Positions 1 to 62,926 of a stretch of DNA of 62,926 nucleotides are shown here, in pieces. The DNA is from Gemmatimonadota bacterium (GTDB taxonomy: Bacteria; Gemmatimonadota; Gemmatimonadetes; Gemmatimonadales; GWC2-71-9). How positions within the stretch are numbered: the stretch's first letter is position 1; every line of letters starts with the position of its first letter. The DNA is taken from positions 1 to 62,926 of the forward strand of contig QHUU01000058.1 in the NCBI GenBank assembly GCA_003222155.1. Reading direction: 5' to 3'. The notes under the pieces are model-generated. The model was given only the letters and a program-made list of their open reading frames with translations, had not been told where the DNA came from and made no database searches. The position numbers were made by a program, and so were the translations under genes.

Positions 1-786
1 CAGCGGGTCGGCCAGACCGAGGCGAGCGTGGACCTGGCGCGCCTCGCGGGGCTCTACCCCGCGGGCGTGATTTGCGAGGTCCTGAACGCCGACGGATCGA
101 TGGCGCGGCGGTCCGATCTGGAGCGCGTCGCGGCGCGGCACGGGCTTACGTTCATCACGGTGGCGCAGCTCGTGGCGTACCGCCTGGCCCACGAGCGGCT
201 GGTGCATCGCGTGGCCGAGGCGCGGCTGCCCACGCCCTACGGCGAGTTCCGCATTCTCGGCTACCACAACGATGTGGACGCGGCGGAGCACATCGCTCTG
301 GTGTACGGGGACGTGCGGGACAGGGCTCGCGTGCTGGTGCGGATGCACTCCAAGTGTCTCACCGGCGACGTGTTCGGCTCGGGGCGGTGCGACTGTGGCT
401 GGCAGCTGCACTCCGCCATGCGAATGATCGCCGCCGAAGGCGGCGGCGTCGTGGTGTACCTCGATCAGGAGGGGCGCGGGATCGGCCTCCTGAACAAACT
501 CAAGGCCTACGAACTGCAGGACGCGGGGCACGACACCGTCGAGGCGAACCGCGAGCTCGGCTTCAAGCCCGACCTCCGCAACTACGGCATCGGGGCGCAG
601 ATCCTGCTCGATCTGGGGCTCTCCTCGATTCGCGTGCTTACCAACAATCCCATGAAGCTGGTCGGGCTCGAGGGCTACGGCCTCGAGATCGTCGAGCGCG
701 TTCCCATCGTGATGACGCCGTCCGACGAGAATCGCTCCTATCTGGACGTCAAACGCGACAAGCTCGGCCACCTGCTCACGCACTGA
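1..786 (+). CDS. ribBA: Bifunctional riboflavin protein RibBA, C-terminal part (GTP cyclohydrolase II)
   Basis: The gene is cut by the left edge; the frame is open from base 1. The first ~60 residues are the end of a 3,4-dihydroxy-2-butanone-4-phosphate synthase (RibB) domain (TEAS, then [13 protein letters not shown]), and the rest is a full GTP cyclohydrolase II (RibA) domain. Visible RibA hallmarks are the zinc-binding cysteines in [15 protein letters not shown] and the catalytic [11 protein letters not shown] motif. Together the two domains make the two direct precursors of lumazine from ribulose-5-phosphate and GTP. ribH follows after only 2 bases, so the genes are co-transcribed. The true start, and any FMN riboswitch, lie outside the window. 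Confidence 0.97.
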
Positions 787-788
787 CT

Positions 789-1274
789 GTGGCCGAGATC
801 GAGGGGTCGCCCCGCGCGCCGCGTGAGGTCCGCGTGGCCGTGCTGGTCAGCCGCTACAATGAGGTCGTGACGACCCGCCTGCTCGAGGGGGCGCGGCAGT
901 GTCTGCGCGAGAAGGGCGTGCCGGACGCGCGGGTCGACGTGATCTGGGTGCCGGGGGCATTCGAGCTGGCGGTGGCGGCGGCGGCGGCGGCGGCGAGCGG
1001 GCGCTACGCGGCGCTGGTGGCGCTGGGCTGCGTGATCCGCGGCGAGACGCCCCATTTCGAGTACGTCGCCGGCGAGGCCACGCGCGGGCTCGGCAACGTC
1101 GCCCTCGCCCATCGGCTCCCGATCGGCTTCGGCGTCCTCACCACGGAGAACCTGGAGCAGGCTCTGGCGCGGGCCGGCGGGGCTGCCGGCAACAAGGGAT
1201 ACGAGGCCGCCGAGGCCGCTCTCACCACGGCCGACGTTCTGGCTCGGCTCGTCCGTGCAGCGCCCCGAGACTAA
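789..1274 (+). CDS. ribH: 6,7-dimethyl-8-ribityllumazine synthase
   Basis: About 161 residues, the normal length for lumazine synthase. It condenses the RibA- and RibB-derived precursors into lumazine, the penultimate riboflavin intermediate. Family signatures are the N-terminal SRYNEVV substrate loop, VPGAFELA, and GCVIRGETPHFEYV with the catalytic histidine. The GTG start at 789 lies just after the ribBA stop. A run of alanines (GGC/GCG repeats near 970-1000) is a local low-complexity patch within a helix. The gene overlaps nusB by 20 bases, the familiar ribH-nusB pairing. Confidence 0.97.
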   Translation: MAEIEGSPRAPREVRVAVLVSRYNEVVTTRLLEGARQCLREKGVPDARVDVIWVPGAFELAVAAAAAAASGRYAALVALGCVIRGETPHFEYVAGEATRGLGNVALAHRLPIGFGVLTTENLEQALARAGGAAGNKGYEAAEAALTTADVLARLVRAAPRD

Positions 1275-1668
1275 GGCTCGCGCGCGCGCGCTCCAACTCC
1301 TCTACGCCTGGGACCTGTCCGGCCGGCCCTCGATCGAGGCGGTCGTCGCCCGGCTCGCGGCGAGTTACGGCCGCCCCCCCGAAGGATTCGACCGGGGTGC
1401 CGACCTCGCGGCGAAGGCGGTCGCCGGACTTCCGGAGTTCGACACCCGTGTCGGCGCCGCCGCGGAGCACTGGCGCCTCGAGCGCGTGGGCGTGGTGGAG
1501 CGCAACATCCTGCGCCTCGCCCTCGCCGAGCTCGAGGAGGGCGAGACACCGCCCCGCGTCGTCATCGACGAGGCGGTGAAACTGGCCCATTGGTTTGCCG
1601 GGGCCAAGGCGCCCGCGTTCGTGAACGGCGTGCTCGACGCGGTGGCGCGGGAGTCGGGCGCCTTGTGA
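1255..1668 (+). CDS. nusB: Transcription antitermination protein NusB
   Basis: A 137-residue all-helical protein that binds boxA RNA with ribosomal protein S10 (NusE) in rRNA antitermination complexes. Recognisable parts are KARARALQLLYAWD at the N-terminus and VIDEAVKLAHWF...FVNGVLDAVAR at the C-terminus. The GTG start at 1255 lies inside the end of ribH, and the stop overlaps the GTG of the next gene (GTGA), so translation is probably coupled. Full length, nothing missing. Confidence 0.95.
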   Translation: MQRPETKARARALQLLYAWDLSGRPSIEAVVARLAASYGRPPEGFDRGADLAAKAVAGLPEFDTRVGAAAEHWRLERVGVVERNILRLALAELEEGETPPRVVIDEAVKLAHWFAGAKAPAFVNGVLDAVARESGAL

Positions 1669-2780
1669 GGATCCTGCTCGTCAACTGGAACGACCGGGAG
1701 AATCCGCACGCCGGCGGCGCGGAGATCCATCTCCACGAGATCTTCGGTCGCCTGGCGCGCCAGGGGCACACCATCGACCTGGTCACGAGCGGCTGGACGG
1801 GGTCGGTTCCGGAAGCCGAGCTCGACGGCATACGCGTGCGGCGCGTCGGCGGCCGCCACACGTTTGCGCTGCGGGCGCGCCCCACCGTGCGCCGGCTGCT
1901 CGCCGCGAACCGGTACGACGTCGTGGTGGAAGACATCAACAAGCTGCCGCTCTTCCTGGCCGGGCTCACCGACCGCCCGTTCTGCGCGCTGGTCCCGCAT
2001 CTGTTCGGCGCCACGGCGTTTCGAGAGGCGACTTGGCCCATCGCGGCCGTGGTCTGGGCAGCGGAACGCCCGATCCCGCGAGCCTATCGGCGCGCCTGGT
2101 TCCACGCGATTTCGGAGAGCACCCGCGATGACCTGGTGCACCGGGGAATCCCGGCGGAGCGCGTCGCGGTCATTTATCCCGGTGTCGATGCGACCTGGTA
2201 TTCCCCGGATGCCATGGTCGCTCGAGCGGAGGTCCCCACGTTCTTGTACGTGGGGCGCCTCAAGCGTTATAAAGGAGTGGAGATCGCACTGCAGGCGCTG
2301 GCGCTGGCCCGGGGCTCGCGCGCCGATCTGGTGCTCGAGGTGGCCGGCCAGGGTGACGACCGGCCCCGCCTGGAGCGGTTGGCGGCCTCCTTGGGGATCG
2401 CGGGGAGGGTGCGGTTCCTGGGTTTCGTGTCGGAAGAGGAGAAGCGCCGGCGGCTGCGGCGGGCGTGGGCGCTGGTGTTTCCGAGCCCGAAGGAGGGGTG
2501 GGGTATCTCGAACGTGGAGGCGGCGGCTTGCGGCACGCCCGCGCTCGCGTCGGACAGTCCGGGTCTGCGGGAGTCGGTCCTGGACGGGGAGACCGGGTTC
2601 CTCGTGCCGCACGGCGACGCGCACGCACTGGCGCAGCGCATGCTCGCGCTCGCGGCGGATCCGGGGCTCGTGGCGCGGCTCGGCCACGGGGGGCGGGCCT
2701 TCGCAGAGCGTCTGTCGTGGGAGCGTGCGGCCCGGGCGACGGAAGCGCATCTCCAACACGCCATCGCGCAGGGAGGCTGA
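1665..2780 (+). CDS. GT4-family glycosyltransferase
   Basis: A 371-residue GT-B glycosyltransferase. The N-terminal half starts with RILLVNWNDRENPHAGGAE, the glycine-rich acceptor-side motif. The C-terminal half has LYVGRLKRYKGV and the retaining E-x7-E element in PKEGWGISNVEAAACGTP, which binds the nucleotide sugar. The GTG at 1665 overlaps the nusB stop and places the hydrophobic first beta-strand at the N-terminus, so it is preferred over the start at 1590. The acceptor is unknown. The gene sits between nusB and hpf, so context says little; surface polysaccharide or glycolipid synthesis is a guess. Confidence 0.85.
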   Translation: MRILLVNWNDRENPHAGGAEIHLHEIFGRLARQGHTIDLVTSGWTGSVPEAELDGIRVRRVGGRHTFALRARPTVRRLLAANRYDVVVEDINKLPLFLAGLTDRPFCALVPHLFGATAFREATWPIAAVVWAAERPIPRAYRRAWFHAISESTRDDLVHRGIPAERVAVIYPGVDATWYSPDAMVARAEVPTFLYVGRLKRYKGVEIALQALALARGSRADLVLEVAGQGDDRPRLERLAASLGIAGRVRFLGFVSEEEKRRRLRRAWALVFPSPKEGWGISNVEAAACGTPALASDSPGLRESVLDGETGFLVPHGDAHALAQRMLALAADPGLVARLGHGGRAFAERLSWERAARATEAHLQHAIAQGG

Positions 2781-2782
2781 CC

Positions 2783-3103
2783 ATGCGGATCACCATCACG
2801 GCACGCCACTGCGAGCTTCCGCCCGAGCTGCGCGCGCGGGCGCGCACGCTGCTCGAGCGTCTCGCGCGTGTCGCGCCGCGGCCACACGACGCCCGGGTCG
2901 TGTTCGACGCCGATCACGGGCGGCCGACCGTCGAGGTCCGGCTCCATGCCGCCCGCGGCGCCGTGCACGTCGGCACGGCCCGCGGGACGGATCAGAGCAG
3001 CGCCCTGAACCTCGCGGTGGCCAAGGTGCGCCGCCAGCTCGACAAGTCTCCCATGCGGCGCCGCGCGGCGATCCGCCGCGCCGCCGGGCGCCGGCAGTCG
3101 TGA
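2783..3103 (+). CDS. hpf: Ribosome hibernation promoting factor (short HPF/RaiA family)
   Basis: A 106-residue protein. The fold-defining RITITARHCELPPELRARA start and the AVAKVRRQLDK helix match the single-domain HPF/YfiA family, which binds the 30S decoding region and silences ribosomes in stationary phase. A GGGAGG ribosome-binding site precedes the ATG. The tail is short and very arginine-rich rather than carrying the dimerisation domain of long HPF. It directly precedes hprK (overlap GTGA), a pairing also seen in the proteobacterial rpoN region, suggesting that hibernation and PTS signalling are co-expressed. Confidence 0.85.
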   Translation: MRITITARHCELPPELRARARTLLERLARVAPRPHDARVVFDADHGRPTVEVRLHAARGAVHVGTARGTDQSSALNLAVAKVRRQLDKSPMRRRAAIRRAAGRRQS

Positions 3104-4068
3104 AGCCACCCAAGGTGCGCGACCTGCTCGAGCAGCGGGGCGATCTCCTGCAGCTCGAGGCGCTCACCGGAGACGTCGGGCTCGACCGCGAGATCCAGAC
3201 GCCGGAAGCGTCGAGCCCCGGCCTGGTGCTCGCGGGGTACACCAAGCGGTTCGCCGCGCACCGCATGCACATCCTCGGCGAGACCGAAGTCACGTACCTC
3301 GCATCGCTCGAGGCCGCCGCGCGCCGCCGCGCGCTCGAGACGCTGTTCTCGTTCGATCTTCCGTGTGTGGTGATCTCCAAGGGCCAAGAGCCGCCCGCCG
3401 ACCTGGTGGAGCTGGCCCGCGCCAAGGGTGTCGCCGTCATCCGCACGCGGCTCAAGACCGCCGAGTTCTACCGCCGCCTCAAGCCGTTCCTGGACGACGT
3501 GTTCGCGCCCAGCACCAGCGTGCACGCGTCGCTCGCCGACGTGTTCGGCGTGGGTCTGCTGTTCCTCGGCAAGTCGGGGATCGGCAAGAGCGAATGCGTG
3601 CTCGACCTGGTGGAGCGCGGCCACCGCCTGGTCGCGGACGACGTCGTCCACATCACGCGGCGCGGCAACGACGTCCTGATCGGCCGCGGCCACGAGCTGG
3701 CGCAGCACTACATGGAGATCCGCGGCGTCGGGCTCATCGACATCCGCGCCTTGTTCGGCGTGCGGGCCGTGCGGCAGCAGAAGCGCATCGAGGTCGTGGT
3801 GCAGCTCGACGAGTGGGACGCGGCGCGCGAGTACGACCGTACCGGAATCGACGGTCAGACGACCCGCGTGCTCGACGTGACCCTCCCGATGGTCACGGTG
3901 CCGCTCAACCCCGGCAAGAATCTGACCGTGATCTGCGAGGTCGTGGCGATGAACCACCTGCTCCGCTACGGCGGCGTGGACTCGGCCCGCGCGTTCAACG
4001 ACCGGCTGCTCAAGCGCCTCGCGGAGCGCCGCCAGCTGCAGGAGTATCTCGAGGAGGACAATGAGTGA
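3100..4068 (+). CDS. hprK: HPr kinase/phosphorylase
   Basis: A 322-residue protein of standard length. The Walker A motif GKSGIGKS lies at residues 157-164 and the HPrK/P signature EIRGVGLIDI at about 206-215. In this family the enzyme phosphorylates and dephosphorylates Ser46 of HPr in response to ATP, fructose bisphosphate and phosphate. Its target Ser46 is present in the HPr encoded 2.3 kb downstream in the same operon. The GTG start overlaps the hpf stop; the end overlaps the EIIA gene by 8 bases. Confidence 0.96.
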   Translation: MKPPKVRDLLEQRGDLLQLEALTGDVGLDREIQTPEASSPGLVLAGYTKRFAAHRMHILGETEVTYLASLEAAARRRALETLFSFDLPCVVISKGQEPPADLVELARAKGVAVIRTRLKTAEFYRRLKPFLDDVFAPSTSVHASLADVFGVGLLFLGKSGIGKSECVLDLVERGHRLVADDVVHITRRGNDVLIGRGHELAQHYMEIRGVGLIDIRALFGVRAVRQQKRIEVVVQLDEWDAAREYDRTGIDGQTTRVLDVTLPMVTVPLNPGKNLTVICEVVAMNHLLRYGGVDSARAFNDRLLKRLAERRQLQEYLEEDNE

Positions 4069-4441
4069 GCCATTGCGCGGTGTGATCGTGTCGCACGCGG
4101 CCGTCGCGCAGGCGCTGCTCGCCGCCGTCGCCGCGATCACCGGCGTGGACGACGCACTCGTCCCCGTGTCGAACGACGGGTGCGATACCGGAGCGCTCGC
4201 CGAGCGCCTCACGCAGGCGATCGGGGGCAAGCCGGCCGTCCTGTTCGTGGATCTCCCGGGCGGCTCGTGCCTCACCAGCTCCGTGCGACTCGCGCGTGGC
4301 AAGTCCGACATGGCCGTCGTGACGGGCGTGAACCTGGCGATGCTGCTCGACTTCGTGTTCCACCGCGATCTCCCGCCGGCCGACGCGGCCCGGCGTGCGG
4401 CCGAGGCCGGCAGTCGGGCGATCCGCACGCCGGCCGCATGA
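4061..4441 (+). CDS. PTS mannose-family EIIA component
   Basis: A 126-residue single-domain EIIA of the mannose class. The phosphoryl-accepting histidine is His12 (VIVSH), where many homologues read THG; here Ala-Ala follows the His. The DLPGGS loop and the conserved GVNLAMLLDF strand are present. It would take phosphate from HPr-His15 and pass it to EIIB. It is the first of four EII genes with overlapping ends, giving a full A-B-C-D set. Confidence 0.92.
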   Translation: MSEPLRGVIVSHAAVAQALLAAVAAITGVDDALVPVSNDGCDTGALAERLTQAIGGKPAVLFVDLPGGSCLTSSVRLARGKSDMAVVTGVNLAMLLDFVFHRDLPPADAARRAAEAGSRAIRTPAA

Positions 4442-4911
4442 GCATCGCGCTGTACCGGATCGACGACCGCCTGATCCACGGCCAGGTCGTGGTCGGCTGG
4501 GGGAAACCGCTCAACGTGGGATTCATCGTGCTGGTGGACGACGCGGTGCGCGGGAGCACCTGGGAGCAGGAGCTCTACCGGATGGGGGTGCCCGCCGGCA
4601 TCGAGGTGGTGTTCGCCTCGACGGCGGAAGCGCTGGCGTGCCTCCCCGATTGGGAGCGCGACGCGCGTGTCGGCCTGCTCGTCGCCGGTGACATCGACAC
4701 CCTCGCCGCGCTCGCGGGCGACGGCCGTCGCGTGCCGCGCATCAACCTCGGCGGCTTGCACCACCGTCCGGGGCGGTCGCCCCGGCTGCGCTACGTCTAC
4801 TTGAGCGACGCCGAGGCGGCGCAGCTCAAGGCGCTCGCGGCCCGCGGCGTCGAGATCACGGCGCAGGACGTTCCCACGGCCCGGCCGGTGCCCTTGGAGG
4901 ATTTCACGTGA
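4438..4911 (+). CDS. PTS mannose/fructose/sorbose-family EIIB component
   Basis: A 157-residue EIIB. The active-site loop RIDDRLIHGQV contains the phosphorylated histidine, His14. The protein receives phosphate from EIIA and transfers it to the sugar bound by EIIC/EIID. The ATG at 4438 overlaps the EIIA stop (ATGA). The length is normal. The substrate cannot be read from sequence. Confidence 0.94.
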   Translation: MSIALYRIDDRLIHGQVVVGWGKPLNVGFIVLVDDAVRGSTWEQELYRMGVPAGIEVVFASTAEALACLPDWERDARVGLLVAGDIDTLAALAGDGRRVPRINLGGLHHRPGRSPRLRYVYLSDAEAAQLKALAARGVEITAQDVPTARPVPLEDFT

Positions 4912-5585
4912 GCCTCGGTCTGCTGCTGGCGCTGCTCGCCTGGGGGACGCTCGTCGGCCTCGACCTGGTGAGCGTGCCGCAAATGATGATCGCGCGGCCG
5001 CTCGTGGCCGGGCCGATCGCCGGCGCGATGCTGGGCGATGTGTGGACCGGTCTGACGCTGGGCGTGCTGTTCGAGCTGTTCCAGTACGAGGTGCTGCCCG
5101 TGGGGGCCGCACGCTACCCGGAATACGGGCCGGCGACGGTGGCAGCCGTGAGCGCGGCGCATGCCGCCGCGGGCACGCTCGGCCTCGGGCTCGGCGCCCT
5201 GGTGGGACTGATCAGCGGAATGGCCGGCGGTGTGAGCCTGCACGTGGTGCGACGGCTCAACGCCCGGGCCGTGCGGCGCGCGACGGCGGCCCTGGAAGCG
5301 GGGGACGCCCGCGTGTTGGTGCGGCTGCACACCGCGGCGATCTTGCGCGATGCGGCGCGCGCGGCGGTGGTGACGGCGCTCGGCCTGGGCCTGGCGCTGC
5401 TCGCCCGTACCTACCTGGCCGGCACGATCAGCGCGCGGGGCGTGATGCTGCTCGATGTCGCCGCGGTCGGCTCCGCCCTCGCCGTGGGGACGGCCGGCAC
5501 GCTGCGTCTGGTGGGTCGGGGGCCGGACCTGCGGTGGTTCGCCGCCGGCGTGGTCGGCGGCGCCGCGGTGGCGTGGCTGCGGTGA
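4908..5585 (+). CDS. PTS mannose-family EIIC membrane component
   Basis: A 225-residue hydrophobic protein with about six membrane segments. It carries EIIC-Man signatures near the start (RPLVAGPIAGAMLGD, LGVLFELFQYEVLPVGA). It forms the sugar channel with EIID. It is slightly shorter than the common ~260 residues of the family, with less sequence at the C-terminus. GTG start, overlapping EIIB by 4 bases. Confidence 0.9.
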   Translation: MSLGLLLALLAWGTLVGLDLVSVPQMMIARPLVAGPIAGAMLGDVWTGLTLGVLFELFQYEVLPVGAARYPEYGPATVAAVSAAHAAAGTLGLGLGALVGLISGMAGGVSLHVVRRLNARAVRRATAALEAGDARVLVRLHTAAILRDAARAAVVTALGLGLALLARTYLAGTISARGVMLLDVAAVGSALAVGTAGTLRLVGRGPDLRWFAAGVVGGAAVAWLR

Positions 5586-6340
5586 GCGCCGCGCCGCGTG
5601 CCCGCCCGGCCTTCGGCCGCAGCCTGCTCCGGTTGTTTACGGTGCAGGGGTCGTGGAACTACGAGCGCATGCAGGGGGTGGGCATGGGGGTGGCCGAGGA
5701 GCCGTTGCTGCGCGACCTGCGGGTGGCCGGCAACGGGGCGGCCTACCGCGCCGCCGTGGCGCGGGGAGCGCACTTCTTCAACGCGCATCCGTACCTGTGC
5801 GGCCTCGCGGTGGGCGCCGCGGCGCGGGCGGAGCACGAGGGCGTGCCGCCCGAGCAGGTCGAGCGGCTGCGCACCGCGCTGTGCGGTCCCCTGGGCTCGC
5901 TCGGTGACCGCCTCGTGTGGGCCGGCTGGCTGCCGTTCACGTCGGGGCTGGGGCTCATCGGCGTGGCGCTCGGGCTCGGGTTCCCGGCGATCCTGGGGTT
6001 TCTGGTCGTCTTCAACGCGGGTCACGTGGCGCTGCGCTGGTGGGCGCTGCGCGCGGGGTGGACGCACGGCGTGCGCGTGGCGGTGGCGCTGCGCCAGCCG
6101 GTGCTGCAACGGGCCACGGCCGTGCTGGGGCCGGCCATGGCGTTCGTGGTGGGCGCCGCCCTCCCGCTCGTGGCGCAGTACCTGAGCGGCGGCTTCCTCG
6201 GCTGGTCGCGCGTGGCGCTCGCCGCCGTCGCAGCGGGTGGGTTCGCGCTGCTGTGGTGGTTGCGCGCCCGGCTCACCGGGGTGCGGCTCGGCCTGGCGCT
6301 GCTCGCCGTCGCGACGCTCGCGGGGTGGCTGTGGCCATGA
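5582..6340 (+). CDS. PTS mannose-family EIID membrane component
   Basis: A 252-residue EIID. The typical QGSWNYERMQGVGM segment lies near the N-terminus, with FFNAHPYL and a C-terminal membrane region. It is the partner of EIIC in the sugar permease. It starts with GTG overlapping the EIIC stop, and its own stop (6338-6340) overlaps the ATG of ptsH. With EIIA, EIIB and EIIC it completes a transport-competent set, unlike the EIIA-only regulatory systems of many Proteobacteria. Confidence 0.9.
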   Translation: MSAAPRARPAFGRSLLRLFTVQGSWNYERMQGVGMGVAEEPLLRDLRVAGNGAAYRAAVARGAHFFNAHPYLCGLAVGAAARAEHEGVPPEQVERLRTALCGPLGSLGDRLVWAGWLPFTSGLGLIGVALGLGFPAILGFLVVFNAGHVALRWWALRAGWTHGVRVAVALRQPVLQRATAVLGPAMAFVVGAALPLVAQYLSGGFLGWSRVALAAVAAGGFALLWWLRARLTGVRLGLALLAVATLAGWLWP

Positions 6341-6672
6341 TCGAGCGCGCGGCGAAGATCGTGAATCCGCTGGGGATGCACGCGCGACCGGCGGCGGAGT
6401 TCGTCAAGCTCGCCAGCCGCTTCAAGTCCGCGGTCGAGGTCAAGAAGGACGACCTCACCGTGAATGGCAAGAGCATCATGGGCGTGATGATGCTCGCGGC
6501 GGAATGCGGCTCCTCGCTGATCATCCGGACCGACGGCGCGGACGCGGAGCAGGCGATGGAGGCGCTGCTCGCCCTCGTGGCCGACGGATTCCACGAGATG
6601 CACCTGACGGCGGAGGTACGCGAAGCGGAGATGCGCGAGGCGGAAGAGCGGGAAGACGAGGAGCGGCCATGA
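6337..6672 (+). CDS. ptsH: Phosphocarrier protein HPr with an acidic C-terminal tail
   Basis: His15 in NPLGMHARPAAEF is the enzyme I/EIIA phosphorylation site. Ser46 in NGKSIMGVMML is the HprK target, and both are intact, so the protein can act as carrier and as regulatory sensor. At 111 residues it is longer than the usual 85-90: residues ~94-111 form an extra Glu/Arg-rich helix-like tail (EAEMREAEEREDEE), not part of the HPr fold. It overlaps EIID before it and ptsI after it. Confidence 0.95.
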   Translation: MIERAAKIVNPLGMHARPAAEFVKLASRFKSAVEVKKDDLTVNGKSIMGVMMLAAECGSSLIIRTDGADAEQAMEALLALVADGFHEMHLTAEVREAEMREAEEREDEERP

Positions 6673-8471
6673 CCGACCGTCTGCTCAAGGGGATCGGCGT
6701 GTCCGCCGGCATCGCCGTGGGGCCCGCGGTCGTGGTCCGCTGGACCATGCCGGAGGTGCCCCACCGCGTGGTGCCCCGCTCGCGGGTGGAGAAGGAGGTC
6801 CGCCGCCTGCGTGCCGCGGTGCGCGACGTGAAGCGCTACCTCCAGGACCTGAGGGCCAAGGCCGAGGACCGCGCCGGCGCCGACGAGGCGCGCATCTTCG
6901 ACGCCCAGCTCCTGATGCTCGAGGACAAGGAGTTCCTCTCCGGGGTCGCGGATCTGATCCGCGAGAACCACCTCACGGCCGAAAAGGCGTTCGAGTTCAA
7001 GGCGCTCGAGGTGCGCGACCTGTGGACCGCGACCGGCAACCCGCGCCTGAAAGACCGGCTCGCCGACTTCTCGGGAGTGACGATCCGGGTGCTCGAGCAC
7101 CTGATGCATCGGGGCTCGGACGAACTGTGGGAGGGGATCGCCGATCCCTCGGTCGTGGTGGCGCGCGAGCTCGGACCGGGCCTGACGGTCCAGCTCGACC
7201 GCGAGCACGTGGTCGGGCTCGTGAGCGAGGAAGGGACCCGGACGTCGCACGCGGCGATCCTGGCGCACTCCATCGGCATCCCCGCGGTGTTCGGCGTGAC
7301 CGGCGCCATGGAGCGCATCGAGCCGGGCACGATGCTCGTGATGGACGGGACCCGCGGCACGGTGCTGCTCGATCCCACTCCCGCCGAGATCGCCGAGGCC
7401 CGCGGGCGCGAGCTGCGCCGGCGCGAGCTGGCGACTCAGCTCGACGAGGTCGCCTCGCAGCCCGCGGTCACGACCGACGGCGTGCGCATCGCGCTGCGGG
7501 GCAACGTGGACCTCCCGGACGAGATCAAGGCCGCGCAGGAGCATCGCGCCGAAGGCGTCGGGCTGCTGCGCACGGAGTTTCTGATCACGAGTCACACGAC
7601 GCTGCCAAGCGAAGACGAGCAGACCGCGTACTTCCGACGCGTGAGCGAGGCGTTCCCGGGCTACCCGGTGGTCGTCCGCACGTACGACTTGGGTGGCGAC
7701 AAGCTGCCCGGCGCGTTCCGCATGCTGGCGGAGACCAATCCCCAGCTCGGCTGGCGTGCCATCCGCGTGTGCCTCGACCGCCCGGAGATCTTCCACGCGC
7801 AGGTGCGGGCGGCGCTGCGGGCGGCGGCCCACGGCCAGATCCAGCTGATGATCCCGCTGGTGACGCGGCTCGACGAAGTGGACCGGACGCGCGACATCGT
7901 GGCGCTGGAAGCAAAGCGGCTCGCCGCCGAGGGCATCGAAGCCGCGGCCACGCTCCCCCTGGGCGTGATGGTCGAGACGCCGGCCGCCGCGGTGATCGCC
8001 GATCGGCTGGCCGAGGCGTCGGACTTCTTGAGCGTCGGCACCAACGATCTCACCCAGTACACGCTGGTCGTGGACCGCGGCAACGCGCGGCTCGCCGACC
8101 GCTTCAATCCCCACGACCCGAGCGTGGTGCGGCTGCTCAAGATGGTGGTCGATGCCGCGCGCGCCGCCGGCAAGCCGGCGAGCGTGTGCGGCGAGATGGC
8201 GTCGGAGCCGCTGTCCGCGTTCCTGCTGCTCGGGCTCGGCTACGACACGCTCTCGGTGGCGCCGCCGAAATTGACGATCGTGAAATGGATGGCGCGGCAG
8301 GTGAGCGTGGCGCGCGCGCGGGTCGCGGCGGAGCAGGCGCTCGCCGCGCGCTCCGCCGACGCGGTGCTCGACGTGCTGCGTTTGGCGCTCGCCGAAGCGG
8401 TCGACCTGAAGCTGCTCGACCCCGACGCCCGGTTGCCGGGCGGGCGGCGTGCCGCTAGCTTGAACGTCTAA
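6669..8471 (+). CDS. ptsI: PTS enzyme I (phosphoenolpyruvate-protein phosphotransferase)
   Basis: A 600-residue enzyme I. The phospho-histidine is His194 in [21 protein letters not shown]. The PEP-binding barrel carries [16 protein letters not shown], the TNDLTQYTL motif and the catalytic Cys507 (VCGEM). It moves phosphate from PEP to HPr. Last gene of the PTS run. A likely metK promoter lies inside its 3' end (8433-8461). Confidence 0.97.
8433..8461 (+). promoter_or_regulatory. Probable metK promoter
   Basis: TTGCCG (8433-8438), a 17-base spacer and TAGCTT (8456-8461) lie in the 3' end of ptsI, 30 bases before the metK ATG. The -10 matches the TATCTT-like boxes seen at several other genes here. 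No SAM-riboswitch-like sequence fits in the 19-base intergenic gap. Inferred from sequence only. Confidence 0.4.
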
Positions 8472-8490
8472 ACCCGCGTCGGATCGACAC

Positions 8491-11540
<3,050 letters not shown>

Positions 11541-11563
<23 letters not shown>

Positions 11564-12494
11564 CCTGGCGCTCCTCGCGCTGATCGGCGGGGGAGGAGCG
11601 ACGGGTCTCGCAGCACAAGGAATAGCCGTCGCGGGGCGGGTGCTGTACGGAACCGGGGGACGGCCGCTCGCACGCGCCCGCGTGGTGCTGCACCAGGTGT
11701 CCGGGGGCGGCGACGGCGGGCCGATCGACTCGACGAGCACCGACGCGCAGGGCCGCTACACCCTGACGATCCGCCGTCCCGACTCCACCGCGATGTACGT
11801 CGTGAGCAGTCGACACGCCGGCATCGCGTACTTCTCGGAACCCGTCGTGCCGGGCCGGCCGCTCCGCGCCCTCTACGTTTTCGATACCAGCTCCGCGGGT
11901 CCGGCGGTGCGGGTCGCCCGCCGCCTCGTGACCGTGGCGAAGATCAAACGGGATGGCAGCCGGGACGTGCTCGAGCTGGTGGAGCTCGAGAACCCCGGCC
12001 CGGCGACCCGCGTCGCCGCCGACACGCTCCGGCCCGCCTGGGGCGGCGCCATTCCGGCGGCGGCGATCCAGTTTCAGGTCGGCAAGGGCGACCTGTCGCC
12101 TCAGGCGGTCGCCCTGCGGGGCGACTCGGTCGCCGTGTTCGGCCCTATCCCCCCGAGCGAGCGCAAGCAGCTGAGTTACATGTACGTCCTGCCGGCGACG
12201 GCGCGCCGGCTCGACCTGCCGATCGACCAGCCGATCGACGAGGTCGACCTGCTGCTCGAGGACACCGCGGCGGTCGTGCGTGCGGCGCGGCTCGACTCGC
12301 TCGGCATCGAGCGTATCGAAGGGCACCGCTTCGCGCGCTACCGCACGCCGGCGCTCGGCGCGGGCGCCGCGCTCGCGATCGCCTTCAGCGACCGGCCCCT
12401 CACGGCGGAGGCGCTGGTGCCGTTCGTCGTCGGGCTCGCGGCACTCGCGCTCGGGATCGGGTTCGTGGTTGCGTTGCGACGGAAACCGCGATAG
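11541..12494 (+). CDS. Secreted protein with carboxypeptidase-regulatory-like domain (start uncertain)
   Basis: From the GTG at 11640 the protein is 284 residues and starts abruptly in a beta-strand. The frame is open back to the TGA at 11508, and the upstream codons spell a convincing signal peptide (KISASSLPSLALLALIGGGG, then LAAQG). No ATG, GTG or TTG exists between 11511 and 11640, so the likely initiators are ATT at 11541 or CTG at 11535, coupled to the end of the BFN gene. The first ~90 mature residues look like a CarboxypepD_reg / SpaA-type beta-sandwich (GRPLARARVVLHQV, DAQGRYTLTI). The C-terminus has one membrane helix (LVPFVVGLAALALGIGFVVAL) and a basic tail. Function unknown. Confidence 0.7.
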
Positions 12495-12497
12495 ACT
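12469..12497 (+). promoter_or_regulatory. Probable promoter of the B12 operon
   Basis: TTGCGT (12469-12474), a 17-base spacer and TAGACT (12492-12497), whose first bases are also the stop codon of the preceding gene. The predicted transcript would start near 12504, about 10 bases before the P1 stem of the cobalamin riboswitch. Confidence 0.5.
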
Positions 12498-12513
12498 AAC
12501 CGCGTCGTTACAT

Positions 12514-12656
12514 GCGAACGGGGATCCACGGAAGCCGGTGCGAGTCCGGCGCGGCCCCGCCACTGTGACGGGCAGCTGTAGCGGCTCGACGCCACTGGGT
12601 GTGATCGCCCGGGAAGGCGAGCCGCTCGCCCGAAGCCAGGAGACGTCTTCGTTCGC
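12514..12656 (+). promoter_or_regulatory. Cobalamin (adenosylcobalamin) riboswitch
   Basis: The conserved aptamer parts are readable in order: GCCGGTGCGAGTCCGGC, then CCCCGCCACTGTGAC (about 12555-12568), and the B12 box AGCCAGGAGAC at 12634-12644. The outer P1 stem closes with GCGAACG (12514-12520) pairing perfectly with CGTTCGC (12650-12656). It stands between a promoter and an intrinsic terminator and precedes btuF, so cobalamin should switch off the uptake operon by premature termination. Confidence 0.93.
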
Positions 12657-12718
12657 GCCACCTGTAGGTCCCTCGCGGGAGGGATGGTGGCGCTGCGCAT
12701 GAGAGGCGCAGGCGCTAG

Positions 12719-12750
12719 CCCATCTCCGCTCCGTCGGGGGTGGGTTTTTT
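12719..12750 (+). terminator. Riboswitch-controlled intrinsic terminator
   Basis: A 9-bp stem, CCCATCTCC (12719-12727) with GGGGGTGGG (12736-12744), pairs throughout if two G-U pairs are allowed. It has an 8-base loop and six T residues (12745-12750). It ends 4 bases before the btuF ATG. A competing TGCGC/GCGCA hairpin at about 12694-12710 may be part of the antiterminator; that part is inference. Confidence 0.8.
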
Positions 12751-12754
12751 CGCT

Positions 12755-13651
12755 ATGCGCCGCTGGACAGTGCGCGCCCACCTCGCGGGACTCCTCGCGC
12801 TCGCCGCCGCGGCCTGCGCGCGGGGGGAGCGGGCGCCTTCCGACGGCCGCTTCGCCGTCGGCGACGACGCGGGCCGGCGGGTGTCGCTCGCCGCGCCCCC
12901 CCGCCGCATCGTGTCGCTCTTGCCGTCGTTCACCGAGATCCTCTTCGCCGTCGGCGCGGGCGACCGCCTCGTCGGCCGGACCGCGTGGTGCGACTACCCG
13001 CCCGCCGCGCTCGCCGTGCCGAGCGTGGGCGACGGCATGCCCCCGAACGTCGAGGCCGTGGCCGCCCGGCGGCCGGACCTCGTCGTGCTGTACCGCTCCG
13101 GCCCGAACGTCACGGCCGCCGCACAATTGGAGCGCCTCGGCATCCGGACGGTACTGTTCGATCTGAACCGGCTCGAGGATCTGGGACCCGTGGCCCGGCG
13201 GTTGGGCGTGCTCACGGGGCGCAGAGCAGCAGGGGACTCGTTGGCGCGAGCCATGGACAGTCTCGTGTCCCAAAGCCCCGAGTCCCCAACTCCTGGCACC
13301 AAGTCCCTCGTCTTCATCGTCTGGGACAACCCCCCGATCGTCATCGGGGCGGGGAGCTACCTCGACCAGCTCGCCTGGCTCGCCGGCGCCCGCAACGTGT
13401 TTCACGACATCGGCACGCCCTCCGCCCAGGTGTCGATCGAAACGATCGCGGCGCGGAAGCCGGACTTCATCGCTGTACTGTCGGACACGGCGGCGCGGCC
13501 GCGCTACGCCGACCGCCCGGAGTGGCGCGTAGTGGCGGCGGTGCGGAAGGGACGGTTTCTCTTCCTTCCGGGCCGGTTGTTCGGGCGACCCGGCCCCCGC
13601 GCCGGGGAGGCGGTCCGCGAGCTGCGGCGTCGGCTCGAGACCGCGCCGTGA
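12755..13651 (+). CDS. btuF: Cobalamin ABC transporter substrate-binding lipoprotein (BtuF-like)
   Basis: A 298-residue periplasmic binding protein. The N-terminal 20 residues are a lipoprotein signal ending LAAAAC (Cys21). The class III fold signature RIVSLLPSFTEILFAVGAGDRLVGRT and WCDYPP follow. First gene after the B12 riboswitch and followed by the permease and ATPase, so B12 capture is well supported. The ATG at 12755 is preferred because the GTG at 12740 lies in the terminator stem. Residues ~175-185 (SQSPESPTPGTKS) are a low-complexity insert encoded by a C-rich element. Confidence 0.93.
   Translation: MRRWTVRAHLAGLLALAAAACARGERAPSDGRFAVGDDAGRRVSLAAPPRRIVSLLPSFTEILFAVGAGDRLVGRTAWCDYPPAALAVPSVGDGMPPNVEAVAARRPDLVVLYRSGPNVTAAAQLERLGIRTVLFDLNRLEDLGPVARRLGVLTGRRAAGDSLARAMDSLVSQSPESPTPGTKSLVFIVWDNPPIVIGAGSYLDQLAWLAGARNVFHDIGTPSAQVSIETIAARKPDFIAVLSDTAARPRYADRPEWRVVAAVRKGRFLFLPGRLFGRPGPRAGEAVRELRRRLETAP
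13232..13287. repeat. G-rich/C-rich inverted repeat inside btuF
   Basis: GGGGACTCG (13232-13240) and its exact complement CGAGTCCCC (13279-13287) lie 38 bases apart. The right arm is embedded in a longer C-rich run with CCCCGAGTCCCC and AAGTCCC. It encodes the Ser/Pro insert between the two BtuF lobes. The sequence resembles the palindromes in mutL, miaA and tadA. Confidence 0.55.
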
Positions 13652-14589
13652 AGTACGTCGTGCTGGTCGGTGCGGCACTCGCGACCCTCGCGGCGGCGCT
13701 CCTCGTCGGGCCCGCCAACCTGCCGCTCGCGGACCTGTTCGGCTCGCCGATCGTGTGGCAGCTGCGGCTGCCTCGGGCGGTGCTGGCGTTCCTCGTGGGC
13801 GGCGCCCTCGGCGTCGCCGGCGCGAGCCTGCAGGCGCTGGTGCGCAACCCGCTGGCGGACCCGTTCCTGCTCGGCCTCTCGGGCGGCGCCGGCCTGGGTG
13901 CGGTGGCCGCGATCGCGCTCCACCTCCCGGGACCGTGGGCCCTCCCGCTCGCGGCGTTCATCGGGGCCGTGGGAGCGATGGCGCTGGTCTATCGGCTCGG
14001 GCTCATGGGCGGGGCCGAGCTCGATCCGCGCATCCTGCTGCTCGGCGGCGTAGCCGTGGGCGCGTTCGCGGCGGCCGTCACGACGGCGCTGGTCTCGCTC
14101 GCCGAGGCGACCGAGCTGCGCAACGCGTTCCTGTGGCTGTGGGGCGGGTTCTCCGGGGCGTCGTGGACCACGGTGCTCGTGATCCTCGCGTACGCGCCGC
14201 TGCCGCTCGGCGTGCTCGTCGCGGCCGCGCGGCCGCTCGATCTGCTCGCCCTGGGTGAGGAGCCCGCGCAGTACCTCGGCGCCGACGTGCGGCGGCTCAA
14301 GCAAGGCGTCTATCTGGCCGCGTCGCTCCTCACCGCCGCCGCCGTGGCGGTGGCGGGCGTGATCGGCTTCGTCGGGCTGGTCGTGCCGCACGTCTGTCGC
14401 CTCGTGTGGGGCCGGCTGCATCGCACCTTGCTGCCGACGGCGTTTCTCACGGGCGGGATCCTGCTCGCGGCGGCGGATACGCTGGCCCGCACCGTGGCGG
14501 CCCCGCGTGAGCTGCCGGTGGGGATCGTCACCGCCCTGCTCGGCGTCCCCGTGTTCGCGTTCCTGCTGCGCCGATGGACCGTGAGCTGA
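13648..14589 (+). CDS. btuC: Cobalamin ABC transporter permease (BtuC/FecCD family)
   Basis: A 313-residue polytopic protein with about nine to ten membrane segments. Family motifs are RLPRAVLAFLVGGALGVAGA, QALVRNPLADPFLLGLSGGAGLGA and GFVGLVVPHVCR near the ATPase-coupling helix. It forms the transmembrane pore of the B12 importer. GTG at 13648 overlaps the btuF stop; the C-terminus overlaps btuD by 16 bases. Confidence 0.95.
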   Translation: MKYVVLVGAALATLAAALLVGPANLPLADLFGSPIVWQLRLPRAVLAFLVGGALGVAGASLQALVRNPLADPFLLGLSGGAGLGAVAAIALHLPGPWALPLAAFIGAVGAMALVYRLGLMGGAELDPRILLLGGVAVGAFAAAVTTALVSLAEATELRNAFLWLWGGFSGASWTTVLVILAYAPLPLGVLVAAARPLDLLALGEEPAQYLGADVRRLKQGVYLAASLLTAAAVAVAGVIGFVGLVVPHVCRLVWGRLHRTLLPTAFLTGGILLAAADTLARTVAAPRELPVGIVTALLGVPVFAFLLRRWTVS

Positions 14590-15377
14590 TCCTCGCCTTG
14601 CGCGGCGTCACGTGCCGCTACCCGGACGCCCCGCGCGACAGTCTGGTGGGAGTCTCGCTCGAGGTGCGCGCGGGCGAGTTCCACGCCGTGCTGGGACCGA
14701 ACGGCAGCGGCAAGACAACGCTGGTGCGTGCGGCCCTCGGCCTGGTAGGGCCCGTCGCCGGTCGCGCCGAGATCCTGGGGCGTCCCGCCGGCGGCTGGTC
14801 GCGCCGCGAGCTGGCGCGTGTGGTCGGCGTGCTGCCGCAGCGCGAGGACAACCTGTTCCCGCAGCGCGTGCGGGAAACGGTGTCGCTGGGTCGCTACCCC
14901 CACCTCTCGCTGCTGGGCGGAATGGGCGCGGCGGACCGGGCGGCCGTCGAGCGGGCTCTCGTCGCGTGCGACGTGACGGACCTGGCCGATCGCTGGCTCT
15001 GGACGCTGTCGGGCGGCGAGTACCAGCGCGTCCGGTTGGCGCGGGCCCTGGCGCAGGAGCCCAAGCTGCTCGTGCTCGACGAGCCGACCGCATCGCTCGA
15101 CTTGCGCCACGAGATGCAGCTGTTCGAGCTGGTGCGCGCCCTGGTGGATGCGCACGGGCTCGGCGCGCTGATGATCACGCATCACGTCAATCTGGCCACG
15201 CGGTTCGCGGACCAGGTCTTGATCCTCGCCGACGGACGAGCCGTGGCGCGCGGCACCCCTGCCGACGTCCTGACCCGGGAGACCGCGGACCGCGTATTCG
15301 CGTGGCCCGTGTCGATCGTGCCGTTCGAAGGCCGGCCCCAGATGATTCCCCTACGACAGCGGAAGGAGGCACCATGA
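14574..15377 (+). CDS. btuD: Cobalamin ABC transporter ATP-binding protein
   Basis: A 267-residue ABC ATPase: Walker A GPNGSGKTT, Q-loop LPQRED, signature LSGGEYQRVRLARAL, Walker B LLVLDEPTASLDL and switch H in ITHHV. It powers the BtuC channel. Inside the riboswitch-controlled operon, between btuC and btuB. The last ~25 residues are a family-variable tail. Confidence 0.95.
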   Translation: MDRELILALRGVTCRYPDAPRDSLVGVSLEVRAGEFHAVLGPNGSGKTTLVRAALGLVGPVAGRAEILGRPAGGWSRRELARVVGVLPQREDNLFPQRVRETVSLGRYPHLSLLGGMGAADRAAVERALVACDVTDLADRWLWTLSGGEYQRVRLARALAQEPKLLVLDEPTASLDLRHEMQLFELVRALVDAHGLGALMITHHVNLATRFADQVLILADGRAVARGTPADVLTRETADRVFAWPVSIVPFEGRPQMIPLRQRKEAP

Positions 15378-17326
15378 GAGTCGCCCTGCGCGGCCTGCTG
15401 TTTGTCGTGTTTCCGGCGGCACTCGCCGGCCAAACTCCGATCGATACGGTGGAGCTCAACCCGGTTGTCGTCACGGCGACCCGCGTCCCCCGCTCGCTCG
15501 CTGGCGTGCCGGCCGCGGTCTCGGTGCTCCGCGGAGCTGACCTCCGCGCGCAGGGCATCCAGACCGTGTTCGAAGCACTGCGCGATGTTCCGGCGGCGGC
15601 CGTCGTACAGACCGGCTCGTTCGGCGGCCAGACGTCGTTGTTCGTGCGGGGCGGGCAGAGCAACTATGTGAAGGTGTTGGTGGACGGTGTGCCGGCGAAC
15701 CTGCCCGGGGGGTCGTTCGATTTCGCGAACCTGACTACCGCCAATGTGGAGCGAATCGAAGTCGTGCGCGGCCCGGCCAGCGTGCTGTACGGCTCGGACG
15801 CGGTAACCGGCGTCGTCCAGATTTTCACACGACGCGGAACGGGAGCGGACCGCACCGATGCGAGTGTGCGTGCCGGCACGTACGGGACTGTGGCGTGGGA
15901 TGCGGAGGCTTCCGGCGGGCGCCAAGTGGCCAGTTACTCCGTCTCTATCTCGCGCTTCACGAGCGACGGGATGTATGCGTTCAACAACGGGTACCACAAT
16001 ACGGTGTTCTCGGGGCTTGCACGCGTCGTTCCGGATGACCGGACGGACGCGACGCTCACTGTTCGCTACGGCGACGACGTATTTCATTTCCCGACCAACG
16101 GTGCAGGGAGACCTGTCGACCACAACCAGTTCAGCTATGGGAGCGGGCCGACCCTCGGGCTCGATCTGGGACACTATTTCAGCAGCCGCTTCGAGGTGCG
16201 CCTCCTCTTCGCCGCGAACGAAACCAATGGGGGGTTCGACAACCGGCCCGATAGTGCAGCGGACAGCTCCCGATTTCAGAATCTCGACGAGCTGCGGCGT
16301 TCCAGCGCGGACCTGCGGGCCAATCTCTACTTGCGCTCGGGCTCCGTCGTGACTGTGGGGACAGCCGTCGAGCAGGAGCGTGAGCACAGCTTCAACGTCT
16401 GTCAGACGTCGTTCGGCGACTGCACGACGCCGCCGATAGACTCGGCGCGTTGGAACGCCGGGTTCTATGCGCAGGGGGTGACGGACGTGGGCGGTCGCGT
16501 CGGCCTGACGACGGGAGTCCGCGTGGAGGACAATCAGCGCTTCGGCACCTTCATCACCTACCGACTGGGCGCGGTGTACCGGCTGGCGGCGGGAACGCGT
16601 CTCCGCGCGAACGCGGGCACGGGCTTTCGTGAGCCGAGCTTCTTTGAGAACTACTCGACGGGTTTCACGATCGGCAATCCCAACCTGCAACCCGAGCACT
16701 CGCGCAGCTGGGAGTTGGGCCTCGAGCAATCGCTGGCTCGCGACCGGGCCAGCATTTCGGCCGCGTTCTTCGACCAGCACTTTGCCGACATGATCGACTA
16801 TAACCCGAGCGCGACGGCGGGCGCTCCCAATTACTACAACGTGGCCGCTGCCGATGCGAACGGCGTCGAGTTGGGCATGCGGTTCCTGCCGACGGGACCC
16901 GCGTCGTTCGCCGCGAGCTATACCTATCTCCGCACTCAGATCACTAATCCGGGATTCGATCCATCTTCCGGGGCTCTACTCGCGGCGGGGCAGCCACTCA
17001 CGCGGCGTCCCAAGCACTCGGCCCGCCTCGACGCCAGCTATCGCCTGAAGGAACGCGGCAGCATGGCGCTCGCGGTCACTTACGTCGGCGATCGACAGGA
17101 TCAGGATTTCTCCACATTTCCGTTTCCCCGTGTGACCCTTCCCTCCTATGCGCGCGTCGACGTCGCCGCGCAGCTGGATGTGCTGCGGCCGCGGGACGGC
17201 GGACCCGGCGTGGGGGTCTCGGTCCGGGTCGAGAACCTGCTCGACCATCGCTACCAGGAGGTGAAGAACTTCCCCGCCCGCGGTCGCACACTGCTCGTCG
17301 GCGGACGCCTGACCTACGGATCGTGA
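15374..17326 (+). CDS. btuB: TonB-dependent outer-membrane cobalamin receptor
   Basis: A 650-residue receptor. A short signal peptide (MRVALRGLLFVVFPAALAGQ) is followed by a TonB-box-like VVVTATR. The plug domain shows VFVRGG-type and RIEVVRGPASVLYGSDAVTGVVQI motifs. The 22-strand barrel includes RANAGTGFREPSFFENYSTGF, NPNLQPEHSRSWELG and the terminal VRVENLLDHRYQEV region. Position in the B12-riboswitch operon supports cobalamin as ligand. GGAAGGAGG precedes the ATG. GC content falls slightly here, as in many barrels, without other signs of transfer. Confidence 0.93.
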   Translation: MRVALRGLLFVVFPAALAGQTPIDTVELNPVVVTATRVPRSLAGVPAAVSVLRGADLRAQGIQTVFEALRDVPAAAVVQTGSFGGQTSLFVRGGQSNYVKVLVDGVPANLPGGSFDFANLTTANVERIEVVRGPASVLYGSDAVTGVVQIFTRRGTGADRTDASVRAGTYGTVAWDAEASGGRQVASYSVSISRFTSDGMYAFNNGYHNTVFSGLARVVPDDRTDATLTVRYGDDVFHFPTNGAGRPVDHNQFSYGSGPTLGLDLGHYFSSRFEVRLLFAANETNGGFDNRPDSAADSSRFQNLDELRRSSADLRANLYLRSGSVVTVGTAVEQEREHSFNVCQTSFGDCTTPPIDSARWNAGFYAQGVTDVGGRVGLTTGVRVEDNQRFGTFITYRLGAVYRLAAGTRLRANAGTGFREPSFFENYSTGFTIGNPNLQPEHSRSWELGLEQSLARDRASISAAFFDQHFADMIDYNPSATAGAPNYYNVAAADANGVELGMRFLPTGPASFAASYTYLRTQITNPGFDPSSGALLAAGQPLTRRPKHSARLDASYRLKERGSMALAVTYVGDRQDQDFSTFPFPRVTLPSYARVDVAAQLDVLRPRDGGPGVGVSVRVENLLDHRYQEVKNFPARGRTLLVGGRLTYGS

Positions 17327-18252
17327 TCGAGCGCGCGCGTCGGATCGTCTCCCTGCTGCCGAGCGCGACCGAGATCGTGTGTGCGTTGGGCCTCGAGGAT
17401 CGCCTGGTCGGCGTCTCGCATTCCTGCGATTACCCGCCGCACGTCCGTACTAACCCGGTCCTCACGCGTCCACGGTTCCCGCTGGACGGGCTTTCGAGCG
17501 GCGAGATCGACGCCGCCGTGCGGCAGGCCCTGCGCGAGTTCGGCAGCGTGTACGAAGTCGACGGCGCGGGACTCGCCGCCGCGCGGCCCGACCTGCTGCT
17601 GACCCAGGGTGTGTGCGAGGTCTGCGCCGTGCCCACACGGGACGCCCAGGCGGCGGCCGCCGGGATCGCGACCTGCCCCAGCGTGCTCGCGTTGGACGCG
17701 CATGACATCGCGGGCGTCCTGCACACCATTCGCGCCGTCGGCCACGTCACGCAGGTGAGCGAGCGGGCCGACGCGTGCGTGCGCGATATCGAGCGGCGCA
17801 TCGCCTGCGTTCGGGCACGCGTGGAGGGCCGGACGCCCGTGTCGGTGCTGGCGCTTGAGTGGCTCGACCCGCCGTTCGTCCCGGGGCATTGGGTGCCCGA
17901 GATGGTGGCGCTGGCCGGGGGACGGCTGTTGCGCGGCACCGCCGGGCGGCGCTCGTTCGCCCTGTCGTGGGAGGAGATCGCCGGCCTCGATCCCGACGTC
18001 GTCCTCGTCATGCCGTGCGGATTCGACCTCGCCGCCGCCGGCGCCGACGCGGACCGCCACGCCGCGTCGCTGCGCGCGGCGGCGCCGCGGGCCATCGGCG
18101 CCGGACGTGCCTATGCCGTCGACGCCACGGCCCACTTCAGCCGTCCCGGGCCGCGCATCGCGGACGGCGTGGAGCTGCTCGCCGGGTTGCTGCATCCGGA
18201 GGCGTTCCCCGGCGTATCGCTCGAGGGCCGGGCCCGCCCGCTGGGAGGCTGA
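17323..18252 (+). CDS. Second BtuF-like cobalamin-binding protein, no signal peptide
   Basis: A 309-residue protein with the BtuF/FecB fold (RRIVSLLPSATEIVCALGLEDRLVGVSHSCDYPP). It has no signal sequence or lipobox and starts directly at the first beta-strand, so it appears cytoplasmic. The cysteine-containing TQGVCEVCAVPT segment and the LDPPFVPGHWVPEM segment are typical of the subfamily annotated as cobalamin-binding protein. Possible roles are intracellular B12 binding or salvage; neither is shown by sequence. GTG start inside the btuB stop. Confidence 0.8.
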   Translation: MIERARRIVSLLPSATEIVCALGLEDRLVGVSHSCDYPPHVRTNPVLTRPRFPLDGLSSGEIDAAVRQALREFGSVYEVDGAGLAAARPDLLLTQGVCEVCAVPTRDAQAAAAGIATCPSVLALDAHDIAGVLHTIRAVGHVTQVSERADACVRDIERRIACVRARVEGRTPVSVLALEWLDPPFVPGHWVPEMVALAGGRLLRGTAGRRSFALSWEEIAGLDPDVVLVMPCGFDLAAAGADADRHAASLRAAAPRAIGAGRAYAVDATAHFSRPGPRIADGVELLAGLLHPEAFPGVSLEGRARPLGG

Positions 18253-18253
18253 C

Positions 18254-18943
18254 GTGTCCCGCCCCCAGGACGTGCTCGTCGCGTGGAGCGGCGGCAAGGA
18301 CAGCGCGCTCGCGTTGCGGGAGATTGTGCACGACGGTCGCTACCGGGTCGCGGCGCTCCTCACCACGGTAACGCGAGAATACGACCGGATCAGCATGCAC
18401 GGCGTGCGCCGCACCCTGCTCGAGCGGCAGGCGGCCTCCCTCGGCCTGCCGCTCGAGCAGGTGGTGATCTCGCCGGGCGCCACGAACGACGAATACGAGG
18501 GGAAGATGGCCTCGACCCTCGAGGCGCTCCGCGACCGGATGCCGGGCCTCGACACGGTCGTCTTCGGGGACCTGTTCCTGGCGGACATCCGTGCCTATCG
18601 GGAGCGCATGCTGGCGCGGACCGGCATGCGGGCGCTGTTCCCGCTGTGGCTGCGCGATACCCGGGCGCTGGCGCACGAATTCGTGCGCCTGGGATACCGC
18701 GCCGTGCTGGTGTGCGTGGATGCGGACCAACTCACGCCCGAGTTCGCGGGCCGGGAGTTCGACGCCGACCTGCTGCGGGACATCCCGTCGACCGTGGACC
18801 CATGCGGGGAAAACGGCGAGTTCCACACCTTCGTGTATGCGGGTCCGGGGTTTCGGCACGCCGTGCGGCACGCGCGGGGCCCGGTCGTCGTGCGAGACCG
18901 CCGGTTCGTATATTGTGATCTTGTGGAGACCGACGCTCGATGA
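18254..18943 (+). CDS. PP-loop ATP pyrophosphatase of the Dph6/MJ0570 family
   Basis: A 229-residue protein. The N-type ATP pyrophosphatase loop SGGKDSALAL is at residues ~11-20, and the family segments GVRRTLLERQAASLGLPLEQV, VFGDLFLADIRAYRE and DPCGENGEFHTFVYAGP are intact. Eukaryotic and archaeal relatives amidate diphthine, but bacteria lack diphthamide, so the bacterial substrate is unknown. It lies between two genes of the B12 operon (1-base gap after the BtuF-like gene, ATGA overlap to the next), suggesting a cobalamin or cobinamide-related amidation. That is inference. Confidence 0.75.
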   Translation: MSRPQDVLVAWSGGKDSALALREIVHDGRYRVAALLTTVTREYDRISMHGVRRTLLERQAASLGLPLEQVVISPGATNDEYEGKMASTLEALRDRMPGLDTVVFGDLFLADIRAYRERMLARTGMRALFPLWLRDTRALAHEFVRLGYRAVLVCVDADQLTPEFAGREFDADLLRDIPSTVDPCGENGEFHTFVYAGPGFRHAVRHARGPVVVRDRRFVYCDLVETDAR

Positions 18944-19983
18944 GACGACTCGCCTTGCTCGCCCTCGTGCTCGCCGCCGCGTGCAGCGACGCGCTCGAGC
19001 AGACCAGCTCGGCGGGGCAGGTGATCGGCGTCATCAATGCGTCCGACCTGTCCCTCGTCTCCGCCACGGATTTCAGCGTGACGACGCGGTCCTGGCCGGG
19101 CACCACAGCGGGCCCCAGTGCGATCGCCGGGGGAGGCCGGACCTTCGTGGTCACCCTCGAGCAGGCCAACGCCGTAGGCGTGAGTCTGCTGGTTACGTGC
19201 CCGCCTGATCCTGTCGCGCTGTGTGCGCGGGCTGATTACGTGCTGCCCCTCCGTGCCGGGTCGGAACCCGACGGTGTCGCCATCCAGGACGACTCGATCG
19301 CGTGGATCGCCAATCGCGCCCTCAACTCCGTTACCCGGCTCAACTACTTCACCGGCGAGACGACGAGCGTTGCGGCCGGCGTCTTCCCGCGAGCGGTCGT
19401 GTTGGTCGGCAGCCGCGTGTTCGTCGTCAACAGCAATCTCGTGGGTGGCAGCCCGGCCGGGCCGAGCTGGCTGACGTCATTCGAGTGTTGCGGGGTCAGG
19501 ACGCCGGATTCGATTCCGCTCACCGGCTTGGCCGCCCGCTTCGCCGTTGTGGGGGACGACAGCTTGCTGTACGTGGTCGCGGCCGGCAGGTCTGGAGCGG
19601 CGGATGGCAAGCTTTCCATTGTCGATCCCAAGCGCCGCACCGAGGTCGCCGTCCTCAACGGGCTGGGTGAGTCACCGGGGGCGGTGGTGTTTCATCCCAC
19701 TGGGAGCCGTCTGCTGATCGCGTCGGCCAGGGAGGGCATCCTCGAGGTAAACACGTCCATCCGCGCCGTGACGCGCGCGCCTGGCAACGGCATCAAACCA
19801 GGTGGCAGCGGCATCAACGGTGTCGCGATCGACCTCCGCGGCCGCGTGTACGCGGTCGGGCCCGGTGGATGCAACGGGCCTGGCATGGTGCATGTCCTGA
19901 CAGCGCCGCCCGATTACCGCGAGATCCACACCGTGACGGTCGGGATCTGTCCGACGACCGCCGCGGTGGCGGCGACGCAGTAG
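18940..19983 (+). CDS. Beta-propeller-like lipoprotein, candidate BtuG analogue
   Basis: A 347-residue protein with a lipobox at LVLAAACSD (Cys15). The mature part is beta-rich with repeated YncE-like blade motifs: PDGVAIQDDSIAWIANRALNSVTRLN, PRAVVLVGSRVFVVNSN, GKLSIVDPKRRTEVAVL and HPTGSRLLIASAREGILEV. No enzyme motif is visible. It is the last gene of the B12 operon, overlapping the PP-loop gene. In Bacteroides the surface lipoprotein BtuG is a beta-propeller that captures B12 for BtuB, so an equivalent role is plausible; it rests on fold, lipidation and position only. A TATATT hexamer at 18909-18914 may be an internal promoter. Confidence 0.65.
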   Translation: MRRLALLALVLAAACSDALEQTSSAGQVIGVINASDLSLVSATDFSVTTRSWPGTTAGPSAIAGGGRTFVVTLEQANAVGVSLLVTCPPDPVALCARADYVLPLRAGSEPDGVAIQDDSIAWIANRALNSVTRLNYFTGETTSVAAGVFPRAVVLVGSRVFVVNSNLVGGSPAGPSWLTSFECCGVRTPDSIPLTGLAARFAVVGDDSLLYVVAAGRSGAADGKLSIVDPKRRTEVAVLNGLGESPGAVVFHPTGSRLLIASAREGILEVNTSIRAVTRAPGNGIKPGGSGINGVAIDLRGRVYAVGPGGCNGPGMVHVLTAPPDYREIHTVTVGICPTTAAVAATQ

Positions 19984-19985
19984 CC

Positions 19986-20789
19986 ATGTCCCTCGTCACC
20001 ACCCCCGCCATCGTGCTCCAGACGTACCGCTACAGCGAGACGTCCAAGGTGGTGCGGCTCGCGACGCGCGACCTGGGCGTGCAGAGCGCGATCGCCAAGG
20101 GCGCGCTCCGTCCCAAGAGCCGCTTCGGGGCGGGGCTCGAGCTGTTGAGCGAGGGGGTGGCCCAGCTCTACTTCCGCGAGACGCGCGAGCTTCACACGCT
20201 GGGGGCGTTCGATCTGGTCAACCTGCGACGCGACCTGGCCGCGGACGTGGGTCGCTTTGCCGGTGCCACGGCGCTCACGGAGGTCATGCTCAAGATGGCG
20301 CCCCCGGCGCCGCTACCCGTCGCCTACGACACGCTCACGAGCGCGCTCGACGCGCTCGAACAGGTGCCCCCGGGGCAGATCGATGCCGCCGCCGTGCGAG
20401 CGCTGTGGTCCCTGCTCGCCGTGCTCGGCTTCGAGCCGTCGCTCGCCCGCTGTGCGCGCGACGGATCGGCGATCGAGCCGGCGACGGACGAGCCCGTGCT
20501 CTTCAGCGTGGCGGACGGGGGAGCGCTGTGTCCGCGCTGCGGACCGACCTCGGCCCAACCACCCAGCCGGCTCCCGCCCCGTGCGTACGCCGATCTCGTC
20601 GCCCTGAACGACCCGCGAGCGGAGCTGCCGCCGCTCGATGCTCCACACGCGGCCGCCCACCGCCGCCTCGTCGCCCGCTTCGTCCGCTACCACCTCGGCG
20701 AAGCCGGCCCACTTTCGGCCCTGGACTTCTGGGAGCGTCGCGCGTGGGTACCCCCCACTCCAACTCCGATTCCCTCCGCCGCTTCGTAA
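19986..20789 (+). CDS. recO: DNA repair protein RecO
   Basis: A 267-residue RecO. The N-terminal OB fold (TPAIVLQTYRYSETSKVVRLATRDLG, AKGALRPKSRF) is followed by the helical C-terminal domain. The zinc site is degenerate: CARDG appears at about 159 and CPRCG at about 180, the spacing expected of RecO zinc cysteines. It acts with RecR/RecF in loading RecA on SSB-coated DNA. It starts 2 bases after the lipoprotein gene and overlaps selB by 46 bases. Confidence 0.92.
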   Translation: MSLVTTPAIVLQTYRYSETSKVVRLATRDLGVQSAIAKGALRPKSRFGAGLELLSEGVAQLYFRETRELHTLGAFDLVNLRRDLAADVGRFAGATALTEVMLKMAPPAPLPVAYDTLTSALDALEQVPPGQIDAAAVRALWSLLAVLGFEPSLARCARDGSAIEPATDEPVLFSVADGGALCPRCGPTSAQPPSRLPPRAYADLVALNDPRAELPPLDAPHAAAHRRLVARFVRYHLGEAGPLSALDFWERRAWVPPTPTPIPSAAS

Positions 20790-22672
20790 TCGGCACCGCG
20801 GGACACATCGACCACGGGAAGACCGCCCTGGTGAAGGCCCTCACCGGGGTCGACACCGACCGCTGGGAGGAGGAGAAGCGCCGCGGCATCACGATCGACC
20901 TCGGCTTCGCTCCGCTCCCGCTCGGAGACGAGGTGCAGGCGAGCGTGGTGGACGTCCCCGGGCACGAAGGGTTCGTCCGCAACATGCTGGCGGGCGCCAC
21001 CGGCATCGACGTCGCCCTGCTCGTGATCGCGGCCGACGAGGGGATCATGCCCCAGACCGAGGAGCACCTGGCGATCGTCGAGCTGCTCGGCGTGCGCCGG
21101 GGCATTCCCGTCATCTCGAAGCTCGACCTGGTGGACCGGGAATGGCTCGAGCTGGTGCAGGGCGAGGTGGCAGCCCGGCTCGCGGCGAGCCGCGTCCGCT
21201 GGGAGCGCGCCGTTCCCGTTTCCGCGCTGACCGGCGCAGGACTGGACGAGCTGCGGAGCGCGCTGGGCCGGGTCGCCGCCGACCTGGTCGAGCGGCCCGC
21301 GGACGACCTGTTCCGCCTGCCCATCGACCGCGTGTTCGCCGTGGCGGGCGCGGGCACCGTCGTTACAGGCTCGACGTGGAGTGGCAGCGTTGCCGTCGGC
21401 GACTCGGTGCGGCTGTTGCCGCTGGAGCGAGAGGTTCGCGTGCGCTCGATCGAGGTCCACGGCGAGTCCGCGGCGCGGGCCGTGCCCGGACGCCGCACGG
21501 CGCTGGCCCTCGTGGGCGTGGACAAGAGCGAGTTGGCTCGCGGGGCCGTCGTCGTCACCGGTGCTGGCTGGCGTGCCACGAGCATGCTCGACGCCGCCGT
21601 CGAGCTCCTCCCTGGAGCGCACAAGCCGCTCGCCTCGCGCACCCGCGTCCGGGTCCACTTGGGGACCGCGGAGATCCTCGCGCGCGTGGTCCAGACGCGC
21701 ACCATCGGGCCGGGCGAAGCCGGCCAGGCGCGCCTGGTGCTCGAGACACCTCTGGTGGCGCGCGGCGGGGACCGATTCGTCTTGCGCTCCTTCTCCCCGG
21801 TCACGACCATCGGGGGCGGGGTCGTGCTGGACCCATTCCCGCCGCAACGCAGTCGGCTGCGCCGGCGCCGGATCGCCCCGGATCAGACGCCGGCGCAGCG
21901 CCTGGACGCGCTCGTGGTGGAAGCAGGCCTCGCGGGCATATCCACCGGGACGCTGGCCGTGCGCCTCGGTCTGCCGCCGCGGCGCGTGACGACGGTCATC
22001 GCCGACGTGGGGGACGGGGTCCTACTGTTGGGTGAGACGCTCGTCGCCGGCGCGGCCGTGACGGCCGAGGTGGCAAGACTCGTCGACGTGTTGCGTAAAT
22101 ACCACAGGGAGCATTCGCTCGACCCCGGGATGTCGTTGCAGGCGTTACGGGCGGCTGTCGGCGCGGGCGGCGCTCCACCTGCGGCGGTCGTCGTGGATGC
22201 GGTACTGGCGCACGGCGCGCGCACGCGCAAACTGGAGATCGTCGAGAGCGTGGCGCGCCTTCCCGGCTGGCGTCCGGCGTTCGACGCCCGCGCGAGCGGG
22301 GCTCGCGACCAGGTCGCACGGCGCGTCGCCGAGGCGAAATGGCAGGTGCCGACGGTCGCCGAGCTCGAGCGCGAGCTGCCCGACGCGCCGGTGCGCGCGG
22401 TGCTCGCGCACCTGGCGCGCGAAGGCCTGGTCGAGCAGATGGATCAGGAGCGCTACGCCGCGGCGGCGGCGCTCGCCGAGTTTCGCGCGGTGCTGGAAGC
22501 AACGCTGACGGAGCTTGGGTCGGCGACGCCCGCGGAGTTGCGCGACCGGCTGGGGCTCACGCGCAAGTACTTGATCCCATTGCTCGAGTGGGCGGATCGC
22601 CGCGGGGTCACGCGCCGCACGGGCGACGCCCGCGTCCTCGGCCGGTTGACAGCAGGGAAAGGCGGCCCCTAG
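20744..22672 (+). CDS. selB: Selenocysteine-specific translation elongation factor SelB
   Basis: A 642-residue GTPase. G1 GTAGHIDHGKT, G2 RRGITIDLGF, G3 DVPGHEGFV and G4 SKLD are intact. EF-Tu-like domains II-III follow, then four C-terminal winged-helix modules that recognise the SECIS element. It brings selenocysteinyl-tRNA to recoded UGA codons. The only usable start is GTG at 20744, inside recO. selA, selC and selD are not in the window; both tRNAs here are ordinary tRNA-Ser. Confidence 0.94.
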   Translation: MGTPHSNSDSLRRFVIGTAGHIDHGKTALVKALTGVDTDRWEEEKRRGITIDLGFAPLPLGDEVQASVVDVPGHEGFVRNMLAGATGIDVALLVIAADEGIMPQTEEHLAIVELLGVRRGIPVISKLDLVDREWLELVQGEVAARLAASRVRWERAVPVSALTGAGLDELRSALGRVAADLVERPADDLFRLPIDRVFAVAGAGTVVTGSTWSGSVAVGDSVRLLPLEREVRVRSIEVHGESAARAVPGRRTALALVGVDKSELARGAVVVTGAGWRATSMLDAAVELLPGAHKPLASRTRVRVHLGTAEILARVVQTRTIGPGEAGQARLVLETPLVARGGDRFVLRSFSPVTTIGGGVVLDPFPPQRSRLRRRRIAPDQTPAQRLDALVVEAGLAGISTGTLAVRLGLPPRRVTTVIADVGDGVLLLGETLVAGAAVTAEVARLVDVLRKYHREHSLDPGMSLQALRAAVGAGGAPPAAVVVDAVLAHGARTRKLEIVESVARLPGWRPAFDARASGARDQVARRVAEAKWQVPTVAELERELPDAPVRAVLAHLAREGLVEQMDQERYAAAAALAEFRAVLEATLTELGSATPAELRDRLGLTRKYLIPLLEWADRRGVTRRTGDARVLGRLTAGKGGP

Positions 22673-22675
22673 TTT
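22646..22675 (+). promoter_or_regulatory. Probable promoter for the small sorting-domain gene
   Basis: A perfect -35 TTGACA (22646-22651), an 18-base spacer and TAGTTT (22670-22675) at the end of selB, 88 bases before the ATG at 22763. The leader between them shows no clear structure. Confidence 0.45.
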
Positions 22676-22762
22676 CACGGTGCGCCCTGCCAGTACCAGC
22701 ATCACTTGTGACACAAGGAGAGCGTTCAAGCGTCCCAATCTCGTGTGCTAGAGGAGCGGTGG

Positions 22763-23203
22763 ATGAGGCGGTTCGCCTGGGCGATGCTGGGGCTCGGGCT
22801 GTGCGTGGTGGAGGGGGGAGTCGAGCCGGCGCTGGGACAAGACCCCCAACCCACGATCGAGCTTCAGCACAATCGTTCGAGTCCGTTCAACCCGGTGACC
22901 ACGATCCCGTTCAAACTGAGCGGGCAGTTGTTCCTCAAGGGTCACCGGCCTGTCGTGTCCCTGCGGATCTACAACGTCCTGGCGCAGCTGGTCGCGATTC
23001 CCGTGCTGCGCGGCTCGGGCAAGGCGCTGGACAGCCTCGCCCTCACCTGTCCCACGCAGCTGGGGTGCGCGTACAGCGCGTACTGGGACGGCTTCGCCGC
23101 CAACACCGGCAAGCCGGCGGCGTCCGGCGTGTACATCTATCAGCTGGTCGTCGACGGTCAGCGGTTCACCAAGAAGCTCGTCGTAAAGCAACCGCCGCAA
23201 TGA
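22763..23203 (+). CDS. Small secreted protein consisting of one FlgD/T9SS sorting-like domain
   Basis: 146 residues: a signal peptide (MRRFAWAMLGLGLCVV, cleavage near ALGQ) and then a single Ig-like domain. It has the layout of Por/T9SS type A sorting domains or FlgD-Ig repeats: SPFNPVTTIPFKL, VVSLRIYNVLAQLV, YWDGFAANTGKPAASGVYIY and a FTKKLVV end. Normally this domain is a C-terminal appendage of a large exported protein; here it is the entire mature protein. The ATG at 22763 follows a GAGGAG site. Own promoter likely. Function unknown. Confidence 0.7.
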   Translation: MRRFAWAMLGLGLCVVEGGVEPALGQDPQPTIELQHNRSSPFNPVTTIPFKLSGQLFLKGHRPVVSLRIYNVLAQLVAIPVLRGSGKALDSLALTCPTQLGCAYSAYWDGFAANTGKPAASGVYIYQLVVDGQRFTKKLVVKQPPQ

Positions 23204-23257
23204 TATAGACGGCGCCCCCTCAGCGAGGCAGCCGCGCCGCTCGATCGGCCCCTCATT

Positions 23258-23287
23258 TTGACCTTGTTTCTGCCGATTAGGCATCTT
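23258..23287 (+). promoter_or_regulatory. Probable clpB promoter
   Basis: TTGACC (23258-23263), an 18-base spacer and CATCTT (23282-23287), 38 bases upstream of the clpB ATG. It resembles the TTGACC/TATCTT pairs at rpsT and the metalloprotease gene. No CIRCE or HAIR box is seen. Confidence 0.5.
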
Positions 23288-23324
23288 ACAGTCGGCACAG
23301 AGGTTGCCCCGGGGAGCGGCTGCC

Positions 23325-25949
23325 ATGATTAAACCCGATCGTTTGACCGTGAAGGCCGCAGAGGCCCTTCAACAGGCGGGCGCGCAGGCGCGCTCGCGGG
23401 GCAACCCCGTTCTCAACGATGCCCACCTCTTCCACGCGCTACTCTCGCAGGACGACGGCATCGTCGTCCCCCTGCTGCAGAAGTCCGGGCTCAACGTCAC
23501 CCAGCTCAAGGCCGAGACCGAGCGGGAGATCGCACGCTTCCCGCACCAGTCGGGCTCCGCGGCCGAGCCGACGCTGTCGCGCGAGGTATCGCGCGTGCTC
23601 GATCGAGCGGACGACGAAGCGAAGGCGCTGGGCGACGCCTACGTTTCGACCGAGCACATGCTGCTGGGCCTGGTCGAGGAGAAGGGCACGACGGCCAAGC
23701 AGCTGCTCGCCGCGGCGGGCGTCGACCGGGCCGCGCTGTTGGCGGCGCTCGAGGGCGTGCGCGGGTCGCAGCGTGTGACCGACCAGGAGCCCGAACAGAA
23801 ATACCAGGCGCTGGAGCGGTATACGCGCGATCTCACCGAGCAGGCCCGCAAAGGCAAGCTCGACCCCGTGATCGGACGTGATGAGGAGATCCGCCGCGTG
23901 ATGCAGGTGCTCTCGCGGCGCACCAAGAACAATCCCGTGCTGATCGGCGAGCCCGGCGTCGGCAAGACGGCGATCGTGGAGGGGCTGGCCCAGCGCATCG
24001 TGAACGGGGACGTGCCCGACTCGCTGCGCAACAAGCATCTCGTCGCGCTCGATCTCGGCTCCCTGATCGCGGGCACCAAGTATCGCGGCGAGTTCGAGGA
24101 TCGGCTCAAGGCCGTGCTCAAAGAGATCACGAGCGCCGAGGGCAAGTACATCGTCTTCATCGACGAGCTGCACACGCTGGTGGGCGCGGGCGCCGCCGAA
24201 GGCGCGATGGACGCGTCAAACATGCTCAAACCGGCGCTGGCGCGGGGCGAGCTGCACGTGGTGGGCGCCACGACGCTGGACGAGTACCGCAAGCACATCG
24301 AAAAGGACGCGGCCCTGGAGCGGCGCTTCCAGCCGGTGTTCGTGGGTGAGCCGTCGGTCGAAGACACGGTCGCGATTCTCCGCGGGTTGAAGGAGCGCTA
24401 TGAAGTACACCACGGCGTACGGATAACGGATAACGCTCTCGTGGCGGCGGCGACTCTCTCGCACCGCTACATCGGCGACCGTTTCCTCCCCGACAAGGCG
24501 ATCGACCTGGTGGACGAGGCGGCGAGCCGGCTGCGGATCGAGATCGACTCTCTGCCGCAGGAGATCGACGAGGTGGAGCGTCAGATCCTGCAGCGCGACA
24601 TCGAGCTCGCCGCGCTCGCCAAGGAGAAGGACAAGGCGTCCAAGGAGCGGCGCGCCAAAGTCGAGGAGGAGCTGGTCCAGCTGCGGGAGCGCTCCAAGGT
24701 GATGAAAGCGCAGTGGCAGGCGGAAAAGGAGACCATCGGCGGACTGCAGGGAAAGAAGGCCCAGCTCGAGCAGCTCCGCACCGAGGCCGAGCAGGCCACC
24801 CGGCGGGGTGATCTCCAGAAAGCGGCCGAGATCACCTATGGTCGCATCCCGGCGCTCGAGCGCGAGATCACCGAGATCGAAAAGCGACTCGCCGAGGTCC
24901 AGAAGAAGGCCAAATACCTGAAGCAGGAAGTCGATGCCGACGACATCGCCGAGATCGTCTCCAAGTGGACGGGGATTCCGGTGTCGAAGATGCTCGAGTC
25001 CGAGCGCGAGCGTCTCACCCATCTCGAGGGCGAGCTCGCCCGGCGGGTGATCGGGCAGCCGGAGGCGCTCGCCGCCGTGGCCAACGCGGTGCGGCGGGCC
25101 CGGGCCGGCCTCCAGGACCCCCACCGTCCCACCGGCTCCTTCATCTTCCTCGGCCCCACCGGCGTCGGGAAGACGGAGACCGCGCGGGCCCTGGCCGAGT
25201 TCCTGTTCGACGACGAGAAGGCGCTGGTGCGGCTCGACATGTCCGAGTACATGGAGAAGCACGCCGTGGCGCGCATGATCGGTGCGCCCCCGGGTTACGT
25301 CGGCTATGAGGAGGGGGGCCAGCTGACGGAGGCGATCCGCCGCCGGCCCTATGCGGTGGTGCTGTTCGACGAGATCGAGAAAGCGCACCCCGACGTCTTC
25401 AACCTGCTGCTCCAGATCCTGGACGACGGCCGACTCACCGACTCGCAGGGGCGCACGGTCGACTTCCGGAACGCGGTGCTGATCATGACGTCGAACATCG
25501 GGTCCCAGTACATCCTCGAGATGGGGACGCAGAACTGGGAGCAGGTCGAGACCAAGGTGATGGAGCTGTTGCGCCAGACGTTCCGGCCGGAGTTCCTGAA
25601 CCGGGTGGACGACACGATCATCTTCCGGCCGCTCTCGAGCGAGGACATCGCGAAGATCGTGGACATCCAGATCAAGCGGGTGGAGCGGCAGGTAGCGGAG
25701 CGCAAGCTGCAGCTCGAGGTGACGTCTGCGGCCAAGCAGCTGCTCGTCGCCGAAGGGTACGATCCGGTGTACGGCGCGCGGCCGCTCAAGCGGGCGATTC
25801 AGCGGCTGCTGCAGAACCCGCTGGCGCTGGCGGTGCTCGAGGGGAAGTACGCAGAGGGCGACCGCATTCGGGTCAACCGATCGAAGGACGGCAGTCACCT
25901 CACCTTCGAGCGCGTTGCCGGGGGAGTACCCGAGCCCGCGCGTGCATAA
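23325..25949 (+). CDS. clpB: ATP-dependent disaggregase ClpB
   Basis: An 874-residue Hsp104/ClpB. The order is: N-domain with two Clp repeats (residues ~1-145), AAA-1 with Walker [14 protein letters not shown], long middle coiled coil (~400-525, rich in Lys/Glu) and AAA-2 with [16 protein letters not shown]. The middle domain separates ClpB from ClpA and ClpC, and there is no ClpP-binding loop. It rescues aggregated proteins with DnaK. The ATG at 23325 ([15 protein letters not shown]) is preferred to the TTG at 23304. tadA starts inside its stop. Confidence 0.97.
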
Positions 25950-26448
25950 GAAGACCGGGAAGGGGGACGAGGGACGGGGGACGCGGCCGCGCCCCGCCTC
26001 CCCCGACCACCAAGTCGGCATGGCGGCGGCGCTCGAGGAGGCCCGGAAGGCGGCGTCCAGCGGAGAAGTTCCGGTGGGCGCCGCCGTGTTTCGGGACGGC
26101 GCGGTCGTCGCCCGGGCGCACAACGAGACCGTGACTCGGCGCGATCCCACCGCTCACGCCGAGCTGCTCGCCGTGCAGCAAGCCCTCCGCGCTCTCCAGA
26201 CCGATCGCCTCGGCGACTGCACCCTGTACGTGACGCTCGAGCCGTGCGCCCAATGCGCGGGGGCGATCGTGCTGGCCAAAGTGGGGCGGCTCGTCTTCGG
26301 CGCCTACGACGACAAGGCGGGGATGGCCGGGAGCATGGGCGACGTGCCGCGGCACCGCGGCGTGAATCATCAGGTGGAGGTGATCGGAGGGGTGAAGGAG
26401 GACGAGTGCGGCGCGCTGCTGCGGGCGTTCTTCGCAGACAAGCGGTAA
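25942..26448 (+). CDS. tadA: tRNA-specific adenosine deaminase TadA
   Basis: A 168-residue CDA-fold deaminase that makes inosine at tRNA-Arg position 34. Zinc and catalytic residues are in [12 protein letters not shown] (H-A-E) and [10 protein letters not shown] (P-C-x2-C). The GTG at 25942 overlaps the clpB stop, but the first ~25 residues ([21 protein letters not shown]) are low complexity and encoded by a G-rich palindrome; conserved sequence starts at Met26 (MAAALEEA). The start may therefore be the ATG near 26020. Confidence 0.93.
25957..26011. repeat. G-rich imperfect palindrome at the tadA 5' end
   Basis: A left arm of GGGGGAC/GAGGGAC units (25957-25986) is followed without a loop by a C-rich right arm (25987-26011). 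The inner 25 bases pair at about 19 positions. The core GGGACGGGGGAC is shared with the miaA element. It encodes only the non-conserved N-terminal extension of TadA. Confidence 0.55.
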
Positions 26449-26458
26449 CATTACCGCC

Positions 26459-27827
<1,369 letters not shown>

Positions 27828-27835
<8 letters not shown>

Positions 27836-28046
27836 CGCGCTGCTCCAGCTTCGCGATCAGTTTCTCGATCTCCAGCTTGAAGCGCTTCAGCGCCGGCAGC
27901 AGCTTCGGCTCGAGCTCGCGCTCCAGCTCTTTTCCTTCCTTCAGGAAGTCTTTCACCAGGTTGCGGAACCGCTCGGCCAGCTCACGCCATGTGGGGATGG
28001 TGTTCACGTCGGGGTCACCGGGTTTTTTGGTGGGCAGGGTGTTCAT
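27828..28046 (-). CDS. Small charged helical protein
   Basis: 72 residues from the ATG at 28046, which follows GAGGAGCGACCC, a good ribosome-binding site. A longer frame opens at 28133, but a TATACT -10-like box (28093-28088) sits inside that extension and favours the shorter start. Residues ~22-70 are a continuous amphipathic helix rich in Lys/Glu/Leu (ERFRNLVKDFLKEGKELE, LKRFKLEIEKLIAKLEQ), likely a coiled coil. No family recognised. Converges with tnaA. Confidence 0.6.
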
Positions 28047-28165
28047 GGGTCGCTCCTCGCCTTCGTGGGTGGCGTTGGCCGACTCGAAGTATACGCTGCG
28101 CGGGACCTGGGGTTTCGCGGCAGGGCCGCCCATGGCGAAACCGGCATGGTCTTGGTATTTACTAC

Positions 28166-28219
28166 GCGTCTGTGCGTCTGTGCGTCTGTGCGTCTAGTCG
28201 TTCGCGTCTGTGCGTCTGG
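28166..28219. repeat. Tandem GCGTCTGN octamer array before the first tRNA-Ser
   Basis: Four contiguous 8-base units (28166-28197: GCGTCTGT three times, then GCGTCTAG), a TCGTTC interruption, then two more (28204-28219, GCGTCTGT and GCGTCTGG). The last unit ends 6 bases before the tRNA. The rest of 28047-28165 holds only the promoter region of the small minus-strand gene. Confidence 0.85.
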
Positions 28220-28225
28220 TAGTTC

Positions 28226-28312
28226 GGATAGGTGGCCGAGCGGCTGAAGGCACGCGCCTGGAGAGCGCGTAAACGGGTAACCGTTTCGTGGGTTCGAATC
28301 CCACCCTATCCG
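28226..28312 (+). tRNA. tRNA-Ser (anticodon GGA)
   Basis: 87 bases, no encoded CCA. The acceptor stem is GGATAGG (28226-28232) with CCTATCC (28305-28311), discriminator G. The anticodon arm CGCGC-CTGGAGA-GCGCG gives anticodon GGA, reading UCC and UCU. A long class II variable arm (AACGG/CCGTT) and the GGTTCGAATCC T-arm are present. Not a selenocysteine tRNA, since the anticodon is not UCA. Confidence 0.96.
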
Positions 28313-28411
28313 CTGAATCACAAAGACGCCGAGACCCCTGGACGCCGAGCGGTGCACAGGGTCGAGGCGGTAGGAGTGCCATGCAAAGCGGACGTTCGGC
28401 CAGCGACCTAG

Positions 28412-28443
28412 GCGTCTGGGCGTCTGGGCGTCTAGCCGTCTAG
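28412..28443. repeat. Tandem GCGTCTGG octamer array before the second tRNA-Ser
   Basis: GCGTCTGG twice, GCGTCTAG and CCGTCTAG, contiguous from 28412 to 28443, ending 6 bases before the tRNA. Both arrays are joined to their tRNA by the same TAGTTC. The sequence between the first tRNA and this array (28313-28411) shows no gene. Confidence 0.82.
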
Positions 28444-28449
28444 TAGTTC

Positions 28450-28536
28450 GGACAGGTGCGTGAGTGGTTGAAACGGCCGGTCTCGAAAACCGGTGTGCCC
28501 GCAAGGGTACCGTGGGTTCGAATCCCACCCTGTCCG
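28450..28536 (+). tRNA. tRNA-Ser (anticodon CGA)
   Basis: 87 bases. The acceptor stem is GGACAGG (28450-28456) with CCTGTCC (28529-28535), discriminator G. The anticodon arm CCGGT-CTCGAAA-ACCGG gives CGA, reading UCG. Class II variable arm and GGTTCGAATCC T-arm present. It shares the T-arm sequence with the first tRNA-Ser 140 bases upstream. Confidence 0.96.
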
Positions 28537-28587
28537 TGGCACCTTGCCCGTGATGATGTCCCGGACCGGTTGTTAGACCGTCCCTCC

Positions 28588-29460
28588 TTACTCGGGAACC
28601 CAGTAGCGATAGGCTCGAGTGACCGTGCGGAACACGTCAGTCGAGTCGGCAAGGAGGAGCTCGTCGGACTCGCCCTCCACACCTGCCCACGTAATAGCCA
28701 TGACACAAGCGTGGGAGAGTTGCGCGACGAAAAGAATCGCGAAATCCCCCGGCGAGAATACACCCTGGTCATCGACGCGCCAGACGCTTTCGTCGGGGCC
28801 GCGATAGACGGCGGGAAAGTCCTGGAACAGGAGTGAGCTGTCCCGAACTACAACGAGACTGGCAAGTGCGCTCGAGTCGATTGTGGCGAATTGAACGGCG
28901 AGCACTTCGGCATCGCGCGGCGTCCTCGCAAAGCGCCAGCAGTGGACGACCTGCCGTTGCTTGGCGGCGGCGAGACGGGAGGCCTGGGGAGGCGAGCACG
29001 CCGACAGTCCGAGGGGCGTGACACCGACGGCCTTGCCAAGCAGAGCGGAGTCCGCAGACAGGTAGCAGGTCTCATCGGGCCGGGCCTTTCCCTCGGTCAG
29101 ACGGAACACATTCCCTTCCTCACGACTGAAGTTGGAGGCGATCTGCCTGTGGGTATCATCCTTCTGGCCGGGTTGCCTTCGGTCGTACCGCGCCGGCAGA
29201 ACCGGGCCTCCCGCGCACACCGCACCGACAATCTTCGACGGATGCGCCACCGAGCTGCGTGCGAGCAATTGTGTCCCGCTGGAGTCGACGTAGGCGAAGG
29301 TTCCCTCGAGGGTGACAGCACGTTGTGGGGCTTGTGAGTCTTGCGTGGTAGCAGGATCAGGTGCTGAAGCACGCTCGCGCGACACTCCGCCGGATGGCTT
29401 GCACCCGGCGGCAAGCGCCGAGACTGCGCAGAGTAGCTGGATTTGCCACTGAGTTGCCAT
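28588..29460 (-). CDS. Hypothetical lipoprotein
   Basis: 290 residues from an ATG preceded by GGAGGCGGATCCA. The signal peptide ends VSALAAGC (Cys20), followed by a Ser/Ala/Pro-rich linker. The mature domain has cysteines at CAGG, ETCY, SACS, VHCW and HACV, and a DSSALASLVVVRDSSLLFQDFPAVYRG segment that looks like alternating strands. No known family recognised. It is divergent from the next gene across a ~145-base region and lies near the tRNA pair, so this may be a variable locus. GC is somewhat lower than in its neighbours. Confidence 0.7.
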   Translation of the reverse strand: MATQWQIQLLCAVSALAAGCKPSGGVSRERASAPDPATTQDSQAPQRAVTLEGTFAYVDSSGTQLLARSSVAHPSKIVGAVCAGGPVLPARYDRRQPGQKDDTHRQIASNFSREEGNVFRLTEGKARPDETCYLSADSALLGKAVGVTPLGLSACSPPQASRLAAAKQRQVVHCWRFARTPRDAEVLAVQFATIDSSALASLVVVRDSSLLFQDFPAVYRGPDESVWRVDDQGVFSPGDFAILFVAQLSHACVMAITWAGVEGESDELLLADSTDVFRTVTRAYRYWVPE

Positions 29461-29534
29461 TGGATCCGCCTCCTCGACACACCGTCAAAATGCAGCCGGC
29501 GGGGAAGAGGTGACAGGGTAACCCGTCCCCGCTC

Positions 29535-29564
29535 TTGCACAGGAGGGACTCGCTTCACTAGAGT
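29535..29564 (+). promoter_or_regulatory. Possible promoter of the three-repeat lipoprotein gene
   Basis: TTGCAC (29535-29540), an 18-base spacer and TAGAGT (29559-29564), 42 bases before the ATG at 29606. A CGGAGG ribosome-binding site follows. Confidence 0.35.
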
Positions 29565-29605
29565 GTGGGGCATTTTGTCGCCCAGCCCGCACCCGGAGGC
29601 CCTCC

Positions 29606-30154
29606 ATGCGATGGACGCGATGGACGCGCTGGACCAGGAGCCGGTTCGCCGCCGCTCTCACGCTTGCCATACTCGCCTGCGGCAAATCGGCGGCGCGGAA
29701 GGCCGCCGAAGTGCGGGAGTGCAGTGCGATCACGATGGATGCGAAGGGGGCGGCACAGTGCCTCGTGCTGCAACACAAATGGAAGCAGCCCGCGGCACTG
29801 GCGGCCGCCACGCGGTACCAGCAGGAGCAGGACTCCACCGCGCAGTTGCACGCCGACTCCGCATGGCGCGCCGACGCGGCGCGGCACACAAGGGAGATCG
29901 GGGACTGCGCCAAGGATCCCTCGAGTGACATGGCGCGCTGCCTCGTCGGATACGGGTGGGCCGAAGCGCGCGCCGCCGCGACCGCCGACTCGCTGTGGCA
30001 CCACGAAGCGCCCGCCCACCGCCAGCAGGTCGCCACCTGTAAGCGCCAACGCCAGATGCAAGCCGGTGTGTGCTTGCAGCTCAAGTACAAGTGGAGCCCC
30101 GAGCGAGCGCTCGTGGTGGACGACTCGATTCGTCGGGCCCAGATGAGGAGGTAG
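29606..30154 (+). CDS. Lipoprotein with three Cys-Cys-Trp repeats
   Basis: 182 residues. The signal starts with a tandem Arg-Trp-Thr repeat (MRWTRWTRWTR, from a 9-base DNA repeat) and ends LAILACGK (Cys25). The mature protein holds three related units: C39-x12-C52-L-x5-W59, C101-x10-C112-L-x4-W118 and C145-x10-C156-L-x5-W163, each followed by an Ala/Arg-rich helix. The even cysteine spacing suggests one disulfide per unit. No known family recognised. It ends 1 base into the next gene. Confidence 0.72.
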   Translation: MRWTRWTRWTRSRFAAALTLAILACGKSAARKAAEVRECSAITMDAKGAAQCLVLQHKWKQPAALAAATRYQQEQDSTAQLHADSAWRADAARHTREIGDCAKDPSSDMARCLVGYGWAEARAAATADSLWHHEAPAHRQQVATCKRQRQMQAGVCLQLKYKWSPERALVVDDSIRRAQMRR

Positions 30155-31092
30155 TGGGACACCCCGTCCTCATCGCCGCCGAGCTGCAACCGCTCATCGA
30201 GCCCGGTCAATTGGCCGGGCTCGACGTCACCTGGCTCCCGGCCGGCGAGCCGATCCCGAAAGGCGACTACGTGGCGATCGTGCCGCTCCTCTCCCGCTGG
30301 GTGGGTGGGACGGAGCTCAAGCACCTTCCCAAGCTCAAGATCATCGCGAACTGCGCAGTGGGACACGACAACGTGGACGTCGTCGCCGCCGAGATGCGAC
30401 GCGTCGCCGTCACCAACACCCCCGACGTGCTCACCGACGCCACCGCCGATCTCGCCTGGGCGCTGATTCTCGCCTGCGCGCGCCGCGTGGTGGAGGGCAC
30501 GGAGCTCGTGAAGAGCGGCGCCTGGGCCGGGTGGCACCCCGAGCTGCTGCTCGGCATCGAGCTGCGCGGGCGCACGCTGGGGCTGTTGGGCGCGGGGCGG
30601 ATCGGCCAGGCCGTCGGCCGCCGGGCGGTCCCGTTCGGCATGCGGATTCTCTACGCCGCCCGCAATCCGCGATCCGAATTCGAGCATGCCACCGGCGCGG
30701 TCAGGGTGGAACAATCGCGCCTCTTCAGGGAGAGCGATGTGCTGTCGCTGCACGTGCCCTCGGTGCCGGCGACGCACGGGCTGATCAGCGCCGAGACGCT
30801 ACGCCTGATGAAGCCGGACGCGATCCTCATCAACACGGCGCGTGGCGACCTGGTGCGGGAAGAGGCGCTGGCTGCGGCCCTGGAGGAGGGCCGGCTCGGT
30901 GCGGCCGGGCTCGACGTCTACCTGGACGAGCCTGCTGTCCATCCCCGCTTGCGGGCCGCGCCGCGCACCGTGCTGTTGCCCCATATCGGGAGCGCGACGC
31001 GCGAGACCCGCCGCCAGATGGCCGCGATCGCGGTCGCGAACGTGCGGGCGGTGCTCAAAGGCGACCCGCCGTTGACCCCGGTCGTCGCGTAA
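30154..31092 (+). CDS. D-isomer-specific 2-hydroxyacid dehydrogenase (glyoxylate/hydroxypyruvate reductase-like)
   Basis: A 312-residue NAD(P)-dependent enzyme. The nucleotide site is LGLLGAGRIGQAVGRRA. The catalytic triad of the family is present: Arg in INTARGDLV, Glu in DVYLDEP and His in LLPHIGSAT. VGHDNVDV and TPDVLTDATADLAWALIL are typical of the glyoxylate reductase/GyaR group. There is no ACT domain, so a SerA role is unlikely; the substrate is not certain. GTG start overlapping the previous stop by 1 base. Confidence 0.87.
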   Translation: MGHPVLIAAELQPLIEPGQLAGLDVTWLPAGEPIPKGDYVAIVPLLSRWVGGTELKHLPKLKIIANCAVGHDNVDVVAAEMRRVAVTNTPDVLTDATADLAWALILACARRVVEGTELVKSGAWAGWHPELLLGIELRGRTLGLLGAGRIGQAVGRRAVPFGMRILYAARNPRSEFEHATGAVRVEQSRLFRESDVLSLHVPSVPATHGLISAETLRLMKPDAILINTARGDLVREEALAAALEEGRLGAAGLDVYLDEPAVHPRLRAAPRTVLLPHIGSATRETRRQMAAIAVANVRAVLKGDPPLTPVVA

Positions 31093-31095
31093 CAG

Positions 31096-31124
31096 TTGCC
31101 TGCCGGGATCGGGAGTGTTATTGA
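31096..31124 (+). promoter_or_regulatory. Possible promoter of the Ser/Thr kinase gene
   Basis: TTGCCT (31096-31101), a 17-base spacer and TATTGA (31119-31124), 45 bases before the kinase ATG, in the only gap between the two genes. Confidence 0.35.
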
Positions 31125-31168
31125 AGGGCGTCAAGTACATGATCTCGAAAGACTAGCGAGGCTGGCCG

Positions 31169-33154
31169 ATGACGGTCCCGAGCGGGTCGCTGTGTTCGCA
31201 GTGCGGTGCCACGATCGGGCCGGGGGCGTACTTCTGCCCCCGGTGCGGCACGGGCGTACCGGCCTCGGAAGGCGCGCGCCCGACGGTGGCCACACCGTCC
31301 GGCCGACCGCACGAGGCGGGGTACAATGCCCAACTCGACGCGCTGCGCCAGGCCGCACTCGGCGAGTACGAGGTCCTCGCCGAGCTGGGGCACGGCGGGA
31401 TGGCGACCGTCTACCTGGGCCACGACCTCGCCCTCGACCGCAAGGTGGCGATCAAAGTGCTGGCGCCCGCCCTGCTGCTCATGGGGGAGGGGATGGTGGA
31501 GCGGTTCAAGCGCGAGGCGCGCACCGCCGCCGCGTTGAGCCACCCGCACATCATCCCCATCTATGCGGTCAAGGAAAGCCAGGATGTGCTGTACTTCGTG
31601 ATGAAGTACGTGCACGGGCGAGCGCTCGACGCGGTCATCCGCGACGTCGGCCCGCTGCCGATCGCGATGGTGCAGGCGATCCTCGCCCAGGTGAGCGATG
31701 CGCTCGGCTACGCCCACCGCCACGGCGTGATTCACCGCGACGTCAAGTCGGCCAACATCATGCTGGACGAAGACGGCTGGGCGGTGGTCACCGACTTCGG
31801 GATCGCCAAGGTGGTGCAGGCCGAAGGACTGACGCTGACCGGTGTGACGGTCGGCACGCCCACGTACATGAGTCCCGAGCAGTGCGACATGCGCGACGTC
31901 ACCGGCGCGTCGGACCAGTACTCGCTCGGCGTGGTCGCGTACGAGATGCTCACGGGCCACCTGCCGTTCAAGGGCGACTCGACCATGTCCGTCATGTACG
32001 CGCACTTCAACGAGCCCCCGCGGCCCGTGACCGAGCTGCGCGCCGACTGTCCGCCCAACCTGGGCGCGGGCGTCATGCGGATGCTGGAAAAGGAGCCGTC
32101 CCGGCGCTGGCCCAGCATGGACGACGTCGTCGCCGTGTGCGGCCGGCCGTCGCTCCGCCACGACGATCCCGTCCGCCGGGAGATGATCACGCTCGCCAAG
32201 GCAGGCGGCAGTGCGCACCTGCTGGCCCAGCTCAACACGCCGACCAGCCCGATCGTCCTGTCGCGACCGCAGACGCGCCGCGTCGCCGCGCCGTCGCGCG
32301 CTCCACGCGCCTTTGGGCTGTGGTGGGGCCTGCTTGGGGCCGCGGCGCTGGCCGGGGGCGTGTGGTGGCTCGCGCCCTGGCGGGCGTGGCAACGGAGCAC
32401 GGCTCCGCACGACACGATTCCCCCGGTCGCCGCTATCCAGCCTCGGCCGGACACGGCGGCTCGCGCGCCGCTGCCCGTCCCGACGCCGCGGCGTCGGGAA
32501 CCGCCGGCCGTGCGAGCGCCGGCCCAGCCGCCCGCCCCCGAGCGCCAGGACACTTTGGTGCGCTCGCTGCGGGCGCGGGCGCTCGCGGCAATGAATCGCG
32601 CGCTCGAGGCGGGAGCGACGCCCGCCGACCTGGCGCGGGGGGACAGCGTGCGAAACGGGGCGGAATCGCTCGCCGCCCGCGGCCAACCGACCGATGCCAT
32701 GGTGCAATTCGCCACCGCCGCGTCGCTCTGGGCGGAGGCGGAGCGCTTGGCACGGTCCCGTCGGGTGGAGCCGCCGGCGGCACCACCGGCGGCGCCGCCC
32801 GTGACGAAACCCGCGGCCGACCCGCGGGTCGAGATCAAGGCGTTGATCGCGGACTACGCGCGGGCGCTCGAGTCGCGTGACCTGGGCGAGATTCGCCGTG
32901 TATATCCGGGCCTGACGACCACGGAGCAGGCGACGTTCAGCCAGTTTTTCGCGTCGGTCAGCGAGCTCAAGGCCGACCTGAGCATCAACCGGCTGATCCT
33001 CGCAGGCGGGTCTGCCGACGTCTTCGTGAGCGGCGTGTACGAGTACCGCGACACCAAGACGGGCCGCAGTCGGCGGGACACGACCACGTTCCGGGCGACC
33101 CTCGTGCAGGACTCGACCGGCTGGCACCTCACCGCGATCCGGTCCGTGCGCTAG
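31169..33154 (+). CDS. Membrane Ser/Thr protein kinase with N-terminal zinc ribbon
   Basis: 661 residues. The N-terminus is a zinc ribbon (Cys9, Cys12, Cys23, Cys26). A Hanks-type kinase domain (residues ~66-330) has the P-loop LGHGGMATVYLG, VAIK lysine, HRDVKSANIML catalytic loop, DFGIAK and GTPTYMSPEQ activation loop, all intact. A single membrane helix (about 380-402, WWGLLGAAALAGGVWWLAPW) is followed by a Pro-rich stretch and a C-terminal SnoaL/DUF4440-like alpha+beta domain (IKALIADYARALESRD), probably outside the cytoplasm. Signal input unknown. Converges with the outer-membrane gene. Confidence 0.92.
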   Translation: MTVPSGSLCSQCGATIGPGAYFCPRCGTGVPASEGARPTVATPSGRPHEAGYNAQLDALRQAALGEYEVLAELGHGGMATVYLGHDLALDRKVAIKVLAPALLLMGEGMVERFKREARTAAALSHPHIIPIYAVKESQDVLYFVMKYVHGRALDAVIRDVGPLPIAMVQAILAQVSDALGYAHRHGVIHRDVKSANIMLDEDGWAVVTDFGIAKVVQAEGLTLTGVTVGTPTYMSPEQCDMRDVTGASDQYSLGVVAYEMLTGHLPFKGDSTMSVMYAHFNEPPRPVTELRADCPPNLGAGVMRMLEKEPSRRWPSMDDVVAVCGRPSLRHDDPVRREMITLAKAGGSAHLLAQLNTPTSPIVLSRPQTRRVAAPSRAPRAFGLWWGLLGAAALAGGVWWLAPWRAWQRSTAPHDTIPPVAAIQPRPDTAARAPLPVPTPRRREPPAVRAPAQPPAPERQDTLVRSLRARALAAMNRALEAGATPADLARGDSVRNGAESLAARGQPTDAMVQFATAASLWAEAERLARSRRVEPPAAPPAAPPVTKPAADPRVEIKALIADYARALESRDLGEIRRVYPGLTTTEQATFSQFFASVSELKADLSINRLILAGGSADVFVSGVYEYRDTKTGRSRRDTTTFRATLVQDSTGWHLTAIRSVR

Positions 33155-33167
33155 GGGCAGCCGGGGC

Positions 33168-34496
33168 TCAGAAGTTGTACTCGAGCCCGGCGGTCCAGAG
33201 CACGTTGGGCCGGAGGCCGCCGCGGTCGAGCGGCCACAGCGTGTTGCCCACCAGCGTGACACCTGAGCCCGTGATGAACTTGAAGCCGAGCGAGCCGTTG
33301 ATCTGATCGTCGCGCTGGTTGGGGATGTTGGTCACGTCGATCGTGCGAACGAACGGCGCTCCGTACGTCACGGCTCCCGGCAGCCGCAGCTTGCTCTCGC
33401 CCACCTGCAACTGCGAGACCACGTCCACGGCCAGGGTGGCCCAGGGCGCCATCAGATGATCGAAGCCCACCGTGGCGAGCACGGCATTGTTCTGGAGCGG
33501 GCCGCTTTCGAAGAGATATCCGATGTTGGTGTGCGGCGAGAAGGCGCCGAACCGCGCCGACAGGATACCGAGGCCGCGGGCGGCCACGTGGCCCGACCCG
33601 AGCAGGTCGGCTTCGCTTCCGGTCGGAAAGCGCACGTCGCCCAGCAGCGCGAACGTGCTGCGGTCCGACTGCGTCACCGTGACCTTCGCCCGCACGGCGA
33701 TGTCGCCGACGCCGGTGGCGGACCCGTCCACGAAGCGGGACGTGGAGAGCACTGGATTGATTGACGTGCCGCCGAAGAAGTGTTGGGCCGTGGTGCCGCC
33801 GAACGGAATGATCTGGGCGTTGCTGGTGCCGCGCAGCGAGGCGGACACGATCGGCAGCACCACCCCGATGTCCACCTTGTCGAGCAGCCCGAAGCTCACG
33901 AAGAACGACGTCACGGTCATGTCGAGATCGAGCGCCAGGCGCAGCGCGATCACGTCGTTTTCGTGGGTCGGCACACCGTACGGCGTGCAGCTCGAGCCCA
34001 CGATGCTGTCGCAGGCGGGGCCGGTCACGTTCTGGTGCGTGAAGGTCATCTCGATCCCGTTCAGGCTCACGCCCCGCAGGGCCTCGAAGTGCATGCGGTT
34101 CACGTTCGCACCCACGAACACGCGTCCGCGGCCCAGTGTCTGGGCCCGCTCGGCGAAGACGGGCCCGGCTGAGACGGAGGTGCGGACGGGCACGCCGCCT
34201 TCGAACCGGAAGGTGGAGCCGCCGCTGGTGGCGCTCACCGGCAGGTTGGCGACGTTGCCGCTGATGGCGTTGCTGATGAACGAGATGAGCGTGCCGTTCT
34301 CGGAGCGCGCGGCGGGGATGAAATGGTCGGCGTGCAACGCGGTGGCCGAGTCCGAGCCCGCGGTGCCGCCGAGAAACAGCGGGTCCTTGCCGGCCGAGAA
34401 GATGAACAGCTCGGAAATCTTGTCGCGCAGCCCCTGCGCCTGGACCGAAGCGGCCGCGAGTGTGAGTCCCACCAGGCACGACCAGCAGCGCCGCAT
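33168..34496 (-). CDS. Outer-membrane beta-barrel protein, function unknown
   Basis: 442 residues from the ATG at 34496, preceded by GGAGGGTGT. A longer frame exists upstream, but this start gives a proper signal peptide ([22 protein letters not shown]). The mature part is rich in alternating strands with Gly/Asn turns and ends in the aromatic LEYNF typical of barrels inserted by BamA. An N-terminal [22 protein letters not shown] is conserved-looking but unassigned. The barrel strands resemble transporter-of-phenol-type barrels only loosely. Divergent from pyrR with its own promoter. Confidence 0.78.
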
Positions 34497-34535
34497 ACAC
34501 CCTCCGAGATCGGGAAGACCGACCAGCCGGAGTCG

Positions 34536-34564
34536 AAGAGACGCTGCGAACGGGTACGCGTCAA
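34536..34564 (-). promoter_or_regulatory. Probable promoter of the outer-membrane protein gene
   Basis: Read on the minus strand: TTGACG (34564-34559), a 17-base spacer and TCTCTT (34541-34536), about 40 bases before the ATG at 34496. Confidence 0.5.
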
Positions 34565-34575
34565 GCGATCCGCCG

Positions 34576-34603
34576 TTGACCCCGGGGTCCCCCAGGTTAA
34601 CTT
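34576..34603 (+). promoter_or_regulatory. Probable pyr operon promoter (very short leader)
   Basis: TTGACC (34576-34581), a 16-base spacer and TAACTT (34598-34603). The pyrR ATG lies only 12 bases after the -10, so the mRNA would have a leader of about 5 bases. That leaves no room for a PyrR-type attenuator or a ribosome-binding site. Confidence 0.5.
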
Positions 34604-34614
34604 CCAGCCTCGAG

Positions 34615-35160
34615 ATGAGCCGGCCCGACCGCACGATCATCCTGGACGCCCGCGCTTTGTCGCGGGCGCTTCAGCGTATGGCGGTCGAGGTGCTCGAGCT
34701 GGCCCACGGGACCGACCGTCTCGTGCTCATCGGCATCCAGCGGCGCGGCGTCGAGCTCGCCGAGCGGATCGCCAGGCTCATCGAGCAGGACGAGGGCGTG
34801 GTGGTGCCCCGCGGCGCCCTCGACATCACCTTGTACCGCGACGATCTGGAAACCGTCGGCCCCAAGCCGGTCATCGGCGAGACCCGAATCCCCGGCGATC
34901 TCGGCGGGAAGCACGTGGTCATCGTGGACGACGTGCTCTACACCGGTCGCACGGTGCGTGCCGCGCTCGACGAGCTCGCAGACTTCGGCCGCCCCGAGCG
35001 GATCTCCCTGTGCGTGCTGGTGGACCGCGGCGGCCGCGAGCTGCCGATCCAGCCCGACGTGGTCGGAACCAAGGTGAAGGTGGGCGACGGCGAGCGCGTG
35101 GACGTGCTGGTCGAGGAGCTGGACGGGAGGGACGAGGTGGATCTGGTGAGCGGGAAATGA
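34615..35160 (+). CDS. pyrR: PyrR bifunctional pyr regulator / uracil phosphoribosyltransferase
   Basis: 181 residues. The PRPP-binding motif [13 protein letters not shown] and the [15 protein letters not shown] and [13 protein letters not shown] segments are typical of PyrR. In Bacillus it binds pyr mRNA and responds to UMP. Here it heads pyrR-pyrB-pyrC, but the short leader argues against classical leader attenuation of its own transcript. Stop overlaps the pyrB start (ATGA). Confidence 0.94.
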
Positions 35161-36116
35161 CCGCCGCCCTGGGAAAGGACCTGGTGGGGCTCGAGCGGCT
35201 CTCGCCCGATCAGATCCGCCTCATCCTCGACACCGCCGAGCCGTTCAAGGAAGTCTCCGAGCGGCCCATCAAGAAAGTGCCGGCGCTGCGCGGCAAGACG
35301 ATCGTCAACCTGTTCTTCGAAGCCTCGACCCGTACCCGCATCTCGTTCGAATTCGCGGAAAAGCGCCTCTCCGCCGACACGGTCAACGTGGCGGCGAGCG
35401 GCAGTGCGGTCCAAAAAGGCGAGACGCTCGTCGATACGGCCCGCAACCTGGAGGCGATGCGGATCGACATGGTGGTCATCCGTCATCCGTCGTCCGGCGC
35501 CGCCGCGTTCCTGGGCGACCGCATCCGCTCCAACGTGGTCAACGCGGGCGACGGCAAGCACGAGCACCCCACGCAGGCGCTGCTCGACCTGCTCACGATT
35601 CGCGACAAGCACGGCAAGATCGCCGGTCTCAAGGTGTGTCTCGTGGGCGACGTGCTGCATTCCCGCGTCGCGCGCTCGAACATCTGGGGCCTCTCGAAGC
35701 TCGGCGCCGAGGTGGGCGTGTGCGGTCCCGATACGCTCATGCCCCGGGGCATCGAAGAGCTGGGCGTCTGTCGCTTCCGCCGGATCGAGGAGGCGATCGA
35801 GTGGGCCGACGTGCTGAACGTGCTCCGGCTGCAGCTCGAGCGTATGGAGATGGGCTTCATCCCGAGCGTGCGGGAGTATTACCGGGTGTTCGGCGTCACG
35901 CTCGAGCGGCTGGAGAAGGCGCCGCGCCCGCTGACCATCATGCACCCGGGGCCCATGAACCGCGGCGTCGAGATCGACTCCCGCGTCGCCGACGGGCCCC
36001 ACAGCGTGATCCTCGACCAGGTGACGAACGGGGTCGCGGTCCGGATGGCGGTGCTCTACCTCCTCGCCGGCGGGCGCCCCGAGCTCGCCGACGCGGCCAA
36101 GCGCGGGGCGGAGTGA
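35157..36116 (+). CDS. pyrB: Aspartate carbamoyltransferase catalytic subunit
   Basis: A 319-residue enzyme. The carbamoyl-phosphate motif [13 protein letters not shown], the [14 protein letters not shown] aspartate-side motif and [11 protein letters not shown] are present. It makes carbamoyl-aspartate in UMP synthesis. No pyrI regulatory subunit is adjacent, so it is the unregulated trimeric or PyrC-associated type. Overlaps both neighbours by 4 bases. Confidence 0.97.
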
Positions 36117-37414
36117 CGCGACCGCTGCTGCTCTCGGGTGGGCGGGTGATCGACCCGCGGCGCGGCTTCGACCAGCCGGCGGACGTCCTCATCCAGGACG
36201 GCAAGATCGCCGCGGTGAAGGCCGGCCTCGGCGCTCCGGACGGCGCCGACGTGCGTGACGTGCGGGGGCACGTGGTCGCCCCCGGGCTGGTGGACGTGCA
36301 CGTCCATCTCCGAGAGCCCGGCAACGAGGACGTGGAAACGATCGCCACAGGCGCCCGCGCCGCCGCCGCGGGAGGGTTCAGCGCCGTGTGCGCCATGCCC
36401 AACACCGACCCGGTCACCGACAACCAGGCGGCCGTCGGATTCATCGTGCGCCAGTCGGCGCGCGCCGGCCTCACCCGCGTCTACCCCATCGGCGCCATTT
36501 CCGTGGGGCAGCGGGGCGAGCGCCTCTCCGAATTCGGCGAGATGGTCGGCGCCGGCGCCGTCGCCGTGTCGGACGACGGCCGGCCGGTGGTGTCGAGCCA
36601 CCTCATGCGCACCGCGCTCGAGTACGCGCGTACCTTCGAGATCCCGGTCGCCGACCACTGCGAGGAGCCCACCCTCGCATCGGGCGGCGTCATGCACGAG
36701 GGACTCGTCTCCACGCGCCTGGGCCTGAAGGGGATTCCCGCGGCCGCCGAGGAAATCATGGTGCAGCGCGATATCCTGCTGGCCGAGCTCACTGGCGGGC
36801 ACGTCCATCTGTGCCACGTGTCGACTAGGGGGTCGGTCGAGCTGATCCGTCGGGCGAAACAGCAGGGGATCCGCGTCACCGCCGAGGTGACGCCGCACCA
36901 CCTCACCCTCACCGACCAGGCCTGTGAAACGTACGATACGCACGCCAAGATGAGCCCGCCGCTGCGCGAGGCGGCGGACATCGCCGCCCTGCGGCAGGGG
37001 CTCAAAGAAGGCGTGATCGACTGCGTCGCCTCCGATCACGCGCCCCACGCGTACGACGCCAAGGAGGCCGCGTTCGACGACGCCCCATTCGGGATCATCG
37101 GGCTCGAGACGGCGTTCGGCGTGGTCCATACAGAGCTGGTCCTCAACGGAGGGTTGACCCTCCCCGAGCTGATCGCGCGCATGAGCAGCGCACCTGCCGC
37201 CGCATTCCGCCTCCCCGGCGGCACGTTGCAGCCCGGCGCGGTCGCCGATGTCGTGGTGCTCGACACCACCACCCGCTGGTCCGTGGACCCGGCGACGCTG
37301 CGGTCGAAGAGCCGCAATACGCCGTTCGCCGGCCGCACGCTCACTGGGCGCGCCGCGCTCACGCTCGTGGGCGGCACGATCGTGCACGAGCTGGAGGCGG
37401 CGCCGGGGCGGTGA
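36113..37414 (+). CDS. pyrC: Dihydroorotase (class I)
   Basis: 433 residues. The metal site is complete: [37 protein letters not shown] and SDHAPH. It closes carbamoyl-aspartate to dihydroorotate. Class I enzymes often bind PyrB, and the genes overlap here. GTG start inside the pyrB stop; stop overlaps the following GTG. Confidence 0.97.
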
Positions 37415-38067
37415 CGCCGCGCGCGGTCGCCCGGCGCATGGCCCAGTGCTGCCACCAGCTGGCCGAGCGCGGTCTCATCGCGGGGCAGGACGGGAACCTG
37501 GCTGTCCGACTCGGGCCCAATCGCGTGCTGGTCACGCCGGCAGGGCTCATCAAGGCCCTGCTTCGACCAGGGGACATGGTCGAGGTGGACCTGCAGGGCC
37601 GCAAGCGGCGCGGACGTCATAACCCTACTAGCGAATTAGACTTACACCTGCGAATCCTGGCGCACCGCCCGGATGTCGGGGCGGTCGTGCACGCGCATCC
37701 CCCTGTGGCTACAGGGTTTGCGGTGGCAGGGCAGGATTTGGGGGCTTTTGTGCTGCCGGAGCTTATCTTGCAGTGCGGGCGCGTGCCGTTGGTGCCCTAC
37801 GGCACACCCGGCACGCCGGAGCTCGGGGACCGGCTCGAGCCGCACCTCGAGGGTCACGACGCATGGCTGCTCGCGAATCATGGAGCCGTCACTGTCGGGG
37901 CGACGCTGGACGTCGCGTGGATCAGAATGGAGAGCCTGGAGCACGCCGCGCGCATCATCGCGGCGGCGCGGGCGTTAGGTCGCGTGAACGAGCTGAGTAG
38001 TGACGCGGGGCTGCGGCTCGAAGCCCGGCGCGATCCCGCGCGAAAGGAGCGCAAGCAGGGTGGCTAG
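37411..38067 (+). CDS. Class II aldolase/adducin family protein
   Basis: A 218-residue zinc-dependent aldolase fold. The catalytic Glu lies in NPTSELDLH, two zinc histidines in VVHAHPP and the third in LLANHGAVTVG. The fold covers fuculose-phosphate aldolase, ribulose-phosphate epimerase and MtnB dehydratase; the substrate cannot be chosen from sequence. The middle of the gene (37620-37790) is less GC-rich than its surroundings. Translationally coupled to pyrC, though it has no known pyrimidine role. Confidence 0.85.
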   Translation: MTPRAVARRMAQCCHQLAERGLIAGQDGNLAVRLGPNRVLVTPAGLIKALLRPGDMVEVDLQGRKRRGRHNPTSELDLHLRILAHRPDVGAVVHAHPPVATGFAVAGQDLGAFVLPELILQCGRVPLVPYGTPGTPELGDRLEPHLEGHDAWLLANHGAVTVGATLDVAWIRMESLEHAARIIAAARALGRVNELSSDAGLRLEARRDPARKERKQGG

Positions 38068-38899
38068 AGCGCCTTCCAAGAGCACCGTGATCATCCAGCA
38101 GCTGCTGGAGGAGCGGCGGCAATACGAAGCCTGGATCGCGCGCCTGAACGACTCGGCGGACGCGACGCCCGGGCACGTGCGCGCGCGCGTGCGGTCGGAT
38201 TACGAGGCGCGACTCTCCGCGGTCACGGAAGAGCTCAAGGCCCACGCCGAAAGCGCCCGCCAGGCGATCGAGGAGAAGCGGCACCTGCGCGGCGAGCTGC
38301 AGAAGAAGGAGGCGCTCGCCCAGGAGAAACTCACCGAGACCGAGTTGCGCCACGCCGTCGGGGAGTACGACGAATCGCAGTGGGGCCAGGTGCACCAGGA
38401 CGTGCTCGCGGAGCTCGTATCGGTGCGCGAGGATCTGCAATCGGTCGAGGCCGACATCCACAAGCTCGAGGAGTTGGACGCGCTGGTGAGCCACCGCCCG
38501 ACGCCTCCTCCGCGAGCGGCGCCGCAACCGGCCCACCCCGCCCACCCCGCCCCGCCCGCCCACGCCAAGCCGCAGGCGAAGCCGACCAAGGTGGGGCACG
38601 AGGACGAGCTGGCGTTCATCAAGTCGGTGACCGAGGACGAGGCGGGGGGCGCGCCGTCGCCGCGACGCGCCAGCGGCGCGCAGTTCCAGCCGGCCGTCCC
38701 CGCCGACGTGCCCCGCCAGGTGACACCGGCGGGTCCCCGGGCCGCCAATCCGCTCCCTCCTCCCATCGTCCCCGACGCGGCCGCCGCGGGCGACGACGAA
38801 GACGCGGCGAAGACGCTCAAGTGCAAGGAGTGCGGGACGATGAACCTGCCCACGGAGTGGTACTGCGGGCAGTGCGGGGGTGAACTGGCCGCCATGTAA
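38060..38899 (+). CDS. Coiled-coil protein with C-terminal zinc ribbon
   Basis: 279 residues. Residues ~1-140 form long charged helices (coiled coil), 150-175 a Pro/Ala/His linker (PAHPAHPAPPAHAKP), and the C-terminus a zinc ribbon CKECGTMNLPTEWYCGQCG with two Cys pairs. No enzyme motif. Zinc-ribbon-tailed coiled coils often act as adaptors, but the function here is unknown. GTG start overlapping the aldolase stop; a strong hairpin follows. Confidence 0.72.
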   Translation: MARAPSKSTVIIQQLLEERRQYEAWIARLNDSADATPGHVRARVRSDYEARLSAVTEELKAHAESARQAIEEKRHLRGELQKKEALAQEKLTETELRHAVGEYDESQWGQVHQDVLAELVSVREDLQSVEADIHKLEELDALVSHRPTPPPRAAPQPAHPAHPAPPAHAKPQAKPTKVGHEDELAFIKSVTEDEAGGAPSPRRASGAQFQPAVPADVPRQVTPAGPRAANPLPPPIVPDAAAAGDDEDAAKTLKCKECGTMNLPTEWYCGQCGGELAAM

Positions 38900-38902
38900 G
38901 AA

Positions 38903-38995
38903 GAAAAGAGACGTCGAGCAACGACGTCGCGCGACTTCGTGATACGCTCTTGCGTGACGTCTTTGTGTAACGTCTCTGCTTGACGTCTTTTTTTT
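38903..38995. terminator. Bidirectional terminator with nested GACGTC palindromes
   Basis: AGACGTCGAGCA (38909-38920) pairs with TGCTTGACGTCT (38977-38988), with one G-T pair. Flanking A and T runs extend the stem by about six pairs. Eight T residues (38988-38995) follow on the plus strand, and a T-rich CTTTTCTTCTT follows on the minus strand, so it can end both the zinc-ribbon gene and rpsT. The loop contains two further GACGTC copies that can pair with each other. Confidence 0.75.
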
Positions 38996-39251
38996 ACTTG
39001 GAGAGCTTTCTTACAACGGCGGCTAGTCTGGATTTATGTCGCGCCGCCGTGTTGGGATGGATCAGGTTTTTTCGCGCCGCCCGGTCGAGCAATCGGGAGG
39101 CGGTCTGGTACGCCCCGCCGGCCTGCTCGGCCGTGGTGGCGGTGCGGACGCGCTTGAGCGCCGTGCGGAGCGCGGAGCTCTGTGCCCGATTGCGTTCGTG
39201 GCGGGCCCGCCCCTGGCGCATCGCCTTTTTCGCAGACTCGATTCTCGGCAC
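38994..39251 (-). CDS. rpsT: 30S ribosomal protein S20
   Basis: 85 residues, basic and helical. MPRIESAKKAMRQGRARHERNRAQSS and IHPNTAARHKSRLAAVVRKL are standard S20. It starts with GTG at 39251 after a GAGGAGG site. Monocistronic, with its own promoter and the shared terminator; its TAA stop lies in the terminator's T tract. Confidence 0.95.
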   Translation of the reverse strand: MPRIESAKKAMRQGRARHERNRAQSSALRTALKRVRTATTAEQAGGAYQTASRLLDRAARKNLIHPNTAARHKSRLAAVVRKLSK

Positions 39252-39275
39252 GGCCGGCCTCCTCGTGAGGCGCGG

Positions 39276-39304
39276 AAGATAGAGGGTAAGTGCAGGTCGG
39301 TCAA
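39276..39304 (-). promoter_or_regulatory. rpsT promoter
   Basis: Minus strand: TTGACC (39304-39299), a 17-base spacer and TATCTT (39281-39276), 25 bases upstream of the GTG start. It is one of the clearest promoters in the window and lies back to back with the promoter for the next plus-strand gene. Confidence 0.7.
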
Positions 39305-39316
39305 GGCGCTACGGCG

Positions 39317-39346
39317 TTGACCAGCCGCCGGCTGGCTCGTTATCTT
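39317..39346 (+). promoter_or_regulatory. Promoter of the metalloprotease-scpAB run
   Basis: TTGACC (39317-39322), an 18-base spacer and TATCTT (39341-39346). The -35 boxes of this and the rpsT promoter are 12 bases apart. The expected transcription start (~39352) falls on an in-frame ATC of the downstream open frame. Confidence 0.65.
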
Positions 39347-39402
39347 AGGCCATCACTGACCCACGAGCCCGAGCCATCCTCGAGTTCCTGTCGTCGTTTC
39401 TC

Positions 39403-40080
39403 GTGTGGGCCCCCGTGTTGCTCTTCTCCGTGGTGGCCCACGAATACGCCCACGCAGAAGCCGCCTATCGCCAGGGCGACGACACCGCCTACATGCTCGG
39501 GCGCCTCACGCTGAATCCCCTCAAGCACATCGACCCGGTGATGACCATCGCCTTCCCGGTCGTGCTGTGGTTCGCCTCGGGGGGGACCTTCACGTTCGCC
39601 GCCGCGAAGCCGGTGCCGGTGACGCCGCGCAAGTATCGCCACTTTCGCAAGGGCGATATCATCGTCTCGCTCGCGGGTATCGCCACCAATCTGGCGCTGT
39701 TCGTCGTGGCCGCCGGCCTCTTTGCCGTCGTGGGGCTCGTGGCGAGCGCGCTGCCGTCCCTCGCCGGGCCATCGACGATTCTGCAGCGCATGCTGGCGTA
39801 CGGCATGTGGCTCAACCTGCTGCTGGCGTTTTTCAACCTGCTTCCGATCCCGCCCCTGGACGGCAGCCACGTTTTCAAGTACGTGCTCCCGCCGGAGACC
39901 GCCCTCAAGTACCGCCAGCTGTATGCGCTCGGATACCTGCCGATAATCGCCTTTCTCCTCTTCGTGCGGGTAGTTCCGGCGGCTCAGGACGTGTACCTCT
40001 GGCCCATGCAGCAGCTGCTGCGGCTGGGGTGGGCCGTGGTGGGTGGGCACGCGCTGCCCGGGTCGCTGCCGCCCCTGTGA
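39403..40080 (+). CDS. Site-2 protease (M50) family membrane metalloprotease
   Basis: 225 residues from the GTG at 39403. The HEYAH zinc motif is in the first membrane helix (VVAHEYAHAEA), and NLLPIPPLDGSHVF carries the third metal ligand (LDG), so the active site is complete. Four to five membrane helices. No PDZ domain, like the compact M50B group. The frame stays open upstream to about 39352 (ITDPRARAILEFLSSFL), which would complete the first helix, but has no ATG, GTG or TTG. The substrate is unknown. Confidence 0.87.
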   Translation: MWAPVLLFSVVAHEYAHAEAAYRQGDDTAYMLGRLTLNPLKHIDPVMTIAFPVVLWFASGGTFTFAAAKPVPVTPRKYRHFRKGDIIVSLAGIATNLALFVVAAGLFAVVGLVASALPSLAGPSTILQRMLAYGMWLNLLLAFFNLLPIPPLDGSHVFKYVLPPETALKYRQLYALGYLPIIAFLLFVRVVPAAQDVYLWPMQQLLRLGWAVVGGHALPGSLPPL

Positions 40081-40788
40081 CGACGCCCACGCCGGTCGCG
40101 CCCGTGTCCAACGGCTTCGTCATCGAGCTGGAGCAGTTCTCGGGGCCGCTCGATCTGCTGCTGCACCTGATCCACGAGGACGAGCTCGACATCACCGACC
40201 TGCCGATCGCGAAGATCGCCGATCAGTTCCTCGCGGTGATCAACGATCTGGGGCTGAACGAGGCGGCGGACTACCTCGAGATGGCGGCGCGGCTGCTGCG
40301 GATCAAGGCGCAAATGCTTTTGCCGCGACGGCTGGGAGACGACGAGTGGGAAGATCCGCGGGCCGAGCTGGTGCGGCGGCTGCTCGAGTACCAGCAGATC
40401 CGCGAGCTGGTGGAGTGGCTGGGCCAGGCGGCGGCGCGCCGCGCCGAGCAGCTGGGGCGGGGATTCCGCCCCGAGCCGCCGGCCGCCCCGCCTGCACCGC
40501 TCGTGATCGAGTTGAACGACCTCCTGGCCGCGGCGGAGCGCGTGATCGCCCTCATCCCGGAGCCGGTGCTGCACCGCGTGGTGCCGCGGCCGCTCGACGT
40601 GGAGGGAGCGAGCGCCAGGCTGCAGGCGCTGCTGGCCGAGCGCGCGGAGTTCGGCTGGCTGGACGTCGTGGGAGCGCGTCCCACGATCGTCGACGTGCTC
40701 TCGGTGTTCATCGCGCTGCTGGAGCTCGCCAAGCGTGGGTCCTTGAGCGTCCACCAGGCCGGAGCCTTCACCCCGATGCAGATCCGCC

Positions 40789-40814
<26 letters not shown>
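40077..40814 (+). CDS. scpA: Segregation and condensation protein A
   Basis: A 245-residue kleisin. The N-terminal FSGPLDLLLHLIHEDELDITDLPIAKI and the C-terminal winged helix (TIVDVLSVFIALLELAKRGSL) are clear. It bridges SMC heads with ScpB in chromosome condensation. GTG start overlapping the protease stop; overlaps scpB by 26 bases. smc is not in the window. Confidence 0.94.
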
Positions 40815-41333
<519 letters not shown>

Positions 41334-41337
<4 letters not shown>

Positions 41338-42050
41338 CGCTGATGCGCCTGCAACGCGCGCTGGCGCGTGCGGGCGTGACGTCGCGCCGCAAGGCCGAAG
41401 ATCTGATCCGCGCGGGTCGCGTCCGTGTGGATGGCACGATCGCCACGCTGGGCATGAGCGTCGATCCGGGGCGGCAACGGGTGACGGTGGACGGTCGGGC
41501 CGTGCGGCAGGGGCCCGTCACCTGGCTCGCGCTCAACAAGCCGGTCGGTTACGTCGTGAGCCGCGGCGACCCCGAGGGGCGGCGGACGGTCTACGACCTG
41601 CTCCCGAAGGTCCCGGGGCTCGCGTACGTGGGACGTCTGGACGTCATGACGTCCGGGCTGCTGCTTCTCACCACCGACGGCGCGGCCGCGCACCGTCTCA
41701 TGCATCCGCGCTTCGCCGTGCCCCGCACCTACTGGCTGCGGGCGCACGGCCACGGCGCGACGGAGGTGCGCGCGGCGCTCACGCGCCCGCCGGCGCTCGA
41801 CGGGCGGCCGGTGCGCGTGGTGGACTTTCGCGTGCGCCCGGTGCAGCGGAGCGTCGAGGTGGAGGTCACCCTCGCCGAGGGCCGCCAGCGGATCGTGCGC
41901 CGGCTGGCCGAGGCGCTGGGGCTCAAGGTCGAATGGCTGCACCGCGTCGCCTACGGGCCGGTGCGCCTGGGACGACTCGCCGAGGGCAAGTACCGGCGGC
42001 TGGCGGCGCACGAGGTGGAAGCTATCGAGCGATTGCCTGGAACTGCGTGA
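41334..42050 (+). CDS. rRNA pseudouridine synthase (RsuA/RluB family)
   Basis: 238 residues. An S4 RNA-binding domain (residues 3-60, RLQRALARAGVTSRRKAEDLI) is followed by the catalytic domain, with the active Asp in YVGRLDVMTSGLLLLTTDG. scpA-scpB-rluB is a common order, which favours RluB (23S rRNA U2605), but RsuA cannot be excluded. ATG at 41334 or 41343. Confidence 0.9.
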
Positions 42051-42099
42051 TCGGACGGCGATGATGCCATATTCTCTGCGTGGGCCGGACGGCTGAGGC

Positions 42100-43644
42100 A
42101 TGACGACCGACACGACTGGAGTGGACCGGGCACTGGGGGCCATCGGGACGACGTTCCGTCTCACCCGGTTGTACCCGCCCACCCACCCCGCCGTCCAGGA
42201 GGCGCTGCGCCAGGTGGGCGAGGCCCTGCCGCCGCTCGCCGCCGTCGGCACGGTCGAATGGAAGGTCGGTGCCACCGGTCTGCACTGGCACGGCCAGCAG
42301 CTCTTGCCGCGGAACACCCAGATCGCCGAACTGGCCGGCCTGCTGTACGCGCGCGGCGTGCGGACCTTGACCTTGAACCCGGGGATGACGGCGGAGCACG
42401 TGCTCGCGCTGTTCCAGGTGGCGACCGGGACTGCGGCGCCGGACGCGCAAACGCTGGGCCGCATCACGCTCACCCTCGGCCGGCGCAGTGCGGCCCGGCT
42501 CGAGCGAGTGCGCCCGCCGACACCGGCGGAAGGCGTGCCGGCCCTCGCGGAGCCCGCACCCGGCGTCGTCCCCGCCGCGGCCGCCCCGCTCGCCACCGCG
42601 GCCGACGCGCTGCTGGCCGCGAAGCGTCCCAGCACCGCGTTTCGGCCCGACGCCCTGCCGCCCGACGTCGAGGCGGCGCGCGCAGTGGCGGCGGTGCGCG
42701 CGGCCACCGCGCCGGAGGAGCAACGTGGCGCCGTCGAGAGGCTGGCGGCTGTGGCCCCCCGGTTGCTGGGGCTGCGCGAAGTCACGACCAGCGCCGACGC
42801 GATCGCGGCGCTCGACCAGCTGCTCCCCGAAGCCCGGGATCCGGCGCTGCTGGCGGCGATCGATGCGGCGGCGCTCGCGTTGGCGGACCGCACGCTGGTC
42901 GAGCGGATGGTGCGGCGCCTGGGTGAGGCGCACGTTCCGGCGGAGCAACGCGAGTCGCTGGTGACGGCGGTGGGGGCGCTCGCGTCGCTCTCCATGGGAC
43001 TCGTGCTCGATGCGTTCCTCGCGGCCCCGGTCGAGCAACGCGCGCCGTTCCGCGCGGCAGTGCGCAAGGCCGCCGACCGTGCGCTCGAGGTGTTGCAGGG
43101 CAAGCTGGCGGACAAGAATCCGGAGGTGGTGGCGGCGGCGGCCGAGTTCGTGGGCCTCACGGGGAGCCCGCAGGCCGTCACGCTGCTGGTACCGCTGCTG
43201 CGCCATGCGTCCGAATTCGCGCGGGAAGCGGCCCTGGTGGGCCTGGCGGAGGCGGGCGGCCGAGAGATCGCCCGGCCGGCGATGCCGTGCCTGAAGGACG
43301 AGAGCGTGGCGGTGCGCGCGGCTGCGGCCCGCACCATCGCGGCGGCGGGCGACCCCGCGTCGTCCACGGTGCTGATCCGCCGGGTGGAGCAGGAGCCCGA
43401 CGAAGGGGTACAGGCGGAGTTGCTTCGGGCCATTGGCCAGCTCGGCGCCAAGGAAGCCCTGGAGACGCTGGCGCGGTTCGCCGAGCCGGGAGGGATGATG
43501 CACCGGCGGAGCGCGACCGTCCGGGCGGCGGCGGTGGAGGGGCTGCACCACATCGCTCGCCCCGAAGCGCGGGGGTTGCTGGAACTCTACAGCAAAGACA
43601 AGGAGCCGGCGGTGCGCAAGGCGGCGGAGGCGGCGCTCAAATGA
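42100..43644 (+). CDS. HEAT-repeat-like protein upstream of moxR
   Basis: 514 residues. An N-terminal ~120-residue domain (TTFRLTRLYPPTHPAVQEAL, VGATGLHWHGQQLL) precedes an Ala/Pro linker. A C-terminal array of about seven helical HEAT-like repeats follows (NPEVVAAAAEFVGLTG, FAREAALVGLAEAGGR, ESVAVRAAAARTIAAAGDP). Such N-terminal segments occur in proteins related to the HD-GYP/response-regulator world (LYPPTHP), but no catalytic motif is seen. It overlaps moxR by 4 bases, so it probably scaffolds the Bat system. Confidence 0.72.
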   Translation: MTTDTTGVDRALGAIGTTFRLTRLYPPTHPAVQEALRQVGEALPPLAAVGTVEWKVGATGLHWHGQQLLPRNTQIAELAGLLYARGVRTLTLNPGMTAEHVLALFQVATGTAAPDAQTLGRITLTLGRRSAARLERVRPPTPAEGVPALAEPAPGVVPAAAAPLATAADALLAAKRPSTAFRPDALPPDVEAARAVAAVRAATAPEEQRGAVERLAAVAPRLLGLREVTTSADAIAALDQLLPEARDPALLAAIDAAALALADRTLVERMVRRLGEAHVPAEQRESLVTAVGALASLSMGLVLDAFLAAPVEQRAPFRAAVRKAADRALEVLQGKLADKNPEVVAAAAEFVGLTGSPQAVTLLVPLLRHASEFAREAALVGLAEAGGREIARPAMPCLKDESVAVRAAAARTIAAAGDPASSTVLIRRVEQEPDEGVQAELLRAIGQLGAKEALETLARFAEPGGMMHRRSATVRAAAVEGLHHIARPEARGLLELYSKDKEPAVRKAAEAALK

Positions 43645-44618
43645 CCACCAAGGTGGCGAAGACGGCCGGCGACGCGGCGCTCTCGAGCACGATCGCCCGG
43701 GAAGTGGCGAAGCGGGTGGTGGCACAGGAGGTGATGGTCGAGCGGCTGTTGGTCGGGCTGCTCACGGGCGGGCACATCCTGCTGGAAGGCGTCCCGGGGC
43801 TCGCCAAGACGCTGGCGGTGCGCACGGTCGCCGAGTCGCTGCGCATTTCGTTCTCGCGCATTCAGTTCACACCCGATCTGCTGCCCGCCGACGTGATCGG
43901 CACCATGGTCTTCGATCAGAAGACCCAGGAGTTCTATCCAAAGAAGGGGCCGCTGTTCGCGAACCTGGTGCTCGCGGACGAAATCAACCGCGCCCCCGCC
44001 AAGGTGCAGTCGGCGCTGCTCGAGGCGATGCAGGAGAAGCAGGTGACGCTCGGCGGGGAAACGTTCTTCCTGGGCGAGCCGTTCCTCGTGCTCGCGACCC
44101 AGAACCCGATCGAGCAGGAAGGCACCTATCCGCTTCCCGAGGCGCAGCTCGATCGCTTCATGCTGAAGGTGCGCGTCGGATACCCCACGCGTGACGCCGA
44201 AAAGGAGATCGTGGCGCGCATGGCGTCGGGCCGGCCGATCGAGGTCCAGCGCGTGGCCGAGGCGGACGACATTCTGGCGGCGCGCAGCGCCATCGCCGAG
44301 CTGTTCATGGACCAGAAAGTCGTCGACTACATCGTCGACGTGGTGCGCGGCACGCGCGAGCCCCAGGCGGTCGGCCTCCCCGAGTTGAAGCCGCTGATCG
44401 CGTTCGGCGCCTCCCCGCGGGCCTCCATTTACCTCGCACAGGCGTCCCGGGCGCACGCGTACCTGCGCGGCCGATCCTACGTCGTGCCCGAAGACGTGAA
44501 AGCGATGGCGTTCGACGTGCTGCGGCACCGCGTGCTGCTCACGTTCGAGGCGGAGGCCGAAGACATGGACTCGGACCGGGTCATCGCCAAGATCCTCGAG
44601 GCCGTGGGCGTCCCGTGA
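43641..44618 (+). CDS. moxR: MoxR-family AAA+ ATPase
   Basis: 325 residues. Walker A GVPGLAKT, Walker B LVLADEINRAPAKVQ, sensor TQNPIEQEGTYPLPEAQLDRF and the C-terminal lid are present. MoxR ATPases act as chaperones for VWA-domain partners, which follow immediately (DUF58, BatA, BatB). ATG overlaps the previous stop. Confidence 0.95.
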   Translation: MTTKVAKTAGDAALSSTIAREVAKRVVAQEVMVERLLVGLLTGGHILLEGVPGLAKTLAVRTVAESLRISFSRIQFTPDLLPADVIGTMVFDQKTQEFYPKKGPLFANLVLADEINRAPAKVQSALLEAMQEKQVTLGGETFFLGEPFLVLATQNPIEQEGTYPLPEAQLDRFMLKVRVGYPTRDAEKEIVARMASGRPIEVQRVAEADDILAARSAIAELFMDQKVVDYIVDVVRGTREPQAVGLPELKPLIAFGASPRASIYLAQASRAHAYLRGRSYVVPEDVKAMAFDVLRHRVLLTFEAEAEDMDSDRVIAKILEAVGVP

Positions 44619-45556
44619 CGTACCAGGGAGCCGATCGCCGGAGCGGCGAGTACTCCCCGCTGCGCCGGCGCCGGCGCGCCGTCACCGCGCAGGTGCTGCG
44701 CCAGGTCAAGGGCATCGAGCTCCGCACCCGCAGCCTCGTCAACTCGCTGTTCAGCGGCGAGTACCGCTCGGTGTTCCGCGGGCAGGGCATCGAGTTCGCC
44801 GAAGTCCGCGAATACCAGCAAGGTGACGACTTCCGCGCCATCGACTGGAACGTGTCGGCCCGGATGGGGCATCCGTTCGTGAAGACGTACCACGAGGAGC
44901 GGGAGATCACGCTGCTGCTGGTGGTGGACCAGTCGGGCTCGTGTCAGTTCGGGCGCCCGTACACGAAGGCGGGCCTGGCGGTCGAGGTGGCCGCCGTCCT
45001 CGCGCTCGCCGCGGCGCGCCACAACGACCGCGTGGGGGCCCTCATGTTCGCCGACAAGGTCGAATACGTCGTGCGGCCGGCAAAAGGTCGGCCCCACGCC
45101 TTGCGGATCATCCGCGACCTGGTCGCGTTCACGCCGCGCGGCCGCTCCACCAACCTCGCCGAAGCGCTGCGCTACGCCGCCAAGCTGCTGCGCCATCACG
45201 CGATCGTCGTGGTGCTCTCCGATTTCCGGGCCGAGGGGTGGGAGGACGCGCTGGCGCAGCTGGCCGCGGCCAACGACGTGGTCGCGATCACGATCGACGA
45301 CCCGCGCGAGCTCATCCTTCCCGATACGGGCTGGGTGGACATGGAGGACGCCGAAACCGGCCAGCGGGTCCTGATCGACACGAGCCACGCCCCCACCCGT
45401 ACGCGGGTGCGGGTTGCCGGGGAGCGGCAGCTGCAGGAGCGCGGCCGCAAGCTGCTCCAGGCCGGTGTGGACCGCGTCGCGCTGCAGACCAGCGTTCCCT
45501 ACGCGGTGCCGCTGCGCCGCGCGTTCGCCGAGCGCGCCAAACGCCTGAAACGATGA
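44615..45556 (+). CDS. DUF58 domain protein of the Bat operon
   Basis: 313 residues. A DUF58 core (SGEYRSVFRGQGIEFAEVREYQQGDDFRAIDW) is fused to a VWA-like fold with a DQSGSCQFG MIDAS-type motif (DxSxS), VVLSDF and a threonine-containing RGRSTNLAEAL. Standard partner of MoxR. No membrane helix. GTG start overlapping moxR. Confidence 0.9.
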   Translation: MTYQGADRRSGEYSPLRRRRRAVTAQVLRQVKGIELRTRSLVNSLFSGEYRSVFRGQGIEFAEVREYQQGDDFRAIDWNVSARMGHPFVKTYHEEREITLLLVVDQSGSCQFGRPYTKAGLAVEVAAVLALAAARHNDRVGALMFADKVEYVVRPAKGRPHALRIIRDLVAFTPRGRSTNLAEALRYAAKLLRHHAIVVVLSDFRAEGWEDALAQLAAANDVVAITIDDPRELILPDTGWVDMEDAETGQRVLIDTSHAPTRTRVRVAGERQLQERGRKLLQAGVDRVALQTSVPYAVPLRRAFAERAKRLKR

Positions 45557-46368
45557 CACCGCTCGCCGGGCTCCTGCTCCTGCAGGTGGGCGCGTGGGTC
45601 GCGGCGCCGCCGCGGCCGACCGTCGGCGACACGATCTGGCTCGAGCGGGAGATCCCCGTGCCCCCCGGCTGGCAGGTGCGGGCCGGCAAGCTCGAAGCGC
45701 GGGAGGACGTCGAGCCGCTGGGCGACCCGGCTGTGGTGCGGAGCCGCGCCGGCTGGGTGATACGCTATGGCGTCGCCGTCTGGACGCCGGGAAGCCACAC
45801 CCTCACCCTGCCGCCGCTCTGGCGGGTCGGCCCGGACGGGCGCACCGACTCGAGCGCTGGAGGCACGGCGAGCTTCGCCGTGGCGAGCGTGCTGCCGGAC
45901 TCGGTGAAGGCGCCCGACCCGCGCGGGCCGCTCGGACCGTTGCGGCTGGGGCGGCGCAATGCGGGGCCACCGCTCGTCGCGGCCCTCGTCTCGCTCGGGC
46001 TGCTCGCGGCGGGCGTCGCCGCGCGGCGCCGGCCGCCGCGCCCGGTCCCGTCCGCACCTCCGGTTCCACTGGAACGTGAGGTGCCGGATGCGCGCTGGCT
46101 CGCGGCCGGCGAGCCCCGGGCCGTCGCCACGCGGGCGACGTGGCGGCTGCGCGCCGCGCTGGCGCGCGGGGTGCCGGAAGCCCATCTTGCGCTGGCCACT
46201 CCCGAGTGTCTCACGGTGGTGGAGCGGGCGCGGCCGACGGCGCCCATCGGCGAGCTGCGCGACGTGCTGGAACGGCTCGATCGGGTCGCCTTCGCCACCG
46301 CCCCGGGCTCGGACGTCGCGGCGCTCGCCGCCCAGGCGCGCCGCCTGGCCCGGGAGCTCGCGCCCTGA
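45553..46368 (+). CDS. Single-pass membrane protein of the Bat operon
   Basis: 271 residues. An N-terminal signal-like stretch (PLAGLLLLQVGAWVAA), then a ~110-residue beta-rich extracytoplasmic domain (WLEREIPVPPGWQVRAGKLE, GVAVWTPGSHTLTLPP) resembling the BatD/DUF4381 type. A membrane helix (LVAALVSLGLLAAGVAA) and a ~90-residue cytoplasmic helical region follow. Not assigned to a named family with confidence. Position between DUF58 and BatA supports membership in the Bat complex. Confidence 0.75.
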   Translation: MTPLAGLLLLQVGAWVAAPPRPTVGDTIWLEREIPVPPGWQVRAGKLEAREDVEPLGDPAVVRSRAGWVIRYGVAVWTPGSHTLTLPPLWRVGPDGRTDSSAGGTASFAVASVLPDSVKAPDPRGPLGPLRLGRRNAGPPLVAALVSLGLLAAGVAARRRPPRPVPSAPPVPLEREVPDARWLAAGEPRAVATRATWRLRAALARGVPEAHLALATPECLTVVERARPTAPIGELRDVLERLDRVAFATAPGSDVAALAAQARRLARELAP

Positions 46369-47345
46369 GCTTCGCCCGGCCCTTCCTCCTGCTCGCGCTG
46401 GGCGTGCTGCCCCTGTGGTGGTGGCTGCGGCTGAAGCGGCTGGGCCGGCTGTCGGGGACGCGCATGAGCGACGTGCGCCCGGCGGCGGGGGCGGCCGAGC
46501 GTCTCTGGATCGCGCGTCTCCCCGTCACCCTGCGGAGCGTGTGCCTGGGCGCGTGGATCGTCGCGGCGGCGGGGCCCCGCATCGGGTCGGCCCGCTCGGA
46601 GACGCACCGCGAGGGCATCTCGATCGTGCTCGGTATCGACATGTCGAGCAGCATGCTCGCCGAGGACTTCGCTCCTGCCAACCGCATCGATGTCGCTAAA
46701 CAGACCGCGATCGAGTTCGTGCGGGCGCGGACGTCGGACCGCATCGGCCTCGTGGCCTTCGCCGCCCAGGCGCTCACGCAGGTGCCGATCACGACCGACT
46801 ACGCGGTGCTGGAACAGGCGCTGAAGGGACTGCACATCGGGATGCTGGAGGACGGCACGGCGATCGGCACGGGAATCGCGACCGCCGCGAACCGGCTGCG
46901 GCGCGCACCTGGCAAGAGCAAGGTGATCGTGCTGCTCACCGACGGCGTGAACAACCGCGGGACCGTGGATCCGCGCACGGCGGCGCAGGCGGCGGCGGCG
47001 CTGGGCATCAAGATCTACGTCATCGGGGTGGGGAAGCGGGGGGAGGCTCCGGTACCCACGGGGCAGGGACTCGAGGGCCTGCGCTATCAAATGATGCCGG
47101 TCGAGATCGACGAGCCGCTGATGACCGAAATCGCGTCGATGACGGGGGGGCGCTACTTCCGCGCCACCGACGCCCAGTCGTTGCGTAACGTGTTCGCCGA
47201 GATCAACCGGCTCGAGAAGACGCCGGTGGAGCAGGTGGTGTATCGGCGGTTCGACGAGGCGTATCGTACGCCGCTCGCTCTGGGGCTGGTGGCGCTGGCG
47301 CTGGAGATCGTGCTCGCGGGCACCTTCGCCGTCCGGGTGCCGTGA
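46365..47345 (+). CDS. batA: BatA-like VWA membrane protein
   Basis: 326 residues. Two N-terminal membrane helices and one C-terminal helix flank a VWA domain with a full MIDAS: DMSSSMLAEDF, T in EDGTAIGTGIATA and LLTDGVNN. No ATG, GTG or TTG is available near the first helix; CTG at 46365, overlapping the preceding TGA (CTGA), is the best start and gives LSFARPFLLLALGVLPLWWW. Bat proteins aid oxygen tolerance in Bacteroides and envelope integrity in Leptospira; the role here is inferred. Confidence 0.88.
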   Translation: MSFARPFLLLALGVLPLWWWLRLKRLGRLSGTRMSDVRPAAGAAERLWIARLPVTLRSVCLGAWIVAAAGPRIGSARSETHREGISIVLGIDMSSSMLAEDFAPANRIDVAKQTAIEFVRARTSDRIGLVAFAAQALTQVPITTDYAVLEQALKGLHIGMLEDGTAIGTGIATAANRLRRAPGKSKVIVLLTDGVNNRGTVDPRTAAQAAAALGIKIYVIGVGKRGEAPVPTGQGLEGLRYQMMPVEIDEPLMTEIASMTGGRYFRATDAQSLRNVFAEINRLEKTPVEQVVYRRFDEAYRTPLALGLVALALEIVLAGTFAVRVP

Positions 47346-49009
47346 TGGCGTTCGACGCGCCGGTCGTTCTCGCCGTGGCGCCGCTGGTCGGCGGGGCCGT
47401 GTGGTTCGCGGCCGCATGGGCGCGCCGGGTGCGCATCCGCCGGGCGGCGCTGTGGTCCGAGGAAACCGTGCGGCGCGCCCTCGGCGCCGGACGGCTGGGG
47501 CCCACGGCGCTCGCCGTGGCGGCGTTCCTGGGCGTCGTGGCACTGGCGGGCCCGCGCTGGGGCGAAGCGACGATCGTGGCGGAGACCCGCGCCCTGTCGC
47601 TCGTGATCGCGATGGACATTTCCCGCTCGATGCTGGCGGAGGACGCGAGCCCGAGCCGGCTGGGCAGGGCGCTGCGCGAAGGGCGCCGACTCGTACAAGA
47701 CCTGGACGGCGATCGAGTCGGCCTGCTGGCGTTCGCCGGCTCGAGCTACATCCTCTCGCCCTTGTCGATCGACGGCTCCGCGCTCACGCTCTACCTCGAT
47801 GCCCTCGATCCCGAAGTCGCGTCGCAGGGAGGGACGGGACTGGCCGGCGCGCTGCGCCAGGGAGGCGAGCTGCTGCGGGCGAGCTCCGACCTCGCCGACC
47901 GCGTCCTGGTGGTCTTCACCGACGGCGAAGCGCACGATACGCTCGCCGCGGTGACCGAGCAGGCGCAACAGCTCCGCGCCGCCGGCATCAAGCTGATCCT
48001 CGTCGCCGAGGGTGGACGCACGCCGAGCCGCATCCCCGTGCGCGACGACCATGGAGCCCTCCTCACCTATCAACGGGACGCGGAGGGGAGCGTCATCCAG
48101 ACGGCCCGGCGAGATGATGTGCTCGGCGCGCTCGCGGACGCGGCGCAGGGCACGCTCGTCGCGGCGGACCTGCCCGATCAGGCCGGGGCCGTGCGGGACC
48201 TCGTCGCCTCCTACCGGCGCGCCCGGGCGAGCGAGGCGCGCACCGAGCAGGGGAGGCTGCGCGCCTGGCTGCCGCTGCTCGTCGCCGTGGCCCTGCTCGT
48301 CACCCAGGCGGCCACGCGGCGCACTGCGGCACTCATCGGTGTCGCGCTGTGGTGTCTCCTGCCACCGCCCACCGCGGCGCAGCAGCCCGCACGGCCTCGC
48401 AGCCCCGCGGAGAAGGCGTGGGACCGCCACGACCTCCCGGGCGCCCGCGCCGCCTATCTGGCCGAGCTCGCCGCGCGCCGCAAGGACGATACGGCGTGGT
48501 ACAACGCGGGCACCGCGGCGCTCGCGGACTCTGACGCGGAGACCGCGCGGGGAAGCCTCACCCACGCCGCGGCGTCGCTCGACCCCGACGTGCGGTTTCG
48601 CGCGCTCTTCAATCTCGGCTTGCTCGCGCTGAGCCAGGCCATGGCCGACAGCGCGGCACGCGAGTCCGGCCTCGCCGACGCCGAGCGGGCATACCGCGAA
48701 GCCCTGCTGCTCCGGCCGCACGACCTCGGCGCCAAATGGAACCTCGAGCTCGCCGTGCGCCACCAGCACGGCAGCAGCAGCCGGAGCAACCCGCCCTCCG
48801 GGGGCAATGGCGGGGGCGGGCCTCAGAGCGCCGGCGGCGGGGGATCCGGCCGGGGGCGCTCCCAAGGCAGCGCCGGCGTGCAGGGCGGCATGAGCCCGGC
48901 GCAGGCGGACCAAGTGCTGCGCTCGATCGGCCAGCAGGAGCTCAAGACCCGACGGGACCGCACCGGGCAGACCCGCCGCGCCGTCGAGCCCGGCGTGAAA
49001 GACTGGTGA
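47342..49009 (+). CDS. batB: BatB-BatC fusion (VWA plus TPR)
   Basis: 555 residues. BatB part: N-terminal membrane helices and a VWA domain with DISRSMLAEDASPSR and VFTDGEAHDT (about residues 80-290). A second membrane pair lies at ~316-350. A periplasmic TPR region follows (AEKAWDRHDLPGARAAYLAELAARR, AERAYREALLLRPHDLGAKWNLELA), equivalent to BatC. The tail is Gly/Ser-rich (GGNGGGGPQSAGGGG). Start GTG 47342 or ATG 47345. Confidence 0.87.
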   Translation: MMAFDAPVVLAVAPLVGGAVWFAAAWARRVRIRRAALWSEETVRRALGAGRLGPTALAVAAFLGVVALAGPRWGEATIVAETRALSLVIAMDISRSMLAEDASPSRLGRALREGRRLVQDLDGDRVGLLAFAGSSYILSPLSIDGSALTLYLDALDPEVASQGGTGLAGALRQGGELLRASSDLADRVLVVFTDGEAHDTLAAVTEQAQQLRAAGIKLILVAEGGRTPSRIPVRDDHGALLTYQRDAEGSVIQTARRDDVLGALADAAQGTLVAADLPDQAGAVRDLVASYRRARASEARTEQGRLRAWLPLLVAVALLVTQAATRRTAALIGVALWCLLPPPTAAQQPARPRSPAEKAWDRHDLPGARAAYLAELAARRKDDTAWYNAGTAALADSDAETARGSLTHAAASLDPDVRFRALFNLGLLALSQAMADSAARESGLADAERAYREALLLRPHDLGAKWNLELAVRHQHGSSSRSNPPSGGNGGGGPQSAGGGGSGRGRSQGSAGVQGGMSPAQADQVLRSIGQQELKTRRDRTGQTRRAVEPGVKDW

Positions 49010-51387
49010 TGCTCGCGCTCTGGGTGCTCGCCGCGCTGCAGAGCGGGCCGGCACCCGACGTCACGGCGCGGGTGGACCGCTCGCACGTCACGGCGGGTGA
49101 CGATCTGCTGCTCACGATTCGCGCCCGCACGCGATCCGCCGCCCCGGTGACCCTGGCCCTCCCGGCGCTCACGGGATTCACGGTCGTCGGATCGCGCGAA
49201 GTCACGGAGGTGACGCTCGAGGCGCTCGGTGGCCCGGTGCGCATCACCACCCGCGAGCTCGAGCTGCGGGCGCAGCGCCCGGGGGCGCTGGTGATCGGAC
49301 CGGTGCGCGTGGAGCAGGGTGGCCGGCGGGTCACGACCGCCGCGCTGACCGTCACCGTGGACAGCGCGAGGGTGGGCCTCGCCACCGCTGTGTCGCCGAT
49401 CGCGCGACGGCTGATCGAGACGGCCACGCCGCCGACCTCCGATGAGAAGGGGGACCAGGTCGGGCTGAGCGTGCTCCTCCCCGGGGACTCCGTGCTCGTG
49501 GGCCAGCAGCTCGACGTGCTCGCGGTGGCGTGGTTTCCCCGCGACCTGCGAACGCGGCTCCGACGGGCGCCGATTCTCACGTTGCAGACGCCGGAAGGCG
49601 TCTGGTCGTATCCCGGTGCCGCGCCGAGCGAGGTCGTCGCTTCGCGGTTGGTGCGGGGACGCTGGCTCGATCTGTTCGTCGCGCACGAGGCCGTATTTCC
49701 CCTCGCTCCCGGCCGCATCTTCATTCCCCCCGCCACCGTCGAGTACGCGGTGCCGGCCAGCTTTTCGTTTTTCAGCCGTGAGGAGCAGTACTCTCTGCGG
49801 AGCGATACGGTGCCGGTGCACGTGCTGCCGCTGCCGGGCGCGCCGGCGGCGGGCGATCCGCCCGCAGTCGCGCAGGGGCTCACGCTCGACCTCCGGCTCG
49901 ATCCGCCCAATGGTCGGGTGGGCGAGCCGATCGCCGTGACGGCCACGCTCGCGGGAGTCGGGAACGTGGCGCTGTGGCCCGAGCCCGCGATCGCCTGGCC
50001 GCCGGGGTTTCGCTCCTATCCCGGGGAGACGGGCACGCGCATCGAGGCCCGCCAGGGCCGCGTCGCAGGGGCCAAGACCTTCCACTATCTCGTGATGCCG
50101 GACTCCGCGGGGTCGTTCCAGCTGCCGGCGCTGCGTTATTCCTACTATGACGTCGCGTCGGGAGACGCGGCCACGGCCACACTCGCCCCTCGCGCGCTGA
50201 TGGTGGCGGCCGGGCTCGAGCCCCGGGCGCCCCGGGCGCTTCCGCCGCTCGAGCGCGGGCGTGGTCCGGTTTGGACGGACGAGCTGGCGCACGACCTCGT
50301 CCCGTGGGGATGGCTCGTGCTGTTCGTGGGCCCGCCGCTCCTTGCCTGGCTGTGGCGCCGCCGCCGGCCGACGGCGCCGATTCGCGTCGCCGCGCCCGCG
50401 CCTGCTCCGCTGAGCCGGATCGGCCGGGCGGAACGGGAGTTCCACGCGCTGCTCGCGAGCCACGTCCCGGACGCCGAGGCCCGCGATGGCGACGGACTGG
50501 GCCGCGCGCTGCGCGCCGCGGGCGTCGAGAGCCCGATCGCCGATCACGTGATGCGGTTGCGGGATCGGCTGCGCGCGGCCCGGTACGGTCCGCGCGCGCC
50601 GGGCGACGCGGCGCAGCTTGCATCGGAGCTGGAACAGGTGCTGCGGGTGCTGGGAGGCGATCCCGCCCGGACGGGACGGCGTGGCCGGGACGGCCGGGTC
50701 GTTGCCGCCGTCGTCCTGGGGGCCGCGGCGTGCGGGTCGCTGGGAGCGGTGCCGCGGCCGGCCGCGGCCCAGGCGCTCGGCGCCGAGGCGTTGTACGAGG
50801 CTGGGGCGCTGCGCGCCGCGGCCGATTCCTTTGCGGCGCGCGCCGCGGCCCAACCGCGCGTGCCCGCGCACTGGTACAACCTGGGCGCGACGCTGTATCG
50901 TGCCGGGGCGGACGGCAAGGCGAGTGCGGCTTGGGCCATTGCGGCCCGGCTTGCACCGCGGGACGAAACCGTGCGACGCGCCCGCGAGCTGCTTCCGCCC
51001 CCGGATGCTCCCAGCGAGCCGCTCTTCGTCGTCGGGTTCGCGACCCCCGGTGAATGGGCCCTCGTGGCCGCCGTGTTGTGGAGCGCCATGTGGATGGTCG
51101 CCGCCGGCGGGCGCCGACGGGTAGTTCTCGCCACGGTGGCGCTGGCCACGGCTGCGACGGTGGGACTGGGCGTGCGGGAGGCACTGCGGCGGGGCCAGCC
51201 CATCGCGATCGTGGTGCATCCCGCGACGTCGGTGCGCGTGGCGCCGTATGGCAGCGCCAGCGCGGCGGCGACGGTCGAAGCTGGCGCCGCGCTGCTGGTC
51301 GATCGGGCCTTCGGCGGGTGGCTCGAGGTGCATCGCCAGGACGGCGTCCGTGGCTGGGTGCTCGCGGCCGAAGTGACCCGGCTGTGA
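49009..51387 (+). CDS. batD: BatD-BatE fusion (BatD, TPR, SH3)
   Basis: 792 residues. A signal-like start precedes BatD beta-sandwich repeats (residues ~18-400: DVTARVDRSHVTAGDDLLLTI, LVGQQLDVLAVAWFPRDL). A membrane helix lies near 430-448 and a helical cytoplasmic region near 470-560. A BatE-like TPR pair (~587-650) and two further helices follow. The C-terminus is a bacterial SH3 domain (~730-792, VRVAPYGSASAAATVEAGAALLV, GWLEVHRQDGVRGWV). In Bacteroides these are separate genes. ATG at 49009, with an in-frame GTG 3 bases earlier. Confidence 0.87.
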   Translation: MLALWVLAALQSGPAPDVTARVDRSHVTAGDDLLLTIRARTRSAAPVTLALPALTGFTVVGSREVTEVTLEALGGPVRITTRELELRAQRPGALVIGPVRVEQGGRRVTTAALTVTVDSARVGLATAVSPIARRLIETATPPTSDEKGDQVGLSVLLPGDSVLVGQQLDVLAVAWFPRDLRTRLRRAPILTLQTPEGVWSYPGAAPSEVVASRLVRGRWLDLFVAHEAVFPLAPGRIFIPPATVEYAVPASFSFFSREEQYSLRSDTVPVHVLPLPGAPAAGDPPAVAQGLTLDLRLDPPNGRVGEPIAVTATLAGVGNVALWPEPAIAWPPGFRSYPGETGTRIEARQGRVAGAKTFHYLVMPDSAGSFQLPALRYSYYDVASGDAATATLAPRALMVAAGLEPRAPRALPPLERGRGPVWTDELAHDLVPWGWLVLFVGPPLLAWLWRRRRPTAPIRVAAPAPAPLSRIGRAEREFHALLASHVPDAEARDGDGLGRALRAAGVESPIADHVMRLRDRLRAARYGPRAPGDAAQLASELEQVLRVLGGDPARTGRRGRDGRVVAAVVLGAAACGSLGAVPRPAAAQALGAEALYEAGALRAAADSFAARAAAQPRVPAHWYNLGATLYRAGADGKASAAWAIAARLAPRDETVRRARELLPPPDAPSEPLFVVGFATPGEWALVAAVLWSAMWMVAAGGRRRVVLATVALATAATVGLGVREALRRGQPIAIVVHPATSVRVAPYGSASAAATVEAGAALLVDRAFGGWLEVHRQDGVRGWVLAAEVTRL

Positions 51388-53069
51388 CGGTGCAGAGCGC
51401 CGTGCGGATCGCCGTGCTGGCTCCCCAGGTGGCGGATCAGATCGCGGCCGGCGAAGTCGTGGAGCGGCCCGCGTCGGTCGTGAAGGAGCTCGTGGAGAAC
51501 GCGCTCGACGCCGGAGCGCGGGCGATCCGCGTGGAAATCGAGGACGGCGGGAAGAGCCTGATCCGGGTGAGCGACGACGGCGAGGGAATGGGCCGCGCCG
51601 ACGCGGAGCTGGCGCTGTCGCGCCACGCCACGAGCAAGATCCGCGAGGCCGCCGACCTGATCGGGGTCGGCACGTTCGGCTTCCGGGGCGAGGCGCTGCC
51701 CGCGATCGCCTCGGTGTCCCGGTTCGAGCTCGAGACCTCGCCTGACGGCGTCACCGGCACGAGGCTGCGGCTGGTCGGCGGCAAGCGCGAAGCGGTCGAC
51801 GACGTCGTGCGCCAGCGGGGGACGACGGTGACGGTGCGTGCCCTGTTCTTCAATACGCCCGCGCGCCGCAAGTTCCTGCGGGCCCAGGCGACGGAGACGC
51901 GCGCGGTCGCGGAAGCGGTCACGCTGCTGGCGTTGACCCGTCCCGACACGGCGTTCACGCTGTCGAGCGACGAGCGCACCCTGATCGACGTGCGCCCCGC
52001 GGCCGATGCCATCGAGCGTGTCGCGGCCCTGTGGGGTGGGGCGCTCGCCGACACGCTGCTCCCGATCGCCCACCGCGAGGGCCCGCTCGAGGTGCGCGGA
52101 TTCGCCCAGCGTCCCGCGCAGGCGAAGCCCACCGGCCGGAAAGGCTACGTGTTCGTGCGCGGCCGGCCGATCCGCGATCCATTCATCCTGCGCGCGGCCG
52201 AGGCCGGCTACCGCTCGACGCTCGCGCCGGACGACCGTCCCTCGCTGATTCTGTTCCTGGATCTGCCGGGGGACGCCGTGGACGTGAACGTCCACCCGTC
52301 GAAGCTGGAGGTGCGGTTCCGCGACAAGTTTTTCGTGGAGAAGGTCGTGCAGGAGGCGGTGCGTGGGGCGCTGGGGCCGCTCACCGCGGCTGCGCCGCTG
52401 GGGGCTGGGGACTCGGGATTCGGGGCTCGGGTATCGTGGAGCGACGGGTCGGTGCCCCAGGACTTGTTTGCGGATCCCCGCGTCCCGAGTCCCGAGCCCC
52501 GAGCCCCGCCGCTGCTTCAAGTGTTCGACACCTACATCCTGTTCCAGTCCGACTCCGGAGTTGCGATCGTGGACCAGCACTCGGCGCACGAGCGTGTGTT
52601 GTACGAGCGGGTGATGCGCCAGCTCACCGGCGACGGCGCACCGGCGCAGCGGCTGCTGCTGCCGCTCACGCTCGACTTTTCGGGCCCCGAGCTCGAGGCG
52701 ATCGAGGCGCACCGCGAGCTGCTGCGCCGCGTGGGTTTCGAGGTGGAGCCGTTCTCGGGGCGGAGCGTGGTCGTGCACACCGCGCCCAACCCCCATCCCC
52801 GGTTCGACGCCGCGCGCTGCCTCCAGGAGCTCGTCGCCGATCTCGCGGGAGGACGGTTCGGCGCGCTCGCCAACCGGCTGGAGCGCTTCGCGGCGACGTT
52901 CGCCTGTCGCGCGGCCATCAAGGCGGGCCAGCGGCTCGAGGTAGAGGAGATGCGCGAGCTCGTGCTTCGTCTGCTCGGCGCGACGCTGCCGGCGCACGAC
53001 GTGCACGGCCGACCCACGATCGTACAGCTGCCCAAGGGGGAGCTGGAGCGGAGATTTGGGCGATCCTGA
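51384..53069 (+). CDS. mutL: DNA mismatch repair protein MutL
   Basis: 561 residues. The GHKL ATPase N-domain is intact: QIAAGEVVERPASVVKELVENALDAGA, GFRGEALPAIASVS and FFNTPARRKFL. The C-terminal domain carries the endonuclease motif as DQHSAHERVLYE (D397; family consensus DQHA-x2-E-x4-E) and AC-R-A in FACRAAIKAG. The CPHGRP zinc-site motif reads DVHGRP (539-544), losing its Cys. The linker (~335-375) is encoded by a G-rich palindrome. mutS is not nearby. Confidence 0.95.
   Translation: MTVQSAVRIAVLAPQVADQIAAGEVVERPASVVKELVENALDAGARAIRVEIEDGGKSLIRVSDDGEGMGRADAELALSRHATSKIREAADLIGVGTFGFRGEALPAIASVSRFELETSPDGVTGTRLRLVGGKREAVDDVVRQRGTTVTVRALFFNTPARRKFLRAQATETRAVAEAVTLLALTRPDTAFTLSSDERTLIDVRPAADAIERVAALWGGALADTLLPIAHREGPLEVRGFAQRPAQAKPTGRKGYVFVRGRPIRDPFILRAAEAGYRSTLAPDDRPSLILFLDLPGDAVDVNVHPSKLEVRFRDKFFVEKVVQEAVRGALGPLTAAAPLGAGDSGFGARVSWSDGSVPQDLFADPRVPSPEPRAPPLLQVFDTYILFQSDSGVAIVDQHSAHERVLYERVMRQLTGDGAPAQRLLLPLTLDFSGPELEAIEAHRELLRRVGFEVEPFSGRSVVVHTAPNPHPRFDAARCLQELVADLAGGRFGALANRLERFAATFACRAAIKAGQRLEVEEMRELVLRLLGATLPAHDVHGRPTIVQLPKGELERRFGRS
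52401..52507. repeat. G-rich imperfect palindrome in the mutL linker
   Basis: A 31-base left arm of GGGGCT/GGGACTCGGG units (52401-52431) and a right arm (52477-52507) that is its reverse complement at about 25 of 31 positions. The arms are separated by 45 bases, and the reading frame passes straight through (GAGDSGFGAR and PRVPSPEPRAP). Confidence 0.75.
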
Positions 53070-54042
53070 GACCCCGCCCCTCACTCCCGTGCTCGTCGGT
53101 CCGACCGGCGTCGGCAAGACGGCGGTCGTCGCGGCGTGGGGGGCGCTCGAGCCCATCACCGTCGTCTCGGCGGACGCGCGCCAGACCTACCGCGGCCTGG
53201 ACATCGGGACCGCGAAGCCGCCGGGCGAGCTCCTGGCCCGCGTGCCGCACGTGGGCCTCGATGTGGTGGAGCCGGGCGAGCGCTACAGCGCCGGGCGATT
53301 TGCAAGCGACGCGGCGGCGTGGCTGGCCGGGATCCGCAGGGCCGGCCGCCAACCGGTGGTCGTGGGCGGAACCGGGTTCTACGTGCGGGCGTTGGCGGAG
53401 GGCCTGTTCCACGAGCCGCCGCTCGACCCCGCTCGGCGCGAGCGGCTGCGCGCCTGGACGGCGCGGCTGCCGGCGGCGCGGCTGGCGCATTGGGCGGCGC
53501 GCCTCGACCGGCGGTTCGCGGGCGGCGGGCGGCAGCGGGCCGCGCGTGCGATCGAGGTGGCGCTGCTCACGGGGCGCGGCCTGAGCTGGTGGCAGGAGCA
53601 CGCGCGCGCGGTCGGCGCGATGCGTCCGTGGTACATTCATCTCACGCTGCCGCGCGACGCGCTCGAGCGGCGGATCGCCGAGCGCGTGGACGCGATGCTC
53701 GCGGCAGGGCTCGTCGACGAGGTCCGCCGTACGCTCGGCCGGCCCGTCGCCCCGGACTCGTCGGGGCTGGATGGCGTGGGCTACCGCGAGGTGGTGGCCA
53801 TGCTCGCGGGACGGCTGCCGGAGCGGGGGCTGCGGGACGCGATCGTGGTGGCGACGCGGCGGTACGCCAAGAGACAAGAGACGTGGTTCAGACATCAACT
53901 GCGGGACGGGGGACGGGGGACGGGGGAGGGGTCAGTCTGGACGCTCGATGCCGTGGAGGCGCCCGAAGTGCTCGCTGCACGGATCGTAGATCGTTGGCAC
54001 AACGTTACCCCTCCCTCGTCGCCCATCCCCCGTCCCGTTTGA
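53056..54042 (+). CDS. miaA: tRNA dimethylallyltransferase MiaA
   Basis: 328 residues. P-loop GPTGVGKT, then SADARQTYRGLDIGTAKP, VGGTGFYVRALAEG and RYAKRQETWFRH are characteristic. It prenylates A37 of tRNAs reading UNN codons. TTG start at 53056 inside mutL. The last ~45 residues (after GGRGTGEG) are not conserved and are bracketed by the two arms of a G-rich inverted repeat. Confidence 0.95.
   Translation: MGDPETPPLTPVLVGPTGVGKTAVVAAWGALEPITVVSADARQTYRGLDIGTAKPPGELLARVPHVGLDVVEPGERYSAGRFASDAAAWLAGIRRAGRQPVVVGGTGFYVRALAEGLFHEPPLDPARRERLRAWTARLPAARLAHWAARLDRRFAGGGRQRAARAIEVALLTGRGLSWWQEHARAVGAMRPWYIHLTLPRDALERRIAERVDAMLAAGLVDEVRRTLGRPVAPDSSGLDGVGYREVVAMLAGRLPERGLRDAIVVATRRYAKRQETWFRHQLRDGGRGTGEGSVWTLDAVEAPEVLAARIVDRWHNVTPPSSPIPRPV
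53903..54036. repeat. 30-base G-rich inverted repeat at the miaA 3' end
   Basis: The left arm (53903-53932) is built of GGGAC/GGGGGAC units. The right arm (54007-54036) is its reverse complement at 27 of 30 positions; 74 bases separate them. The left arm also fits a G-quadruplex pattern (four or more runs of G3+). The right arm ends 8 bases before the bshA ATG. Confidence 0.82.
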
Positions 54043-54043
54043 C

Positions 54044-55171
54044 ATGAGAATCGGGATCACGTGCTATCCCACCTACGGCGGCTCCGGAGCCGTGGCCACC
54101 GAGCTGGGGCTCGAGCTCGCGCGCCGGGGCCACGAGATCCATTTCGTCTCCTACGCGAGCCCCTTCCGCCTGCGCGGCTACGCCGAGCGCGTGACCTTTC
54201 ACGAAGTCACGCAGCCCGAGTACCCGCTGTTCGAGCAGTCTTCCCCCTATGCCCTCGCGCTCGCGGTGAAGCAGCACGAGGTCGCGATGCGGGAGAAGCT
54301 CGACATCATGCACGTCCATTACGCCATCCCCCACGCCGCCACGGCGTGGCTCGCCAAGCAGATGCTGAAGGGACAGCAGGACCTGAAGATCGTCACGACC
54401 CTGCACGGAACCGACATCACGCTGGTGGGCCAGGATCCTTCCTATTACACGCTCACCAAGTTCTCGATCGAGCAATCGGACCGGGTGACGGCGGTGTCGG
54501 CGTTCCTGCGGGACGAGACCTATCGCGCCTTCGGGTGCGCAGGGTGTGACGTGGTGGTGATTCCCAATTTCATCGCGGCGTCCGAGTATCACCCGGCCAC
54601 GGACCCACGTCCCCGCCGCTCGCTCGCCCCGCCCGACCACAAGGTGCTCGTGCACGTGTCGAACTTCCGGCCCGTCAAGCGCGTGCGCGATGTGGTGCGG
54701 GTGTTCGCCGGGATCCGTCGGGAGCTCCCGGCCACGCTCGTGCTGGTGGGCGACGGGCCGGACCGCGATGCCGCCGAGCAGGAGACCGACCGGCTGAAGC
54801 TGCGGCGCGACGTCCGCTTTTTCGGGAAAGTGGACAACGTGGCCGACATCCTGCGGGGCAGTGACCTGTTCCTGCTGCCCTCGGAGACCGAGTCGTTCGG
54901 GCTCGCCGCGCTCGAAGCGATGGCGTGCGCCGTCCCCGTCCTCGCGAGCGCGGTGGGCGGTCTGCCGGAGGTCGTCGTGGACGGGGAGACGGGGTTTCTT
55001 ACGCCCCCCGGAGATGTCGACGCGATGATCGCCCGCGGCGTGCGCGTATTGCGGGACGGAGCGCTCCACGCCCGGCTCCGGGACGCGGCGGCCCGGCGGG
55101 CGCTCGACTTCGCCGCGGACCGCGTCGTGCCGCAGTACGAGCAGCTGTACGGGGACGTGCTCGGTGCTTGA
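54044..55171 (+). CDS. bshA: N-acetyl-alpha-D-glucosaminyl L-malate synthase BshA
   Basis: A 375-residue GT4 enzyme. MRIGITCYPTYGGSGAVATELG, the HVHYAIPHA segment, LHGTDITLVG and the E-x7-E in ETESFGLAALEAMACAVP match BshA closely. It makes GlcNAc-malate, the first step of bacillithiol, a low-molecular-weight thiol. bshB and bshC are not in the window. It starts 1 base after the miaA stop and overlaps the UbiA gene by 8 bases. Confidence 0.92.
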   Translation: MRIGITCYPTYGGSGAVATELGLELARRGHEIHFVSYASPFRLRGYAERVTFHEVTQPEYPLFEQSSPYALALAVKQHEVAMREKLDIMHVHYAIPHAATAWLAKQMLKGQQDLKIVTTLHGTDITLVGQDPSYYTLTKFSIEQSDRVTAVSAFLRDETYRAFGCAGCDVVVIPNFIAASEYHPATDPRPRRSLAPPDHKVLVHVSNFRPVKRVRDVVRVFAGIRRELPATLVLVGDGPDRDAAEQETDRLKLRRDVRFFGKVDNVADILRGSDLFLLPSETESFGLAALEAMACAVPVLASAVGGLPEVVVDGETGFLTPPGDVDAMIARGVRVLRDGALHARLRDAAARRALDFAADRVVPQYEQLYGDVLGA

Positions 55172-55988
55172 CGTGCTGCGGCTCGTGCGCGCCTACAATC
55201 TGCTGCTCGCCGCGCTCGGCGTTCTCGCCGGCGGCTGGATCGCGCTCGGCGCCCTCACCACGCCGCGCGTCCTGTGGTTCGCGGGCCTCGCGGCCATTGG
55301 CTTCGGAGCGGCTGGCAACGCGCTCAACGACATCTGGGACCGCGCGGGAGACCGTGTGAACCGGCCCGGCGGCGAGCGCCCCCTCGCCGCGGGCCGCCTC
55401 ACGCGCGGGACCGCGGACCTGTGCGTCGCGGCCGGCGCGCTGGTCGGTCTGACGGCGGCGGCGCTGGTCAACGGCGGCGCCATCCTCGTGGGCGCCGCCG
55501 CGCTGGTGGTGATGATCGTCTACTCCCCGGTGCTCAAGCGCCGCGGTCTCCCGGGAAACGTCGCGGTGGCGCTCGTCGCGGGACTCCCGCTCCTGTACGG
55601 GGCTATCGCCGTGGATCGGCCCTCCGCGGGCCTCGTTCCCTGGGCCCTCGCGGCGTGGCTGCACCTGGTGCGTGAGATCGTGAAGGATCTGGACGACCAG
55701 GCCGGGGATGCCGCCCTGGGCCGGCGTACGCTACCGCTCCGGCTCGGGGCCCGGCGGGCGGGAGTCGTCGCGGCCGTCTTGGCCGCGGCATTCGTGCCGC
55801 TCTCCCTGGCGCTGCCGGCGCAGGCCCACTATGGAGGGGCATACTTCCTCATCGCGCTGTTCGCCCAGCTCGCCGTGCTCGCGGTTGCGAGCCGCCTGTT
55901 CGCCGGGCACAGCGCCCGCAACAGTCTGCTGCTCAAAGGAGCGATGCTCGTGGGAATCGTGGCACTGGTGGCGGGGCGGGTCAAATGA
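55164..55988 (+). CDS. UbiA-family prenyltransferase (digeranylgeranylglyceryl-phosphate-synthase-like)
   Basis: 274 residues, eight to nine membrane helices. The first Asp-rich motif is NALNDIWDRAGDRVNRPGGERPLAAG and the second is REIVKDLDDQAGD. NRPxRPLxxG and short length match the archaeal-type geranylgeranylglycerol-phosphate group that also occurs in some Bacteroidota and Gemmatimonadota. The acceptor is uncertain. GTG start inside bshA. Confidence 0.82.
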   Translation: MLDVLRLVRAYNLLLAALGVLAGGWIALGALTTPRVLWFAGLAAIGFGAAGNALNDIWDRAGDRVNRPGGERPLAAGRLTRGTADLCVAAGALVGLTAAALVNGGAILVGAAALVVMIVYSPVLKRRGLPGNVAVALVAGLPLLYGAIAVDRPSAGLVPWALAAWLHLVREIVKDLDDQAGDAALGRRTLPLRLGARRAGVVAAVLAAAFVPLSLALPAQAHYGGAYFLIALFAQLAVLAVASRLFAGHSARNSLLLKGAMLVGIVALVAGRVK

Positions 55989-56767
55989 CCCTGTGGCAGG
56001 CGGTCGTCCTGGGACTGGTGCAGGGGCTCACTGAGTTTCTGCCGGTGTCGAGCTCGGGGCACCTGCGGGTGCTCGAGGTGGCGACCGGCGTGCACACGCC
56101 GGGCGTCTTCGTGGAGGTCGCCCTCCATGTCGCCACGCTCGGGTCGGTGCTCGTCGTGTACGGCGCGCGGCTGTGGGCCATCGCGCGTGGCGTGCTCGCC
56201 CGACGCCCTGCCGAGCTGCGCACGGCGGGGCTGCTCGCGCTCGCCACCCTGCCGGCGGGCGTCATCGGGGTCGCGTTCCACCGTCAGGTCGAGGCGGCGG
56301 CGTCGCTGCTGCTCGTGGGCACGGGCTTCCTGGTGACCGGGTTCATGAACTGGTCGACGCGACGCCTCGCCGGCAGCCGCCCGGAGCCCACGGTCGGCGT
56401 GGCGGTGGGGATCGGCTTTGCACAGGCGCTGGCGGCCGTGTTTCGGGGCGTCTCGCGCTCGGGCTCCACCGTGTGCGCGGCGTTGTGGGGCGGTCTGGGC
56501 CCCGCCGCGGCGGCCGAATTCAGCTTCCTCCTCGCCGTTCCGGTGATCGCCGGGGCGGCGCTGGTCGAGGGGCGTCACATGGTCGTGAGCGTCGCCGCCG
56601 TCGGGGCCGTGCCCCTCGCGGTGAGCTTCGCGCTCGCATTCGCGAGCGGGATCTGGTCCATCCGCTTTCTGGTGACGCTGCTCCAGCGCGGCCGCTTCTA
56701 CCGCTTCGCGCCTTACAACTGGACGGTCGGCGTCCTGACGATCGTCTACGCCTTGTGGCGCGGTTAG
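55985..56767 (+). CDS. uppP: Undecaprenyl-diphosphatase UppP (BacA)
   Basis: 260 residues, polytopic. Both catalytic motifs are present: QGLTEFLPVSSSGHL and FRGVSRSGST. It recycles the undecaprenyl carrier lipid for peptidoglycan and confers bacitracin tolerance. Follows a prenyltransferase with a 4-base overlap. Confidence 0.95.
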   Translation: MTLWQAVVLGLVQGLTEFLPVSSSGHLRVLEVATGVHTPGVFVEVALHVATLGSVLVVYGARLWAIARGVLARRPAELRTAGLLALATLPAGVIGVAFHRQVEAAASLLLVGTGFLVTGFMNWSTRRLAGSRPEPTVGVAVGIGFAQALAAVFRGVSRSGSTVCAALWGGLGPAAAAEFSFLLAVPVIAGAALVEGRHMVVSVAAVGAVPLAVSFALAFASGIWSIRFLVTLLQRGRFYRFAPYNWTVGVLTIVYALWRG

Positions 56768-57513
56768 CGCTCGACGGCGTTGCCGCCGGCGACCTCGCCC
56801 TGCGCTGGGGCGTCCCGCAATGCGGCTTGTTCCGCCAGCTCGGCTCGACGCTCGACGCCCTCCACGACCTGGGCGCGCAGGGCGCGGTCGCGGGCACCGC
56901 CGTGATCGCGGAGGAGCAGACCGCGGGGCGGGGCCGCGACGGGCGGACCTGGCACTCGCCCGCGGGTGGCGTCTGGCTCGGCGTGCTGCTGCGTCCCGGG
57001 CGCGTCGAGCTGGGCGTGATGTCCGTACGCGTCGGACTCGCGGTAGCGGACGCCGTCGATGCGCTGCTGGGACGCCCCGAGGCCCGTCTCAAGTGGCCCA
57101 ACGATGTGCTGCTCGCGGAGCGCAAGCTCGCCGGCATCCTGTGCGAAGGGCGCTGGCAGGGCGAGGCACTGCAATGGCTGGCGGTCGGCGTGGGCGTGAA
57201 CGTGTGCAACTCGATCCCCGGCGCCGTGGCCCGCCGCGCGGTGGCGCTCGCCGAATGGCTCCCCGCCGTGCGCCGCATCGACCTGCTGGATCGCCTCGTG
57301 CCGGCGCTCGTGCGGCTGACGCAGGCAGCCGGTGCGGCCGCGCTCTCCGAGCGCGAGTGCGCCGCCTTCGCGGCGCGCGATTGGCTGCTCGGCCGTCAGC
57401 TGCGCGCGCCTGCGGCGGGCCGGGCGCGCGGTCTCCGTCCCGACGGCGCGCTGCTCGTCGATCTCGGGGCGGCGACGATCGCCGTGCGCGAAGGCCACGT
57501 CGAGCTCGCGTAG
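56755..57513 (+). CDS. birA: Biotin--[acetyl-CoA carboxylase] ligase
   Basis: 252 residues. The biotinyl-AMP site AEEQTAGRGRDGRTWHSPAGGVWLGVLLRP and KWPNDVLL are intact. A C-terminal SH3-like cap follows. There is no N-terminal helix-turn-helix, so it is a class I ligase without repressor function. GTG at 56755, overlapping uppP by 13 bases. Confidence 0.93.
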   Translation: MARLALDGVAAGDLALRWGVPQCGLFRQLGSTLDALHDLGAQGAVAGTAVIAEEQTAGRGRDGRTWHSPAGGVWLGVLLRPGRVELGVMSVRVGLAVADAVDALLGRPEARLKWPNDVLLAERKLAGILCEGRWQGEALQWLAVGVGVNVCNSIPGAVARRAVALAEWLPAVRRIDLLDRLVPALVRLTQAAGAAALSERECAAFAARDWLLGRQLRAPAAGRARGLRPDGALLVDLGAATIAVREGHVELA

Positions 57514-57548
57514 CGGCGACCTTCTCCCCGGCCTATCTTAGCGACGCC

Positions 57549-58328
57549 ATGCTCCTCGCCATCAACATCAACAACACGGAAACCAAAGTCGGCTTGTTCC
57601 GGGGTGACAGCCTCGAGTCCCACTGGCGGCTGACCACCACGCCGCAGCGAACGCCGGACGAGTGGGCGTCGACGCTCACGTCGTACCTCGCCCAGGCGGG
57701 CCGCTCCACCCAGGAGGTCCGCGCGGCGATCGTCGCGTCCGTGGTGCCGCCCGTGACACAGGGGTTGTGCGAAGCCGTGGAGCGGGCGACGACGGTGGCG
57801 CCCGCGGTGGTGGACGGCCGCTCCAAGTTGCCGATCACGCTCGACGTGGACGAGCCGCTCCAGGTCGGCGCGGACCGCATCCTCAACACCCTCGCCGCCG
57901 CGGAGCTGTTCCACCGCGACACCATCGTCGTCGACTTCGGCACCGCCACGACCTTCGATTGCATCACGGCGGACGGACACTTTCTGGGCGGTGTGATCAT
58001 GCCCGGGATCCGCACGGCGTCGGACGCGCTCATCCGGGGCACCGCCAAGCTACCCGCCACCGATCTCGCCCCGCCGACGCGCACCATCGGACGGCGCACC
58101 GACGAGGCGATTCGCGCGGGTGTGCTGCTCGGCACGGCCGACGCGGTCGACGGTCTGGTGCGCCGCATCAAGGCCGAGTGGCCGAACGGCAAGGCTCCCC
58201 ACGTGATCGCCACCGGCGGTCTTGCGAGCCTGGTCGCGCCGCTGGCGCGTGAGATCGAGGCCGTGCATCCGGACCTGACCCTCACGGGACTGCGGATCGC
58301 AGCCGGTGCGCTCGGGCTGAAGTGGTAG
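57549..58328 (+). CDS. coaX: Type III pantothenate kinase CoaX
   Basis: 259 residues. ASKHA fold: VGADRILNTLAAAELF, VVDFGTATTFDCI and FLGGVIMPGI match CoaX. It catalyses the first step of CoA synthesis. The N-terminal phosphate motif, usually DxGNT, reads NINNT (residues 5-9), replacing the conserved Asp. A TATCTT box (57534-57539) lies 10 bases before the ATG without a clear -35, so an mRNA with almost no leader is possible. Confidence 0.92.
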   Translation: MLLAININNTETKVGLFRGDSLESHWRLTTTPQRTPDEWASTLTSYLAQAGRSTQEVRAAIVASVVPPVTQGLCEAVERATTVAPAVVDGRSKLPITLDVDEPLQVGADRILNTLAAAELFHRDTIVVDFGTATTFDCITADGHFLGGVIMPGIRTASDALIRGTAKLPATDLAPPTRTIGRRTDEAIRAGVLLGTADAVDGLVRRIKAEWPNGKAPHVIATGGLASLVAPLAREIEAVHPDLTLTGLRIAAGALGLKW

Positions 58329-59242
58329 CCGACCCGCGGGCGCTCAACTCCTGGCGCCGCTGGGGCTACCGGCTGCTGCCGGGGGACCTGTTCTCCTACG
58401 TGCTGCACCTGCGCCCCGCCGAGTGGCCGATCATGGCGGGGCACACGCTGCTCGGATACGTGCTGGCCGTGGGCATCGGGGGTGCGGTGCGCGGCGCGCG
58501 GTTGCCGCAGGCGATCGGTGCCCTCGTCGTGTGGGTCGTGTTCTTGAACGGCGGGACGCTGGCAATCAACTCCGTGTTCGACAAGGACGAGGGGGACATC
58601 GGCTACCTCAACGCGCCGCCCCCCCTGCCGCGGCACCTCCTCGCCTTCAGCGCGGCGCTGCTCGCCGGTGGTCAGCTGCTAGCCTTCGCCTTCCCGGTGG
58701 CGTTCCGGATCGATTACGCGATCTGTCTCGTGCTCTCGATTCTCTATTCCGTACCGCCGTTCCGGTTCAAGGCGGTGGCCGGTGTGGACTGGGTGATCAA
58801 CATGTGGGGCTTCGGCACGCTCACGCCGTTCGCTGCGTGGGCCGCCACCGGACGGGCGCTCGACATGGGGCACGCACTCGTCCTGCTCGGCTTCTGCCCG
58901 CTGTTTGCGGGGCTCTATCCGCTCACGCAGCTGTATCAGATGGAGGAAGATCGCCGCCGCGGCGATCGCACCCTCGCGCTCATGCTGGGGATGCGCGCCA
59001 GCCTGGCCGTGGCGATCGCGTGTACCGTGTTGGCATTCGGGCTGTTCGCGTGGGCGGCGGCGTTGTTGTGGGTGCGCGCGTGGCTCCTGGTCGTGCCGCT
59101 GATCATGTGGCTCGCGCTACTCGCGCCTTGGTACGCCCGCCGCGACGCGCTGTCGGCCGCGGCCCAGCAACGCGGCATGTACCGGGCGCTCGGCATATGG
59201 GCCATCACCGATCTCGTGGTGCTGCAGGTGTTTGCCCGGTGA
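58322..59242 (+). CDS. Second UbiA-family prenyltransferase
   Basis: 306 residues, about nine membrane helices. The first metal motif is INSVFDKDEGD and the second is QMEEDRRRGDRT. An N-terminal hydrophilic segment (LHLRPAEWPIMAGHTLLGY) resembles the chlorophyll-synthase-like or uncharacterised UbiA group rather than menaquinone or heme-O enzymes. No photosynthesis gene is near, so no substrate is proposed. GTG overlapping the coaX stop. Confidence 0.78.
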   Translation: MVADPRALNSWRRWGYRLLPGDLFSYVLHLRPAEWPIMAGHTLLGYVLAVGIGGAVRGARLPQAIGALVVWVVFLNGGTLAINSVFDKDEGDIGYLNAPPPLPRHLLAFSAALLAGGQLLAFAFPVAFRIDYAICLVLSILYSVPPFRFKAVAGVDWVINMWGFGTLTPFAAWAATGRALDMGHALVLLGFCPLFAGLYPLTQLYQMEEDRRRGDRTLALMLGMRASLAVAIACTVLAFGLFAWAAALLWVRAWLLVVPLIMWLALLAPWYARRDALSAAAQQRGMYRALGIWAITDLVVLQVFAR

Positions 59243-59260
59243 GAGACCAGGCGCTTAGAT
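59232..59260 (+). promoter_or_regulatory. Possible promoter upstream of the membrane-protein pair
   Basis: TTGCCC (59232-59237), a 17-base spacer and TTAGAT (59255-59260), 49 bases before the ATG at 59310. Confidence 0.35.
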
Positions 59261-59309
59261 TTCCGCCAGGTCAGCTCCACTCCCCCGCTGCTTGAAGGAG
59301 ACGCGACGC

Positions 59310-59930
59310 ATGTCGGCCACGGCGGCACCTGCTGCGACGGACCGTTCGGACTTCCGCACCGTGACCGTGGGCGGTGCCCTGGTCGGCCTCGTGACAGGCG
59401 TCGCCGTCGTGCTCGTCGTTGCCGCGTCCCGCACGCTCGCGGCTGGCGTCGCCCTGGGTGGCGTCCAGGCCCTGGTGGTGCTCGCGGCGGGAGTCGTAGT
59501 TGCATTTTTCCCGGCGCAGTGGACCGCGGCGCGAGGGACCGAGGGCATCGCCGGCGCCGCGGCGGTGGGCCTGGTGGGTACCGTGGTATTCAGCGCGATC
59601 GACATCGTGCTGCTCCGGCCCTTCAAGGCCTACCCTTGGACGTGGGACGCGATCGGCGGCGGCAGCTCCTGGTGGTACCTGCCGGTGTGGTGGATGCTGG
59701 GCACCTTCCTCGCCTGGATGGGCGGCATCGTGACGGCGCGCCAGGCCGCCCGGGGAGCGGGGGAGGCGACCCTCGGGCGCCGCACGCTGCCCCCCGTCGC
59801 CGGCGCGGTCGTCGTGGCGGCGATCGCCCGGCTCGCGGGCCTTGCCGTGTCACTCCCCGCCGCCACCGGCGGCGCGTTCACCATCGTCCTCGCGGCGCTC
59901 GCCCTCGTCGCCCTCACCCGCAGGGGATAG
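59310..59930 (+). CDS. Hypothetical membrane protein
   Basis: 206 residues from the ATG at 59310 after GAAGGAG. Five or six membrane helices (VGGALVGLVTGVAVVLVVAA, ALVVLAAGVVVAFFP, GAAAVGLVGTVVFSAIDIVLL, YLPVWWMLGTFLAWMGG). A conserved-looking aromatic motif FKAYPWTWDAIGGGSSWWYLPVW lies between helices 3 and 4. Family not recognised. Confidence 0.7.
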   Translation: MSATAAPAATDRSDFRTVTVGGALVGLVTGVAVVLVVAASRTLAAGVALGGVQALVVLAAGVVVAFFPAQWTAARGTEGIAGAAAVGLVGTVVFSAIDIVLLRPFKAYPWTWDAIGGGSSWWYLPVWWMLGTFLAWMGGIVTARQAARGAGEATLGRRTLPPVAGAVVVAAIARLAGLAVSLPAATGGAFTIVLAALALVALTRRG

Positions 59931-59947
59931 CGGGTCGGACGGGCGAC

Positions 59948-60232
59948 GTGCCCCGCTGGCTCGCCCATCTCCTGGTCGCCGTGGGGTGGCTGCTCACGCC
60001 GGTGCTGGCATGGGCCGCGTCCTACGTCGGACTGTGGGCGGGCGCCCTGGCCGCTACCCGCTTCACCAATCCCCTGACGATGCTCGGCGTGGCCGGTGCC
60101 GCCGCCGCGGTGTGCGGCTTCACGTCTCTCGCCATCTGGGTGCGCTTCATGCGCCGGGTGCCGCATCTCCTGTCGCATCACATGGCGCCGCGCGCGTCGG
60201 AGGAGCACCGCGCTGTTGCGGCCGCTGACTGA
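59948..60232 (+). CDS. Small hypothetical membrane protein
   Basis: 94 residues with two membrane helices (LLVAVGWLLTPVLAWAASYVG and MLGVAGAAAAVCGFTSLAIWV) and a basic C-terminus. GTG start 17 bases after the previous gene; its end overlaps the NlpC/P60 gene by 17 bases. No family recognised. Confidence 0.6.
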   Translation: MPRWLAHLLVAVGWLLTPVLAWAASYVGLWAGALAATRFTNPLTMLGVAGAAAAVCGFTSLAIWVRFMRRVPHLLSHHMAPRASEEHRAVAAAD

Positions 60233-61193
60233 TCCCCGGCGGCTGGCCCTGCTGCTCTTGCCCGCGACGCTGGCGGGGCAGGGACGCGGCATGGAGCTCC
60301 ATCTGGGCCGCTGGTACAACGGCAATCGCGCCGACGTCTACGAATTCCGGACCAGCTCTCCCGTCGGAGGAAGGTTTACGCACGGGTTTGGGGCGTCGGT
60401 GCTCGTGAACGACTCGCTCGGCCGGCGACGCGCCTTCTACGGCCTCGGGTACGAGCTCCAGGCGTGGCGCGGCCGGGCCACGCTCGGACCCTATGCGCTC
60501 GCCGGCGTGGCGCTCGGTCTGTCCACCGACCCCGCGACCCAGGAGCTCGCCGCCCAATGGAGCCTGGGTGGTGGTGTCGAGTGGCGGCCGCTCGGATGGC
60601 TGGCGCTGGGGACGGAGATACGCTATCGGCTCGAGGATCGCGGACCCCGCGGATTTTGGAATCCTCGCAGCGACGCGCGTACGGGCGTGAGCGCGGTGTT
60701 CGGAGTCTCGGTGGGAGGGGGAAGGCGCGGCGGCGGACGGGGCCGGGGCGGGTACGGCGGTCCGCCCGAGCTGCCGCCACCGGCGCTCCCTGCGACGATC
60801 GGCGGCAATGCCGGCGACGTGGTCCAGACCGCCATCGAGTCCCTCGGCACGCCGTACATCTGGGGTGGGACCGCGGACAACGGGTTCGATTGCTCGGGAC
60901 TGATTCAATACGCCTACGGTCAGCACGGGATCCGCTTGCCGCGCATGAGCCGCGATCAAGCGCGCACCGGCGCCGAGGTCGCCCCCGTCGTGGACGCACT
61001 CCGCCCCGGTGACGTGCTGCTGTTCTCCGCCCGTCCCGGAGCCGGCGTGACGCACGTCGGGATGTACGTCGGGGAGCTCAAGTTCATCCACAGCTCGAAC
61101 CGAGGCGTGAAGCTGTCGCGCCTGGATCCGCAGGACCCGGAGGGGGCGTACTGGCTCGATCGGTGGGTCGGGGCGCGGAGGATCATCCCATGA
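60216..61193 (+). CDS. NlpC/P60 endopeptidase with N-terminal barrel-like domain
   Basis: 325 residues from a TTG at 60216 after GGAGGAG; this start gives a signal peptide (RRLALLLLPATLAGQG). Residues ~20-165 read as paired beta-strands like a small outer-membrane barrel (FTHGFGASVLVNDSLG, ALAGVALGLST, WLALGTEIRYRLED). A Gly/Arg-rich linker precedes the NlpC/P60 domain (205-325) with the full catalytic set: Cys226 (FDCSGL), His280 (VTHVGMY) and His292 (FIHSS). It would cleave peptidoglycan stem peptides. The barrel plus hydrolase order is unusual. Confidence 0.85.
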   Translation: MRPLTDPRRLALLLLPATLAGQGRGMELHLGRWYNGNRADVYEFRTSSPVGGRFTHGFGASVLVNDSLGRRRAFYGLGYELQAWRGRATLGPYALAGVALGLSTDPATQELAAQWSLGGGVEWRPLGWLALGTEIRYRLEDRGPRGFWNPRSDARTGVSAVFGVSVGGGRRGGGRGRGGYGGPPELPPPALPATIGGNAGDVVQTAIESLGTPYIWGGTADNGFDCSGLIQYAYGQHGIRLPRMSRDQARTGAEVAPVVDALRPGDVLLFSARPGAGVTHVGMYVGELKFIHSSNRGVKLSRLDPQDPEGAYWLDRWVGARRIIP

Positions 61194-61666
61194 ACCGTTC
61201 CACGACGCCACGACGCCACGTTGCAACAGGGCTCGCGTGCACGCGTCTAGTCATGGAACTTGGCGTCGTGGCGTCATGTAACGCTTTCGTCGTCGGCTGC
61301 GCTCCGTCCACGCGCTATGAGCAGCCCGCCGCCCTGCGGGGCTATGACATCCTCGTCACGAGCCAGGATTCGCTCGGTCGGGGGATCGCGCAGGGGCTCG
61401 CGCGGCGGGGCTTCCGGGTCCGGAGTCACGTCCGGGGCGGCAGCCGTCCGACGGCGTATCTCTTCGCTTTCATATTCCGGGAAACCGAGCCCCCGGCGCT
61501 CACCTGGCTGCACGTGCGCCTCGCCGACACCCGCACCGGGGCCATCGTCGCGGCGGTGTCGGCCCCGCTCGACTCGCTGGGCTCGAGCGCGGAGGAGCGG
61601 GCCCGGGCGATCGTCGACTCCTTGGCGGCGAACCCGGCACTGCGACGAGCCATCGCACCCACTTGA
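61190..61666 (+). CDS. Hypothetical lipoprotein
   Basis: 158 residues from the ATG at 61190, which overlaps the NlpC stop (ATGA). A better lipoprotein signal starts at the ATG at 61253 (MELGVVASCNAFVVGCAPS), giving 137 residues; the start is unresolved. The mature part has RGYDILVTSQDSLGRGIAQGLARRGFRV and LTWLHVRLADTRTGAIVAAVSAPLDSL, a compact alpha/beta fold with similarity in style to CsgG/LpoB-type small lipoproteins. Function unknown. Confidence 0.65.
   Translation: MNRSTTPRRHVATGLACTRLVMELGVVASCNAFVVGCAPSTRYEQPAALRGYDILVTSQDSLGRGIAQGLARRGFRVRSHVRGGSRPTAYLFAFIFRETEPPALTWLHVRLADTRTGAIVAAVSAPLDSLGSSAEERARAIVDSLAANPALRRAIAPT
61204..61275. repeat. Perfect 15-bp inverted repeat
   Basis: GACGCCACGACGCCA (61204-61218) and its exact reverse complement (61261-61275) are separated by 42 bases and flank the candidate ATG at 61253. 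The left arm is itself a tandem of GACGCCAC. It could form a stem around the alternative start. Confidence 0.7.
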
Positions 61667-61705
61667 CATGACAAGGCCGCGAGGAGAGATTGTGCGTCGG
61701 TTGGT

Positions 61706-61732
61706 TTAGCACTCGTGGTGGCAGAGTGCTAA
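61706..61732 (+). promoter_or_regulatory. CIRCE operator
   Basis: TTAGCACTC (61706-61714), nine bases, GAGTGCTAA (61724-61732): a perfect match to the CIRCE consensus, the binding site of the heat-shock repressor HrcA. It lies 54 bases before groES. hrcA is not in the window. The exact -10 and -35 could not be fixed; they probably overlap the operator. Confidence 0.96.
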
Positions 61733-61786
61733 CTCTATTGTCCCATATGTACTTATGACCACTGCATCGAGGTGGAGGGCTGGCAC

Positions 61787-62101
61787 ATGGCAACCGCAAC
61801 GGCAGCGAAGGCGAAACTCAAGGTCTACCCGCTCGCGGATCGCGTGGCCATCCGGCCGATGGAGGAGACGGAGACGATGAAGGGCGGTCTCTACATCCCC
61901 GACACGGCCAAGGAGAAGCCGATCCAGGGTGAGGTCATCGCGGTGGGTCCCGGGCGCCGGGAAAAGGGGGACGTGGTGCCGATGGAGTTGAAGGTCGGGG
62001 ACCGCGTGGTGTACGGCAAGTACAGCGGCACACAAGTCGAGCTCGAGGGTGAAGAGATCATCCTCATCAAGGAAGCCGACGTCATCGCCAAGCTTGGTTG
62101 A
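61787..62101 (+). CDS. groES: Co-chaperonin GroES
   Basis: 104 residues from the ATG at 61787 after [43 protein letters not shown] contains the mobile loop that docks on Gro[29 protein letters not shown] is the usual C-terminus. A nine-residue N-terminal extension (ATATAAKAK) precedes the core. CIRCE-controlled with groEL. Confidence 0.97.
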
Positions 62102-62108
62102 CGCTTAG

Positions 62109-62926
<818 letters not shown>

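Follow-up and report, generated by a model that had tools for sequence, protein, structure and literature searches.

In a soil bacterium of the Gemmatimonadota, a predicted seven-bladed β-propeller lipoprotein is encoded together with btuB, the gene of the TonB-dependent vitamin B12 receptor, in an operon headed by a cobalamin riboswitch. The operon lies on contig QHUU01000058.1, of which positions 1 to 62,926 were analysed and are referred to here as the window. The propeller most likely works like BtuG of Bacteroides, and its best reading is that of a likely BtuG-like corrinoid-capturing surface lipoprotein outside Bacteroidetes, one that would bind corrinoids, be exposed at the cell surface and dock on BtuB. 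Capture of B12 at the cell surface is likely because relatives of the propeller in the phylum nearly always adjoin B12 uptake genes. The predicted fold resembles that of BtuG, from which the protein may or may not descend.

Organization of the operon

The genes downstream of the riboswitch lie on one strand and overlap or are closely spaced, in the order btuF, btuC, btuD, btuB, a second btuF-like gene, a Dph6-like gene and the propeller gene (Table 1). The start of the btuC-like gene, as read in the sequence, overlaps btuF via GTGA, and the propeller start overlaps the stop of the Dph6-like gene via ATGA, an arrangement of translational coupling. A preliminary description of this DNA had placed the propeller gene last in a cobalamin-riboswitch operon shared with btuB. 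The shared operon is borne out, with riboswitch, btuB and propeller on the same strand; the last position is less certain, because recO starts only 2 nt past the propeller stop.

Table 1. Features of the B12 uptake operon and its downstream neighbour in the window
Feature	Position	Strand	Evidence
Cobalamin riboswitch (RF00174)	12505..12664	+	79.9 bits, gathering 31.5, E 4.7e-18
btuF-like periplasmic substrate-binding (lipo)protein	12740..13651	+	Peripla_BP_2 E 3e-28; best NCBIfam match BtuF E 1.5e-25, under its cut-off
btuC-like permease	13648..14589	+	FecCD E 2.5e-87; best NCBIfam match vitamin B12 BtuC, under its cut-off
btuD-like ATPase	14574..15377	+	ABC_tran E 2e-29; best NCBIfam match corrinoid ABC transporter ATPase, under its cut-off
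btuB, TonB-dependent B12 receptor, E. coli type	15374..17326	+	Plug + TonB barrel; PDB match E. coli BtuB 1nqf
Second btuF-like protein, without visible signal peptide	17323..18252	+	Peripla_BP_2 E 5e-17; translation begins at mature domain
Diphthamide-synthase-like (Dph6) ATP pyrophosphatase	18254..18943	+	PF01902 E 5.5e-32; GTG start at 18254 read in sequence
BtuG-like propeller lipoprotein (predicted)	18940..19983	+	AlphaFold2 pLDDT 87.3, pTM 0.86; Foldseek top 5 all BtuG
Constant signal peptide and lipoprotein tether (aa 1-27)	18940..19020	+	DNA identity to relative L040 95% vs 52% for rest of gene
recO	19986..20789	+	RecO_N + RecO_C; neighbour, presumably outside the functional unit

The receptor is of the E. 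coli type. Its best match in the PDB is E. coli BtuB over the full length (E 1.5e-41), while BtuB1 of Bacteroides thetaiotaomicron reaches only 3.7e-6. E. coli BtuB also came first for a profile built from eight of these Gemmatimonadota receptors. The second BtuF-like gene was found in only 4 of 15 close loci, some of those loci being incomplete; its product carries no signal peptide and is therefore perhaps cytoplasmic. The Dph6-like gene, placed inside a B12 uptake operon, is kept in most close relatives.

The propeller reading frame was found at exactly the coordinates first given for the gene and encodes 347 amino acids. Its N-terminus, MRRLALLALVLAAAC, fits a PROSITE-type lipobox pattern with the cysteine at position 15, in agreement with the lipidation proposed at the outset; almost every full-length orthologue likewise shows a lipobox. 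Several family members depart from this plan. The orthologues at loci L114-L119 and L124-L127 carry about 100 additional N-terminal residues, and some members of the family show PKD and bacterial Ig-like matches. Downstream of btuB, propeller genes are duplicated in tandem at L106 (8256-10510) and L112 (2060-4314), and the reading frame is broken at L034 (4201-5053) and L038 (4204-5187) (frameshift; in-frame TAA), through assembly error or decay.

Predicted fold and sequence affiliation

The AlphaFold2 model of the window propeller, computed from an alignment of 13 sequences, has seven four-stranded blades and a C-terminal strand that closes the ring (DSSP of the model, blades counted by eye). 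In a Foldseek comparison of this model with the PDB, ranks 1 to 5 were held by structures of BtuG1, BtuG2 and BtuG3 (E 2.5e-12 to 3.8e-11, TM ~0.7) at 13-16% identity, and E. coli YncE appeared lower in the same list, from rank 31 onward. For L040, a relative with 42% identity that was modelled as well, the YVTN propeller 1l0q headed the list and BtuG structures held ranks 2-10; these two models, both from the B12-linked propeller family, were the only Foldseek queries. Structure prediction and comparison with BtuG, as the preliminary description had proposed, thus gave a confident seven-bladed β-propeller with BtuG nearest. Both models are propellers, so that a different fold, named there as what would count against the idea, was not found.

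Sequence searches place the protein more broadly. The YncE-like blades first described are weak in a single sequence (best Pfam E 0.06) and strong in profile and structure evidence; single-sequence family scans against Pfam and NCBIfam were uninformative. BtuG was absent, up to E 10, from a single-sequence PDB search with the window propeller, and the designed Pizza propellers that headed it were set aside because they reflect one repeated NHL-like blade. A profile of 17 homologues finds BtuG1 (PDB 8BLW, BtuB1G1) at E 3e-9, and a profile of 38 homologues (A5) finds 1l0q at E 2.8e-21 vs 2.8e-11 for BtuG1; the profile matches to BtuG1 span about 170 residues. For DUF5074 (PF16819) the window propeller gave no match and did not reach the gathering cut-off, and at E 0.001 only 3 of 38 orthologues match it, weakly; a BtuG1 fragment itself is barely over that cut-off (27.3 vs 27.2 bits). 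Another propeller model is matched by 21 of the 38 family members, TIGR02276 being found in 15.

The BtuG family has been defined by a BlastP E-value of 1e-10 (PMC6143338), a level of sequence homology that the window propeller does not reach, BtuG1 being found only by family profiles. Judged by its sequence, the propeller is a member of the broad YVTN/YncE superfamily; with its homology to BtuG below that level, it is not classed within the BtuG family. The designation "BtuG-like, outside Bacteroidetes" accordingly holds as a claim on the mode of working, for which fold and B12-locus linkage speak, and is not established as a claim of specific BtuG homology, given the low identity, the few DUF5074 matches and the rank of 1l0q above BtuG1. 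A crude loop count of the window propeller showed no charge asymmetry between faces of the BtuG2 type. Over 38 orthologues the top-face loops are more conserved than the bottom loops (p 0.001), an excess that is absent among close relatives.

Linkage to B12 uptake genes across Gemmatimonadota

A strong orthologue occurs in 80 of 298 Gemmatimonadota genomes, most of them far apart in E-value from generic propellers. Neighbouring genes were inspected at 81 loci. A BtuB-type TonB receptor lies directly upstream of the propeller at 63 of these, btuFCD lies upstream with no receptor between at 14, other btu genes occur within 9 kb at two, and a contig end cuts the locus at the remaining two. In total, 79 of 81 loci show linkage to btu genes. 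Many families are represented, and flanking genes, recO among them, vary between the loci. A cobalamin riboswitch is found upstream on the same strand for 60 of the 80 orthologues, at a distance of 2.2-6.5 kb (median 2.8 kb), vs an expectation of about 0.2% per genome; of the other 20 loci, 14 are cut by contig ends and six are intact without one. In the majority of distant families the order is reduced to riboswitch, btuB, propeller. This confirms the linkage that the preliminary description had asked to see in the phylum, and the lack of linkage to B12 loci that it held to be damaging was not observed.

Of 17 genomes searched in which btuB is not beside the propeller, 14 have a BtuB-like receptor elsewhere; in at least 11 genomes this receptor follows another cobalamin riboswitch within 1.2 kb. 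Three intact loci (L041, L043 and L152) have the propeller after btuFCD with no upstream riboswitch found, and btuB elsewhere near its own riboswitch.

CbiC was not found in the genome of the window, and de novo B12 synthesis therefore appears unlikely. The MetH activation domain was not found in this genome, and proteins with B12-binding domains are present. In published work, no de novo B12 pathway was found in metagenome-assembled genomes of Gemmatimonadota, and cultures require B12 (PMC10581226).

Variability of BtuB and the propeller

Fifteen close loci (the window compared with the L027-L040 set) were compared in pairs filtered at a RecO identity of at least 78%. Median identities in these pairs were 87% for BtuC, 83% for BtuD, 78% for BtuF, 76% for Dph6, 60% for the propeller and 54% for BtuB, which makes BtuB and the propeller the two most variable proteins of the operon. 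Between the window and L040, the flanks are mostly 90-96% identical in DNA and recO 95%, vs 60% for btuB. Within the propeller gene the break comes right after codon 27, codons 1-27 being 95% identical and the remainder 52%. A like contrast separates L027 from L038 (RecO 94%, BtuB 51%, propeller 48%). This pattern reads as replacement of propeller alleles behind a constant lipoprotein tether, and the hypervariability of BtuB and propeller suggests that both are surface-exposed.

Exchange of btuB and propeller alleles as a matched pair was ruled out because L038 and L040 show mismatched combinations. The trees of BtuB and propeller are significantly similar (partial r 0.39-0.40); this is not counted for docking since it is no better than with BtuF (0.40).

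Proposed function and alternatives

It is reasonably probable that the propeller, as an outer-membrane lipoprotein, captures cobalamin or other corrinoids at the surface and hands them over to BtuB, the job of BtuG in Bacteroides. Scarce corrinoids would lead the riboswitch to switch the operon on. The propeller would take up the vitamin in a pocket on the propeller axis and pass it to BtuB, TonB would drive it into the periplasm, and BtuF and BtuCD would then import it. The propeller might also act as a hinged lid over BtuB, with a chance somewhat short of even. Several findings were counted against a BtuG-like role: the YVTN surface-layer protein outscores BtuG1, other propeller models match over half of the family, loop counting shows no charge asymmetry, the BtuB partner is of the E. 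coli type, 14 loci have btuFCD only, tree similarity is no higher than with BtuF, alleles are not strictly paired, and close relatives lack the excess conservation of top loops. E. coli BtuB works without BtuG. A more tentative proposal, held with less confidence than the lid, is that Gemmatimonadota evolved or kept a lipoprotein-assisted B12 uptake of their own, in which a separately recruited YVTN propeller and an E. coli-type BtuB would form a hypervariable pair, whole propeller alleles being exchanged behind the constant tether under phage or bacteriocin pressure.

The lipoprotein might instead face the periplasm, from the inner leaflet of the outer membrane or from the inner membrane, and carry or buffer corrinoid from BtuB to BtuF, much as the propeller AztD does with zinc for its ABC transporter. 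The propeller does stay beside btuFCD at 14 loci with btuB elsewhere, and AztD structures are among the Foldseek matches (E ~1e-10). To our knowledge, it has not been established that Gemmatimonadota export lipoproteins to the surface, which favours this placement, and we know of no counterpart there of the Bacteroidetes lipoprotein export signal. However, propeller variation resembles that of BtuB and not that of BtuF, and the minimal order in the majority of distant families joins the propeller to riboswitch and btuB; a periplasmic carrier is thus unlikely.

Less probable again, and improbable overall, is a surface protein that sits beside BtuB without binding corrinoids and modulates the receptor or protects it, for instance from bacteriocins or phages that exploit BtuB. 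The joint hypervariability of propeller and receptor, with alleles replaced at the tether, would suit such a protein. However, the solved structures nearest to the propeller are corrinoid binders, B12-regulated expression is expected of a nutrient binder, and the propeller is retained at loci without linked btuB. That a generic YVTN/YncE propeller of the envelope only hitchhikes in the operon is very improbable: the sequence does fall within that broad superfamily, but the btu linkage holds across many families while flanks such as recO change, and the weaker propeller paralogues of the genome lie on contigs other than that of the single riboswitch found.

Comparison with known systems

BtuG has been stated to be exclusive to Bacteroidetes (PMC6143338), as have lipoprotein-capped TonB transporters (PMC10404256), and no report of BtuG in Gemmatimonadota was found in the open-access literature. 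If BtuG-like capture is true, lipoprotein-assisted vitamin capture would be a wider answer to scarcity, in an abundant soil phylum, and the capture lipoprotein would here partner a receptor of a type known to function by itself. Scavenging of B12 would then have a concrete mechanism in a phylum that requires the vitamin in culture (PMC10581226), and the system would offer a natural test of whether diversification of a capture protein goes hand in hand with that of its receptor.

The closest known system is that of BtuG1, BtuG2 and BtuG3 of B. thetaiotaomicron (PMC6143338, PMC10404256), which shares the seven-bladed propeller lipoprotein, the btuB linkage and the cobalamin riboswitch and provides the nearest solved structures. 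The window propeller differs in its structural identity of 12-16%, its phylum and its E. coli-type partner, and loop counting gave no sign of the BtuG2 charge asymmetry. BtuG combines a negative B12 face on charge-asymmetric faces, high-affinity corrinoid binding and a stable complex with BtuB from which release is driven by EL8; the window propeller is known from sequence and model.

The archaeal surface-layer YVTN β-propeller (1l0q), the best profile match, and E. coli YncE share its fold and sequence superfamily. Unlike the window propeller, they have no known link to B12, and YncE stands well below BtuG by structure. AztD, a zinc chaperone found by Foldseek, is also a propeller and serves the ABC-type uptake of a metal, with a lower TM-score (~0.58). 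We know of no TonB receptor partner of AztD. The DUF4465 proteins BtuJ1 and BtuJ2 are accessory B12-binding proteins, the role proposed here for the propeller; they are found close to B12 transport loci of several phyla but adopt a β-jellyroll fold and not a propeller (PMC13398666).
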